Below, one piece after another: positions 1 to 47,971 of a stretch of DNA of 47,971 bases (positions are counted from its first letter, which is position 1; each line of letters begins with the position of its first letter). The translations under genes and the position numbers were made by a program. The stretch lies in the NCBI GenBank assembly GCA_029858285.1, contig JAOUFN010000019.1:1-47971 (forward strand). The letters are read 5' to 3'. The notes under the pieces are model-generated. The model did no database searches, was not told the DNA's origin, and worked only from the letters and a program-made list of their open reading frames with translations. The stretch comes from Nitrospirota bacterium. Its GTDB lineage: Bacteria; Nitrospirota; JACRHL01.

Positions 1-361
1 TCCCCCTGCCAGTGCCACCGTTCGACGACAAACTATACGTGACGGCTATTCCAGCCGGTCCCACGCGGGACAAATCCGATCAGTCACTTTCCGCATCACG
101 TGCCGTGCGCACAGCACCTCCCTTTCCCCCCCGTTGGGGGGGAAAGGGCTGGGGATAGGGGGGGCCGGAATCGACGTGGGAGAAAACCCGGACGTGGGGG
201 TGCGGGGCCGCCGCCCCCTTTCGCTCCCCCGGCTGGATGGACACTGCCTGTCGCTCAAGGGGCTGAACGCCGCTTCTGCGCCCTTGAAAGGGTCTTCGCC
301 AATGCGGTGGGGACGGGGGCGAAAACCGCATATTTGCCATCTGGAAGGGCCGGAATCGGTT
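1..361. other. Non-coding stretch 3' of cysS
   Basis: No convincing gene is seen here. The stretch holds a perfect GC-rich hairpin at 120-148 (listed separately) and a small CCCTT/AAGGG dyad near 284-295. It lies downstream of cysS on the minus strand, but no hairpin followed by a T-run is present, so no clear intrinsic terminator for cysS can be named. Confidence 0.6.
120..148. repeat. Perfect 13-bp inverted repeat with 3-nt loop
   Basis: The arms are CCCTTTCCCCCCC (120-132) and GGGGGGGAAAGGG (136-148) around the loop GTT. There is no adjacent T-run. The form resembles dispersed intergenic palindromes (REP-like). Only one copy was recognised in this window, so calling it a dispersed repeat is inference. 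Confidence 0.6.
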
Positions 362-2053
362 TTACCCCTTCGGCAGCCACTCCCAGGTGGTGCCCTCGGG
401 GCCGTCCATCAGCGATACCCCCTCGGCGATGAGTTCGTCGCGGATGGCGTCGGAACGATTGAAATCCTTGGCGCGCCGGGCCGCGTTGCGCTCGATGATG
501 CGCTTTTGAATGTCCTCGTCGCTCAGGGCGATGGTCACCGGGCGGATCACCAGATCCTCCGCCGTCAGCGTCAGCAGTTGCAGCCCCAGAACCAGGTCGT
601 AGAGCGTCGCCAGCCCCAGGGTGTCCGCCGCCGACAGGCGCTTGTCGGCCACCAGTTCGTTCAGGTGCGCCAGCGCCTGGGGGGTGTTGAGGTCGTCGGA
701 CACGGCCTCGTCCAGTTTGTCCAGCCACGGCCGGGCCGCCGGGCTGAGGTGGCCGGTGAGTTTTTCCGCCGCCAGTTGGAACAGCCGCGACACGTCCGCG
801 CCCGGAAACCCCCCGTTTGCCGCCAGCCGGTTGGTGTGGGCGATCAGGGCAAACAGCGGGGCGGTGTTGCCGCGGATCAGCACCGGGTTGGAAAAGGTTT
901 CCAGCGCCGCCCCCACCAGCCGCGCCGTCTCGTCCGGCGGCGGGGGGCCGTCCTCCAGCTTGTGCAGCAGGTCGTCGAGGGAGGCGGAAAGGGTGTCGGC
1001 CTCCGGCCCCTTGTCTTGCAGGGTGGCCACCCGCAGCAGCAGGCGCTTCAGGCCCGCGCGCGCCGCCACCAGCGCGTCCCAGCCGAACACCAGCGGCTTG
1101 CGGTAGTGGGCCTGAAGGCAGAAGTAGCGGTACACCAAAGGATGGATGCCCTGATCGATCAGGGTTTGCAGGCGCAGAAAACCGCCCCTGGACTTGGACA
1201 TCTTGTCCTCGCCCAGCACCAGAAACTCGTTGTGCAGCCAGAAATTGGCGCCGCTGTGGGCATGGCCGGTGAAGCCCTGATTCTGCGCCACCTCGTTGAC
1301 GTGGTGGACCTGGCGGTGGTCGATGCCGCCGGTGTGAATATCGAAGGGCGCGTCGAGCAGGTCGATGCTCATCACCGAGCATTCCAGATGCCAGCCGGGG
1401 GCGCCCGTGCCCCAGGGGCTGTCCCACTCCATCAGGCGTTTGCTGTCGGCGGGGGATTTTTTCCACAGGCAGAAATCGGTGGCGTGGCGCTTGCCTTCCA
1501 CCATCTCCACACGCGCCCCGGCCTCCTGCCCGGCCACGTCCAGGCAGCCCAGTTTGCCGTAGTCGGCCACGCTGTGGGTGTCGAAGTAGAGGCCGTCGCC
1601 GATGGTGTAGGTGTGGCCGTCGGCCTCGAGCTTTCGGGCGAAGGCGATCATCTGCTGGATGTAGTCGGTGGCCTTCGGCTCGTGATCGGGGGGGAGGATG
1701 CCCAGATTGCGCACGTCGGCGTGGAAGGCGTCGGTGTAGTAGCGGGCGATGTCCCACACCGTTTTGTGCTCGCGGGCGGCGGCCTTTTCCATCTTGTCGT
1801 CGCCCACGTCGGCGTCGCTGGTGAGGTGGCCCACGTCGGTGATGTTCATCACCTGGGTGACGTCGAGGCCCTTGAACATCAGCGCCCGGCGCAGGGAGTC
1901 GGTGAACACATAGGCGCGCAGGTTGCCCAGGTGGGCGTAGTTGTAAACCGTGGGGCCGCAGGAGTAGATCCGCGCCTGACCGGGGTGGACGGGCGCGAAG
2001 GTTTCGGGTTGACGGCCCATGCTGTTGAACAGGACCAGCGGACGGCCGCGCAT
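362..2053 (-). CDS. cysS: Cysteinyl-tRNA synthetase
   Basis: Class I aminoacyl-tRNA synthetase that charges tRNA-Cys in the cytoplasm. The HIGH-type motif appears as HLGN in YNYAHLGNLRAYVFTD near the N-terminus, after the zinc-ligand stretch YSCGPT; WHLECS carries another zinc-type cysteine, and KMSKS is present in EDKMSKSRGG. The segment GGIDHRQVHHVNE replaces the more usual GGIDLxFPHHENE. The C-terminal part is the helical anticodon-binding and DALR-like region. At about 563 residues it is longer than the roughly 460 of the E. coli enzyme. The ATG at 2053 follows GGGAGAG at good spacing; an upstream in-frame ATG at 2089 lacks one. The gene sits 73 bp after the flavoprotein gene in the same direction and is probably cotranscribed. 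Confidence 0.95.
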   Translation of the reverse strand: MRGRPLVLFNSMGRQPETFAPVHPGQARIYSCGPTVYNYAHLGNLRAYVFTDSLRRALMFKGLDVTQVMNITDVGHLTSDADVGDDKMEKAAAREHKTVWDIARYYTDAFHADVRNLGILPPDHEPKATDYIQQMIAFARKLEADGHTYTIGDGLYFDTHSVADYGKLGCLDVAGQEAGARVEMVEGKRHATDFCLWKKSPADSKRLMEWDSPWGTGAPGWHLECSVMSIDLLDAPFDIHTGGIDHRQVHHVNEVAQNQGFTGHAHSGANFWLHNEFLVLGEDKMSKSRGGFLRLQTLIDQGIHPLVYRYFCLQAHYRKPLVFGWDALVAARAGLKRLLLRVATLQDKGPEADTLSASLDDLLHKLEDGPPPPDETARLVGAALETFSNPVLIRGNTAPLFALIAHTNRLAANGGFPGADVSRLFQLAAEKLTGHLSPAARPWLDKLDEAVSDDLNTPQALAHLNELVADKRLSAADTLGLATLYDLVLGLQLLTLTAEDLVIRPVTIALSDEDIQKRIIERNAARRAKDFNRSDAIRDELIAEGVSLMDGPEGTTWEWLPKG

Positions 2054-2126
2054 GTGCTCTCCCTGTGGTGGTGACGCAAATTGAATCAAATGCCGGGCAC
2101 AAGGATACGGCCCGCGCCGCTCCGAA

Positions 2127-3308
2127 TCAAACTGCCCCGGGTCCGGCCCGGTGGCCCGCCTGGCGGTGGGCGGGGAGGCGGGTGCGCAGGAACACGGCGT
2201 GGTGCAGCACTTCGCGCCAGGTGAGGGCGCCGGCCATGACGTCGGTCACCCGTTCACACAGGGATTGGCCGAAGTGGCGAAAGACCTCCTCGGTCAGGCG
2301 TGGCCAGAGGTGCAGCAACCCGGCGCAGCGGCGCGCGGCGGCCAGTTCCGGCAGCATGTGGGTTTGCACCAGATGGGTATAGTGGCGCCCGGCGCGCTGG
2401 GGGTTTCCGCCTGCTTCCAGAATGGCACGGGCGGCGAATTTACCCGACTCCAGCGCCCCGGAGATGCCCTCGCCGGTGACCGCCTCCGCCAGCCCCGCCG
2501 CGTCGCCGGTGAGCAGCACGCCGTGGGCCGCGAACGGCCCGGCCCCCGGATGCACGGGGATACGGTGGCCGTGGCGTTCCGCCTTGCGGGGGGCGATGCC
2601 CAGTTCCGCCAGGTAGCGCCCCAGTATGGCGTTCAGATCGCAGCGGCCGGGGCGGCCCCGAAACAGCCCCACCGACAGGTGATCGCGTTTGGGAAAAACC
2701 CAGCCGTAGCCGTGGGGGACGGCGCCTACATCGAAGCGGGCGGTGCCGGAAAAGCGCGCCAGAATTGCGTCCGGCACGGTGATCTCCCACTCCACGGCGG
2801 GTCCCATCAGCGGGGAGAGGGGGCGGACGGCGCGCGCCGACACCCCGCCCACGCCGTCGGCGGCGACCACCAGCGGGGCGGTAAACACCCCCCGGTCGGT
2901 GGTCACGGTCACGCCACGGGGGCTTGGGGCCACGCCGGTCACGCGGGTTTTGTCGTGCAGCCCGGCCCCCGCCGCCACCGCCCATTCCGTCAGGGCGTAA
3001 TCGAGGCGCGCACGCATGGTCATGCACACGATGGGCACCGCCCGTGCGGCGGTAAACGCCAGACCGGTTCCGGACAGGTGCAACCCGGCACGGCGGCAGT
3101 CCACCTCGATGGTGGCGCTTGCCGCCTCCGGCAGCAGGGCCACGGCCTTGCCCACCAGACCGCCGCCACAGGTTTTGTAGCGGGGCAGGGGCTCGCGCTC
3201 CAGCAGCAGCACGCGCAGCCCGGCCTTGGCCAGGTCGTGGGCGGCCATGCAGCCGGCGGGTCCGGCGCCGACCACCAGGACATCGTATGGAGAAGCGGCC
3301 TGCGTCAT
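2127..3308 (-). CDS. Geranylgeranyl reductase family FAD-dependent oxidoreductase
   Basis: Flavoprotein of the GGR/ChlP family, which saturates isoprenoid chains or acts as a related FAD monooxygenase-like reductase. The N-terminus has the dinucleotide-binding motif VVGAGPAGCMAAHDLAKAG followed by LLLERE. The family signature RYKTCGGGLVGKA follows it, and the second FAD motif LLTGDAAGLAEAVTGEGI lies in the C-terminal half. The ATG at 3308 (MTQAASPYDV) places the FAD motif at the usual distance; an upstream in-frame start at 3353 would add 15 unlikely residues. Length about 393 is normal for the family. The substrate cannot be read from the sequence. It is divergent from cysC and upstream of cysS; no functional link to either is apparent. 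Confidence 0.85.
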   Translation of the reverse strand: MTQAASPYDVLVVGAGPAGCMAAHDLAKAGLRVLLLEREPLPRYKTCGGGLVGKAVALLPEAASATIEVDCRRAGLHLSGTGLAFTAARAVPIVCMTMRARLDYALTEWAVAAGAGLHDKTRVTGVAPSPRGVTVTTDRGVFTAPLVVAADGVGGVSARAVRPLSPLMGPAVEWEITVPDAILARFSGTARFDVGAVPHGYGWVFPKRDHLSVGLFRGRPGRCDLNAILGRYLAELGIAPRKAERHGHRIPVHPGAGPFAAHGVLLTGDAAGLAEAVTGEGISGALESGKFAARAILEAGGNPQRAGRHYTHLVQTHMLPELAAARRCAGLLHLWPRLTEEVFRHFGQSLCERVTDVMAGALTWREVLHHAVFLRTRLPAHRQAGHRAGPGAV

Positions 3309-3401
3309 CCGGCCATGGTGCCCGAGGCAGACTTGCCGTGTACAGCGGCGCATCCTCGTCGCTGGAACACGGTGGGGTTTTTGCGGGCGGTGTGGGTTCG
3401 G

Positions 3402-3430
3402 TTGACACTTTGCCCCGCCTTCAGTACCTT
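3402..3430 (+). promoter_or_regulatory. Candidate sigma70 promoter for cysC
   Basis: A perfect -35 TTGACA (3402-3407) is followed after 17 nt by TACCTT (3425-3430). Transcription would start near 3437, leaving a leader of about 85 nt before cysC. The -10 is weaker than consensus. Confidence 0.5.
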
Positions 3431-3522
3431 CCCCATGTGTGTCGGGGTGTGTTTTGCTGCGTGTTCTGCCGCTTTCGCCATCGCCTCGCTGTGTATTTTG
3501 TATCTCCAGACCGGTGTTTTTG

Positions 3523-4155
3523 ATGTCCCAGAATCAGCCTGAAGATCAGCCAAAAGCCGACCGCAATTTGACCTGGCACCATGGCCTGATCACCCGTGCC
3601 GATCGCGCCCGTTTCAACGGCCACAAGAGCGGGGTGATCTGGATGACCGGCTTTTCGGCCTCCGGCAAGAGCACACTGGCCCACGCCATGGAAAAATTGC
3701 TGTTCGAGAAGCGCATCCGTGTGTATGTGCTGGACGGCGACAACGTGCGGCACGGCCTCAACCGTGACCTGGGATTTTCTTCCGAGGAGCGTCAGGAAAA
3801 CCTGCGCCGCGTGGCCGAGGTCTCCAAGCTGTTCTGTGACGCCGGACTGGTGGTGTTTACCGCCTTCATCAGCCCCTACATCAAGGACCGTGAACTGGCC
3901 CGCGCCGCCATTGGTGAGGACTTTCACGAGGTGTACGTCAAATGCTCCCTGGAGGAGTGCGAGCGGCGCGACCCCAAGGGCATCTACAAAAAGGTCCGTG
4001 CCGGACAGATTGCCAAATTCACCGGTATCTCCGACCCCTACGAGCCCCCAGTCAATCCGGACCTGGTGCTGGAAACCGACCGTTTTTCCCTGGATGAGTG
4101 CGCCAGCCAGTTTTTGGCCTACCTGCGCAGCAAGGGTCTGGTTCGGGAGGACTAG
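3523..4155 (+). CDS. cysC: Adenylylsulfate (APS) kinase
   Basis: Phosphorylates APS at the 3' position with ATP to give PAPS, the sulfuryl donor of sulfotransferases. The P-loop GFSASGKST is at residues 43-51, followed by the family signatures LDGDNVRHGLNRDLGF and FISPYIKDRELAR. Length about 210 matches a single-domain CysC; there is no CysN fusion and no sulfate-reduction gene nearby. The ATG at 3523 was chosen because translation from an upstream in-frame start at 3439 would overlap the promoter. It begins a plus-strand polysaccharide cluster, and two sulfotransferases lie at its far end (21293-22882), so its likely job is supplying PAPS for glycan sulfation. That link is inference; a role in general sulfur assimilation is the alternative. 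Confidence 0.93.
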   Translation: MSQNQPEDQPKADRNLTWHHGLITRADRARFNGHKSGVIWMTGFSASGKSTLAHAMEKLLFEKRIRVYVLDGDNVRHGLNRDLGFSSEERQENLRRVAEVSKLFCDAGLVVFTAFISPYIKDRELARAAIGEDFHEVYVKCSLEECERRDPKGIYKKVRAGQIAKFTGISDPYEPPVNPDLVLETDRFSLDECASQFLAYLRSKGLVRED

Positions 4156-5463
4156 TTGCGCGTTTCCCTGATCGAAAAACTTCGCCGCCGGGAGGCTGTG
4201 ATCGGGGTGATCGGGCTGGGTTATGTGGGGCTGCCCCTGGTGCGGCGCTATCTGGACGTGGGGTACAAGGTGCGCGGCTTCGACGTGGACCCGGCCAAGC
4301 CCGCCGCCCTGCACGCAGGAACCCGCTACATTGAACACATCGATCCGGCTCCCCTGTTGGCCGCGGTGCGCGAGGGGCGCCTGGACGCCACCACGGAATA
4401 CGGTCGGGTGGCGGAGTGCGACGCCATCATCCTGTGCGTGCCGACGCCGCTCACCGAACACCGGGAGCCCGATCTGTCCTATGTGATCGGCTCCGCCGAG
4501 TCGGTAATCCCCCACATGCGCCCCGGACAGGTGCTGTCGCTGGAGAGCACCACCTATCCGGGCACCACCGACGAAGAACTTTTGCCGCGTCTGGAAGCGG
4601 CTGGATTCGCCGTAGGCACCGAGGTGTTCCTGGTCTATTCTCCGGAGCGCGAGGATCCGGCCAACCCGAATTTTTCCACCCGTACCATCCCCAAGGTGGT
4701 GGGAGGCGTTACCGCCGCCTGCCTGGAGGTGGGGGTGGCGCTGTATGGCCAGATCATCGACACCGTGGTGCCGGTGTCGTCCGCCCGCGCCGCGGAGATG
4801 ACAAAAATCCTCGAAAACACCTACCGGGCGGTGAACATCGCCCTGGTGAACGAACTCAAGCTGGTGGCCGAGCGCATGGGGGTGGACATTTTCGAGGTGA
4901 TCCGCGCCGCCGCCACGAAACCGTTCGGCTTCACGCCGTTCTTCCCCGGTCCCGGACTGGGCGGCCACTGCATCCCCATCGATCCGTTCTATCTTACCTG
5001 GAAGGCCCGGGAATACGGGGTAAACACCCGCTTCATTGAACTGGCGGGAGAAGTGAACACCGCCATGCCCACGCACGTGGTGGAGCGCATCGCCGAGGCC
5101 CTCAACGACCGGGGCAGGGCGGTGCGGGGGGCACGGGTGCTAGTGCTGGGCGTGGCCTACAAGAAGAATGTGGACGACATGCGTGAGTCCCCCAGCGTGG
5201 TCATCATCGAACAATTGCTGGGGCGGGGCGCCCATGTGGAATATGCCGACCCCCATGTGCCGAACATTCCGCCCATGCGCAAGCACTGCCTCGAAATGTC
5301 CGCCACCCCTCTGAATTCCGAGACACTCAGTCACTTTGACTGTGTGTTGGTGGCCACCGATCACGACCGTTTCGACTGGGAGTTGATCCGCCTCCACGCC
5401 CCGTTGATCGTGGATGCGCGTGGCCGCTTTGTGGCTGACGGTGCCAGGATTTACCGGGCCTGA
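4156..5463 (+). CDS. UDP-GlcNAc/UDP-sugar 6-dehydrogenase
   Basis: NAD-dependent oxidation of the C6 hydroxyl of a UDP-hexose or UDP-HexNAc to the uronate, a precursor for capsule or O-antigen. The Rossmann motif GLGYVGLPL starts at residue 20. The active-site cysteine is C272 in [20 protein letters not shown], and the C-terminal UDP-binding domain has [15 protein letters not shown]. The pattern resembles the WbpA/TviB branch (UDP-GlcNAc 6-dehydrogenase) more than UDP-glucose dehydrogenase, by recall of the motif and not by search. The start is a TTG directly after the cysC stop, preceded by GGGAGG, so the two genes are translationally linked. Length 435 is normal. Confidence 0.9.
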
Positions 5464-5528
5464 CCAAAACCCCCGGTTTGTGGTGGGTATTGCCGGTAAC
5501 CAGGTATCCCGTCGACATTCGGAAGCGG

Positions 5529-5557
5529 TTGACAGGGTGGGGGATTCGGGGTATGTT
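5529..5557 (+). promoter_or_regulatory. Promoter upstream of gmd, with overlapping dyad
   Basis: The -35 TTGACA (5529-5534) and -10 TATGTT (5552-5557) are separated by 17 nt, within the 184-bp gap between the UDP-sugar dehydrogenase and gmd. A dyad GTTCA-TACTC-TGAAC at 5555-5569 overlaps the -10 and the predicted start near 5564 and could be an operator. This would give the large downstream block its own promoter. Confidence 0.6.
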
Positions 5558-5647
5558 CATACTCTGAACACGTGGAATGCAGGAGTGTTTGTGCGCCGGG
5601 GTCGCGCTCGGCGTCAGCCGGTATGTCCCGCAGGGAAGGAGTAGCTC

Positions 5648-6706
5648 GTGGCCAGCAAAGACAAGGTGGCACTGATTACCGGCATCACCGGCCAGGACGG
5701 TTCGTACCTGGCGGAACTGCTGCTGGGCAAGGGATATCAGGTGCACGGCATCATCCGCCGCGCGTCCAGCTTCAACACCCAGCGCATCGACCACATTTAC
5801 CGCGATCCGCACCTGCCCGGCGCGCAGTTGTTCCTGCACTATGGCGACCTGTCGGACGGCTCGAACCTGCGCAACATCATCGAACGCTGCAAGCCCGACG
5901 AGGTCTACAACCTGGGGGCGCAGTCCCACGTCAAGGTGAGTTTCGAGGAGGCGGTTTATACCGCCGACGTGGACGCCGTGGGCACCCTCCGCCTGCTGGA
6001 GGCGCTGCGCGATTACCGTGAGCGCACCGGTCACGAGGTGCGCTTTTATCAGGCGTGTTCCTCCGAGATGTACGGCAAGGTGCGCGAGACGCCGCAGACC
6101 GAAACCACCCCGTTCCACCCGCGCAGCCCCTATGCCGTGTCAAAGGTTTTTGGCTACTGGCAGACGGTGAACCACCGCGAGGCGTATGACATGTTCGCGG
6201 TCAACGGCATCCTGTTCAACCACGAATCGCCCCGCCGTGGCGAGACCTTCGTGACCCGCAAGATCACCCGCGCCGCCACCCGCATCAAGCTGGGGCTGCA
6301 GGAAAAGCTCTTTTTGGGCAACATGGACGCCAAGCGCGACTGGGGATTTGCCGGTGATTACGTCGAGGCCATGTGGCGCATGCTGCAGCACGACACGCCG
6401 GACGACTTTGTCGTTGCCACCGGCAAGACATACGCGGTACGCGAATTTGTCGAAAAGGTGTTCGGGCGCCTGGAACTGGATTGGAAGCAGTCCGTGGAGA
6501 TTGATCCGCGCTATTTCCGGCCCGCCGAGGTGGACCTGCTGCTGGGCGATCCGTCCAAGGCCCAAAAAGTGCTGGGCTGGACCCCCACTGTGGACCTGGA
6601 CGGGCTGGTGGAGATGATGATCGAAAGCGACATGGAACTGGCCCAGCGTGAGAAAATCCTGGTGAAGGCCGGGCACCGGATCGGCGATCTGCGGCACCAC
6701 GAATGA
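5648..6706 (+). CDS. gmd: GDP-mannose 4,6-dehydratase
   Basis: Converts GDP-D-mannose to GDP-4-keto-6-deoxy-D-mannose, the first step to GDP-L-fucose. It is an extended SDR fold with the N-terminal motif [15 protein letters not shown] and NADP-site residues [11 protein letters not shown]. The catalytic segment is SSEMYG with YAVSK, and the family block [22 protein letters not shown] is present. The GTG at 5648 is preceded by AAGGAG. Length 352 is near the family norm. The stop overlaps the fcl start by 4 bp (ATGA), which supports a coupled two-enzyme pathway. A promoter lies at 5529-5557. Confidence 0.95.
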
Positions 6707-7671
6707 GCGGGCTGTCTCCATCGGTCCGGGTGTTCGTGGCCGGCCACCGGGGCATGGTGGGGGCGGCGCTGGTGCGGCGGCTGAGCGCCGCCGGGTTCAA
6801 ACACATCCTCACGCATTCCCGTACGGAACTTGATTTGACCAATCAGGCGGCGGTGGACGCATTTTTCGTCGCAGAGCGGCCCGACGTGGTGTTTCTGGCT
6901 GCCGCCAAGGTGGGTGGCATCCTGGCCAACAGCACCTATCCGGCCGAATTCATCCGCGACAACCTGGCGATCCAGGATAACGTGATCCACGCGGCGTGGA
7001 AGGCCGGGGTGCGACGGCTGGTGTTTCTGGGGTCGTCGTGCATCTATCCGCGCGACTGCCCGCAGCCGATGCGCGAAGAACACCTGTTAACCGGCCCGCT
7101 GGAACCCACCAACGCCCCCTACGCGGTGGCCAAGATCGCGGGCATCGCCATGTGCGAGGCGTACAACCGGCAATACGGCACCGACTACATCGCGGTGATG
7201 CCCACGAACCTGTATGGCGCGGGCGACAATTACGACCTGAGCGGCTCCCATGTGCTGCCCGCTATGATCCGCAAGTTCACCGAGGCCAGAGAGCGCGGCG
7301 ACGCCACGGTCACCCTGTGGGGTTCGGGCACTCCGCGCCGCGAATTTCTGCATGTGGACGACCTGGCGGACGCCTGCCTGTTCCTGGCCGAGCGGGTGCA
7401 CGCGGACCACGGGGGTATGCCGCTCATCAACGCCGGGTGGGGCAAGGACATCTCCATCCGTGAACTGGCGGAACTGGTTCAAAAAATCACTGGCTTTAGC
7501 GGTGATATCGTGTGGGACGCCTCGAAGCCCGACGGCACCCCGCGCAAGCTGCTGGATACGTCAAAGCTGACCGCGCTGGGCTGGACGCCCAGGATCGGCC
7601 TGGAGGACGGCGTGCGCCAGTCGGCGGCCGATTTTCACGCGGAGCGGGAGAAGGGCACGGTCCGGGCGTGA
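6703..7671 (+). CDS. fcl: GDP-L-fucose synthase
   Basis: Epimerase/reductase that turns GDP-4-keto-6-deoxymannose into GDP-L-fucose using NADPH. Seen motifs are [16 protein letters not shown] at the N-terminus, [24 protein letters not shown] and the catalytic YAVAK. Length 322 is typical. It overlaps gmd by 4 bp and the transporter permease by 4 bp. Related enzymes make other deoxysugars from the same intermediate, but the AAKVGGI and NxxxP blocks favour the Fcl/WcaG type. Confidence 0.93.
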
Positions 7672-8510
7672 GTCAGCCACAAGCACCAGCCGTCGAGCGG
7701 GTGATCGAACCGCCGCGCGGGTTCATGCCGATCAATTTTCGTGAGTTGTGGGATTACCGGGAGCTGTTTCTGATCCTGGTGTGGCGCGATGTATCGGTGC
7801 GCTACAAACAGTCGATGCTGGGGGTGTTGTGGGCGATTCTGGCACCACTTATCACCATGACTATCTTCACCGTTATTTTCGGGCGGGTGGCGAAAATTCC
7901 CACGAATGGTATCCCGTACCCCATTTTTTCATTTTCCGGGCTGCTGCCGTGGCTGTTTTTTGCTCAGGCGCTCCAAGTTTCATCCGCCAGCATGGTGGCG
8001 GAGCGTAACCTGATTACCAAGGTCTATTTTCCGCGAATCATCTTGCCCGCAGCGGCCACGCTGGCACCCCTGGTGGATTTTCTGATCGCCTGCCTGATCC
8101 TGGGGGCGATGATGGTGTATTACGGTTTTGTACCCACCTGGCATGCCCTTTATCTGATCCCGCTGTGCGTGCTGTGGGCGCTGGCCACGGCGCTTGGGGT
8201 GGGCTTCTGGCTGGGGGCGCTCAACGTTTATTTCCGTGACGTCAAGATGATCATCCCGTTCCTGATTCAGGTGTGGATGTTTGCCTCGCCAGTGGTCTAT
8301 CCCGCGTCGCTGTTCCCGCAAAAATGGCAATGGTTGTACGGTCTTAACCCCATGGCCGGGGTGATCGAGGGATTTCGCTGGGCCATGCTGGGGCAGGGGG
8401 TGGCTCCCGGCCCGGTGGTGCTGGCTTCTGTGCTGGTGTCGGTTCTGCTGCTGGGCGGCGGAGTGTATTTTTTCCGCCGCATGGAGCGGTCGTTTGCGGA
8501 TGTGGTGTAA
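7668..8510 (+). CDS. Polysaccharide ABC exporter, permease (Wzm/KpsM type)
   Basis: ABC-2 type inner-membrane permease that, with the ATPase encoded next, exports a lipid-linked glycan. The first about 35 residues are polar, with family features [26 protein letters not shown]. Then come about six hydrophobic segments, beginning with the conserved [26 protein letters not shown] near the fourth segment is typical. The GTG at 7668 overlaps the fcl stop (GTGA) and gives about 280 residues, the usual size. It implies an ABC-dependent rather than a Wzx/Wzy pathway for this glycan. Confidence 0.92.
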
Positions 8511-8516
8511 CAGTCG

Positions 8517-9773
8517 ATGATTCACGTTGAGGGCATCGGCAAGCGGTACCGGCTGGGTGTGGCGCGTCAGGACACCTTGCGGGACACACTGGCCCACTGG
8601 GCCGGAAAGGTTTTCCGGAAGGGAGAAGGTACAGGTGGGCAAGACTCGTTCTGGGCCTTGAAGAACGTCAGCTTCGACGTGGCCGAGGGCGAGGTGGTGG
8701 GGATTATCGGCAAGAACGGTGCGGGCAAGAGCACACTGCTCAAGATTTTGTCACGCATTACGCCGCCCACCGAGGGGCGGATTCGCCTAAAGGGGCGGGT
8801 GGCCAGCCTGCTGGAGGTGGGCACGGGGTTTCACCCGGAGCTTTCGGGCCGTGACAACATCTTCATGAACGGCGCGATTCTGGGCATGACGCGCAGGGAG
8901 ATTCAGCAAAAATTCGACGAAATCGTCGCCTTTTCCGAGGTGGAGAAATTTCTGGACACGCCGGTAAAGCGGTACTCCTCCGGCATGTATGTGCGTCTGG
9001 CGTTTGCCGTGGCCGCACACCTGGAGCCGGAGATATTGGTGGTGGACGAGGTGCTGGCGGTAGGTGATGCGGAGTTTCAGCGCAAGTGCCTGGGTAAGAT
9101 GGGTGAGGTGGCCCAAGGTGGGAGGACCGTGCTGTTTGTCAGCCACAACATGGGCATGATCAGTGCCCTGTGCGATCGGGTGGTTTACCTGCAAAACGGA
9201 TCTGTGCGCGAGATCGGAGCGCCGGAGGCGACCATCCATTCGTATATGGGTACCGAGTTCCAGCGGGTGGCCGTGCGGCCCGTGGTACCGGAGCAACACC
9301 TGCGCGGCGATGGCACTGCCCATATCCGTGAGGTGCGGATTCACGCCACTGATGGCGCGCCGCGCAACCAGTTCAATTTGTTCGAGCCGTTCCGGATTAC
9401 CTACACAGTGCAGGTGGACCAGACCGAAAAGCTGAAGGACGTGACCTTCTGGACGCTGTTTTACGGTGACGATGGGGCGGTGATCGCCAGTACCTTTCAG
9501 CGCGATACCGGTACCACAATGACTATCCCCCCGGAAGGGGGGGAGGTGACCGTTTCCGTTGATCCGAACTATTTTCTGCCGGGCATTTACAGCGTTTCCG
9601 CCGGGGCTTTTACCCGTAGCAACACCTTTGTGGACTGGGCCGACCATGTGATCGTGTTCGAGATTCTGGCGGCGCGGCTGGACGGCCAGAAACACGACAA
9701 CCGTTTGGGCCGGGTGTCGTTCCCGTTGAACTGGAGCATGGAGAAGGCGGGCAATGCTGTCTCCGGTGATTAA
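8517..9773 (+). CDS. Polysaccharide ABC exporter, ATPase with C-terminal glycan-binding domain (Wzt type)
   Basis: Nucleotide-binding subunit of the exporter. Walker A is GKNGAGKST at residues 65-73, the signature region is [14 protein letters not shown], Walker B is [15 protein letters not shown], and the switch histidine is in LFVSHN. Residues from about 255 to the end form an extra domain after the NBD, matching in position and size the Wzt C-terminal domain that in O-antigen exporters recognises the modified non-reducing terminus. Length 418 fits a two-domain Wzt rather than a short KpsT. The gene overlaps the following acyltransferase by 20 bp. The neighbouring methyltransferases are candidates for making the terminal cap; that is inference. 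Confidence 0.92.
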
Positions 9774-10299
9774 CGGGGTAATCCGTAGCCTCGAGTGGCT
9801 GGTGTCGCCTCTGGTGAGCACCCGTACCGGACGGTCCATTGTCGTGGCGTCCGGCAGTGCGTACAAACGCATCAAAACGCGCTATTACCAAGCGTCTTTC
9901 GGAGCCTGCGCGGATGACGTGACACTCTATTTTCCACTGTGGATATTTCCCCCGCACAACCTGTTTATCGGGCGTGACGTCCATATCAGTGCCTACGTCC
10001 ACATCCTGGCCCACGAGCGGGTGGAGATTGGTAACCATACAATCATTGCGTCGGGCGTTACCATCACCACCGCCACCCACGATTACAGGGTGGAGTTGAT
10101 GCGATCCCGGAGGGTCAACAAGCCGGTTATCATCGGTGACAACGTCTGGATCGGCGCGGGCGCGATTATCCTGCCGGGAATTACGGTGGGATCCGGGGCG
10201 GTGATCGGCGCCGGTGCCGTGGTGACCCGGAACGTGCCGGAGAATGCGGTCGTGGCCGGGGTTCCGGCGCGGGTCATCCACGAAAATCGGCTTGCATGA
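9754..10299 (+). CDS. LbH-family O-acyltransferase
   Basis: Left-handed beta-helix (hexapeptide repeat) acyltransferase of the WcaF/maltose-acetyltransferase type, which usually O-acetylates a sugar with acetyl-CoA. The hexapeptide region runs from about residue 65 ([16 protein letters not shown]) to the end. It includes [25 protein letters not shown] and the conserved GVPARVI near the C-terminus. Length 181 is normal. It overlaps the Wzt gene and is followed closely by a methyltransferase gene. The acceptor sugar is unknown. Confidence 0.85.
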
Positions 10300-10306
10300 T
10301 GGTGAG

Positions 10307-11206
10307 GTGGTGACGGGCGTGGTGGCAGATCAGGTGTTGCAGGTGGTGGACAACGATTTTCGTTGTGACGCCTGCCCCCTGTGTGGTGCGAGGCGCATCC
10401 GGAAGGTGGGGGAAATCCCGCGTCTGGAGTCGGTTCCGTACGCCTCCATCCAGGTTCGGCTGATGCGCGACCCGGAGTTGTGGCACTGTCTGGCCTGCGC
10501 ATCCAGATTTGTCCGGAACTCGGTGCGGGAGGCGGACTCCGCGCGGCTCTACGGCAGTTCCAACAGCGGTGACCGGTGGCGTCGCAACCGGCCATTCCAT
10601 CAGGAAAAAACCGCTGGCGTGGTGCGGCGCGTGGCGCAGGTTTGCAAGGCCGGGGAAACGCTGCTGGATGTTGGCTGCAACACCGGCGACCTGCTCGATT
10701 TTGCCCGCTCCCAAGGGTGCGTCACATACGGCATTGAGTTTTCCGGATCGGTCCATCCGCAGCTTCGGGAAAAGGGGCACCAGGTGATCGGCGATCCGTT
10801 GGCGGAGGGGGAGGGGTATTTTGATGTCATCACCGCCTTCGACCTGATCGAACACCTGTACGACGTGAACGGATTTTTGAAGGTATGTGGCCGCGCTCTC
10901 CGGATCGGGGGAAAGCTGGTGATCCTGACCGGGGATCCCGGATGTGTTCCGGCCCGGCTGGCCGGAGGACGGTGGTGGTACGTCGCGCCGCCAGAACATA
11001 TCGTGTTTCCGTCCCGGCGGTTTCTTTCCGGTCTGGACGGCTGGCGGGTTGCGGAGTGGCATCGCTGCTACAACAGCGTGGCGTGGGTCCGGCCCTTGTT
11101 GACGGCAGTTCGGGCGAACCTGTCGGCGGCGGTTCACCGCCGCTACAACGGCCATCCGTCACCCTGGCCCGATCATGTGCTGGCCGTGCTGGAAAAGGTG
11201 GGCTAA
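10307..11206 (+). CDS. SAM-dependent methyltransferase with N-terminal Cys-rich motif
   Basis: Class I methyltransferase. The N-terminus has paired cysteines (CDACPLCG and CLACAS) that look like a small zinc-binding module. The SAM motif I is LLDVGCNTGDLLDFA, and motif VITAFDLIEHLYD follows. It probably methylates a sugar or sugar nucleotide of the exported glycan; the substrate is not readable. The start is uncertain: the frame is open further upstream into the acyltransferase gene, and GTG codons at 10307 and 10310 follow GGTGAGG. Length about 299 from 10307. Confidence 0.75.
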   Translation: MVTGVVADQVLQVVDNDFRCDACPLCGARRIRKVGEIPRLESVPYASIQVRLMRDPELWHCLACASRFVRNSVREADSARLYGSSNSGDRWRRNRPFHQEKTAGVVRRVAQVCKAGETLLDVGCNTGDLLDFARSQGCVTYGIEFSGSVHPQLREKGHQVIGDPLAEGEGYFDVITAFDLIEHLYDVNGFLKVCGRALRIGGKLVILTGDPGCVPARLAGGRWWYVAPPEHIVFPSRRFLSGLDGWRVAEWHRCYNSVAWVRPLLTAVRANLSAAVHRRYNGHPSPWPDHVLAVLEKVG

Positions 11207-11209
11207 GCC

Positions 11210-12235
11210 GTGGCCACCGCATCGCCCCAGCAACATGATAACGCTGGTGAAAGCACGTCCTGCCCCATCTGCGGCAGCTCCACGCGGCTGCACCTGCGCG
11301 GGCTGTACGACGACCGCTACGGTTACCCGGACGCCTTCGATCTTTATCGCTGCGCCGATTGTGGCCACGGAGTGCTGGACCCGCTGCTGGATGGCCCACA
11401 ACTGGAAAAACTCTACACGGCCTACTATCCCCGGGGCGGCGATCCGGTGGACCCCCGTGCCATGGCGGCAAATCCGGCCACGGTTGCGGCCTGGAAAAGC
11501 GGCCCCCCCACAGCGCCGTTTCTGTGGGTGTCCGGGGGGGCTCGGGTGCTGGATGTGGGTTGTGGCGTGGGCATCTCGCTGGCTTATCTGGAGTCCATCG
11601 GCTGCGAGGCCGTGGGGTGTGAAGCCGATGCCAACGTGGCGGCCATAGCGAAAAAATACGGACTGAACATCCGCATCGGGTTGTTCGATCCGGCCGATTA
11701 CGAGCCACACAGCTTCGACTATGTGACTATGGCCCAGGTGCTGGAGCATACCCTCGACCCGGTGGCTACCCTGCGCTCCCTGCAACAGGTGCTCAAGCCA
11801 TCCGGGAAGGTGGTCCTTTCCATGCCCAACGCCGGCGGGTGGCTGGTGAAATTGCTGGGACGGCGCTGGATCAACTGGCATGTGCCGTATCATCTGCAAC
11901 ACTTCACCCGGAAATCACTGAACGAGGCGGCCGTACGTGCCGGGTTTGTCGTGGAAAAGACGGTGGTGGCGACTCCACGCCCCTGGGTGCGCCTTCAGGT
12001 GGGGCACCTGCTGGAATTTCCTCGCCGGGGGGTGCCGTCGCCGGTGTGGTCGCCGTCGGGATCGCGTGGCGGCTTGGCCAGTCGGGTGCGGCAGCGGGCG
12101 CTCGCAGAACTGAATCGCTCCAGGCTGTTTTGCGTGGTGGCCGCCGTGCTGGACAAGTTCGGGGCAGGGGATTGCTTGGTGGTCCAACTGAGTATTGGGA
12201 AACAGGCACATGTGGATCGTCCTGCCGGTACATAA
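11210..12235 (+). CDS. SAM-dependent methyltransferase with N-terminal Cys-rich motif
   Basis: Second class I methyltransferase of the cluster. Near residue 17 it has CPICGS and later RCADCGHG, a CxxC/CxxC pair typical of methyltransferases with an N-terminal zinc ribbon. SAM motif I is VLDVGCGVGISLAYLESIGC, and VTMAQVLEHTLDPV follows. Length is 341 from a GTG at 11210, three bases after the previous stop. It shares the general plan of its upstream neighbour but is clearly divergent from it. A cap or side-group methylation role in the glycan is inferred from context. Confidence 0.8.
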   Translation: MATASPQQHDNAGESTSCPICGSSTRLHLRGLYDDRYGYPDAFDLYRCADCGHGVLDPLLDGPQLEKLYTAYYPRGGDPVDPRAMAANPATVAAWKSGPPTAPFLWVSGGARVLDVGCGVGISLAYLESIGCEAVGCEADANVAAIAKKYGLNIRIGLFDPADYEPHSFDYVTMAQVLEHTLDPVATLRSLQQVLKPSGKVVLSMPNAGGWLVKLLGRRWINWHVPYHLQHFTRKSLNEAAVRAGFVVEKTVVATPRPWVRLQVGHLLEFPRRGVPSPVWSPSGSRGGLASRVRQRALAELNRSRLFCVVAAVLDKFGAGDCLVVQLSIGKQAHVDRPAGT

Positions 12236-13079
12236 CCGCGTGGCGGTCACCTGCCGTTTTGCGGACTGTCTGGCGCGGCAGACCTTCCGGGATTTCACAC
12301 TCCTGCTGGTGGATGACGGCTGTACGGACGATACCGTGGCCGAAGTAAAGAAACGTGTGCCGAACACGGTGGTGATCCGGGGTGATGGGTCGCTGTGGTG
12401 GGGGGGGGCGATGGATATGGCCTACCGGCATCTAAAACGCCATGCGGACGATGCGGATTTGGTGCTGATCGTCAACGATGACGTGGTGGTGGAGGATGAA
12501 TACCTGGAAAAGGCCGACAGAGTGATGCGGGGGGTTACCAACACCCTTACGATTTCCGCCTGTTACTCTCAGGCGACGGGTGGGTTGATTGATGCCGGTC
12601 GGCACGCGGACTGGGCGACTTTCACTTTTCCCCTCGCGACAGAGTCTTCCAGGATTAACTGCCTGTCCACCCGTGGGCTGTTTTTGCGGGTGGGCGACTG
12701 GAAACGCATTGGTGGATTCCACCCGTTTCTTCTCCCCCATTACGGCTCCGATTATGAATTCACCGTGCGTGCGGGCCGTCGCGGGTTGCGCTTGACGTGT
12801 GACCGGGAACTGCGGGTATTTCTGGACGAATCCACGACCGGTGTTCGCCTTGTATCGACGGGGCTGGCGGCGTATCTGTTCGACACGTTTGTCAGCAAGA
12901 GGCATGTAGGAAACGCGTTTTACAAAACCAGCATGATTCTGCTGATGTGCGATCGGCGGTACATGCCGCGACACCTATGGCGGCTTTGGTCGCAAGTGGC
13001 TCGGGGGCTGGCGGTGCGGATGTTTTCGCCCCGCAGAGATGATTCGGTCACACTGGCGGATCAGCGGGTGGATAAATGA
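12210..13079 (+). CDS. Glycosyltransferase family 2
   Basis: GT-A fold glycosyltransferase. The N-terminal IVLPVHNRVAVTCRF and LLLVDDGCTDDT form the nucleotide-binding part. LWWGGAMDMAYR and NDDVVVEDEYLEKA contain the metal-binding acidic motif; the LWWGGA block recurs in rhamnosyltransferase-like GT2 proteins. About 289 residues from the ATG at 12210; a TTG five codons upstream is an alternative. The start overlaps the previous gene by 26 bp and the end overlaps the next by 4 bp (ATGA). A run of nine G at 12400-12408 lies within the LWWGG codons and could be slippage-prone. Confidence 0.85.
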   Translation: MWIVLPVHNRVAVTCRFADCLARQTFRDFTLLLVDDGCTDDTVAEVKKRVPNTVVIRGDGSLWWGGAMDMAYRHLKRHADDADLVLIVNDDVVVEDEYLEKADRVMRGVTNTLTISACYSQATGGLIDAGRHADWATFTFPLATESSRINCLSTRGLFLRVGDWKRIGGFHPFLLPHYGSDYEFTVRAGRRGLRLTCDRELRVFLDESTTGVRLVSTGLAAYLFDTFVSKRHVGNAFYKTSMILLMCDRRYMPRHLWRLWSQVARGLAVRMFSPRRDDSVTLADQRVDK

Positions 13080-13990
13080 CCCCCGTCGCCGTTTTCGCCT
13101 ATAACCGTCCTGTCCATCTGGGACAGTTGCTGGAGTCCCTGTCCCGCTGCGGGCGGCTGGACGAGTGCGCGGTGACGATATATTGCGACGGGCCAAAAAA
13201 TGAGGGGGCGGCGGCTGCGGTGGCCGAGACCAGACAAGTGGCCCGCGCCTGGGCCGCCGAGCACGGCGCTCAGGTGGTGGCGCGGGACGAAAACCGGGGG
13301 CTGGCCCGCTCCATTGCGGGGACCGTTACCGAACTGTGTGAGCAACATGGCCGCGTGATCGTCGTCGAGGACGACTTTGTGCTGGCGCCGGATTTTTTGA
13401 ATTACATGCTGCTGGCGCTGGATCGGTACGCGGACGCAGAGAATGTTTATCAAGTATCCGGGTTCATGTTCCCGGCGGAGCACCCGGTATCTCCGGATGC
13501 CTTCCTGATGCCCTTGACCACCACCTGGGGGTGGGCCACCTGGGAGCGGGCGTGGCAGATTTTCGACTGGAACGCCGAGGGTGCGCTGGAGGCGCTGACG
13601 GATCCCGATACCCGGCGGCGGTTTGATTTGGATGGTCGTTATCCCTATGCAAACATGCTGGAGGACCGGCTGGCGGGGAAAAATGACTCATGGGGCATTT
13701 TGTGGTGGTGGGCGGTGTTTCGTGCGAGGGGGCTGTGCGTCCACCCGCGCCGGTCGCTCGTCCGGGTTGAGGGTTTCGATGGTTCGGGCACCCATTGCGG
13801 GAATGGCGATTCACTCAATCAAAGGTCTGCTGGGGAATTCCTGAGTCCGGTGCTGGGGCCAGCCATACAGTTTTCCCCCTTGAAAGGGGAAGACCGCAAT
13901 GCCACCCAGATGACATTTGGCGCGATTGGTGCCTCGGTGGGGAAGAGGGACCACTTGTTTTCATGGCTCTTGAAGCGCTGGTTTCGATGA
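13076..13990 (+). CDS. Glycosyltransferase, GT-A fold (GNT-I/HlpA-like)
   Basis: Putative sugar transferase. The N-terminus TPVAVFAYNRPVHLGQLLESL and CDGPKN, followed by VVEDDFVLAPDFLNYM, matches GT-A proteins with an EDD metal motif near residue 98. TTWGWATWERAWQIFDW is a further recognisable block of this family. Length is 304. It is linked to its neighbours by the ATGA overlap upstream and by a start-stop overlap downstream. Donor and acceptor cannot be told from the sequence. Confidence 0.75.
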   Translation: MTPVAVFAYNRPVHLGQLLESLSRCGRLDECAVTIYCDGPKNEGAAAAVAETRQVARAWAAEHGAQVVARDENRGLARSIAGTVTELCEQHGRVIVVEDDFVLAPDFLNYMLLALDRYADAENVYQVSGFMFPAEHPVSPDAFLMPLTTTWGWATWERAWQIFDWNAEGALEALTDPDTRRRFDLDGRYPYANMLEDRLAGKNDSWGILWWWAVFRARGLCVHPRRSLVRVEGFDGSGTHCGNGDSLNQRSAGEFLSPVLGPAIQFSPLKGEDRNATQMTFGAIGASVGKRDHLFSWLLKRWFR

Positions 13991-14604
13991 TTTGGCGGTT
14001 ATTGAAGATGATGCGGAGTGTAGCCAAGCAGCAGGAGGCGCAGTCCGCCCGGTGGAGTTTCATGCTGTGTGGTGCGCTGGCCATTGGTTCTGGCACCAGA
14101 GTCGCAACCGCCCAATTGGCAGTGCGTGACGTGTCCGAGTGCCGGGTCGAGATCGGCAGCGACAGCAACATTGAATGCAGAATCGTGCTCGAGGCGGCAG
14201 GTGCGCGGGTGCGCATCGGTTCCCGCACCCATGTGGGGGGTGGCACGCTGCTGGATGCGGCGACCGGTATCGACATTGGTGACGATGTATTAATCGCATT
14301 TGACGTGCTGATCATGGACCACGACTCTCATTCCCTGACCTTCGCGGAGCGCCGGAACGACGTGCGCGACTGGATGGCCGGAAACAAGAATTGGCATTGT
14401 GTTCCAAAGGGGGGAGTAACTGTCTGCAACAAGGCATGGGTTGGGACTCGGGTCACCATTCTCAAGGGCGTAACGGTGGGTGAGGGGGCGGTGATTGCCG
14501 CCGGAGCGGTGGTCACCCGCGACGTGCCCGCCTGGACCATCGTTGGCGGCAATCCTGCCCGTGTCATCCGCGAACTGACCGCCGAGGAGCGCGGCGAGGC
14601 ATGA
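13987..14604 (+). CDS. LbH-family acyltransferase
   Basis: Second hexapeptide-repeat acyltransferase of the cluster, probably an O-acetyltransferase acting on the glycan. Repeats run from about residue 30 (IGSGTRVATAQLAV) through IGSRTHVGGGTLLDA, IGDDVLIAFDVLIMDHDSHS and KAWVGTRVTILKGVTVGEG to the terminal GGNPARVI. The histidine in MDHDSHS corresponds to the catalytic region of this superfamily. The ATG at 13987 forms an ATGA overlap with the previous stop, in line with the cluster's other junctions; an in-frame ATG at 13963 is possible. About 205 residues. Confidence 0.85.
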   Translation: MIWRLLKMMRSVAKQQEAQSARWSFMLCGALAIGSGTRVATAQLAVRDVSECRVEIGSDSNIECRIVLEAAGARVRIGSRTHVGGGTLLDAATGIDIGDDVLIAFDVLIMDHDSHSLTFAERRNDVRDWMAGNKNWHCVPKGGVTVCNKAWVGTRVTILKGVTVGEGAVIAAGAVVTRDVPAWTIVGGNPARVIRELTAEERGEA

Positions 14605-15470
14605 GCCGTATTTCGTGGGAGGCCGCGGTGCGCTGGTACCGTGCCCAGCCGGGCAACGAACAGGCCATTTGCGACAACTATTTCGACCTGCCGGTGTTGT
14701 CGGCTGCCGAACGCTACGCCGGGAGTGAGGAGTTTGCCGAAGTCCTGCGCCTGCTCGGCGCGGGGGACGGTCGCAGCGTGCTGGATCTGGGGGCAGGCAA
14801 CGGCATCGCCAGCCTGGCGTTGGCCAGAAACGGCTGGAACGTCACCGCCCTGGAGCCGGACCCCAGCACCGAGGTGGGGGCCGGGGCCATCCGCCAGATC
14901 GCCCATGAAACAGGCTTGCCCATCCGCGTGGTGGAGGAGTGGGGCGAGCGCTTGCCGTTCCCCGATGCCAGTTTTGACGCCGCACACTGCCGCCAGGTGT
15001 TCCACCACGCCCACGATCTGGAGCGCATGGCCGCCGAGGTGTTCAGGGTGTTAAAGCCCGGCGGGCACGCCCTCATCACCCGCGAACATGTGGTGGATGA
15101 TGCGGAGCAGCTTGCGGCGTTTTTGAAAAACCACCCCCTGCAACACCTGTACGGCGGCGAGCACGCCTACGCCGTATCGCGCTACGTTCAGGCCGTGAGC
15201 GTGGCGGGTTTTCGGGTGAGCGCGATCTGGGGACCGCTGGAGTCCATCCTCAATTTCTTTCCCGGCACCGAAGCGCAACGCCGGGCGGCGGTGGTACGGC
15301 GTGCCCGGCGCCACTGGCTCGGGTTGGGGTTTCTGCTGTCCGCTTCCCGCGTTTTTCAGGCCCGGGCGTTGGCGGCTTTTACGCGCCGCGATCGCACTCC
15401 GGGGAGGCTGTTCAGCTTTTTGGTGGCAAGGCCATCGGGAGAATCATCGGAGAAACCATGCGTCTCCTGA
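14601..15470 (+). CDS. SAM-dependent methyltransferase (UbiE/Methyltransf_11 type)
   Basis: Third class I methyltransferase of the island. Motif I VLDLGAGNGIASLALARNGWNVTALEPD lies around residues 54-82. The post-motif segment DASFDAAHCRQVFHHAHDLERM and VLKPGGHALITRE are typical of the Methyltransf_11 group. Length is 289. Unlike the other two it has no CxxC pairs at the N-terminus. It overlaps the preceding acyltransferase by 4 bp and the following epimerase by 13 bp. Sugar methylation is inferred from context. Confidence 0.85.
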   Translation: MSRISWEAAVRWYRAQPGNEQAICDNYFDLPVLSAAERYAGSEEFAEVLRLLGAGDGRSVLDLGAGNGIASLALARNGWNVTALEPDPSTEVGAGAIRQIAHETGLPIRVVEEWGERLPFPDASFDAAHCRQVFHHAHDLERMAAEVFRVLKPGGHALITREHVVDDAEQLAAFLKNHPLQHLYGGEHAYAVSRYVQAVSVAGFRVSAIWGPLESILNFFPGTEAQRRAAVVRRARRHWLGLGFLLSASRVFQARALAAFTRRDRTPGRLFSFLVARPSGESSEKPCVS

Positions 15471-16360
15471 TTACCGGCAGTCGCGGATTTGTCGGCGCCA
15501 GCGTCGGCATCGCCGCTGCGGACGCCGGGCACGAGGTGCTCGGGGTGGACCTGTCCGCCCAGCCGGTGGACGGCTGGCAGGGCGCCTATCAGCAGGCAGA
15601 CGTGGCCCACGCCGATCTGGCGCACCTGATTGACGAGTTCCGCCCGGACACCGTGATCCATGCCGCCGGCAGTGCGTCGGTGGGAGGGTCTTACGACGAT
15701 CCCGTGGGGGATCTCCGCGCTGCGGCTCTCACCTTCGCCAATGCCCTGGACGGGGTGCGCCGGGCGCGTCGGCGACCGTTGGTGATTTTCCCCTCCAGCG
15801 CCGCCGTTTATGGCAACCCGGCGCACCTGCCGGTGGCAGAAGACGCACCCGTTTCCCCCATCTCGCCCTATGGCTTCCACAAGGCGGTGTGCGAATTGCT
15901 GGCTCGTGAGTACGCCACCTGTTTCCAACTGGACGTGGTGGTGGCGCGGCTGTTTTCCGTCTACGGCCCGCGTCAGCGGCGGCTGCTGTTGTGGGAGCTG
16001 TACGATCAGGCGGCGGGCGGCTCGGCCGATGTGGTTTTGCAGGGCACCGGGGGGGAAACCCGTGATTACCTGCACGTGGATGACGTTGCCCGCATCTTTC
16101 TGGCCTTTGCGGCCCGCCGTCCCGTCGGGTTGACGCTGGCCAACGTGGCTTCGGGACACGAGGTGTCCACACTGGAACTGGCCCGCGCGGTGGTGGCGGC
16201 GGTTGGCGCGGACAAGCCGGTGCGTACCCTCGGGCAGGTGCGGCAGGGCGACCCCCTCAATTGGCGGGCGGACGTGAAGCAGACTGCCGGACTTGGGGTT
16301 GTTCCTCGTGAATTGTTGGACGGCGTGCGGGAGTGTGTGGCGGCATGGCGCAACGCATAG
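15458..16360 (+). CDS. NAD-dependent sugar epimerase/dehydratase
   Basis: Extended SDR enzyme acting on a nucleotide sugar. The cofactor motif is GSRGFVG in LLITGSRGFVGASVG, AAGSASVGGSYDDP matches the substrate loop, and the catalytic segment is PSSAAVYG followed by YGFHK (YxxxK). YGPRQRR and LHVDDVA are also family hallmarks. Length 300. It lies within the glycosyltransferase genes with overlaps on both sides, so it probably makes one donor sugar of the glycan; the exact reaction is not readable. Confidence 0.85.
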   Translation: MRLLITGSRGFVGASVGIAAADAGHEVLGVDLSAQPVDGWQGAYQQADVAHADLAHLIDEFRPDTVIHAAGSASVGGSYDDPVGDLRAAALTFANALDGVRRARRRPLVIFPSSAAVYGNPAHLPVAEDAPVSPISPYGFHKAVCELLAREYATCFQLDVVVARLFSVYGPRQRRLLLWELYDQAAGGSADVVLQGTGGETRDYLHVDDVARIFLAFAARRPVGLTLANVASGHEVSTLELARAVVAAVGADKPVRTLGQVRQGDPLNWRADVKQTAGLGVVPRELLDGVRECVAAWRNA

Positions 16361-17502
16361 CCATTCTGGACCGCTCCCAGGACGGCTGGTCCGCCGGGCG
16401 CTCCTACACGGAGATGCTGGTGCGTTCCCTGCGCGGGGTGGCGCCCTCTGGCGTGGAATTGCATGTTCTTACCGGCAGCGCAGACGGGTACTGGGATGGA
16501 CTGGCCGATCGGGTGGTGGTGCTGCCCGGTCGATCCCTGCTGGAGCGGGGGCTGAGGGAGTTGGGTATCCGGGTGTCCGACCCGGCGGAGCGGTATTGCC
16601 GCCGCAACGGTGTGCGGGCGCTGATTCCCATCATGCAGTGCGCGGCGGAGCGGACGCCGTTCCGGCGGGTGGCCTGGATTCCGGATTTTCAGCATCGCCA
16701 TCTGCCCCACTATTTCAGCGACGATGAAAATGCCAGTCGCGACCGGGTGTTTTCCCGCAATGCCAAAGTGGCGGACCTGGTCATGCTGTCCAGCGCCGCC
16801 GCAGCGGCGGATTTCAGGGCCTTTGCCCCCGAGTACGCCAACAAGGCTGCGGTGGCGGCGTTTCCGTCCCTGTTCGCGTTCTGTCCGCCGCCTTCGATGG
16901 TGGGGGATGGGGTGAAAAAATACCGTCTTCCGGAAAAATTCCTGCTGGTGGCCAACCAGTACTGGTCCCACAAGAATCACCGGGTGGTCGTCCACGCCCT
17001 GGAGATTCTGGCCGGGCGTGGGTTGTACATCCCCGCCGTGTTCACGGGGATGCCGTCGGACAACCGCAGCCCGGTCAACCAGAGCGTGTCGGAGCTGATG
17101 CAGGCCATCGCCACCGCAGGGCTGGCGGGCCAAGTGGCGCCACTGGGGCTGGTGCCACACGGGGATCTGGTTGATCTGCTGCGCAGTGCCGCCGTGGTGG
17201 TGCAGCCGTCCCGTTTCGAGGGCTGGAGCACCACGGTCGAAGATGCCAAGGCCCTGGGCCGTCCGGTGATCTGCTCCGACATCCCGGTGCATCGCGAGCA
17301 GGCGCCGGATGCCCTGGGATTTTTCGGCTGTGATGATCCGGGGCAACTGGCGGATCTGTTGGCCGACGTTTGGGGGAAATTGTCTGCCGGTCCCGATCCG
17401 GGGGCGGAGAAACTGGCGCTGGAACGGGAGCGGATGTTCGCCCGGCAGCACGGCGAACAGGTGCTGTGCATGTGTCTGGGCGAGGAGGATGCCGCCGGGT
17501 GA
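16345..17502 (+). CDS. Glycosyltransferase family 1/4
   Basis: GT-B retaining glycosyltransferase. The C-terminal donor-binding domain has QPSRFEGWSTTVEDAKALGRPVICSDIPVHRE split across its usual E-x7-E element, and ANQYWSHKNHRVVVHALEIL marks the start of this domain. The N-terminal acceptor domain begins RIAILDRSQDGWSAGRSYTEM. About 385 residues from the ATG at 16345, overlapping the epimerase gene by 16 bp. It ends in a GTGA overlap with the next gene. The pattern is close to mannosyl/rhamnosyltransferases of O-antigen loci, but the donor is not certain. Confidence 0.85.
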   Translation: MAQRIAILDRSQDGWSAGRSYTEMLVRSLRGVAPSGVELHVLTGSADGYWDGLADRVVVLPGRSLLERGLRELGIRVSDPAERYCRRNGVRALIPIMQCAAERTPFRRVAWIPDFQHRHLPHYFSDDENASRDRVFSRNAKVADLVMLSSAAAAADFRAFAPEYANKAAVAAFPSLFAFCPPPSMVGDGVKKYRLPEKFLLVANQYWSHKNHRVVVHALEILAGRGLYIPAVFTGMPSDNRSPVNQSVSELMQAIATAGLAGQVAPLGLVPHGDLVDLLRSAAVVVQPSRFEGWSTTVEDAKALGRPVICSDIPVHREQAPDALGFFGCDDPGQLADLLADVWGKLSAGPDPGAEKLALERERMFARQHGEQVLCMCLGEEDAAG

Positions 17503-18422
17503 CGCCCCTTCGCATTTCCATCATCACCCCCTGCCTGAACCGGCGCGACATGGTGGCCGAGGCCATTGAAAGCGTGCTGGCCCAGGATTACCCGGATTTC
17601 GAGCACATCGTAGTGGACGGGGGCTCCACCGACGGCACCCTGGAGGTGCTGGCCCGTTACCCGCATCTGCAGGTGGTCAGCGGGCCGGACAAGGGACTGT
17701 ACGACGCCATCAACAAGGGCATCCGCATGGCGAAGGGAGATGTGGTGGGCTTGTTAAACACCGACGACATCTTCGCTCCGGGCGCTCTCCACAAGGTTCT
17801 GGATGCCTTCGCCGCCGACCGGGCCATCGATACGGTGTCCGGGGGTGCCGAAATTTTTGAGGACACCCCGCAGGGCCGGATGATTCAGCACCATTTTCCG
17901 GGCCATAGCCACGGCCCGTTGACACTGGAACGCATTACCGGCGGAGCTGTGATCTTCAACGCGCGATTTTTCCGGCGTGCGGTGTTCGAGCGTGTTGGCC
18001 CGTTTGATCAGGGCTACCCGGTGGCCGCTGACCGGGATTTTTTACTGCGGGTATACCGCTCCGGAGTGCGCGAGGCGATTGTGGGCGATATTGTCTACTG
18101 CTACCGGCAGCACCCCGGATCCCTCACGATTCAAGCCAGTAACCCACGGGCACTGGATCTGTTTGACGAGTTGATGGTTCTGTCCGGTAGGGTGCTGGAT
18201 GAAACTGATGTTCCGGCAGCGGTGTGCCGAGCCTGTCGCGGGTGGCATGACCGTTTGGCTGGGGCGGCCTTGATCTACGCGGTGCGCACGGGGCAAATCG
18301 GGCGTGGCGTGCATTTTGCGGTGCGGGGCACCACGCGGAATCCGGCGTGGCCGGTGAGGTTCCTTGGTCAGTTGGCGGGGGCTATCAGCCGACGAATCGG
18401 GGGAAACCCGAATGGTGGCTGA
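17499..18422 (+). CDS. Glycosyltransferase family 2 (WcaA-like)
   Basis: GT-A glycosyltransferase: ISIITPCLNRRDMVAEAIESV, IVVDGGSTDGTLEVL and the metal motif LLNTDDIFAPGAL (about residue 86) appear in order, followed by AVFERVGPFDQGYPVAADRDFLLR. The GTG at 17499 overlaps the previous stop (GTGA) and gives 307 residues; a longer frame upstream would lie inside the previous gene. It overlaps the next glycosyltransferase by 11 bp. Confidence 0.87.
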   Translation: MTPLRISIITPCLNRRDMVAEAIESVLAQDYPDFEHIVVDGGSTDGTLEVLARYPHLQVVSGPDKGLYDAINKGIRMAKGDVVGLLNTDDIFAPGALHKVLDAFAADRAIDTVSGGAEIFEDTPQGRMIQHHFPGHSHGPLTLERITGGAVIFNARFFRRAVFERVGPFDQGYPVAADRDFLLRVYRSGVREAIVGDIVYCYRQHPGSLTIQASNPRALDLFDELMVLSGRVLDETDVPAAVCRACRGWHDRLAGAALIYAVRTGQIGRGVHFAVRGTTRNPAWPVRFLGQLAGAISRRIGGNPNGG

Positions 18423-19335
18423 TTGTACACCCACGGTCAGTGTGGTAATTCCGGCGTACAACCGCGCCCACACCCTGGGCCGCGCGCTGGACAGCGTGCT
18501 GGCGCAGACATTTGGCGATTTTGAACTGATCGTGGTGGACGATGCCTCCACCGATGACACCGTTCGCGTAGCCGAGGCCACCGGCGATCCGCGCGTGCGC
18601 GTGTTGCGCCACGAAACCAACCGCCGCGCCGCCGCTGCCCGCAACACGGGTATCCGCGCCGCACGCGGCAAGTATGTGGCGTTTCTCGATTCCGACGACG
18701 AGTGGCTGCCGGAAAAATTGCATCGGCAGGTGGCGTTTCTGGAGGGAGCGGCTCCGGACATGCTGGCCTGCTGCACGGCGTTCCGGATGGTGGATGGTCC
18801 CCATGACTTCCTGAAAATTCCACGCCTGCTGTCACTGCGGGAGATGTACTTCGGCTGCGATCTGGGGCCTGGCACCACCCTGATGGTGCGGCGGGATGTG
18901 TTCGACGGCGTGGGGGTTAACGACGAATCCCTGTATCGCTACGAGGATTGGGACTGGTCGCTGCGGTATGCCCGGCGTTACCGCATGGGGTGCGTGGCGG
19001 AGCCGCTGGCCATTGTGCACCGGGGTCCGCGGCCTCCCGCCGCTCCCACCGCCGGGGCCGCCGAACGATTGCTGGAGGTTCACGCCCCGGTGCTGGCCGG
19101 GCTGGGCCGCGTGTTCACCCGCAGGGTGTGCGCTACCCGATGGGTGGAACTTGCCGAATATTTCTACCGGGAGCGGAATTTTTCCGAAGGTACCCGCTTC
19201 CTGCTGCGCGGGATCCTCATCTGGCCGCTGGTGCGTCCCGGCCTGTATGTGCTGGTTCTGGACGCCGCCTTTGACATCCCCCTGCAACGGCTGCTGTGGC
19301 GGGTGTTGAATGCGGCGCGAGGGCGGGCGGCATGA
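18412..19335 (+). CDS. Glycosyltransferase family 2
   Basis: GT-A glycosyltransferase with VSVVIPAYNRAHTLGRALDSVL, LIVVDDASTDDTVRVA and the DxD region VAFLDSDDEWLPEKL around residues 100-114. The acceptor part includes CCTAFRMVDG and YEDWDWSLRYAR. The ATG at 18412 follows GGGGGAAA and gives 307 residues. The C-terminal 30 residues are hydrophobic (LVRPGLYVLVLDAAFDIPL) and may associate with the membrane. It overlaps the next gene by 4 bp. Confidence 0.87.
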   Translation: MVADCTPTVSVVIPAYNRAHTLGRALDSVLAQTFGDFELIVVDDASTDDTVRVAEATGDPRVRVLRHETNRRAAAARNTGIRAARGKYVAFLDSDDEWLPEKLHRQVAFLEGAAPDMLACCTAFRMVDGPHDFLKIPRLLSLREMYFGCDLGPGTTLMVRRDVFDGVGVNDESLYRYEDWDWSLRYARRYRMGCVAEPLAIVHRGPRPPAAPTAGAAERLLEVHAPVLAGLGRVFTRRVCATRWVELAEYFYRERNFSEGTRFLLRGILIWPLVRPGLYVLVLDAAFDIPLQRLLWRVLNAARGRAA

Positions 19336-20471
19336 CCCGCAACGCCTTGCTACCCACGCCCGTCGACACGGCGCTGATCTACATCCACTCGCCGCGCTAT
19401 GCCGAGATCGGGGCCGCCCTGGAGCGGTTGCCGGTTACCCTGCTGAAACTGCCTTACAACCGCTTTTTTTTGCCCGGCCATGCGCTGGCCATTACCCTGC
19501 GGGTGCCGGGGGTCGGGGAGTTTTTTTCCCGCCAGGCATTGGCGCGCATCGCCGCCCTGCCGCAGCAGCGCAAAATTGTGCTCACCGACCGCCTGTTGCT
19601 GGATTCGTGGTTCGTGGAGCGCCTTAAGGCCATGGGGTGTCGTTACGTGGTGCGCCTGCGGGGGGATGCCTGGCGCGAGTGTGATGAGGTGGAGCAGGTG
19701 CGCTGGTGGTGGACTCCGGGCAAGGCCGCGTGGTACCGGCGGGTGTGGTTTCATAATCTGGAGGCGGCGGACGCCATCTGGCCTCTGGCCAGGCACCTCG
19801 AATCGGTGGTTCTTGAGCGTTGCCCCGGAAAGCCCACCGCCGTGGTCGGCAGTTTGCGCGATCTACCCTCCTTGCCCAACGCGGGGCTGCACCCTTCCCC
19901 CCCTGTGCCGGGGCCGGATGGCGGCGTGGGCGACGTGCGGGTTATGACCGCCACCGTCTACATGTTTCGGCAAAAAACCGCCGGGGTGCTGCGCCTCTAT
20001 GACCTGATGGAGGCGGCCATGGGCCGCTGGCCGGGGGTTACCTGGTCGCTGTGCGGGGACGGGCGGCATTTTGCGCGCAGCCGCGCCCGCTGGCAGGCCA
20101 GCCCGATGCGGAGCCGCATCGAGTTTCCGGGGCGGGTGGCGGACCTGAAGCGCCGCATGGGCAAGTCCCACGTGTTTGCCTACTGCTCCGAGATGGACGT
20201 GCTGCCCAACGTGGTGCTGGACGCCATGGCTGCCGGTTTGCCGGTGCTGTGCAACCGTTGGGGGTCGTTTCCGGAGATTTTTGCGGGGGAGCTGGACTGG
20301 TGCCTGTATGCCGACGAGGCGGAGTTTCTGCAAAAGCTGGAACGCCTAGCCACCGATCCGGAACACTGGCGGCGCGTGGCCGACGCGGGCATCGAGCGGG
20401 TGCGCGAGATGTTCTCTGCGGAGCGGGTGCGGGAAGAGCTGGAACGCGCCCTGGCCGGGTTGTCGGCCTAG
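19332..20471 (+). CDS. Glycosyltransferase (GT-B, group 1)
   Basis: Last gene of the plus-strand cluster. The C-terminal half carries a GT4-type donor site: FAYCSEMDVLPNVVLDAMAAGLPVLCNRWGSFPE split around two glutamates (about residues 280-315). The N-terminal half is less conserved. About 379 residues from the ATG at 19332, in ATGA overlap with the previous gene. A run of eight T at 19464-19471 is present. It ends 10 bp from the convergent SDR gene, with no visible terminator between them. Confidence 0.8.
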   Translation: MTRNALLPTPVDTALIYIHSPRYAEIGAALERLPVTLLKLPYNRFFLPGHALAITLRVPGVGEFFSRQALARIAALPQQRKIVLTDRLLLDSWFVERLKAMGCRYVVRLRGDAWRECDEVEQVRWWWTPGKAAWYRRVWFHNLEAADAIWPLARHLESVVLERCPGKPTAVVGSLRDLPSLPNAGLHPSPPVPGPDGGVGDVRVMTATVYMFRQKTAGVLRLYDLMEAAMGRWPGVTWSLCGDGRHFARSRARWQASPMRSRIEFPGRVADLKRRMGKSHVFAYCSEMDVLPNVVLDAMAAGLPVLCNRWGSFPEIFAGELDWCLYADEAEFLQKLERLATDPEHWRRVADAGIERVREMFSAERVREELERALAGLSA

Positions 20472-20481
20472 AGGGGGCCAC

Positions 20482-21168
20482 TTACCAGGGGATCGGGCGC
20501 CGGTCGCGGAACAGCCCGCCGTTGGGGCCGTTTGCGGGTAACGTAGCCAGCCACACCACGGTGTCCGCACCCTGCTCCACGGTGCGGGGCGCGGCCTCGC
20601 CGCCCATGCGCGTGCGGACCCATCCCGGGCAGACCGCATTCACCTTCACATTGCCATGCGTCTCTCCGGCCAGTCGCACGGTCAGCGCATTCAACGCGGC
20701 TTTCGACAGACTGTACGCGGCGGGTCCGGTAAGGCCGTTACTGAACTGCCCGAGGCCGGAGGAGACATTCACCACTCGCCCGTAGCCGCGTTCCAGCATG
20801 GCGGGCACAAAGGCCCGACACAGCAGGTAGGGGCCGAAATAATTGACCTGGATGGCCTCTCGCATGTCTTCCTCCCTGCCGCCCAGCAGGTCGCCATCCG
20901 CGTACACGGCGGCATTGTTCACCAGCACGTCCACCGCCACCCCCCGGTTCGCCAGACGGGAGGCGCAGGCGGTGATGGAGGCCGGGTCGGCCACGTCCAG
21001 TACCTCGGAGGTGACCGGCATTCCGGCGGCGGCCAGTTCCTGGGCGGCGGCGACTGCGCTGGTTTTGCGCCCCGAAAGCACCACCGAGAGGCCGTGGCGG
21101 ACCAGTTCCCGGCACACTTCAAGGCCGATGCCGCGGTTGGCGCCGGTGACCAGGGCGGTGTGGCTCAT
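20482..21168 (-). CDS. Short-chain dehydrogenase/reductase
   Basis: Classical SDR oxidoreductase using NAD(P). The cofactor motif TGANRGIG is at residues 8-15, with NNAAVY and the catalytic S...YSLSK (VNVSSG, then YSLSKAALNAL). The C-terminal part is short. About 228 residues from the ATG at 21168; a GTG at 21180 is also possible. The substrate is unknown. Its orientation matches the sulfotransferases upstream, 125 bp away, but it need not belong to their pathway. Confidence 0.85.
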   Translation of the reverse strand: MSHTALVTGANRGIGLEVCRELVRHGLSVVLSGRKTSAVAAAQELAAAGMPVTSEVLDVADPASITACASRLANRGVAVDVLVNNAAVYADGDLLGGREEDMREAIQVNYFGPYLLCRAFVPAMLERGYGRVVNVSSGLGQFSNGLTGPAAYSLSKAALNALTVRLAGETHGNVKVNAVCPGWVRTRMGGEAAPRTVEQGADTVVWLATLPANGPNGGLFRDRRPIPW

Positions 21169-21292
21169 GGCGCGGTTCACGGCATGCCGCCCGGCACAGA
21201 TCCGGGCGGAAATGGGCTGGTGACGGGTATGGGTGGGGGAGGCACGGCGCCCTTCATGGTTCCATGGTACTCCAAAGGGGGCAGGGGAGGGC

Positions 21293-22156
21293 TTATTGTC
21301 TCAGCAGGTGTTCCCACTCGGTTTCGGACAGGTGGGATTTTAATTCCTCGTAGTTGGCAATGGACTCCTCCAGGTCCTTTCCTCCCTGCTTCCGCAGCGG
21401 TGTTTCGGTGGGCCTGAACGGAATGCCAAGCAGGTCGCACACCTGTTTCATCGCCGCGTTTTTATCTGCTGCCAGCTTTTCGTAGTGGAGCGTCAGCAAC
21501 CGGTGGCGGGAGAACAGGCGATCTGTTTCCTCCTGTCGTTTCCGGGTGTTCACCAGGAATTCCAGACACCGCTTCGGCTCAATATGCAGCGGTCCGGTGT
21601 CGGAAATTGTGGCACGGGTGGAATGCCACACACCGCTGCGATGGGCCTGGACAGTGGAAACGTAGGTGCGCAAAATATTCTGCCGTTTCAGGTGAATCAC
21701 CCGAATGTCCCGGCGCCCGGCCAGGTAATCCCAGACCTTGTTGCGCCCCCCCCGTTGAGCATGATGGTAGAACAACTTGAATCCCACCGCCTGCAGTGGA
21801 AATGGTTGTGTTCCATACAGGTAGCGCTCCAGAAAGGCACCTGGATTCCGGTCCATCAGTTGTAGCGGCGGGCCGATGCGAGGGTGGAAGGGCAGGTCCC
21901 AACCCACGCGACCCACGGTGCGGAAAAGCTCACCATAGGCGCGCACCTGGCCGTGGGCGTTGAGCAACGATTTAAGTAGATTGCTTCCGCTGCGTCCGGT
22001 GGTGACGACCACGAACGGCGTGGCGTTGGTGTGGGTGGCCAGCACACCGGACCGCATCAGCGCCCGTTTGGCGTAAAACGGCGCGTAATCACGGACCGAG
22101 CGGACTGCCCGCTTCAAAAGTTCGTTGCGGGTGTCCATGATGTTCGTCACCAGCAT
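21293..22156 (-). CDS. Sulfotransferase (Stf0/Sulfotransfer_1-like)
   Basis: PAPS-dependent sulfotransferase, probably acting on a carbohydrate. The 5'-phosphosulfate-binding loop is VVTTGRSGSNLLKSLLNAH near residue 52, and YGELF follows as in the Stf0 group. A 3'-phosphate-binding type segment is RVIHLKRQNILRTYVSTVQ around residue 155. Length is 287 from the ATG at 22156, which follows GAGG. It lies just downstream of a second sulfotransferase in the same direction. With cysC at 3523 it suggests sulfation of the island's glycan, which is inference. Confidence 0.82.
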   Translation of the reverse strand: MLVTNIMDTRNELLKRAVRSVRDYAPFYAKRALMRSGVLATHTNATPFVVVTTGRSGSNLLKSLLNAHGQVRAYGELFRTVGRVGWDLPFHPRIGPPLQLMDRNPGAFLERYLYGTQPFPLQAVGFKLFYHHAQRGGRNKVWDYLAGRRDIRVIHLKRQNILRTYVSTVQAHRSGVWHSTRATISDTGPLHIEPKRCLEFLVNTRKRQEETDRLFSRHRLLTLHYEKLAADKNAAMKQVCDLLGIPFRPTETPLRKQGGKDLEESIANYEELKSHLSETEWEHLLRQ

Positions 22157-22168
22157 CCTAACCTCGGG

Positions 22169-22882
22169 TCACCCCTGGGCGATGGCCTGGCGCAGTGTGC
22201 CGGGGGTGACGGGTGTGGTGTTTTCCACACCGAACGCCCTGGGGGGCAATTGCATTGGTCCCGAGATGCCATCAAAGTTGTAGCCAAAGCGTTCGATGTC
22301 TGGTGCGAATGCCTCTTCTACCAGCTTGCGGCCGTAGTCGCTGTAGTAGGAGCGATAATCCTTGTGGGCGGAGCGGTTGACTACGGGGACGTTCAGGCCT
22401 GGAATGCCGATCCGGCTGGTGATCACACGCATGTCATCATTCAGCGTTTCGATTCGGCCCACATGGTCCACCAGGAGGCGGTTCTCCGCATCCAGAATGA
22501 ACTCTGACTGAAGATGCAGGTCCTCGTTCACCCGCCATTTCAGGTAGGCATCAAAGTTATCGAACGAGCGGGCGAGTTGCTGTTGGTAGTGTTCTTTTGC
22601 CTGGCACGCGTAGTGGTACAGGGAAACCTGCCACGCCCAGGGGTTGCGCACGAAACAAAATTTAAAGCGGTTGTTGAAAACCTCCGGACCCACCAGGTCC
22701 AGCACCTGCGCTGCCCGGAGATGGGGGTGGGGCAGTTCCGGAGTGTAGAGGCGGCCCAGGTGGCGTGCCCACAGGCGCCTCCAGCGGTCGGCCGCGTAGG
22801 GCTCCAGCGCCGCACGCAGGCTGGTGCCCGCCACTTTGTACACGTGGATAAAAATAAACCGGTGCGAATGCGACATCAGCAT
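22169..22882 (-). CDS. Sulfotransferase family 2 protein
   Basis: Carbohydrate-type sulfotransferase. The PAPS-binding motif is FIFIHVYKVAGTSLRAAL at residues 9-26 (family pattern FxHxxKxAGTS), and the 3'-phosphate-binding motif is FCFVRNPWAWQVSLYHYAC around residue 75. Length 237 is normal for Sulfotransfer_2. No signal peptide or transmembrane anchor is visible, so it should act in the cytoplasm, where PAPS is made. It is the first gene of a two-gene sulfotransferase unit; a dyad lies 29 bp upstream of its start. Confidence 0.85.
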   Translation of the reverse strand: MLMSHSHRFIFIHVYKVAGTSLRAALEPYAADRWRRLWARHLGRLYTPELPHPHLRAAQVLDLVGPEVFNNRFKFCFVRNPWAWQVSLYHYACQAKEHYQQQLARSFDNFDAYLKWRVNEDLHLQSEFILDAENRLLVDHVGRIETLNDDMRVITSRIGIPGLNVPVVNRSAHKDYRSYYSDYGRKLVEEAFAPDIERFGYNFDGISGPMQLPPRAFGVENTTPVTPGTLRQAIAQG

Positions 22883-23333
22883 GGGAAGTCACCAGACAAT
22901 CCCAAGGGGACACCACATTGCCCGGAAGCCATGTGGTGACGCCCGAGGGGGGCAAAACCAACCGTGCAATGCCAACTCCAGGGTCCACACGACACACTCC
23001 GGAGGGCAAGGCACCACACGAATAATCCATCTGTTTTCCCTCACCATACCACGGGTGGGTGAGATCGGCAAGAAAAAAACGACCGCTTTCTGGCAGATCG
23101 CCAGACTTCAGCGCCCGAAAATCAACAATGGTGAAGGTTCGGAGTACTCCGCGCTACGTCACAACCTCTCGGAAAGGAGTGGCGTGGGGTGTTCAGGAAC
23201 AGGCAAATGATGACGATAAGAGTGGGTACCCGTCGGCAAGCCCTGATCAACGTGGCCTGGTTACTGGCGTGGGCCGCTCTGATGGGTGGGCATGCAACCC
23301 CTTGGGGGATGCGGCGTAGCGGAAGGAGTGTTG
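22883..23333. other. Intergenic region between divergent genes
   Basis: 451 bp separate the sulfotransferase and membrane-protein genes. A dyad lies at 22911-22938 (separate entry). A short frame from 23207/23210 begins with a hydrophobic stretch (ALINVAWLLAWAALMG) but then runs into the next gene in another frame, so it is not called. The GGAAGGAG that serves the membrane protein lies at its right end. Confidence 0.5.
22911..22938. promoter_or_regulatory. Inverted repeat upstream of the sulfotransferase genes
   Basis: Perfect 8-bp arms CACCACAT (22911-22918) and ATGTGGTG (22931-22938) are separated by 12 nt, just upstream of the first sulfotransferase start. It could be an operator or a leader hairpin; no -10/-35 pair could be fixed nearby. 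Confidence 0.4.
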
Positions 23334-24320
23334 ATGCAGCCAATCACTTCACCCATGTCCCCCGGACGGGTGTTGCAGACCACCTTGGCGGTGTTCGTGG
23401 AGAATTTTCCACGCCTGCTGGTGGTCGGGCTGTTGCCATTTTTGCCCGGTATTACCGCTCTGGGAGTGTGGTTTCACCTGAGATCGGGTGCCCCCGCAAC
23501 CGCTGGAGGGGGTGTGTGGCTGCTTTATCTGGCGGGAATCCTGTTGCTTCCGGGGAGCGTGGTCAGCTATGTGATGGCGGTGCGGGTTGCTGCGGACGCC
23601 TGTGAGGGAAAATCCACGTCGTTGAAGGGGGCTTTACGGTATTGCGCTGATCCGGCGGTGGGGAAGAGCTTTCTTACTTTGCTGACCCTGGTTTTTGCGC
23701 TGTCGGCGGTAATGTTCCCGGCATTATTGGTGCGCTGGTACGGTGTGGACGGCAACGTGGCCGTTGTGACAGGAGTCCTGTGCGAGGCAGTGGTGCTGGC
23801 CCTGGCTCCGCTGCTGATGTTTGCCCCTGCGGTGGTGGTGGCGGAGGGGAGCTGGACAGTGGCTGCCATGCGTCGCAGCGTGGAACTGGGCTGGGGGCGT
23901 TGTTTGCGCAACTGGGGGGTTTTGCTGGCCGGTATGGTGCTGTTGTTGGGGATGTCGGCGGCTATTTCTGTCGTTTTGGGGTTGTTGCCGCCATCAACGC
24001 TGCCGGATGGCCTCCGCTGGCTGGCCGTTGCCCCGGAGGGAGTTTCCGGGGCGGGAAACAGTAACTGGCTGTTGCAGGATTTTGGTTGGCTATCGCTGCC
24101 GCTGGCCTGGCTGGTCGCCGTGCCGGTATACCCGGTGCTGATTCTGGTGATGTACTACGACATGCGGGTGCGCAATGGCGAATCGTTCGCACCTTTGCCG
24201 GTGACCGCGCGCTTCCCCGATCCCCCCAAGTTGCAACAGGACGGCAAATCGTTCGGCGCCCTTCCCCCCAAGACGCGCACCCGTGTGGCCGGGGGCAAGG
24301 GCGGCACGCGCAACATGTAG
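23334..24320 (+). CDS. Polytopic membrane protein of unknown function
   Basis: An integral membrane protein with about six hydrophobic segments, including LLVVGLLPFLPGITALGVWF, WLLYLAGILLLPGSVVSYVMAV, FLTLLTLVFALSAVMFPALL, VVLALAPLLMFAPAVVVA and NWGVLLAGMVLLLGMSAAI. The layout (APAVVVAEGSWTVAAMRRSVELGWGR between the last helices, a YYDMRVRNGE end) recalls glycerophosphodiester-phosphodiesterase-type membrane domains, but this is only a resemblance. The C-terminal 40 residues are polar and basic. The ATG at 23334 follows GGAAGGAG. About 328 residues. No specific role is claimed. Confidence 0.75.
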   Translation: MQPITSPMSPGRVLQTTLAVFVENFPRLLVVGLLPFLPGITALGVWFHLRSGAPATAGGGVWLLYLAGILLLPGSVVSYVMAVRVAADACEGKSTSLKGALRYCADPAVGKSFLTLLTLVFALSAVMFPALLVRWYGVDGNVAVVTGVLCEAVVLALAPLLMFAPAVVVAEGSWTVAAMRRSVELGWGRCLRNWGVLLAGMVLLLGMSAAISVVLGLLPPSTLPDGLRWLAVAPEGVSGAGNSNWLLQDFGWLSLPLAWLVAVPVYPVLILVMYYDMRVRNGESFAPLPVTARFPDPPKLQQDGKSFGALPPKTRTRVAGGKGGTRNM

Positions 24321-24376
24321 CCGACGTCGGGGGGATTTCCCTCGCGCCCCTCTGCGGAGTGTGCCAGGGCCAGCGC

Positions 24377-25081
24377 TTACCCCTCCTTGAGCAGCGCCGC
24401 AGCCGCCTCGTGGTCCACGTGGCGGATGTCGTGGCCGCGAATGATATAAATCACCATCTCGCAGATGTTGGTGGCGTGATCGCCGATCCGTTCCAGATTC
24501 TTTGCGATGTTGGACAGGATGATGTAGGAACTGATCTTGCGCGGATTCTCCAGCATGTAGGTGAGCATCTCACGATAAGCGCTGTGGTACAGCTCGTCGA
24601 TGGCGGTATCCCGGGCGATCACCTCCATGGCCAGGTCGATATCACCACGGGAAAGGGCATCCAGGGCCCGCGCCACCTGGGCCTGTACCATCTCGCTCAT
24701 GGTGGCAAGCCCCGCCTGGGGCGTTCCCGGCAATTCTCCGAGGCGCAAAAAACCTTCGGCAATGCCCGCTGCCAGGTCGCCCATGCGCTCCAGATCGGTC
24801 ACTACCTTGATGGTGGAAATGATAAAGCGCAAGTCCCCGGCGGCCGGCTGGCGGCGGACCAGAATGGAGCGGGTAAGGTCGTCGCATTGCACCTCCAGGG
24901 CGTTGATCGCCTTGTCGCGCTCGATGGTCTGTTCTGCGAGGGCGGTATCCTGCTGGAGCAGGGCCTGCATGGAACTGGCGATGGCTTTTTCCACCAGCCC
25001 GCCAAGGGACAGGACGCGGGTTTTGAGCTCGGTGAGTTCCTCGTCGAACTTGCGGATGGTGTGGGATTGGGTAGTGGGCAT
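24377..25081 (-). CDS. phoU: Phosphate transport system regulator PhoU
   Basis: Negative regulator linking the Pst transporter to PhoR/PhoB signalling; cytoplasmic, metal-binding, two three-helix bundles. Recognisable pieces are IRKFDEELTELKTRVLSLGGLVEKA at the N-terminus and the metal-ligand type motifs DLERMGDLAAGIAE (about residue 85) and NLERIGDHATNICEMVIY (about residue 190). Length 234 is typical. It is the last gene of the pst operon, 18 bp after pstB. No PhoB/PhoR pair is in the window. Confidence 0.95.
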   Translation of the reverse strand: MPTTQSHTIRKFDEELTELKTRVLSLGGLVEKAIASSMQALLQQDTALAEQTIERDKAINALEVQCDDLTRSILVRRQPAAGDLRFIISTIKVVTDLERMGDLAAGIAEGFLRLGELPGTPQAGLATMSEMVQAQVARALDALSRGDIDLAMEVIARDTAIDELYHSAYREMLTYMLENPRKISSYIILSNIAKNLERIGDHATNICEMVIYIIRGHDIRHVDHEAAAALLKEG

Positions 25082-25099
25082 GGGAAAAAAATCCAGGGA

Positions 25100-26038
25100 T
25101 CAGCCGAAACGACCAGTGATGTAGGCCTCGGTCTGTTCCTCACGAGGGTTGGTGAAAATTTCCTCGGTCTCGCCAAACTCTATCACGCGCCCCATGAAGA
25201 AAAACGCGGTGTAGTCGGAGACCCGTGCCGCCTGCTGCATGTTGTGGGTGACGATCACCACCGTGTAACGGCCACGAAATTCGTCGATCAGTTCCTCAAT
25301 TTTGCCGGTGGCAATGGGGTCGAGGGCGGAACACGGTTCGTCCATCAGGATCACTTCGGGTTCCACGGCGATGGCGCGGGCGATGCACAACCGCTGCTGC
25401 TGTCCGCCGGACAGATGGGCACCGGGTTTGTGCAGGTCGTCCTTGACTTCGTTCCACAGGGCGGCGCCCTTGAGGGCTTCTTCCACGCGACCTGCCAGGT
25501 CACTGCGGGGAATGCGCCCGCGCAGCCGCAGGCCGTAGGCCACGTTGTCGAACACCGTCATCGGAAACGGCGTGGGGCGCTGAAAAATCATGCCGATGCG
25601 GTGGCGCAACTCCAGCGACGACACCCCCGGGCTGAGGATGTTGACGCCGTCCAGCAAAATTTCCCCCTCTGCCCGCTGTCCTTTGTAGAGGTCGTACATG
25701 CGGTTGTAGCTGCGGATGTGGGTGGATTTTCCGCAACCGGACGGGCCGATGAAGGCGGTTACCTTGCCGTGGGCGATGTCGAGTGTGTTGTCGGTCAGCG
25801 CCTGCTTGTCACCATAGAAAAAGTTCAGCCCGCGGACCGATACCTTGGCCTTTTCCACCCGTGACGAGGCGGTTGGGGACGGTTCCAGGTAGGGTTTGCG
25901 CATTTTTTTGTGGGGAGAGATGCCGATGACCGGGGTGTCGCGGGTCGGCGAAGTCTGCTCCACAGTGGCCTGCGATTCGCCGGAACTGGCGTCCTTGGGG
26001 TTGTTCTGGGAGGGATTGTTCGTGGAGTCGGGTGCCAT
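25100..26038 (-). CDS. pstB: Phosphate ABC transporter ATPase PstB
   Basis: ATP-hydrolysing subunit of the high-affinity phosphate importer. Walker [10 protein letters not shown], signature [19 protein letters not shown], Walker [14 protein letters not shown] and the H-loop [15 protein letters not shown] are all present. The residues after Walker A read [12 protein letters not shown] where most PstB have LLRxLNRMxDL. The start at 26038 gives 312 residues with an N-terminal extension of about 60 residues rich in Ser, Thr, Pro and Asn. An internal ATG at 25903 would give a more usual length, and neither start has a clear ribosome-binding site. Confidence 0.94.
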
Positions 26039-26059
26039 GGTTTTTGCTACCGAATGCGG

Positions 26060-26908
26060 CTAACGAATACGCGTTCCGAGGATGATACGTGAAAAGCCGG
26101 TCAGCACCAGCACCGAAACGGTGATCAGCAGTGCGGCTCCCCACGCCAGAGTGTGCCACTCGTCGTAGGGACTCATGGCGTAGTTGAACAGGGTGACCGT
26201 CAGGTTGGCCACCGGACCATTCAGCCCATCCAGCCAGTAGGGGCTGTTGAGGGCGGTGAACAGCAGCGGCGCGGTTTCGCCCGAAACCCGCGCCACGGCC
26301 AGCAGGATGCCGGTGGTCATGCCTGCCGCAGCGGCCCGGTAGATGACGCCCAACATCATGCGCCAGTAAGGGGCACCAAGGGCCAGGGTAGCCTCACGCA
26401 TTTCCGTGGGCACCAGACGCAGCATTTCGTCGGTGGTGCGGGTGACCACCGGGATCATGATGACCGCCAGCGACAGGGCTCCGGCCCAGCCGGAAAAATG
26501 CCCGGACGGTACTACCACCAGCAGGTAGACGCACATGCCGACCACGATGGAGGGTGCCGACACCAGAATGTCGGACACATAACGCACTACGGCCGCCACC
26601 CGGCCGCCATGGCCGAATTCCGCCAGAAAGGTGCCGGCCATGACACCAAACGGTACTGCAATCAGAGCGGCCGTGGCCGTCAACAGCAGGGTGCCGAGCA
26701 TGGCGTTGGCGAGTCCTCCGCCGGTCTCGCCGGGGGGCGGGGGGAGTTTGGTAAAAAAATCCCAGTTGATGGCATGAATGCCCTTCAACGCGACGTCTCC
26801 CAGAATCCACGCCAGCATGGCCAGCCCCAGCATTGCTGACAGGGTGGAAATGCCCATCACCAGGCGGTTGGTGAGGACGCGGCGGCGTGTGTCGATGTGA
26901 TTGGGCAT
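26060..26908 (-). CDS. pstA: Phosphate ABC transporter permease PstA
   Basis: Inner-membrane permease of the Pst importer. Hydrophobic segments begin with VMGISTLSAMLGLAMLAWIL. The conserved EAA-type region is RLVPTEMREATLALGAPYWRMMLGVIYRAAAAGMTTGILLAVARVSGETAPLLFTA (given here only as landmarks). Length 282 is typical. Its ATG shares one base with the pstC stop (TGATG), so PstC and PstA should be made in equal amounts. Confidence 0.94.
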   Translation of the reverse strand: MPNHIDTRRRVLTNRLVMGISTLSAMLGLAMLAWILGDVALKGIHAINWDFFTKLPPPPGETGGGLANAMLGTLLLTATAALIAVPFGVMAGTFLAEFGHGGRVAAVVRYVSDILVSAPSIVVGMCVYLLVVVPSGHFSGWAGALSLAVIMIPVVTRTTDEMLRLVPTEMREATLALGAPYWRMMLGVIYRAAAAGMTTGILLAVARVSGETAPLLFTALNSPYWLDGLNGPVANLTVTLFNYAMSPYDEWHTLAWGAALLITVSVLVLTGFSRIILGTRIR

Positions 26909-27867
26909 CAGGAACGACCTCCCGGCGCAGACATACGCTTCAGATATAGCTGGGCAAAGCCCAGTATCAGGAAGGTGATCAGGAACAACACCAGTCCAAG
27001 TTCCACCAGGGACGACAGGTACAAATCGCCGTCGGCCTCGGTGAATTCGTTGGCAAGGGTGCTGGCGATGGAGTTACCGGGAGCAAACAGGGAGGCCGAC
27101 AGGCGGTGGCTGTTGCCGATCACGAAGGTGACCGCCATGGTCTCTCCCAGCGCCCGCCCCATGCCGAGGAACACTGCGCCATAAATGCCCTTGCGACCGT
27201 AGGGAATCATGATGTCGCGCACCACCTCCCAAGTGGTTGCACCCATGCCGTAGGCCGACTCCTTGAGCTGGGGGGGCACCATTCGGAACACGTCGCGGGT
27301 GACCGAGGCGATGAACGGGGTGATCATCAGCGCCAGCACCAGCCCGGCGGTAAGCATGCCAATGCCCATCTGCGGGCCGCTGAAAAGGGGCAAAAAACCC
27401 AGGCTGTTCGCCAGGGCGGGCTGCACCAGGTTGCTCAGAATCGGCGCCAGCACGAACAGCCCCCACATGCCATAAACGATGCTGGGGATGGCGGCCAGCA
27501 ACTCGATGCCGACACCGAAGGGCGTGCGCAACCGCGCCGGGGCCAGTTCGGACAAAAACAGGGCGATGCCCACGCTGATGGGGACCGCCACCAGCAGGGC
27601 GATGAGGGTGGAGATGAGGGTCCCGGCAATCGCGGTAAGGGCGCCGAAACGTTCGGTGACCGGGTTCCAGCTTGCGTCGGTGAGGAAGCCCAGGCCGAAG
27701 GCCGCGCGGGAGGGGGCCGACTCGTGCCATAGCACGGCGAACATGGCCACCAGCAGGGCCAGAACCCCGGCGGCGAACACAAAGGTGATCCCCTTGAACA
27801 GGGGGTCGCCCCAGGTGGACAGGGAGACCCTTCCGGGGGTGGGTGTGGTATCCGGTTTCCGGCTCAT
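26908..27867 (-). CDS. pstC: Phosphate ABC transporter permease PstC
   Basis: Second permease of the Pst importer. The first transmembrane segment is GITFVFAAGVLALLVAMFAVL. A long region FGALTAIAGTLISTLIALLVAVPIS opens the permease fold, and MVPPQLKESAYGMGATTWEVV is the EAA-type loop that contacts PstB. The ATG at 27867 (MSRKPDTTP) gives 319 residues; the frame is open for another 60 codons upstream, but those overlap the PsiE-like gene and lack sense. It lies 67 bp after the PsiE-like gene. Confidence 0.93.
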   Translation of the reverse strand: MSRKPDTTPTPGRVSLSTWGDPLFKGITFVFAAGVLALLVAMFAVLWHESAPSRAAFGLGFLTDASWNPVTERFGALTAIAGTLISTLIALLVAVPISVGIALFLSELAPARLRTPFGVGIELLAAIPSIVYGMWGLFVLAPILSNLVQPALANSLGFLPLFSGPQMGIGMLTAGLVLALMITPFIASVTRDVFRMVPPQLKESAYGMGATTWEVVRDIMIPYGRKGIYGAVFLGMGRALGETMAVTFVIGNSHRLSASLFAPGNSIASTLANEFTEADGDLYLSSLVELGLVLFLITFLILGFAQLYLKRMSAPGGRS

Positions 27868-27934
27868 GGGCGAATGACTCGGGGGCGGTGCGAAGTGTAC
27901 CCGGCGCAAGGTTGCGGAGGAAAGGGGGAGTTGC

Positions 27935-28420
27935 TCACAGTTCGCCCTCCTTCGGGCCACCGTCGAGGGCGTCCAGCATGCGCCGCTCGCGCTGGAACAC
28001 CAAAATCGAACCGATGCGCAGTGCCCCCATGACCAGTAGCAAGGCACTCATGGCGTACATTTCGTCGGGGCTGATCTTGTGCTGGAAACTCTTGATCATC
28101 ACCTCCTGCAGCATGAACACGATGGCGGCATCGACGATGAAGGTCATGCGCAGGCGCCGGGTATTGAAATATTCCACCAGGGATCGGGACAGCTCAATGA
28201 GCACGAACAGGGTGAGGATGTCGGAGATGAAGTGCAAAAAACGGTCGGTCACACTGGTGGCGGAGAACATGTCGGACAGGCTGAAGAACAGGCGTACCGT
28301 GCCGATGCACATCCCCACCGCGATGAACAGCAGGATGACGGCAAAAATCACCGCAGTGATGCGGTCGAACCACGCCCGGGGCGAGGTGAGCCAGTCGGGT
28401 ATGGGGAGTTTTTCCAGCAT
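27935..28420 (-). CDS. PsiE-family membrane protein
   Basis: Small inner-membrane protein of the phosphate-starvation-inducible PsiE family; biochemical role unknown in the family. Four hydrophobic segments are seen: ITAVIFAVILLFIAVGMCIG, ISDILTLFVLIELSRSLVEYF, MTFIVDAAIVFMLQEVMI and MYAMSALLLVMGALRIGSIL. 161 residues. It sits inside the pst operon between pstS and pstC, a location that supports phosphate-dependent expression. Confidence 0.82.
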   Translation of the reverse strand: MLEKLPIPDWLTSPRAWFDRITAVIFAVILLFIAVGMCIGTVRLFFSLSDMFSATSVTDRFLHFISDILTLFVLIELSRSLVEYFNTRRLRMTFIVDAAIVFMLQEVMIKSFQHKISPDEMYAMSALLLVMGALRIGSILVFQRERRMLDALDGGPKEGEL

Positions 28421-28475
28421 GTTGGAGGCCTTCCGGTTTGCCGTCTGGGGGTTCCATCACGTTGCCGCGCCGTCC

Positions 28476-28519
28476 AAAAATGCCTGTGGGCCGGGGGTGT
28501 GTGGGTACACCCCCGGCCC
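28476..28519 (-). terminator. Partial terminator/attenuator after pstS
   Basis: A perfect 13-bp inverted repeat (28488-28500 and 28507-28519, 6-nt loop) is followed on the minus strand, after 7 nt, by TTTTT (28476-28480). It stands between pstS and the rest of the pst operon, where attenuation would let PstS accumulate above the membrane subunits. The gap between stem and T-run suggests leaky termination or an mRNA-stabilising stem. Confidence 0.55.
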
Positions 28520-28561
28520 TGCGGCCGGTCACGTGATTCGGGGTCGAGGACAGGGATGAAT

Positions 28562-29608
28562 CTAGTGAGCCGTCCACACCGGCTTGCCGTCAGCCCCCTT
28601 GATGTCGCCCCAGGCGGAGTGGATCAACTTGACCACCGAGTCCGGCAGCGGCACGTAGTCAAGGGCCACCGCAGCGTCGTCCCCGTTCTTGTAGGCCCAG
28701 TCGAAGAAATTCAGCACCTGAGTGCCCTGAGCGGGATTCTTCTGGGTACGGTAGACCAGAATGAAGGTGGCGCCGGCAATGGGCCAGGCCCCCTTGCCCG
28801 CCTGGTCGGTGAGTACCACGCCAAAGCCCGGCGTGCCCTTCCAGTCTGCGCCCTCGCAGGCGGCCTGAATGCTTTCTACATTGGCGGCCACGGGGGCGCC
28901 TGCCCGGTTCTGAAGCCGGGCGGTGATCATCTTGTTCTGCTTGGCGTAGGCGTACTCCACATAACCGATGGCGCCAGAGGTCTTCTTGACAAAGGCAGCG
29001 ACGCCCTCGTTACCCTTGCCGCCCATGCCCACCGGCCAGGAAACCGCCTTGTCGTTTCCGACCTTGCTCTTCCACTCGCCGCTCACCTTGGACAGATAAT
29101 TGGTAAAAATCCAGGTGGTACCGGAGCCGTCGGCGCGGGATACCACGGCAATGTCCTGGGCGGGCAGCTTGAGGCCGGGGTTGAGGGCGGCGATGGCCGC
29201 ATCGTTCCACTTGGTGACCTTGCCCAGGTAGATGTCGGCCAGCACCGGGCCGGACAACTTCAACTGGCCGTCACTGATGCCGAGAAAATTCACCACTGGC
29301 ACCACCGCACCGACCACGGTGGGGAACTGGAGCAGCCCGGCCTTGGCCAGGTCATCGCCGCCCAGGGGGGCGTCGCTGGCGCCGAAATCGACGGTGCCTT
29401 CCTTGATCTGCTTGATGCCGCCGCCGGAACCGATGGACTGGTAGTTGAGCTGTATCCCGGTCTGCTGGTTGTAGGCATGGGCCCACTTGGAATAGATGGG
29501 ATACGGAAAGGTGGCCCCGGCGCCGGTGATGGTGGTGGCGGCCTGAGCGGTGCCAGACAGCCCCAGGACGGCGGCGGCAATCAGGGCAATTCGGGTACGC
29601 ATTTGCAT
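28562..29608 (-). CDS. pstS: Periplasmic phosphate-binding protein PstS
   Basis: High-affinity phosphate-binding component of the Pst importer. A signal peptide MRTRIALIAAAVLGLSGTAQA precedes the mature start TTITGAGATFPYPIYSKW. Phosphate-binding elements include GSGGGIKQIKEGTVDFGASDAPL and the SRADGSGTTWIF block. Of three close ATGs, the second (29608) was chosen since it stands 8 nt after AGGAG. About 348 residues, normal size. It is the first gene of the operon; no clear Pho box was found in 29615-29766. Confidence 0.95.
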   Translation of the reverse strand: MQMRTRIALIAAAVLGLSGTAQAATTITGAGATFPYPIYSKWAHAYNQQTGIQLNYQSIGSGGGIKQIKEGTVDFGASDAPLGGDDLAKAGLLQFPTVVGAVVPVVNFLGISDGQLKLSGPVLADIYLGKVTKWNDAAIAALNPGLKLPAQDIAVVSRADGSGTTWIFTNYLSKVSGEWKSKVGNDKAVSWPVGMGGKGNEGVAAFVKKTSGAIGYVEYAYAKQNKMITARLQNRAGAPVAANVESIQAACEGADWKGTPGFGVVLTDQAGKGAWPIAGATFILVYRTQKNPAQGTQVLNFFDWAYKNGDDAAVALDYVPLPDSVVKLIHSAWGDIKGADGKPVWTAH

Positions 29609-29766
29609 GTGCATCTCTCCTCGTTGAAAAAATCGTGTGCGTCGAGGAAAAGATTAGGGGGGCAATGTGAGGGGCGTATTAATTTCTGCGGATTTTCTCG
29701 TGCGCACCCGCAGGCCCCCCCGAAGGCCGCAGCCTCCGCATCGCCCAGGCGAAGGGGGGGCGACAG

Positions 29767-30321
29767 CTACAGGCGGGCCATCACCCCTTCGTTGACTTTT
29801 TCCACCATGGCTTTTCCGGCCAACACTTCCACCAGCTTCATGGCGAACTCCATGGCAGTACCGGGGGCGCGGCTGGTGATGAAATGGCCGTCAACCACCA
29901 CGCGCTCGTCGGAGTATTCCCCCGCCTTTTTCGTCACTTCGGCGCGGGTGGAGGGGTGGCTGGTGGCGCGGCGGCCTTCCAGAAAGCCCATTTCGGCATA
30001 AATGGTGGGGGCCGCGCAGATGGCCGTTACATAGCCGCCTTTTTCGTGGATGCGCCGCACGATGTCGTGGATGCGCTTGTCGAGGCGGAGATTTGTGGTG
30101 CCCGGCAGGCCGCCAGGCAGCACCACCATATCGAAGTCATTTTCGAGAATGCGATGAACGGCAGTGTCCGGCACCAGCGTCACGCCGCGCGACCCCTTGA
30201 CGGGGCCGTCGGTGAGCCCGGCGGAGACGACCTCGATGCCCGCACGGCGCAGGACGTCGATGACCGTGACCGCCTCTATCTCCTCAAACCCCTCCGCCAG
30301 GGGAACCAGCACCTTTTTCAT
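29767..30321 (-). CDS. DJ-1/PfpI (YajL-like) family protein
   Basis: Member of the DJ-1/ThiJ superfamily, whose bacterial members act in stress protection and carbonyl or glyoxal detoxification. The N-terminal KVLVPLAEGFEEIEAVTVIDVLRRAG carries the conserved glutamate. The nucleophile elbow is VTAICAAPTIYAE with the cysteine near residue 102, and PGGLPGTTNLR precedes it. Length 184 is typical. An AGGAGG lies just upstream of the ATG at 30321. It is divergent from the HAD gene. Confidence 0.92.
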   Translation of the reverse strand: MKKVLVPLAEGFEEIEAVTVIDVLRRAGIEVVSAGLTDGPVKGSRGVTLVPDTAVHRILENDFDMVVLPGGLPGTTNLRLDKRIHDIVRRIHEKGGYVTAICAAPTIYAEMGFLEGRRATSHPSTRAEVTKKAGEYSDERVVVDGHFITSRAPGTAMEFAMKLVEVLAGKAMVEKVNEGVMARL

Positions 30322-30468
30322 GGCATACCTCCTCGCCTGAAACGCAGCCGCTCATCTCGGGGGCCTGTTTCAAGTGTAGCGCTTCCGAGGGGGGATTCCC
30401 ACCTTTTGCAGGGGGTGACTGTGGTACGATCGACGCCCGCAAAAACGCCATACCCCGGGGAGACGAGC

Positions 30469-31176
30469 GTGTCCGACATTCTGGTTCTGTTCGATTTCAA
30501 TGGAGTGATTGCCGACGACGAGTCGGTGCATCAGATGCTGCTGCAAAAGGTGCTGGCGGAGGAGGGGATTACCATCACCGACCAGCAGTACCACGATGTC
30601 TATCTGGGTTTTGACGACAAGGGGGCATTCGAACACGCCTGCCGGGCCAACGGTCGCACCCTGGATGAGGCCGACATGGCCGATCTGGTGGCGCGCAAGA
30701 GCCACCTGTACGATGCCTACATCGTGGACCATCTGGTGCTGTTCCCCGGCGCGGTGGACAGTGTCAAGACCATGGCCGGGGAGTTTTCCACGGGAATTGT
30801 GTCCGGCGCGCTGAAGGCGGAGATCGGCCGCATCTGCGACATCGCCGGAGTTGTTGAATGCCTGTCTTTTGTGGTCTCGTCGGAGGACACGGAACACTGC
30901 AAACCGCACCCGGAGGGGTATCTGGTTGCCTTGGCCCTCTACAACCTGACGGTGGCCTGCGAAGGCAAGCGCATCGGCCCGGAGTCGTGCGTGGTGATCG
31001 AGGATTCCATTGCCGGGGTAGAGGCCGCCAAGGCGGCGGGGATGCACTGCGTGGCGATCACCCATTCCTATCAGGCCCACGAACTGACCCAGGCCGACCG
31101 GGTGATCGGTCACATGGACGAGTTTACGCCGGAGTTGGTGCGGGAGCTGGTGGGCGGGCGCAGCCCGCGGCGGTAA
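30469..31176 (+). CDS. HAD-family hydrolase (beta-phosphoglucomutase-like)
   Basis: Haloacid-dehalogenase superfamily phosphatase or phosphomutase. Motif I is LFDFNGVIADDE with the nucleophile and acid/base aspartates replaced in spacing D-F-N (D8 and the second position N10). Motif II is STGIVSGALKAEI, and motif IV is VVIEDSIAGVEAAKAAGMH. Helical cap residues 20-95 put it in the subclass I group. The GTG at 30469 follows GGGGAGA and gives 235 residues. The N in place of the second aspartate of DxD would matter for catalysis, which makes the substrate prediction uncertain. Confidence 0.85.
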   Translation: MSDILVLFDFNGVIADDESVHQMLLQKVLAEEGITITDQQYHDVYLGFDDKGAFEHACRANGRTLDEADMADLVARKSHLYDAYIVDHLVLFPGAVDSVKTMAGEFSTGIVSGALKAEIGRICDIAGVVECLSFVVSSEDTEHCKPHPEGYLVALALYNLTVACEGKRIGPESCVVIEDSIAGVEAAKAAGMHCVAITHSYQAHELTQADRVIGHMDEFTPELVRELVGGRSPRR

Positions 31177-31248
31177 TCGCGAAAATCGCGCGGTGGGTTC
31201 GGGTTCATCGCGAAGCTGGCCGCCCGGGGCGAGCATGCGATTCTCTCT

Positions 31249-31277
31249 TTGTTCCGTCGCCCGCGAATCTCTATAAT
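31249..31277 (+). promoter_or_regulatory. Strong sigma70-type promoter for the aldolase-like gene
   Basis: The -35 TTGTTC (31249-31254) and a perfect -10 TATAAT (31272-31277) are spaced by 17 nt. Transcription should begin near 31284, giving a leader of about 80 nt. Confidence 0.65.
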
Positions 31278-31365
31278 TGACAGATGCGGGTTTCCTGTTA
31301 CCGTCTGGTGTGCGTCAGCGCGCTGCCCGCGACCCCATATTCCGGCGCCCAGGGAGGACCTTCCG

Positions 31366-32760
31366 TTGAACAAGTTTACATCCGTCGCCGATATTGACGC
31401 CGCCCTGTCCGGCGTCATCCGCCATACCCCCGAGGCCGTCACCGTCCTCAATGAGGCCGCCCTCAAGGGCGAGGCCATGGACCTGCTGGTCTACAACGCG
31501 GTGTTCGCCACCAGCGGCGTGGTGCGCGGGACCTGCCGCTGGATCATCCGCGAGATCGGTAAATCCGTCGGCTGTGTGTCGGCCTCTATCCACGACCTGT
31601 ACATGGCCATGGGCCGGGGCGAGGTATCGGGTATGACCGTGCCCGCCGTCAACATTCGTGGCCTCACCTACGACACCGCCCGCGCCATGGTGCGCGCGGG
31701 TCAACGACTCGACAGCACCGCCTTCGTGTTCGAAATTGCCAAGAGCGAGATCGGCTATACCTTCCAGCACCCTTCCGAGTACGCCGCCGTGATTCTTGCC
31801 GCCTGCCTGCGCGAAGGCCATCGCGGCCCGGTGTTTATTCAGGGTGACCATTTTCAAGTCAACGCCAAGCGCTACAAGGGCGACAGGAACGGTGCCCTGG
31901 ACGAGGTACGCAACCTCATCAGGGAGGCCATTCCCGCCGGGTTCTACAACATCGACATCGACACATCCACCCTGGTCGATCTGTCCTTTCCCACCGTTGC
32001 CGAGCAGCAACACGCCAACTTCGCGCACGCCGCCGAACTCACCCGGCTAGTGCGGGAACTGGAGCCCGAAGGGATTACCGTGAGCGTGGGCGGCGAAATT
32101 GGCGAAGTGGGCGAGAAGAACAGCACCGTTGAGGAGTTTGTTGCCTACATGGATGGTTACAACGCCACCCTGCCCAAGGGCACGGCGGGCATCAGCAAGA
32201 TCAGCGTGCAGACCGGCACCAGCCACGGCGGCGTTCCCCTGGCGGACGGTTCGGTGGCCGATGTGGCGCTGGATTTCGGTGTGTTGCACGATATTTCCGT
32301 GGCCGCCCGTAGCCGCTATGGCCTGTCGGGCACGGTGCAGCATGGCGCCTCTACCCTGCCGGACGATGCGTTTAACCGTTTTGTCGCCAGTACCGCCTCG
32401 GAGGTGCATCTGGCCACCGGCTTCCAGAACATGGTCTACGATAGCCGCCACCTGCCTGCCGACCTGAAGGCGGATATCTATGAGTGGCTCAAGCACAACT
32501 GCGCCAACGAGCATAAAGAAGGGCAGACTGATGCCCAATTTCTTTACAAGACCCGCAAAAAGGGTTTTGGCCCCTTCAAGGAGCGTTTCTGGACCCTGCC
32601 GGAGAACGTGCGCGCCTCCCTTAGCCGGGAGCTTGAGGACAAATTCCTGTTCCTGTACGAGCAACTGGGCGTCAAAGGATCGGCGGCGGTAGTGGCCAAG
32701 TACGTCAAGCTGAACGTCAAGGCCGGGCGTAACCTGAAGGATGAGATTGCCGCCGCGTAG
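31366..32760 (+). CDS. Class II fructose-bisphosphate aldolase-like protein
   Basis: Zinc-dependent class II aldolase family (ketose-bisphosphate aldolase fold), longer than the usual 305-360 residues at 464. The metal-site region is VFIQGDHFQVNAKRY. Further blocks are NIDIDTSTLVDLS, VGGEIGEVGEKN and VQTGTSHGGVPLADG, and YGLSGTVQHGASTLPDD is close to the GxxxxHGxSG phosphate/metal loop. The TTG at 31366 is preceded by AGGGAGGA with good spacing; no suitable ATG is nearby. A strong promoter and a clean terminator flank it, so it is probably an abundant single-gene unit. Confidence 0.85.
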   Translation: MNKFTSVADIDAALSGVIRHTPEAVTVLNEAALKGEAMDLLVYNAVFATSGVVRGTCRWIIREIGKSVGCVSASIHDLYMAMGRGEVSGMTVPAVNIRGLTYDTARAMVRAGQRLDSTAFVFEIAKSEIGYTFQHPSEYAAVILAACLREGHRGPVFIQGDHFQVNAKRYKGDRNGALDEVRNLIREAIPAGFYNIDIDTSTLVDLSFPTVAEQQHANFAHAAELTRLVRELEPEGITVSVGGEIGEVGEKNSTVEEFVAYMDGYNATLPKGTAGISKISVQTGTSHGGVPLADGSVADVALDFGVLHDISVAARSRYGLSGTVQHGASTLPDDAFNRFVASTASEVHLATGFQNMVYDSRHLPADLKADIYEWLKHNCANEHKEGQTDAQFLYKTRKKGFGPFKERFWTLPENVRASLSRELEDKFLFLYEQLGVKGSAAVVAKYVKLNVKAGRNLKDEIAAA

Positions 32761-32804
32761 CGGCCGCACAAGGCTCCCGGGTTTGGGGGGCGGGTGATGG
32801 AAAC

Positions 32805-32833
32805 AGGCGTTCCCGGTGGGGGGACGCCTTTTT
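32805..32833 (+). terminator. Intrinsic terminator after the aldolase-like gene
   Basis: Stem AGGCGTTCCC with GGGGACGCCT (one G-T pair) around a 5-nt loop, followed by TTTTT at 32829-32833. Confidence 0.85.
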
Positions 32834-32987
32834 CATGGGCGTTCGCCGGTTGGGGGGTGGTCAGGGTCGCTCTGCCGTGGGACTATGTACGTGTCCCGGA
32901 ATTCTGGTCGGCAGTCCGGCAGGTTTTCCGACCCGGATTTCCTGCAGGCACTTCGCCAGTGGGAAACTCTTGGCAAAAGGGGACTGC

Positions 32988-34208
32988 GTGGAAGCACCCG
33001 GTCTGTTATTGCAACTCCTGATCATCCTGCTCTCCGCACGGATTTTTGCGGAGCTGGCCACCCGCCTCAAATCCCCGGCAGTGATTGGGGAACTGCTGGC
33101 GGGGGTGGTGTTGGGTCCAAGCCTGCTGGGGTGGCTGGAGCCCAGCGACACTCTGAAACTGCTGGCCGAAATCGGCATCATCCTGCTTTTGTTCGAAGTT
33201 GGGCTCGAAACCGATGTACGCGCCCTGATGGCCACTGGCGGCAAGTCGCTTCTGGTGGCTCTGTCGGGATTCGCGCTACCGTTTCTGCTGGGCTTTATGG
33301 CGGCCCGCTGGGGATTGGGCATGGACCTGCTGCCCGCCCTGTTTGTGGGGGGAACCCTGACCGCCACCAGCATCGGCATCACGATGCGGGTGTTGGGGGA
33401 TCTGGGCCACCAGAACAGCCGCGAGGGGCGGGTAGTGCTGGGGGCAGCGGTGGTGGACGATGTGTTGGGGGTGGTGCTGTTGGCCCTGCTGTACGAGTTT
33501 TCGGTGGGCGGCGGCATCAACGTGGTGAATGCGGGCAAGGTTCTGCTGTTCGTGGGGCTGTTCTTTGCCATCGCGGCGCCCGCCGCCAAGCTGATGTCAC
33601 ATCTCATCAAGCGCTTCGACGCGGTGAGTTCGGTGCCCGGGCTGGTACCGACCACCATGGTGTCGCTGGTGCTGTTTTTCGCCTGGCTGGCACACAAGAT
33701 CGGGGCACCGGAGTTGCTCGGGGGGGTGGCTGCGGGTTTGGCCCTTTCGCGGCGGTTCTTTCTTCCCTTTGGGGTGGCCATGCATCCCGATCCGGCGTTT
33801 GCGGGGCGGGTGGAAGAACAATTGAAGCCCATCATCCACTTATTCACGCCGGTATTTTTTGTGGTGGTGGGGCTGTCACTGGATCTGCGTCAGATAGCCT
33901 GGGGAGAGTTGGGCATCTGGCTGTTTTCCGGCGTTTTGCTGGTGGCCGCGGTACTGGGAAAGATGACGGGAGCAATGCTCATCCGCGAGCCGTGGCGGGC
34001 GCGCTGGGTGGTGGGCGTGGCCATGATTCCGCGCGGGGAGGTGGGACTGATTTTCGCCGAGTTGGGGCGGGAAAGCGGAATTTTCGACAACCAGGCCTAC
34101 GCGGGCATGGTGCTGGTCATCGCCCTCACCACCCTGTTACCACCGTTCGTTCTCCGGGCTATTTGCCGCCCCGGTCCGCCCGAGGCAGAGGTGGAAACGA
34201 GGGAATAG
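32988..34208 (+). CDS. Cation:proton antiporter (CPA2/Kef-NapA type)
   Basis: Inner-membrane Na+ or K+/H+ antiporter. About twelve hydrophobic segments start with LLLQLLIILLSARIFAELATRL. The family motif IGELLAGVVLGPSLLGWLEPS is near residue 25, and GAAVVDDVLGVVLLALLYEF carries the paired aspartates of the ion site. There is no C-terminal TrkA-N domain, so it is a short antiporter, about 406 residues. The GTG at 32988 follows AAAAGGGGA. The ion cannot be told from the sequence alone. It ends 22 bp before the convergent epimerase gene. Confidence 0.87.
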   Translation: MEAPGLLLQLLIILLSARIFAELATRLKSPAVIGELLAGVVLGPSLLGWLEPSDTLKLLAEIGIILLLFEVGLETDVRALMATGGKSLLVALSGFALPFLLGFMAARWGLGMDLLPALFVGGTLTATSIGITMRVLGDLGHQNSREGRVVLGAAVVDDVLGVVLLALLYEFSVGGGINVVNAGKVLLFVGLFFAIAAPAAKLMSHLIKRFDAVSSVPGLVPTTMVSLVLFFAWLAHKIGAPELLGGVAAGLALSRRFFLPFGVAMHPDPAFAGRVEEQLKPIIHLFTPVFFVVVGLSLDLRQIAWGELGIWLFSGVLLVAAVLGKMTGAMLIREPWRARWVVGVAMIPRGEVGLIFAELGRESGIFDNQAYAGMVLVIALTTLLPPFVLRAICRPGPPEAEVETRE

Positions 34209-34230
34209 GGCAGCTAACCGGGGAGGGGAA

Positions 34231-35154
34231 TCAGAGTTTTTTCTGCTGACGGAACCACTCGACGGTTTCTGTCAGCCCTTCCTCCAGCCGCACGGAAGGT
34301 TCCCATTCGGCGTCGGTGGTCAGCTTGCCTGCCGACAGGCAACTGCGCAACTGCTCTCCCTCCTTGGTGGGGCCATAGTTGGGAGGCAGTGTGGCGCCTG
34401 CAGCCTGCATCATCAGGGTGTGCAGGGTGTTGACCTCGGTCTCCACCCCGGTGCCCACGTTGTAGGGGCCGGTGAGAGACTTGATCATGGCCAGCAGGAA
34501 TGCCTGGACCACGTCATCCACGTACACGAAGTCGCGGGTTTGCTTGCCGTGGCCGTTGATCATGGTCTGCTGGCCCTTGAGCATCTGGCGGGCAAAAATG
34601 GCCACTACCCCCGCCTCGCCGTGGGGGTCCTGACGCGGGCCATAGACGTTGGCAAGCCGCATGCTGGCCGCGAAGATGCCGCGTGAACGGTAGTAGTCCA
34701 GATACATCTCACCTGCGGCCTTGCTGATGCCGTAGGGGGAAACCGGGCGGATGGGGTGCTCCTCGGCGGCCGGAAACTGCTCTTGCTCGCCATACGCGGC
34801 CCCGCCGGATGAAGCAAAATAGACACGTGGACAGCCCACCTCGACAGCGGATTCCAGCAGGTTGATCAGCCCCAGAATGTTGGCATCGGCGTCGGCGACC
34901 GGGTTGTCCACGCTCTCCCGTACGCTGATTTGTGCAGCCAGGTGAAAGATTGCCTGGGGACGGTATTTGCGCAGTTTGCCCACCAGGCCGCGGTCGCGCA
35001 CATCCATGCGGATGAACTTGGCGGCCTTGGCGAGGTTGGCCTTCTTGCCGTGGGACAGGTTGTCGATGATGAGCACTTCGTGCCCTTCCAGCAACAGTCG
35101 CTCCACGAGGTGCGAACCAATGAAGCCGGCCCCGCCTGTTACCACGCATTTCAC
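34231..35154 (-). CDS. NAD-dependent sugar epimerase (GalE-like)
   Basis: Extended SDR acting on a UDP-sugar. Cofactor motif VTGGAGFIGSHLVERLL at the N-terminus, HLAAQISVRESVDNP in the substrate loop, FASSGGAAYG and YGISK as the catalytic part, and ANVYGPRQDPHGEAGVVAIF. Length 307. It resembles UDP-glucose 4-epimerases of the Thermotoga/Methanosarcina type, by recall of motifs. Its start overlaps the stop of the preceding epimerase (ATGA), so the two are made together. Confidence 0.85.
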   Translation of the reverse strand: MKCVVTGGAGFIGSHLVERLLLEGHEVLIIDNLSHGKKANLAKAAKFIRMDVRDRGLVGKLRKYRPQAIFHLAAQISVRESVDNPVADADANILGLINLLESAVEVGCPRVYFASSGGAAYGEQEQFPAAEEHPIRPVSPYGISKAAGEMYLDYYRSRGIFAASMRLANVYGPRQDPHGEAGVVAIFARQMLKGQQTMINGHGKQTRDFVYVDDVVQAFLLAMIKSLTGPYNVGTGVETEVNTLHTLMMQAAGATLPPNYGPTKEGEQLRSCLSAGKLTTDAEWEPSVRLEEGLTETVEWFRQQKKL

Positions 35155-36113
35155 GGATTGATCCCCTTGTTGGCTGTTCGATACCAGTTCACATAGCGGC
35201 GGATGCCGTCCGCCAGAGGTGTTGCGGGAGTGTACCCCAAACCCTCCCTGGCGTGGGAGATGTCCGCCCAGGTGGCCTTTACATCTCCCGGCTGTGGGGG
35301 TAGGTGTTTTCGTACTGCCTGCCTGCCCAGCGCCTGCTCGATCAACTCCACCAGCGTTGTCAGGCGCGTGGTTTCGGAGCCGCCGAGATTATAGATGACG
35401 TAGGGTCGCGGATGCTCCAGTGCGACCACGGTGCCGCGCACAATGTCATCGATGTAGGTGTAATCCCGGCAGGAGCTGCCATCGCCGTACAGGGGGATGG
35501 GCTGACCCCGGTCAATGCGGCGGGTAAAGCTGGCGATGGCCAGGTCTGGCCGCTGGCGCGGGCCGTAGACCGTAAAAAAGCGCAGGCAGGTGACCGGAAA
35601 GCCATACAGGTGGTGCCAGCAGTGGGCCATCAGCTCCCCGGCCTTTTTGGTGGCGGCGTAGGGGCTAATGGGGTGATCCACCGGGTCGGTTTCGGCAAAC
35701 GGCACCTTGTCGTTGTTACCATAAACGCTGGAGGACGACGCGAACACCAGGTTGCGCACTCCGGCGATGCGGGCGCACTCCAGCACATGGGCGGTGCCGG
35801 TGACGTTCACTTGCTGGTAGCGGAGGGGGTTCTGGATGGAGGGCCGCACCCCGGCCAATGCCGCCAGATGCACCACCTCGTCCACCGCGTGGGCGCTGAA
35901 AGTTGCTTGCAGACGCTCGTGGTCGAGGATGTCCGCCTCCACCAGGGTGAAGCCGGGGCGGCCCGTCAGCCCGGCCAGGTTGCGCTGCTTGTCCGCGCGG
36001 TCATAAAAGGGGTCGAAATTGTCCAGCCCTACCACCTCGCGGCCGGTGACGAGGAGCGCCTCGCACAGGTGGGAGCCGATGAACCCGGCGGCGCCGGTGA
36101 CCAGTACCGTCAT
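35151..36113 (-). CDS. NAD-dependent epimerase (UDP-glucuronate 4-epimerase-like)
   Basis: Extended SDR with VTGAAGFIGSHLCEALL, HLAALAGVRPSIQNPLRYQQVNVTGT (in part), FASSSSVYG with YAATK, and RFFTVYGPRQRPDLAIASF. The pattern LAGVR.S...P.Y...N..GT is typical of UDP-glucuronate 4-epimerases. The ATG at 36113 overlaps the tlyA stop (ATGA) and gives 320 residues; an in-frame start at 36203 lies inside tlyA. A UDP-uronate made by the dehydrogenase at 4156 could be a substrate, but that is inference. Confidence 0.85.
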   Translation of the reverse strand: MTVLVTGAAGFIGSHLCEALLVTGREVVGLDNFDPFYDRADKQRNLAGLTGRPGFTLVEADILDHERLQATFSAHAVDEVVHLAALAGVRPSIQNPLRYQQVNVTGTAHVLECARIAGVRNLVFASSSSVYGNNDKVPFAETDPVDHPISPYAATKKAGELMAHCWHHLYGFPVTCLRFFTVYGPRQRPDLAIASFTRRIDRGQPIPLYGDGSSCRDYTYIDDIVRGTVVALEHPRPYVIYNLGGSETTRLTTLVELIEQALGRQAVRKHLPPQPGDVKATWADISHAREGLGYTPATPLADGIRRYVNWYRTANKGINP

Positions 36114-36889
36114 GCCGGTTTCTCCGTTGCCCGTTGCAGGTGAATGAGAAACTCCACGTTGCCCTTGGCGCCGGTGATGGGCGATTCGATGCGACCGGTA
36201 CACACCAGTCCCATGGCTTCAGCGGCGACGCTGACCTCGGCCACGGCGCGCTCGCGCTGGGCGGGCTCGCGCACGATGCCACCCTTGCCCACATGGCGCG
36301 GGCCGACCTCGAACTGGGGTTTGACCAGCAGCACCATCTCGCTGCCTGCGGTGCTGGCCAGCAGGCCGCACAGGGTGGGCAGCACCACGGTGAGGGAGAT
36401 GAACGACAGGTCGCCCACGATCAGGTCCGGCAGGGGCGGCGGGAGTTGATCCGGCCCCAGGTGGCGCACGTTGGTGCGGTCCATCACCACCACACGGAGG
36501 TCGGTGGCGATGCGGCTGTCCAGTTGCCCATAACCGACGTCCACCGCGATGACACGGGCGGCACCACGTTGCAGCAGGCAGTCGGTAAACCCGCCGGTGG
36601 AGGCCCCTGCGTCCAGGCAGTGGCGTCCGGCGGGGTCCACTCCGAAGGCATCCAGCGCCGCGGCGAGCTTTTTACCGCCGCGCCCCACGAATGGCTCTGG
36701 CGCCGCGACCGTGACCTGGACGTCCTCTGCCACGGTGTGTCCGGCCTTGGTAGCCGGTTCGCCGTTCACCCGGACCCCGCCGGCCAGGATCAATGCCTGA
36801 GCGCGGGTGCGAGTTTCCGCCAGGCCCAGGTTCACCAGCAATTGATCCAGGCGTACCTTGGGGGGGCGGCTGCTCACGGCGTGAGGCAT
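36110..36889 (-). CDS. tlyA: TlyA-family rRNA 2'-O-methyltransferase/hemolysin
   Basis: S4 domain plus FtsJ-like SAM methyltransferase; family members 2'-O-methylate 16S/23S rRNA. The S4 domain is VRLDQLLVNLGLAETRTRAQALILAGGVRVNG at the start. The methyltransferase part has DAFGVDPAGRHCLDAGASTGGFTDCLL as motif I, VDVGYGQLD, and DLIVGDLSFISL. The ATG at 36889 gives about 259 residues, normal; a GTG at 36931 is also possible. It follows dxs in an xseB-ispA-dxs-tlyA order seen in many proteobacteria. Confidence 0.9.
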   Translation of the reverse strand: MPHAVSSRPPKVRLDQLLVNLGLAETRTRAQALILAGGVRVNGEPATKAGHTVAEDVQVTVAAPEPFVGRGGKKLAAALDAFGVDPAGRHCLDAGASTGGFTDCLLQRGAARVIAVDVGYGQLDSRIATDLRVVVMDRTNVRHLGPDQLPPPLPDLIVGDLSFISLTVVLPTLCGLLASTAGSEMVLLVKPQFEVGPRHVGKGGIVREPAQRERAVAEVSVAAEAMGLVCTGRIESPITGAKGNVEFLIHLQRATEKPA

Positions 36890-36961
36890 GAGATGTTCAG
36901 GAGGGGCGGGGAGGCCATTTTCGGGAAACACAGTCTGCCCGGCATCGGTAATTTTGCGGCC

Positions 36962-38893
36962 CTAGGAAGTGCGGCCAGCGGCGGCGCGCAACACCTTGTG
37001 GCGCGTGCGCCCCGCCAGCAACAGGCGGGCGGTATCGGCGATGCCTTCGGTGCACAGACCCAGTTCGGCGCGCAGATGGTCCTGGGGGCCCTGCTCGATG
37101 AAGCGGTCGGGAATGCCCATCCGCCGCACACGGGGGGTCACCCCGTGCCGCTCGAAACATTCCAGTACGGCGCTGCCGAAACCACCGGCCAGGGCGTTTT
37201 CCTCCACCGTCAGCACTGTTCCGGTGTCGGCGGCGGCGAGCATGGCCTCCTCGTCCAGCGGCTTGATAAAGCGGGGGTCTACCACGCGCACGGAAAAACC
37301 CTCTTGCGCCAGCAGTCGTGCCGCTTCCAGGGCCGGGGTGACCATGCTTCCCACCGCCAGAATGGCCATGTCACTGCCCGCTTGCAGGGTTTCGGCGCTG
37401 CCCACGGGGATCAGGGAAAAACCCTGCAACGGCTCGGCGCAGGGGATGGAGCCGCGGGGGTAGCGCAGGGCGCAGGGCGCGTCCAGTTCCAGGCCGGTGA
37501 ACAGCATGTCGCGCAGCATCTGACCGTTGCGGGGCGCCATGATGACCAGCCCGGGCACGGCGCGCAGGAACGACAGGTCGAAGGTGCCGTGATGGGTGGG
37601 GCCGTCGTCGCCCACCAGCCCGGCGCGATCCATGGCGAACACCACCGGAAGGTGTTGCAGCGCGACGTCGTGGATGAGTTGGTCGTAGCCGCGCTGCATG
37701 AAGGTGGAGTAGATGGCCGTCACCGGTCGTTTTCCCTCCGCCGCGAGCCCCGCAGCAAAGGTGATGGCGTGTTGTTCGGCGATGCCCACGTCGAAAAAAC
37801 GCTCGGGGAATTTTTCGGCAAAGGTGTGAGTGCCGGTTCCGGTGGGCATGGCGGCGGTGATTGCCACCACCCGGGGATCGATGTTGGCCAGTTCGATCAG
37901 GGCATCACCGAACACCTTGGTGTAGGCGGGAAGGGACGACCCACCGCCGAGCACTCCCACGGTCTTGTCGAACTTGGGGGTGCCGTGGTAACTGACCGGG
38001 TTGTCCTCGGCCAGGGGATACCCCTTGCCCTTTTTGGTGACCACATGCAGCAGGGTGGGACCCTTGAGGCGGTGGATGTTTTGCAACACCGGGATAAGGT
38101 GGTCCAGGTTGTGGCCGTCGATGGGGCCCAGGTAGCGGAAGCCCAATTCCTCGAACACCACGCCGGGGGTGATGAAGCCTTTCACGGCTTCCTCGGCCTT
38201 GCGCGCCATCTGCGCCATGCGGCGGCCGACGCGGGGAATGTGACTGAGAATTTGCTCGGTTTCCTCGCGCACCCACGAGTACAGGTCGCCGCTCAGGGTA
38301 CGGCTGAGGTAGGCGGACAGGGCACCCACGTTGGGGGAGATGGACATTTCGTTGTCGTTCAGCACCACCAGCAGGTTGCGCTTCATGCCGCCCGCGTGGT
38401 TGAGGGCCTCGAAGGCCATTCCAGCGGTCATCGAACCATCGCCAATGACGGCCACCACATGGTTGTCGGCGCCGTTCATGTCCCGCGCCACGGCCATGCC
38501 GACGGCGGCGGAGATGGAGGTGCCCGCGTGTCCCGCACCAAAGGCGTCGTGTTCGCTCTCGGTGCGCTTCTGGAAACCCGACAATCCGGCGGACTGGCGC
38601 AGGGTGTGAATTCGGTCCCGGCGTCCGGTGAGCAATTTGTGCACGTAGGACTGGTGGGACACGTCCCAGATCATTTTATCCGTTGGGGAGTCGAACACAT
38701 GGTGCAGCGCCACGGTCAGCTCCACCACCCCAAGGTTGGGGGCCAGGTGGCCGCCAGTGGTGGACACCACATCAATCAGGCATTCGCGGATGTCCGCGCA
38801 CAGCCCCACCATCTCCTTGCGCGACATGGTCTTGAGGTCGGCAGGGGAGTGGATGGCGTCGAGTAGGGGGTAGCGGTGTATTTTTTTTCTCAC
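36962..38893 (-). CDS. dxs: 1-deoxy-D-xylulose-5-phosphate synthase
   Basis: Thiamine-diphosphate-dependent first enzyme of the MEP isoprenoid pathway. It has HLAPNLGVVELTVALHHVF and DVSHQSYVHKLLTGR, and the TPP motif GDGSMTAGMAFEALNHAG (GDG...N). The transketolase pyrimidine region is DVGIAEQHAITFAAGLA, and HHGTFDLSFLRAVPGL follows. Length 643 is normal. The GTG start overlaps the ispA stop (GTGA). An A8 run at codons 3-5 may be slippage-prone. Confidence 0.96.
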   Translation of the reverse strand: MRKKIHRYPLLDAIHSPADLKTMSRKEMVGLCADIRECLIDVVSTTGGHLAPNLGVVELTVALHHVFDSPTDKMIWDVSHQSYVHKLLTGRRDRIHTLRQSAGLSGFQKRTESEHDAFGAGHAGTSISAAVGMAVARDMNGADNHVVAVIGDGSMTAGMAFEALNHAGGMKRNLLVVLNDNEMSISPNVGALSAYLSRTLSGDLYSWVREETEQILSHIPRVGRRMAQMARKAEEAVKGFITPGVVFEELGFRYLGPIDGHNLDHLIPVLQNIHRLKGPTLLHVVTKKGKGYPLAEDNPVSYHGTPKFDKTVGVLGGGSSLPAYTKVFGDALIELANIDPRVVAITAAMPTGTGTHTFAEKFPERFFDVGIAEQHAITFAAGLAAEGKRPVTAIYSTFMQRGYDQLIHDVALQHLPVVFAMDRAGLVGDDGPTHHGTFDLSFLRAVPGLVIMAPRNGQMLRDMLFTGLELDAPCALRYPRGSIPCAEPLQGFSLIPVGSAETLQAGSDMAILAVGSMVTPALEAARLLAQEGFSVRVVDPRFIKPLDEEAMLAAADTGTVLTVEENALAGGFGSAVLECFERHGVTPRVRRMGIPDRFIEQGPQDHLRAELGLCTEGIADTARLLLAGRTRHKVLRAAAGRTS

Positions 38894-39786
38894 CGGTCAC
38901 GCTCCACGATGTAAGTGGCCAGGGCGCGCAGGGGGGCGGCGCCGGGGCCAAAGGAGGTCAGTCGGGTGATGGCTTCGTCCTTCAGGCTCCGTGCGAAATT
39001 TCGTGCCTCTTCGGTTCCCATCAGCAGGGGGTAGGTGAGCTTGCCCTGGGCAGAGTCCTTGCCTGCGGTTTTGCCCAGGGTGGCGGTATCGGCGGTTTCG
39101 TCCAGCACATCGTCGGCAACCTGAAACGCCAGGCCGATGGTGCGGCCGAAGTCGGTCAGAGCCACGAGGGTGGCGGTGTCGGCGCCAGCGGCCAGGGCGC
39201 CCATGCGCACGCTGGAGGCAAGCAATGCACCGGTTTTGTGGGCGTGAATGGTGCGCAGGTGGTCGAGGGTGCGGGGGCGGTTTTTCCCCTCTGCCTCCAT
39301 GTCGAGCATCTGTCCGCCGACCATGCCCCAGGGACCGGCGGCGGCAGCCAGTTCTGACACCAGTCGAAGGCGAGTGGTTTCCGGCAGATCGGCCTCCGCC
39401 AGCCAGGTGAAGGCCAGGGACTGGAGCCCGTCGCCCACCAGGATCGCGGTGGCCTCATCAAAGGCCTTGTGACAGGTGGGTCTGCCGCGCCGCAGGTCGT
39501 CGTTGTCCATGGCGGGCAAGTCGTCATGCACCAGCGAGTAGGTGTGGATCAGTTCCAGCGCGCCCGCCACGGGCAGCACGGCGTCGCCATGTCCGGCAGC
39601 GGCCTGAAACGCCGCAATGGCCAGCACCGGGCGCACCCGTTTGCCACCGCCGAGGACCGCATAGCGCATGGCCTCGGCCAGCCGGGGAGGGGTGGTGGCC
39701 AGGTCGCCAAGGCGTTTTGACAGGGCTTCGTCCACACGCCGGATAGCGTCGGCAGAAAACGTTTTGAGGTCGAATCCTTCGTTCAC
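38890..39786 (-). CDS. ispA: Polyprenyl (farnesyl/geranylgeranyl) diphosphate synthase
   Basis: Chain-elongating prenyltransferase for isoprenoid precursors. First aspartate-rich motif LVHDDLPAMDNDDLRRG at about residue 90 and second motif GLAFQVADDVLDETAD around residue 215, with GGKRVRPVLAIAA near residue 50. Length 298 fits the farnesyl-diphosphate synthase group. It overlaps both xseB and dxs by 4 bp. The geranylgeranyl-reductase-like protein at 2127 acts on related lipids but is far away. Confidence 0.93.
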   Translation of the reverse strand: MNEGFDLKTFSADAIRRVDEALSKRLGDLATTPPRLAEAMRYAVLGGGKRVRPVLAIAAFQAAAGHGDAVLPVAGALELIHTYSLVHDDLPAMDNDDLRRGRPTCHKAFDEATAILVGDGLQSLAFTWLAEADLPETTRLRLVSELAAAAGPWGMVGGQMLDMEAEGKNRPRTLDHLRTIHAHKTGALLASSVRMGALAAGADTATLVALTDFGRTIGLAFQVADDVLDETADTATLGKTAGKDSAQGKLTYPLLMGTEEARNFARSLKDEAITRLTSFGPGAAPLRALATYIVERDR

Positions 39787-40079
39787 CGGTGGTCTTCCTC
39801 GTCTTCCTGGTCGCTATCCTCCAGGTCGCTGTCCCGCACATTCAGTGCGGCGACGATGCCTTTGTCGCGCATGAGTTTTTCCACGGTGCGCTCGGCGTTG
39901 CCGAGCACCTCCAGGCAGCGACGGGATAAACCGACCCCCTCCTCGAACAGGGTCAGGGATTTTTCCAGCGTCTGGTCACCTTCCTCAAGCAGGCGCACGA
40001 TCTCCTCCAGCCGGGCGAGGGAGGGCTCGAAGCTGGGGGTTTCCTTGCGGCTCACGGTGCGGCGGGAGCTCCCTGCCAT
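39783..40079 (-). CDS. xseB: Exodeoxyribonuclease VII small subunit
   Basis: Small helical subunit of exonuclease VII. The family signature FEPSLARLEEIVRLLEEGDQTLEKSLTLFEEG (shown only by landmarks FEPSLARLEEIV and LTLFEEGVGLSRRC) is clear at residues 17-55. 98 residues; the C-terminal 20 are strongly acidic (DSDLEDSDQEDEEDHR). First gene of the operon, with a TATACT -10 about 40 bp upstream. The large subunit is not in the window. Confidence 0.92.
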   Translation of the reverse strand: MAGSSRRTVSRKETPSFEPSLARLEEIVRLLEEGDQTLEKSLTLFEEGVGLSRRCLEVLGNAERTVEKLMRDKGIVAALNVRDSDLEDSDQEDEEDHR

Positions 40080-40442
40080 GGGGTGGATCCTGAGAGACAA
40101 TCCCGGAAAAGGGCTAAGTATACCCTGAATTGTCTTCGGGCAGAAGGGTTTGCACTCCGGCGCCTGGCAGATGGCCCTGTTCTGGCTGGAGGTTTGTTGA
40201 ACACGGGGCAAGGCGTGGGCACAGGCGTGCGGGTTTACCTCCTTGCCGGAAGGGGGGCGTTTGGGGTAGGTTAGCGGTCGCAATTGGGGGATATCAGGGC
40301 GTGGGCACAGTGCGACTCTGTGGTTCCCCCCGGTGTTTTCTGACGCCCCCGGTACCGCGGGATCGTTGCCGCGTGTTTGCCTGTGCGTCTGCCTGAAGTC
40401 TTTCCGAACTCGCCTGTTTGACCTGTCATGCCTGGAGGCCCG
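40080..40442. other. Divergent promoter region of xseB and the TPR gene
   Basis: 363 bp without a convincing gene. It contains the minus-strand promoter listed next, and a weak plus-strand pair TTGCCG (40243-40248) and TAGGTT (40267-40272) spaced 18 nt. A short phrase GCGTGGGCACAG occurs twice (near 40213 and 40301). Confidence 0.5.
40117..40145 (-). promoter_or_regulatory. Promoter of the xseB-ispA-dxs-tlyA operon
   Basis: On the minus strand TATACT (40122-40117) is a good -10; TTCTGC (40145-40140), 17 nt upstream, is a weak -35. Transcription would begin near 40110, leaving about 30 nt before the xseB ATG. Confidence 0.5.
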
Positions 40443-41231
40443 TTGAGCGACCAACATACACCGCATTCCCATCCGACTGGTGACGTTTTTACCCGCGCCG
40501 GTGAGGATATTGCCGATTTGCTGGAGGCCAACTGGAAGCTGCTGGTCGGGGTGATGGTGATGGTCATTGCCGTGGGGACGGGTGTGATCATGTATCAGCG
40601 TTCCGCAGCAAAAGATCAGGCCAATCTGCAAGGCAAAGTGGCCGAGATCGCCGCCGGATTCCCGGGAGCCTCGGGGAGTATGGTGATGCCGGGTTCGGCC
40701 GAAACGGCAATCCTGCGTTATGAGGCGTTGCTCGGGAAGGCCTCCGGCCCTGCCCGCTACACGGCGTTGATGTACCTGGGTCAGGCCTACCAGTCGGTGG
40801 GCAAAGCGGATGAGGCGCGTGCCCGCTACGAAGAGTTGACCAAAGGGCCTGCGCTGTTTGCGGCCATGGGCCACATGCGTTTGGGGTACCTGGCGGCGGA
40901 CGCGGCGGATTACCCGGCGGCGGTGGCGGCCTTTCAGAAGGCTGCGTCGCTGGATGCCGCGCTGGCGGTGCAGGCGAAAATGGATGCGGCCTATGTGGCC
41001 GAGGCGTCCGGCGACAGTGCCACGGCGATTACGCGCTACACGGAGTTGATCAAGGGCCACCCGGACTTCGTGCAGGCGCGGGAAGCGGAATCGCGCATCC
41101 GCGTGTTGGGTGGCGATCCCGATGTGCTGCTGGGACGTGCCAAACCCACCCCGCCCGCATTATTTTCTGCACCGACGGGCACGCCGGAAATGGCGACTCC
41201 GGCCCCGGCGAAGGGAACTGGCAAAAAATAG
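40443..41231 (+). CDS. TPR-containing membrane protein (YfgM-like)
   Basis: Single-pass membrane protein with a periplasmic tetratricopeptide domain. A polar N-terminus of about 30 residues leads to the transmembrane segment LLVGVMVMVIAVGTGVIMY (about residues 33-51). TPR-like helices follow, such as ARYTALMYLGQAYQSVGKADEARARYEEL and AAFQKAASLDAALAVQAKMDAAYVAEASGD (landmarks only). The C-terminal 30 residues are Pro/Ala-rich. The TTG at 40443 follows GGAGG; the ATG at 40428 lacks a site. About 262 residues. The YfgM family helps the Sec translocon; function here is by analogy. Confidence 0.75.
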   Translation: MSDQHTPHSHPTGDVFTRAGEDIADLLEANWKLLVGVMVMVIAVGTGVIMYQRSAAKDQANLQGKVAEIAAGFPGASGSMVMPGSAETAILRYEALLGKASGPARYTALMYLGQAYQSVGKADEARARYEELTKGPALFAAMGHMRLGYLAADAADYPAAVAAFQKAASLDAALAVQAKMDAAYVAEASGDSATAITRYTELIKGHPDFVQAREAESRIRVLGGDPDVLLGRAKPTPPALFSAPTGTPEMATPAPAKGTGKK

Positions 41232-41238
41232 GGTGAGG

Positions 41239-41265
41239 AACCGGTCCCGTCGGAACGGGCCGGTT
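41239..41265. repeat. Hairpin between the TPR gene and the tRNA gene
   Basis: AACCGGTCCCGT pairs with ACGGGCCGGTT with one bulged base. There is no T-run after it, so it is a terminator-like hairpin but not a standard intrinsic terminator. Confidence 0.4.
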
Positions 41266-41352
41266 GCCAGCGGTGGGGGCCCTCTGGTATGCTCCTGTGC
41301 CTTGCCGGTGGTCCGTTGGGGATCGGTCAGCAGAAAAACAGACGATGTGTTT

Positions 41353-41428
<76 letters not shown>

Positions 41429-41434
41429 CTATTC

Positions 41435-41467
41435 AAAAAACCAACCACTCTCGGTTGGTTTTTTTTT
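41435..41467 (+). terminator. Intrinsic terminator of the tRNA gene
   Basis: Stem AACCAACC (41439-41446) with GGTTGGTT (41453-41460), loop ACTCTC, extended by A/T pairs and followed by T7 through 41467. Confidence 0.93.
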
Positions 41468-41738
41468 GCCCGTTTCCCCCAGTGCTGGCGCGGTTCCGGG
41501 CCATTGCCTCGCGCGCGGCACCTCCACGACTGCGCCAGTTCCTGCCCTCTTTCCCCTACTCCTACGACGCCCAGGACCGGTTGACCTCTACCGGCTCCGC
41601 GAGCTATGCGTACACCGCCAACGGCGAGCTTTTGGGAAAAATAGACACGGGCGGAATATCCCTCGAAGCGTATCCCCCCGGATTGACCCTCCTCCCCTGA
41701 TCCTGCTACTGATAGCGATGGGCTAAACCCACAACAGC
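41468..41738. other. Gap between the tRNA and the WYL gene
   Basis: The stretch contains only the RHS-like relic (listed next) and no other supported gene. No promoter for the WYL gene could be fixed. Confidence 0.5.
41545..41700 (+). pseudogene. RHS/YD-repeat protein remnant
   Basis: The plus-strand reading frame at 41551 encodes YSYDAQDRLTSTGSASYAY followed by TANGELLGK, which has the spacing of YD repeats found in RHS polymorphic toxins and wall-associated proteins. Only about one and a half repeats remain before a stop at 41698-41700, and there is no start or ribosome-binding site. It is probably a relic of a transferred or degraded gene next to the tRNA. Confidence 0.6.
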
Positions 41739-42770
41739 ATGTCCGGGCGCCCGCCCGGCAAGAAGGGGGACGCGGTGGAAGCCGGCTTGCGCATCATCCG
41801 GCTGCACCAGACTTTGTGCAGCCACCGCCACCCGGTCCCGCGCCGGGTCATCGAGGAGCGCCTGGAGTGCTCCCGCGCCACCGCCATGCGCGTGCTGTCC
41901 ACCTTGCGTGGCATCACCGGTGACCCCATCCCCTGGCACGCGGAGGCAGGTGGGTACGCCTACGAGAGCCCGGCGTTGCGGACGGGAGACATCCCCTATC
42001 TGTGGTTTGGCCAGGATGAGCTGCTCGCGCTTCTGGCCATTCGGCACTATCTGGAACAGTTGGGTCCGGGTCTGCTGGGGCCGGCCCTGGCGCCCCTGGC
42101 CGAGCGGACCCGGGAACTGCTGCGGCTGAACGGGGCGTCGGTGCCGGACGTGGCGCGCCGTGTCCGGCTGGTGCCCGTGGCCACACGCAGCGGCAAGGTC
42201 ACGCGGTTTCCCGCGTGTGTGGAGGGCTGCCTGACGCAGCGGCGCATGGGCATCACCTATCAGGCCAGGGGCAGTGGTCAAACCACCGGGCGAGAGGTGT
42301 CTCCGCAGTTCCTGGTGCATTACCGCGACAACTGGTACCTGATTGCCTTCTGCCACCTGCGGAGCGCGCTGCGCAGCTTTGCCGTGGAGTGCATCACCGC
42401 CGCCAAGGTGCAGGACACGGCGGCGCACGAGGTGGACATGGCGGAACTGGACGCATTCCTCGCCGCAGGGTACGGCATTTTTGCGGGCCCGGTGCGGGAA
42501 ACGGCGGTGCTGCGTTTCAGCGCGGAGCGGGCGCGGTGGGTGGCGGACGAGCGCTGGCACCCGGAGCAGCGGGGCCATCTGCTGCCGGACGGGAGCTACG
42601 AGCTGTCAGTGCCCTACGCCGACGCCACGGAGTTGCTGATGGACATCCTGCGCCACGGCCCCGAGGTGGAGGTGCTGGCCCCACCTGCCCTGCGTGCGGC
42701 CGCTGAAAAGGCGCTGCGGGAGGCGCTTCAGAGGTACGTTGTTGCTATTGTCTCTCCAAATAGCCATTAA
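41739..42770 (+). CDS. WYL-domain transcriptional regulator
   Basis: Predicted DNA-binding regulator. The N-terminus (about residues 14-60) looks like a winged helix-turn-helix: AGLRIIRLHQTL, RRVIEERLECSRATAMRVLSTL. The central WYL domain is seen in VHYRDNWYLIAFCHLRSALRSFAVECI (about residues 190-216), which has the family tripeptide WYL itself. The C-terminal part is the WCX-type extension. 343 residues. It stands at the head of the type I-C Cas locus, where WYL proteins are often found as regulators or ligand sensors. Its last codons overlap the target site described at 42739-42775. No ribosome-binding site is obvious at the chosen ATG. Confidence 0.87.
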   Translation: MSGRPPGKKGDAVEAGLRIIRLHQTLCSHRHPVPRRVIEERLECSRATAMRVLSTLRGITGDPIPWHAEAGGYAYESPALRTGDIPYLWFGQDELLALLAIRHYLEQLGPGLLGPALAPLAERTRELLRLNGASVPDVARRVRLVPVATRSGKVTRFPACVEGCLTQRRMGITYQARGSGQTTGREVSPQFLVHYRDNWYLIAFCHLRSALRSFAVECITAAKVQDTAAHEVDMAELDAFLAAGYGIFAGPVRETAVLRFSAERARWVADERWHPEQRGHLLPDGSYELSVPYADATELLMDILRHGPEVEVLAPPALRAAAEKALREALQRYVVAIVSPNSH

Positions 42771-42775
42771 CTGAA
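42739..42775 (-). promoter_or_regulatory. Protospacer-like target site with TTC PAM next to a -10 element
   Basis: Read on the minus strand from 42775: TTC (42775-42773), then AGTTAATGGCTATTTGG (42772-42756). The first 17 nt of the guide at 42848-42864 read AGTCAATGGCTATTTGG, identical but for position 4. TTC is the established type I-C PAM, and it is immediately 5' of guide position 1. Beyond position 17 pairing is lost (by hand, 4 of 17 identical). The site overlaps the 3' end of the WYL gene and touches the -10 at 42776, so Cascade bound here would cover the -35 region. Confidence 0.75.
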
Positions 42776-42781
42776 TATAAC
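42753..42781 (+). promoter_or_regulatory. Putative promoter of the crRNA-like gene
   Basis: A -10-like TATAAC lies at 42776-42781 in a locally AT-rich stretch, with a start expected near 42788. No good -35 is present: TCTCCA at 17 nt spacing is weak. Activation by the WYL protein is possible but not shown. Confidence 0.45.
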
Positions 42782-42805
42782 GAATGCGGTACGCTGTGCC
42801 CGTTG

Positions 42806-42881
42806 GTCGTTGCCTTTCCGAGTAGGACAGGTGGCGTGGATTGAAACAGTCAATGGCTATTTGGGACTTGAAGAGTTGGTT
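42806..42881 (+). CRISPR. Degenerate type I-C repeat plus single 34-nt spacer
   Basis: The unit begins GTCG (42806-42809) and ends GCGTGGATTGAAAC (42834-42847), the two ends usual for type I-C repeats. The middle is not the usual 32-nt form: it is 42 nt long with a weak, G-T-rich stem. There is only one spacer and no second repeat; a terminator replaces it. It is therefore a mini-CRISPR-like element, not an array. The true array was not found in the window. Confidence 0.7.
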
Positions 42882-42917
42882 GCCTCCTCCTCTTTTTCCG
42901 AGAGGGGGAGGCTTTTT
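42882..42917 (+). terminator. Intrinsic terminator of the crRNA-like gene
   Basis: Stem GCCTCCTCCTCT (42882-42893) and AGAGGGGGAGGC (42901-42912), with one G-T pair and the loop TTTTCCG, followed by TTTTT (42913-42917). It starts immediately after the guide. Confidence 0.92.
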
Positions 42918-42962
42918 CCTGTTGCCGCACCTCCAGGTCCCCCCGCAGGAAAGGCCGAGGCC

Positions 42963-43022
42963 ATGAAGCGTGCCGACAAAATCGCGAATCACGCCATGAC
43001 TGTATTTGCGGGTGCTGCATGA
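42963..43022 (+). CDS. Short ORF (19 codons), possible leader peptide
   Basis: MKRADKIANHAMTVFAGAA, preceded by GGAAAGG at loose spacing. Its stop overlaps the start of the next ORF (ATGA), the junction used by most gene pairs in this genome. It might be a coupled leader. It has no recognised relatives, and the frame is also open upstream without a clear start, so support is weak. Confidence 0.3.
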   Translation: MKRADKIANHAMTVFAGAA

Positions 43023-43165
43023 GTGACGAAGTTCGACTCAGGATCATGTGGGGAAATGAACTTGTGATCCCGTCCCACCTGGCCAAACCCGCGGTTTTCT
43101 GTATTTCGGGTGCGATCGTGATTCTGGCTCTGGTCCTCCTGATTCGTGCAGTCCGGTGGTGGTGA
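43019..43165 (+). CDS. 48-residue single-pass membrane peptide
   Basis: From the ATG at 43019: a polar, mixed-charge N-terminus (MSDEVRLRIMWGNEL), then a hydrophobic segment AVFCISGAIVILALVLLI at about residues 25-42, then a basic aromatic tail RAVRWW. Not recognised. Translation would be coupled to the 19-codon ORF by ATGA. It lies between the crRNA-like gene and cas3. The size and shape recall type I toxins and small membrane stress peptides, so a toxin or accessory function in the CRISPR locus is possible; being a chance ORF is also possible. Confidence 0.45.
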   Translation: MSDEVRLRIMWGNELVIPSHLAKPAVFCISGAIVILALVLLIRAVRWW

Positions 43166-43174
43166 CCCGCTTCG

Positions 43175-43221
43175 GACCGGGGTTCTCCCAAAAATTGGGG
43201 GCCGGTCTCACGTGGTGAGAC
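43175..43221. promoter_or_regulatory. Pair of dyads upstream of cas3
   Basis: A long hairpin has outer arms GACCGG (43175-43180) and CCGGTC (43202-43207) and inner arms CCCAA and TTGGG. Overlapping it is the perfect dyad GTCTCAC-GTG-GTGAGAC at 43205-43221. No T-run follows, so these are not terminators of the standard type. The 17-bp dyad is a plausible operator for the WYL regulator or another repressor. Confidence 0.45.
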
Positions 43222-43287
43222 ACCTGTCGTGGCAGGATGGTCGCCGTTCCCGGTTCACCTCATTTGGTCTGATGGAAGGGGGCTCCC

Positions 43288-45654
43288 GTGGCCGACACAC
43301 CGTTTTCCGACCCCATTGCCCACGCCCGTCCCACCGGGGACGGGAAGTTTGAGCTTCACCTTCTGCCAGACCACCTGCGCAAGGTGGCCACGCTGGCGCG
43401 CGAGTTCGCCAAGGCGTTCGGGGGAGGGGATTGGGCCCATCTGGCTGGGCTGTGGCACGACCTGGGAAAATTCCGGCCGCGCTTTCAAAAATACATCCGG
43501 AACGCCACCGGCTTCGAGGCCGATGCTCACATCAAGGGGGAACTCGGCAGGGCGCCCCATTCCACCGCCGGGGCGTTGTTGGCCTGTGACCGGTTCGGCC
43601 CTGCCGGGCGAGTGCTGGCCTACCTGATCGCGGGCCATCATGCCGGGCTGTACGACTGGGACTCCGAAAACTCCAGCCTGCGATCGCGGCTCAATCTTCA
43701 GGACAGCCGCGATGAACTGCGCGAGGCCGTGGCGGTCGCACCGCCCGCCGAGATTCTTGACCACGGCGCGTTCGCACCCGATCTCGGGGCCGTTCCGGGC
43801 GGGCTCAATGGCTTTTCCATGTGGGTGCGAATGCTGTTTTCGTGCCTGGTGGACGCCGATTTTCTGGATACCGAATCCTTCATGGACCCGGACAAATCGG
43901 GTCGCCGCGAGGGGTGGCCGGAAATCCGCGAATTGCTTGCGCACTTCGACCGTCATATGTCGTCGCTGGCGGACAGTCTGGAGGACAAGGCCGATCCGAC
44001 CCCGGTGAACCGCCTGCGCGCCGACGTGCTGCGCCAGTGCCGGGAGAAGGCGGCACAAGCTCCCGGCCTGTTCTCGCTGGATGTGCCGACCGGCGGCGGC
44101 AAGACGCTCTCCAGCATGGCCTTTGCCCTGGAGCACGCGAAGCAGCACGGGAAACAGCGGGTCATCTACGTCATTCCCTATACCAGCATCATCGAACAGA
44201 CCGCCGACGTCTTCCGGAAAATTTTCGGCGACGCGGTGATCGAGCACCACAGCAACGCCGAGACCGAGCCTGGCGGGGAAACCCACAAAAGCCGCCTGGC
44301 GTGCGAAAATTGGGACGCCCCCGTCGTCGTCACCACCAATGTCCAGTTCTTCGAGTCGCTGTTTGCCGCTCGTACCAGCCGGGTTCGCAAGCTGCACAAC
44401 ATCGTGAACAGCGTGGTGGTGCTGGACGAGGCGCAACTCCTGCCTCCGGAGTTTCTGCAACCGATCCTGGATGCGCTCAACCTGCTCACCCTGCACTACG
44501 GCGTGACCGTGGTGCTGTGTACCGCCACCCAGCCAGCGTTGGCCACGCAGCGGTATTTTGATCGCGGGATGCGGGGTTTGGATGGCGTTCGGGAGATCAT
44601 TTCTGATCCGGAGGCTCTCCACCGCGACCTGGACCGGGTTACGGTGCGCCTGCCCGCCGACTGGAATGCCCCTGTTGCCTGGGATGCTTTGGCCGGGGAA
44701 CTGGCTGCACACCCTAGCGTGCTCACCATCGTCAACCAGCGCGAGCATGCACGGGAGCTGCACCACCTGATGCCCGCGGGCACCCTGCATCTGTCCGCCC
44801 TGATGTGCGGCGCCCACCGCAAGCACGTTATTGACCGGATCAAGGAGCGGTTGAGAGAGGGCCAGCCCACCCGTGTGGTCAGTACCCAACTGGTGGAAGC
44901 AGGGGTGGACCTGGATTTCCCCGTGGTGTACCGGGCAGTGGCCGGGCTGGATTCCATCGCCCAAGCGGCGGGGCGCTGCAACCGGGAGGGGCGACTGGAA
45001 CGCGGTGAGGTGGTGGTATTCGTGCCTCCCCAATCGGATCCGTCCGGCCTTTTGCGCAAGGGCGCGGATTCCTGCAAGAAGGTGCTGCACGACTACTCCG
45101 GAAACCCGCTGAGTCGGGAGAGGTTCTCGGATTACTTCAGGCATTTCTACCACGCCTGTAATCTGGATAAACACAAAATCTGCCACCTGCTCAAGGTTGA
45201 TGGTGACAGCCTCGCCGTGAACTTCCGCACCGCCGCAGGGAACTTCCGGCTCATCCAGGACGAGGACCAGGTGAGCGTCATCGTTCTTTATCGTGGCCCG
45301 AATGGCGACGACAACACCGTGGACGGGCTGATCGGCCAGCTTGGCAAAAGTGGACCGGGGGGCGGTCCACAGCGCTGGCTGATGCGCAAACTCCAGCGCT
45401 ACACGGTCAGCGTGCCGCGCCGCGACGCCGCAAGGCTGTTGGCCCAGGGTGACCTGGAAGAACCATCGCGTACACGCGACGCCCCTTCGCGCGCATCCGC
45501 CGCAAGGCTGTTGGCCCAGGGTGACCTGGAAAAACCCGTGTCCGGCCTGTTCGTGCAAAAGAACGACACGCTCTACGACGCCACGCTCGGTCTGATCACC
45601 GACGGCGCCCCGCCCCCATCCCGCAAGCCTCGTCACATAAGGGAGGAACCATGA
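43288..45654 (+). CDS. cas3: CRISPR-associated helicase/nuclease Cas3 (type I-C)
   Basis: Nuclease-helicase that degrades DNA opened by Cascade. The HD nuclease is N-terminal: LWHDLGKF (H57, D58), APHSTAGAL (H91) and GHHAG (H117, H118). The helicase has Walker A PTGGGKT (267-273), DEAQLLPPEF (DEAQ at 380-383), TATQ, TQLVEAGVDLDFPV, and QAAGRCNREG (559-568). 788 residues. The GTG at 43288 follows GGAAGGGGG. An exact 33-nt direct repeat inside the gene duplicates AARLLAQGDLE (residues 714-724 and 738-748). Its stop overlaps cas5c (ATGA). All catalytic motifs look intact. Confidence 0.96.
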   Translation: MADTPFSDPIAHARPTGDGKFELHLLPDHLRKVATLAREFAKAFGGGDWAHLAGLWHDLGKFRPRFQKYIRNATGFEADAHIKGELGRAPHSTAGALLACDRFGPAGRVLAYLIAGHHAGLYDWDSENSSLRSRLNLQDSRDELREAVAVAPPAEILDHGAFAPDLGAVPGGLNGFSMWVRMLFSCLVDADFLDTESFMDPDKSGRREGWPEIRELLAHFDRHMSSLADSLEDKADPTPVNRLRADVLRQCREKAAQAPGLFSLDVPTGGGKTLSSMAFALEHAKQHGKQRVIYVIPYTSIIEQTADVFRKIFGDAVIEHHSNAETEPGGETHKSRLACENWDAPVVVTTNVQFFESLFAARTSRVRKLHNIVNSVVVLDEAQLLPPEFLQPILDALNLLTLHYGVTVVLCTATQPALATQRYFDRGMRGLDGVREIISDPEALHRDLDRVTVRLPADWNAPVAWDALAGELAAHPSVLTIVNQREHARELHHLMPAGTLHLSALMCGAHRKHVIDRIKERLREGQPTRVVSTQLVEAGVDLDFPVVYRAVAGLDSIAQAAGRCNREGRLERGEVVVFVPPQSDPSGLLRKGADSCKKVLHDYSGNPLSRERFSDYFRHFYHACNLDKHKICHLLKVDGDSLAVNFRTAAGNFRLIQDEDQVSVIVLYRGPNGDDNTVDGLIGQLGKSGPGGGPQRWLMRKLQRYTVSVPRRDAARLLAQGDLEEPSRTRDAPSRASAARLLAQGDLEKPVSGLFVQKNDTLYDATLGLITDGAPPPSRKPRHIREEP
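45427..45459 (+). repeat. 33-nt direct repeat in cas3, copy 1
   Basis: Identical to 45499-45531; the offset of 72 bp keeps the frame. The DNA between the copies includes the dyad CGCGT-AC-ACGCG (45467-45478). Confidence 0.85.
45499..45531 (+). repeat. 33-nt direct repeat in cas3, copy 2
   Basis: Second exact copy, encoding AARLLAQGDLE again. The added 24 codons lie in the C-terminal part, after the helicase motifs. Confidence 0.85.
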
Positions 45655-46316
45655 AAACCTATTGTCTTGAGCTTTCCGGCGACTTCGCCTGCTTCACCCG
45701 CCCGGAGATGAAGGTGGAACGGGTGAGTTACGACGTGATGACCCCCTCCGCCGCCCGCGCCTGTTTCGAGGCGGTTCTCTGGAAGCCCGCGATCCGATGG
45801 CATGTCCGCAAGATCGAGGTGTTGAACCCCGTCCGCTGGATCAACCTGCGGCGCAATGAGGTGGCCAGCGTGGTTTCCTCGCGCAACGTGACCACTGCCA
45901 TGAAGTCCGGCACGGGTCACCTGGCGCTCTACATCGAGGACGACCGCCAGCAGCGGGCCGGGCTGTTCCTGCGCGACGTGGCCTACCGTGTCCATGCCGA
46001 CCTGGAGTTCAAGCCCGGCGCCGACCCCGACGGCTCGCCCACAAAATATCAGGAGATGTTCGAGCGCCGCGCCCGCAAGGGGCAATGCGTGAACCAGCCC
46101 TACCTGGGCTGCCGGGAGTTTTCCGCCCGGTTCCGGCTGATCGAGGAACTGGCCGCCGAGTCACCCCCCATCGGGGAAAACCGCGACCTGGGTTTCATGC
46201 TGTACGACCTGGATTTCACCCACCCGGCCGACCCCGCGCCGCGCTTCTTCCGTGCCCGGATGGAAAATGGCGTGGTCCACGTACCGGCCTGGGACAGCGA
46301 GGAGGTACGGGGATGA
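45651..46316 (+). CDS. cas5c: CRISPR-associated protein Cas5c (Cas5d)
   Basis: In type I-C, Cas5c replaces Cas6: it cuts the pre-crRNA at the base of the repeat hairpin and then stays in Cascade. The N-terminus KTYCLELSGDFACFTRPEMKVERVSYDVMTPSAARACFEAVLWKP (landmarks only: GDFACFTRPE, MTPSAAR, WKPAIRWHV) is the family's most typical region. Length 221 is normal. The ATG overlaps the cas3 stop by 4 bp. It is the processing enzyme that would have to recognise the hairpin of the crRNA-like gene. Confidence 0.95.
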   Translation: MKTYCLELSGDFACFTRPEMKVERVSYDVMTPSAARACFEAVLWKPAIRWHVRKIEVLNPVRWINLRRNEVASVVSSRNVTTAMKSGTGHLALYIEDDRQQRAGLFLRDVAYRVHADLEFKPGADPDGSPTKYQEMFERRARKGQCVNQPYLGCREFSARFRLIEELAAESPPIGENRDLGFMLYDLDFTHPADPAPRFFRARMENGVVHVPAWDSEEVRG

Positions 46317-47971
46317 TCCTGCAAGCACTCAACGACTATTACTGGCGCAAGCAGCGCTCCACCGACCCGAACGACCATCTGCCCGACTTCGGCCTGGAAG
46401 GGAAGGAGATCCCGTTCATCATCGAAATTGATGCCGAGGGGAGGCTCATCAACCTGTCGGATACGCGGTCCGGCGAGGGCAAGAAGAAGACCGGGCAACG
46501 GTTCCGGGTGCCCCAGGGGGTGAAAAAAACCTCCGGCGTGGCCGCCGACCTGCTGTGGGGCACCGCCGAATACGTGCTGGGCGTGGACACCCGTGGCAAG
46601 CCCGAGCGGGTGGTGGAACAGCACGCCGCGTTCCGGGCGCGCATTGAGGCACTGCCGGAGGCGGTGCGGCAGGATGCCGGGGTGCGCGCCGTTTTGTCGT
46701 TCCTCGACAACCCTGACCAAGGAGCGCTGGAAGCCATGCCGGGCTGGGCCGACGTTCTGGCCAGCAATCCCCTGATGACCTTCCGCCTGCACGGTGACCT
46801 GGATCTGGTTTGCCAGCGGCCCGCTGTGGTCGCCGCAGCGCAGGCAACGGCGGGAGAGGACAGGCCGGACGGCATCTGTCTGGTCAGCGGGCAGGCTGCC
46901 ACCGTCGAGCGCCTGCACTCCGCCATCAAGGGGGTGTGGGGGGCGCAAACCTCCGGCGCCAACGTCGTCTCGTTCAATCTGGACGCCTTCCGTTCCTACG
47001 GCAAGGAGCAGGGCGCCAACGCCCCCGTGGGCAAGCCTGCGGTCTTCGCCTACACCACGGCCCTCAACCACCTGCTGGCCAAGGATTCCCGCCAACGCAT
47101 TCAGGTGGGCGACGCCTCCACGGTGTTCTGGGCCGAGCAGCGCCACGAACTGGAAACCGCCCTGTTCGACCTGTTCGGGGAGCCGAAAAAAGACGATCCG
47201 GACCGGGGCACGGACGCCCTCAGGGCCCTCTATCGTGCCGTGGAGTCGGGGCGATTCGCCGAAGGCGGAGCGGATACCCGCTTCCACGTGCTGGGGTTGG
47301 CCCCCAACGCGGGGCGCATCGCCATCCGGTTCTGGGAGACCGCCCCCGCCATGGAACTGGCCCGGCGCATCAAGCAACACTTCGAGGACATCCAGGTGGC
47401 CCGCGCCCCCCATGATCCGGAGCGCCTGCCGCTGTTCCGGCTGCTCACAGCCATTTCCGCGCAGGGCAAGGCCGACAACATTCCGCCCAATCTGGGCGGC
47501 GAGGTGATGCGCGCCATCCTGGAGGGCCTGCCGTACCCGGTAACGCTGCTCAACCTGGCCGTGCAGCGCTGCCGGGCGGAGCAGAAACCCACCTATGCCC
47601 GTGCGGCAGCCATCAAGGCGTGCCTGAACCGCGCCATCCGTCGAGCCAATCCACATGATTCACACCCCGAGAAGGAGTTCACACCCATGCTCGACCCATC
47701 CAACCTCAACCCCGCCTATCGCCTGGGACGGCTGTTCGCCGTGCTGGAAAAGACCCAGGAGGAGGCCAGCCCCGGACTGAACGCCACCATCCGCGACCGC
47801 TACTATGGGGCCGCCTCCAGCACCCCGGTGGCGGTGTTCACCACGCTGCTGCGGCTCAAGAATCACCACCTGGGCAAGCTGCACCGGGGCCGGGCCGTGA
47901 ATATAGAAAAGCTCATCGGCGAGATCATGGATGGTCTGGCCGACTTTCCGCGCCAACTGGCCCTGCCGGAC
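46313..47971 (+). CDS. cas8c: CRISPR-associated protein Cas8c (Csd1), partial
   Basis: Large subunit of type I-C Cascade, which reads the PAM. The ATG at 46313 overlaps the cas5c stop (ATGA) and the frame is open to the window edge, 553 codons so far. The start MILQALNDYYWR and GVKKTSGVAADLLWGTAEYVLG, IRFWE and GLAPNAGRIAIR are typical of Csd1. The full protein is expected to be near 570-620 residues, so only its end is missing. cas7 should follow. Confidence 0.94.
   Translation, partial: MILQALNDYYWRKQRSTDPNDHLPDFGLEGKEIPFIIEIDAEGRLINLSDTRSGEGKKKTGQRFRVPQGVKKTSGVAADLLWGTAEYVLGVDTRGKPERVVEQHAAFRARIEALPEAVRQDAGVRAVLSFLDNPDQGALEAMPGWADVLASNPLMTFRLHGDLDLVCQRPAVVAAAQATAGEDRPDGICLVSGQAATVERLHSAIKGVWGAQTSGANVVSFNLDAFRSYGKEQGANAPVGKPAVFAYTTALNHLLAKDSRQRIQVGDASTVFWAEQRHELETALFDLFGEPKKDDPDRGTDALRALYRAVESGRFAEGGADTRFHVLGLAPNAGRIAIRFWETAPAMELARRIKQHFEDIQVARAPHDPERLPLFRLLTAISAQGKADNIPPNLGGEVMRAILEGLPYPVTLLNLAVQRCRAEQKPTYARAAAIKACLNRAIRRANPHDSHPEKEFTPMLDPSNLNPAYRLGRLFAVLEKTQEEASPGLNATIRDRYYGAASSTPVAVFTTLLRLKNHHLGKLHRGRAVNIEKLIGEIMDGLADFPRQLALPD

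What the first reader, a model, noticed from the sequence alone, without database searches (positions are those of the whole stretch)
42739..42864. The guide's first 17 nt match the gene's own promoter region with a TTC PAM
Seen directly: guide 42848-42864 AGTCAATGGCTATTTGG against minus-strand 42772-42756 AGTTAATGGCTATTTGG, with 13 consecutive identical bases. The three bases preceding the target are TTC, the type I-C PAM known from other systems. The match begins exactly at guide position 1 and ends near the middle of the guide. Known: partial guide-target pairing limited to the PAM-proximal half lets Cascade bind without recruiting efficient Cas3 cleavage, and such pairing is used for repression in CreTA and Cas autoregulation. 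Inference: Cascade loaded with this RNA sits over the promoter next to the -10 at 42776 and represses it, making a feedback sensor of Cascade supply; anti-CRISPRs or depletion of Cas proteins would release it. The mismatch at guide position 4 is in the seed and weakens the case somewhat.
Basis: partly seen in the sequence, partly recalled or inferred. Interest (0 to 1): 0.97.

Follow-up and report, generated by a model that had tools for sequence, protein, structure and literature searches.

The report
Self-targeting CRISPR-like regulatory RNA, type I-C
Just in front of a bacterium's CRISPR (type I-C) genes sits a tiny stand-alone CRISPR-like RNA gene whose guide half-matches its own promoter, so it probably steers the CRISPR complex to switch that promoter off; it belongs to a known class of such RNAs, but lies in a CRISPR subtype where I found no worked-out example, beside a possible small membrane peptide.

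Summary
Guide 42848-42864 matches minus-strand 42772-42756 at 16 of 17 bases, from guide position 1, with a TTC PAM. No other position in the window has such a PAM-flanked inverted match within 300 nt. The element is a minimal crRNA gene: a degenerate type I-C repeat with the same hairpin plus 11-nt handle layout as the genome's own array repeat, a 34-nt spacer, and an intrinsic terminator starting where the second repeat belongs. This is the CreA/CreR class. In four related loci the WYL regulator gene is followed 8-13 bp downstream by a conserved palindrome; here that palindrome lies 437 bp away, just before cas3. The guide module therefore looks like a ~430-bp insertion that targets its own promoter, not clearly the cas promoter. 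The insert also encodes a very hydrophobic 48-aa ORF, so a CreTA/CrePA-like toxin is an open alternative. The mismatch at guide position 4 is a real problem: single changes there abolish repression in two tested CreA systems. No relative carries the element, so conservation could not be tested.

The parts
42739..42772 (-). protospacer-like target; its PAM-proximal 17 nt (42756-42772) match the guide 16/17
42773..42775 (-). PAM 5'-TTC-3' (plus strand GAA)
   Evidence: sequence
42753..42781 (+). promoter-like site TCTCCA-17-TATAAC; overlapping alternative TTAACT(42767)-17-TACGCT(42790)
   Evidence: consensus scoring only
42808..42836 (+). hairpin of the degenerate first repeat (psiR1)
   Evidence: RNA fold; similarity to the array repeat
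42837..42847 (+). 11-nt crRNA-like 5' handle TGGATTGAAAC (array handle: CGGATTGAAAC)
42848..42881 (+). 34-nt spacer-like guide (psiS)
42882..42917 (+). intrinsic terminator (13-bp stem, U5), in the place of a second repeat; possibly a decayed psiR2
42963..43022 (+). 19-aa ORF overlapping the next ORF by ATGA
43019..43165 (+). 48-aa ORF with one strong transmembrane-like segment; toxin candidate, no homologue found
43205..43221 (.). palindrome GTCTCACGTGGTGAGAC, inferred operator of the WYL regulator at the cas3 promoter
41739..42770 (+). HTH-WYL-WCX transcriptional regulator; its last codons run through the target
43288..45654 (+). cas3 (HD nuclease-helicase) of the type I-C operon
45651..46316 (+). 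cas5c
46313..47971 (+). cas8c, cut by the contig end (cas7c and the first array repeat are on G000:C14)

Best explanation
The element is a stand-alone mini-CRISPR of the CreA/CreR class. A short RNA is transcribed from about 42788 to 42917. Cas5c cuts it 3' of the hairpin to give a guide with an 11-nt handle, and this guide loads type I-C Cascade. Cascade recognises the TTC PAM at 42773-42775 and pairs with the first 17 nt of the target only, covering the -35/-10 region of the guide gene's own promoter. Binding without a full R-loop blocks RNA polymerase but does not trigger efficient Cas3 cleavage. The promoter is thus repressed in proportion to free Cascade and released when Cascade is scarce, titrated or blocked. 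Shown: sequence match, PAM, repeat-like hairpin and handle, terminator, I-C cas genes and an array repeat in the genome. Inferred: transcription, processing, binding, repression, and which downstream product (guide alone, cas genes by read-through, or the 48-aa peptide) is the useful output.
For: 16/17 match in exact register with the handle and with a TTC PAM, unique in the window as a PAM-flanked inverted match and in the genome. The pseudo-repeat folds into a hairpin followed by exactly 11 nt of handle, as does the genome's own array repeat; its similarity to the array repeat is equalled by only 1-2 of 2000 shuffles, and a DNA search with the element hits I-C arrays of other genomes at this segment. 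A 34-nt spacer is followed at once by a strong terminator that resembles psiR1 (13 of 17; 14 of 1000 shuffles as good). The same genome encodes cas3, cas5c, cas8c, cas7c and an array repeat. Published CreA genes share these traits: TTC PAM at the core promoter, PAM-proximal pairing only, and a one-psiR form ending in a terminator (PMC8501985).
Against: Guide position 4 is mismatched (C opposite A); mutating position 4 abolished CreA function in the I-B system, and any of positions 2-5 did so in the I-F system. The promoter is weak by consensus. No other genome carries the element, so there is no covariation or conservation test. No transcript data.
Confidence: 0.66

Rival explanations
1. CreTA/CrePA-like addiction or alarm module (a special outcome of the same repression): the repressed promoter feeds, by read-through of the terminator, a translationally coupled 19-aa/48-aa pair whose 48-aa membrane peptide is toxic; loss or inhibition of Cascade would release it.
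For: The ORF lies inside the ~430-bp insert; its hydropathy peak of 2.83 passes the 2.4 cut-off that only 1 of 185 ORFs of 30-100 aa in the window passes; ATGA overlap and an AGGAAAGG before the first ORF. Acinetobacter CreTA also sits in a ~400-bp insert within a cas operon. Cas3 has its own WYL-marked promoter region, so something else may be the regulated product.
Against: Terminator between promoter and ORF. Known creT lies between promoter and creA, or divergently, not behind creA. No homologue in 147 other genomes, plasmids or phages. Toxicity unknown.
Confidence: 0.18
2. CreR proper: the targeted promoter is a main promoter of the cas operon by read-through, so Cascade represses its own synthesis.
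For: Best plus-strand promoter-like scores before cas3 lie at the target (5.1-6.6) against at most 3.2 for 42918-43288; in Haloarcula hispanica a promoter in the creTA region drives the downstream cas genes; CreR is described for other type I systems and V-A.
Against: Strong terminator at 42882-42917; a conserved WYL-associated palindrome about 67 bp before cas3 indicates a separate cas3 promoter.
Confidence: 0.28
3. The inverted pair is an operator of the WYL regulator or another DNA-binding protein, unrelated to CRISPR.
For: The regulator gene is adjacent; WYL regulators such as BrxR bind inverted repeats.
Against: A different palindrome, CTCAYGYKKTGAG-like, is conserved behind the WYL gene in all five loci compared, and the guide sequence has no further copy in the window. 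Chance would not place one copy exactly after a repeat handle and the other exactly after TTC.
Confidence: 0.04
4. Cis-acting RNA hairpin: read-through RNA from the WYL gene pairs the two arms and sequesters the element or controls cas3.
For: RNA 42720-42920 folds with the two arms paired, z = -5.0.
Against: Any inverted repeat gives this; it does not explain PAM, handle register or the terminator directly behind the spacer.
Confidence: 0.06
5. Decaying relic: a formerly functional CreA/CreR module, now inactivated by the position-4 mismatch.
For: Position-4 changes inactivate tested CreA RNAs; no conservation in relatives.
Against: All other features (handle, hairpin, 13-base run, PAM, terminator) are intact.
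Confidence: 0.2
6. Ordinary solitary immune spacer taken from a virus.
For: Handle and spacer length fit.
Against: Half-length self match with PAM next door; no exact match of the guide centre in 2.9 million viral contigs; terminator instead of a second repeat.
Confidence: 0.02

Closest known systems
CreA of CreTA (Haloarcula hispanica and Halobacterium hubeiense I-B; Acinetobacter I-F)
   Same: degenerate repeat, spacer pairing PAM-proximally with a nearby promoter-region target, correct subtype PAM, a one-psiR form ending in a terminator, location in or beside the cas operon, ~400-bp insert (I-F)
   Different: type I-C with Cas5c-type 11-nt handle; no creT between promoter and guide; mismatch at position 4; the possible peptide gene lies behind the terminator
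CreR (types I-B, I-E and V-A from memory of Liu et al. 2023; reviewed in PMC12737573)
   Same: crRNA-like RNA upstream of cas genes, no toxin between promoter and guide, partial match to a promoter
   Different: target is the guide's own promoter; a terminator and a separate WYL-marked site lie before cas3
CrePA (CreP protein toxin plus CreA)
   Same: the guide may silence a protein-coding gene beside it
   Different: CreP typically has a KilA-N domain; here only an unrelated 48-aa hydrophobic ORF, behind a terminator, of unknown effect
Stand-alone crRNA-like elements surveyed by Shmakov et al. 2023 (NAR; text not held, recalled from memory)
   Same: mini-arrays near cas genes with partial promoter matches
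   Different: I could not check whether I-C examples of this form are listed there
Racr solitary repeat units of phages (PMC10651486)
   Same: single repeat behind a promoter
   Different: Racrs are virus-encoded and inhibit Cas assembly; this one is in the cas locus and has a matched guide

Membership tests
CreA/CreR class (Cascade-guided repressor RNA) | degenerate CRISPR repeat that keeps hairpin and handle of the co-resident system | tested here: met
   hairpin plus 11-nt handle in both; 10 of 11 handle bases identical
CreA/CreR class (Cascade-guided repressor RNA) | spacer with partial, PAM-proximal complementarity to a nearby site with the correct PAM | tested here: met
   16/17 from position 1, TTC
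CreA/CreR class (Cascade-guided repressor RNA) | seed pairing intact at positions 1-5 and 7-11 (as in the tested CreA RNAs) | tested here: not met
   position 4 mismatched; required in tested CreA RNAs. All other positions 1-17 match
CreA/CreR class (Cascade-guided repressor RNA) | RNA is expressed, processed and represses the target promoter with Cascade | not testable with these tools
   no expression data
CreR (cas autoregulator) | target lies in the promoter of the cas operon | tested here: inconclusive
   target is upstream of guide and cas3, but a terminator and a WYL-associated palindrome lie between
CreTA | toxin RNA gene (creT) under the targeted promoter, between promoter and creA or divergent from it | tested here: not met
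   only about 20 nt between predicted start and hairpin; the divergent side has no ORF with an evident ribosome-binding site (by inspection)
CrePA | protein toxin, typically KilA-N, under the targeted promoter | tested here: not met
   the 48-aa ORF has no Pfam match and lies behind the terminator
Type I-C CRISPR-Cas host system | cas3-cas5c-cas8c-cas7c and array repeat in the same genome | tested here: met
   (cas7c and one repeat on contig C14)
WYL-protein operator | the inverted pair is the site conserved with the WYL gene | tested here: not met
   a different palindrome is conserved

The most novel reading that the evidence does not exclude
A compact module guarded by type I-C Cascade, in which the guide RNA silences its own promoter and, through read-through of the terminator, a 48-aa membrane peptide toxin; it is inserted between a defence regulator and its operator, so that two sensors (WYL and Cascade occupancy) govern one defence locus.
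Probability: 0.15. Interest if true: 0.82.

Novelty: new member of a known kind. Interest (0 to 1): 0.55.

Why it matters
Type I-C is one of the commonest CRISPR subtypes and uses a minimal Cascade with Cas5c as processing enzyme. A self-targeting guide there would show that RNA-guided repression by Cascade extends to this architecture, and would give a small natural test bed for how much pairing separates binding from cleavage. If the 48-aa peptide is the regulated product it would be a new kind of CRISPR-guarded toxin. The WYL operator found by comparison also gives a direct handle on how this family of regulators controls type I-C and Pycsar loci.

Tried and rejected
Chance match: rejected. 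WYL operator: rejected in favour of a conserved different palindrome. Viral spacer: no match of the guide centre in viral contigs. A further target with the minimal 1-5/7-11 pairing seen in CreA: only 47778 at 8 of 10, nothing at the WYL-palindrome region. Conservation in relatives: the nearest cas3 relative (73% identity, G001) and the other I-C leaders scanned, from the same phylum, from genome contigs and from plasmids, lack such an element; a DNA search of 396 genomes found, at the pseudo-repeat, only ordinary I-C repeats. Rfam gave one chance hit far below its cut-off. A CreT-like mini-ORF between promoter and hairpin: nothing with a ribosome-binding site (by inspection). One Python scan timed out and was redone.

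Full report
Check of the observation. Guide 42848-42864 and minus-strand 42772-42756 agree at 16 of 17 bases, the exception being position 4 (guide C opposite A), and the three bases 5' of the target are TTC. An unbiased repeat search finds the same pair as an 18-nt inverted repeat with 94% complementarity. Beyond position 17 the guide and target agree at chance level. When every base of the window is used as the start of a mock guide, this is the only inverted 16/17 match within 300 nt that has a TTC PAM, and the whole genome holds no further site with fewer than three mismatches; the three weaker sites are no more than the control count and have no TTC PAM. The pattern is real and not chance.

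Anatomy of the element. The genome carries a type I-C system: cas3, cas5c and most of cas8c in the window, cas7c and downstream sequence ending in one array repeat on contig C14. The array repeat forms a hairpin followed by CGGATTGAAAC. The stretch before the guide (42808-42847) folds into a hairpin (8 bp and 3 bp separated by one mismatch) followed by exactly 11 nt, TGGATTGAAAC. Its alignment score to the array repeat is equalled by only 1-2 of 2000 shuffles, and in a DNA search of 396 genomes this same segment hits ordinary type I-C arrays. After a 34-nt spacer an intrinsic terminator begins at 42882 (13-bp stem, five U). That is where a second repeat would start, and its hairpin matches the first pseudo-repeat at 13 of 17 positions (14 of 1000 shuffles do as well). 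I read this, with moderate confidence, as a two-repeat mini-array whose second repeat decayed into a terminator, the course proposed for creA genes (PMC8501985).

Promoter. TATAAC at 42776 directly follows the PAM complement; the -35 is poor, and an overlapping alternative starts at 42767. No site passes the strict scan. On a weight matrix the best plus-strand sites before cas3 lie at the target (5.1 to 6.6), against at most 3.2 between the terminator and cas3. The promoter is therefore plausible but unproven.

What the comparison shows. The upstream gene is an HTH-WYL-WCX regulator. Four related WYL genes in the same phylum are each followed, 8 to 13 bp after the stop codon, by a palindrome with a CTCAYGYKKTGAG-like core (one copy, G009, deviates by one base); in one of them (G072) the next gene is a type I-C cas3, in another (G016) a Pycsar cyclase and effector lie downstream. 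The same palindrome is present in the window at 43205-43221, but 437 bp from the WYL stop and about 67 bp before cas3. The WYL protein's last residues here (VVAIVSPNSH) are also unlike its relatives and are encoded by the target region. The simplest reading is that a module of about 430 bp (target/promoter, guide, terminator, two small ORFs) was inserted between the regulator and its operator. Consequently the guide's target is its own promoter, and the cas3 promoter is probably elsewhere, at the WYL palindrome. That the palindrome is the WYL operator is an inference from position and conservation.

Function. The mechanism I consider most likely (0.66) is that Cascade, loaded with the processed guide, binds the target through PAM and partial pairing and represses the promoter there. 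Every step after the sequence match is inferred. What the repression is for remains open between three outputs: the guide itself only; the cas genes by read-through (CreR-like; a promoter in the creTA region does drive cas genes in H. hispanica, PMC9458426); or the 48-aa hydrophobic ORF at 43019-43165. That ORF has a hydropathy peak of 2.83, and only 1 of 185 ORFs of 30-100 aa in the window passes a cut-off of 2.4. It overlaps a 19-aa ORF by ATGA, and has no relatives in 147 other genomes of the phylum, in plasmids or in phages. The terminator in front of it argues against a simple toxin operon.

Weak points. Position 4 is mismatched. In H. hubeiense any change at positions 1-5 or 7-11 reduced transformation about 10^4-fold, and changes in the promoter at positions 4 and 10 were rescued by the matching changes in the guide (PMC8501985); in Acinetobacter any of positions 2-5, 7-9 and 13-17 was essential (PMC10097628). 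Those tests read out a toxin that needs near-complete repression, so a weaker regulator may tolerate the mismatch, but the element may also be decaying. Conservation cannot be judged: the nearest cas3 relative (73%) and the other type I-C leaders scanned have no such element.

Placement. By anatomy it works like CreA/CreR RNAs, and it meets the repeat, PAM and partial-match criteria; the seed criterion is not met, and function is untested. It fails the defining criteria of CreTA (toxin RNA under the promoter) and CrePA (KilA-N protein). I therefore place it in the broad Cascade-guided repressor class, subtype undetermined. I found no paper in the held library describing such an element in type I-C, but the main survey, Shmakov et al. 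2023, is not held, so priority cannot be claimed.

Noticed in passing
43205-43221; L054 ~5139; L055 ~2916; L056 71-83; L057 5626-5638: Conserved palindrome (CTCAYGYKKTGAG-like) 8-13 bp behind four related WYL regulator genes and before cas3 here: inferred operator of a WYL family that precedes type I-C or Pycsar operons.
   Followed up: partly
43019-43165 and 42963-43022: 48-aa strongly hydrophobic ORF coupled by ATGA to a 19-aa ORF; its hydropathy peak passes a cut-off that only 1 of 185 small ORFs of the window passes; no homologues found.
   Followed up: partly
45426-45464 and 45498-45536: 39-nt direct repeat (97%) near the 3' end of cas3 encodes a duplicated peptide (AARLLAQGDLE).
   Followed up: no
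42831-42847: The pseudo-repeat's GGCGTGGATTGAAAC resembles the common type I-C repeats of other genomes more than the genome's own array repeat (GGGTGCGGATTGAAAC), hinting at an origin from another I-C lineage.
   Followed up: partly
41739-42770: A PADLOC Cas3c model (PDLC01766, 1009 positions) matches this WYL protein at model positions 137-320 and G072's Cas3 at 326-707, so fused WYL-Cas3c proteins probably exist.
   Followed up: no
41353-41428: tRNA-Ala (anticodon CGC) upstream of the regulator; a possible integration site for this defence locus.
   Followed up: no
L032 2235-3299: cas7c on contig C14 matches its family in two separate pieces within one long open frame (399 aa), suggesting an inserted segment in the protein.
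   Followed up: no
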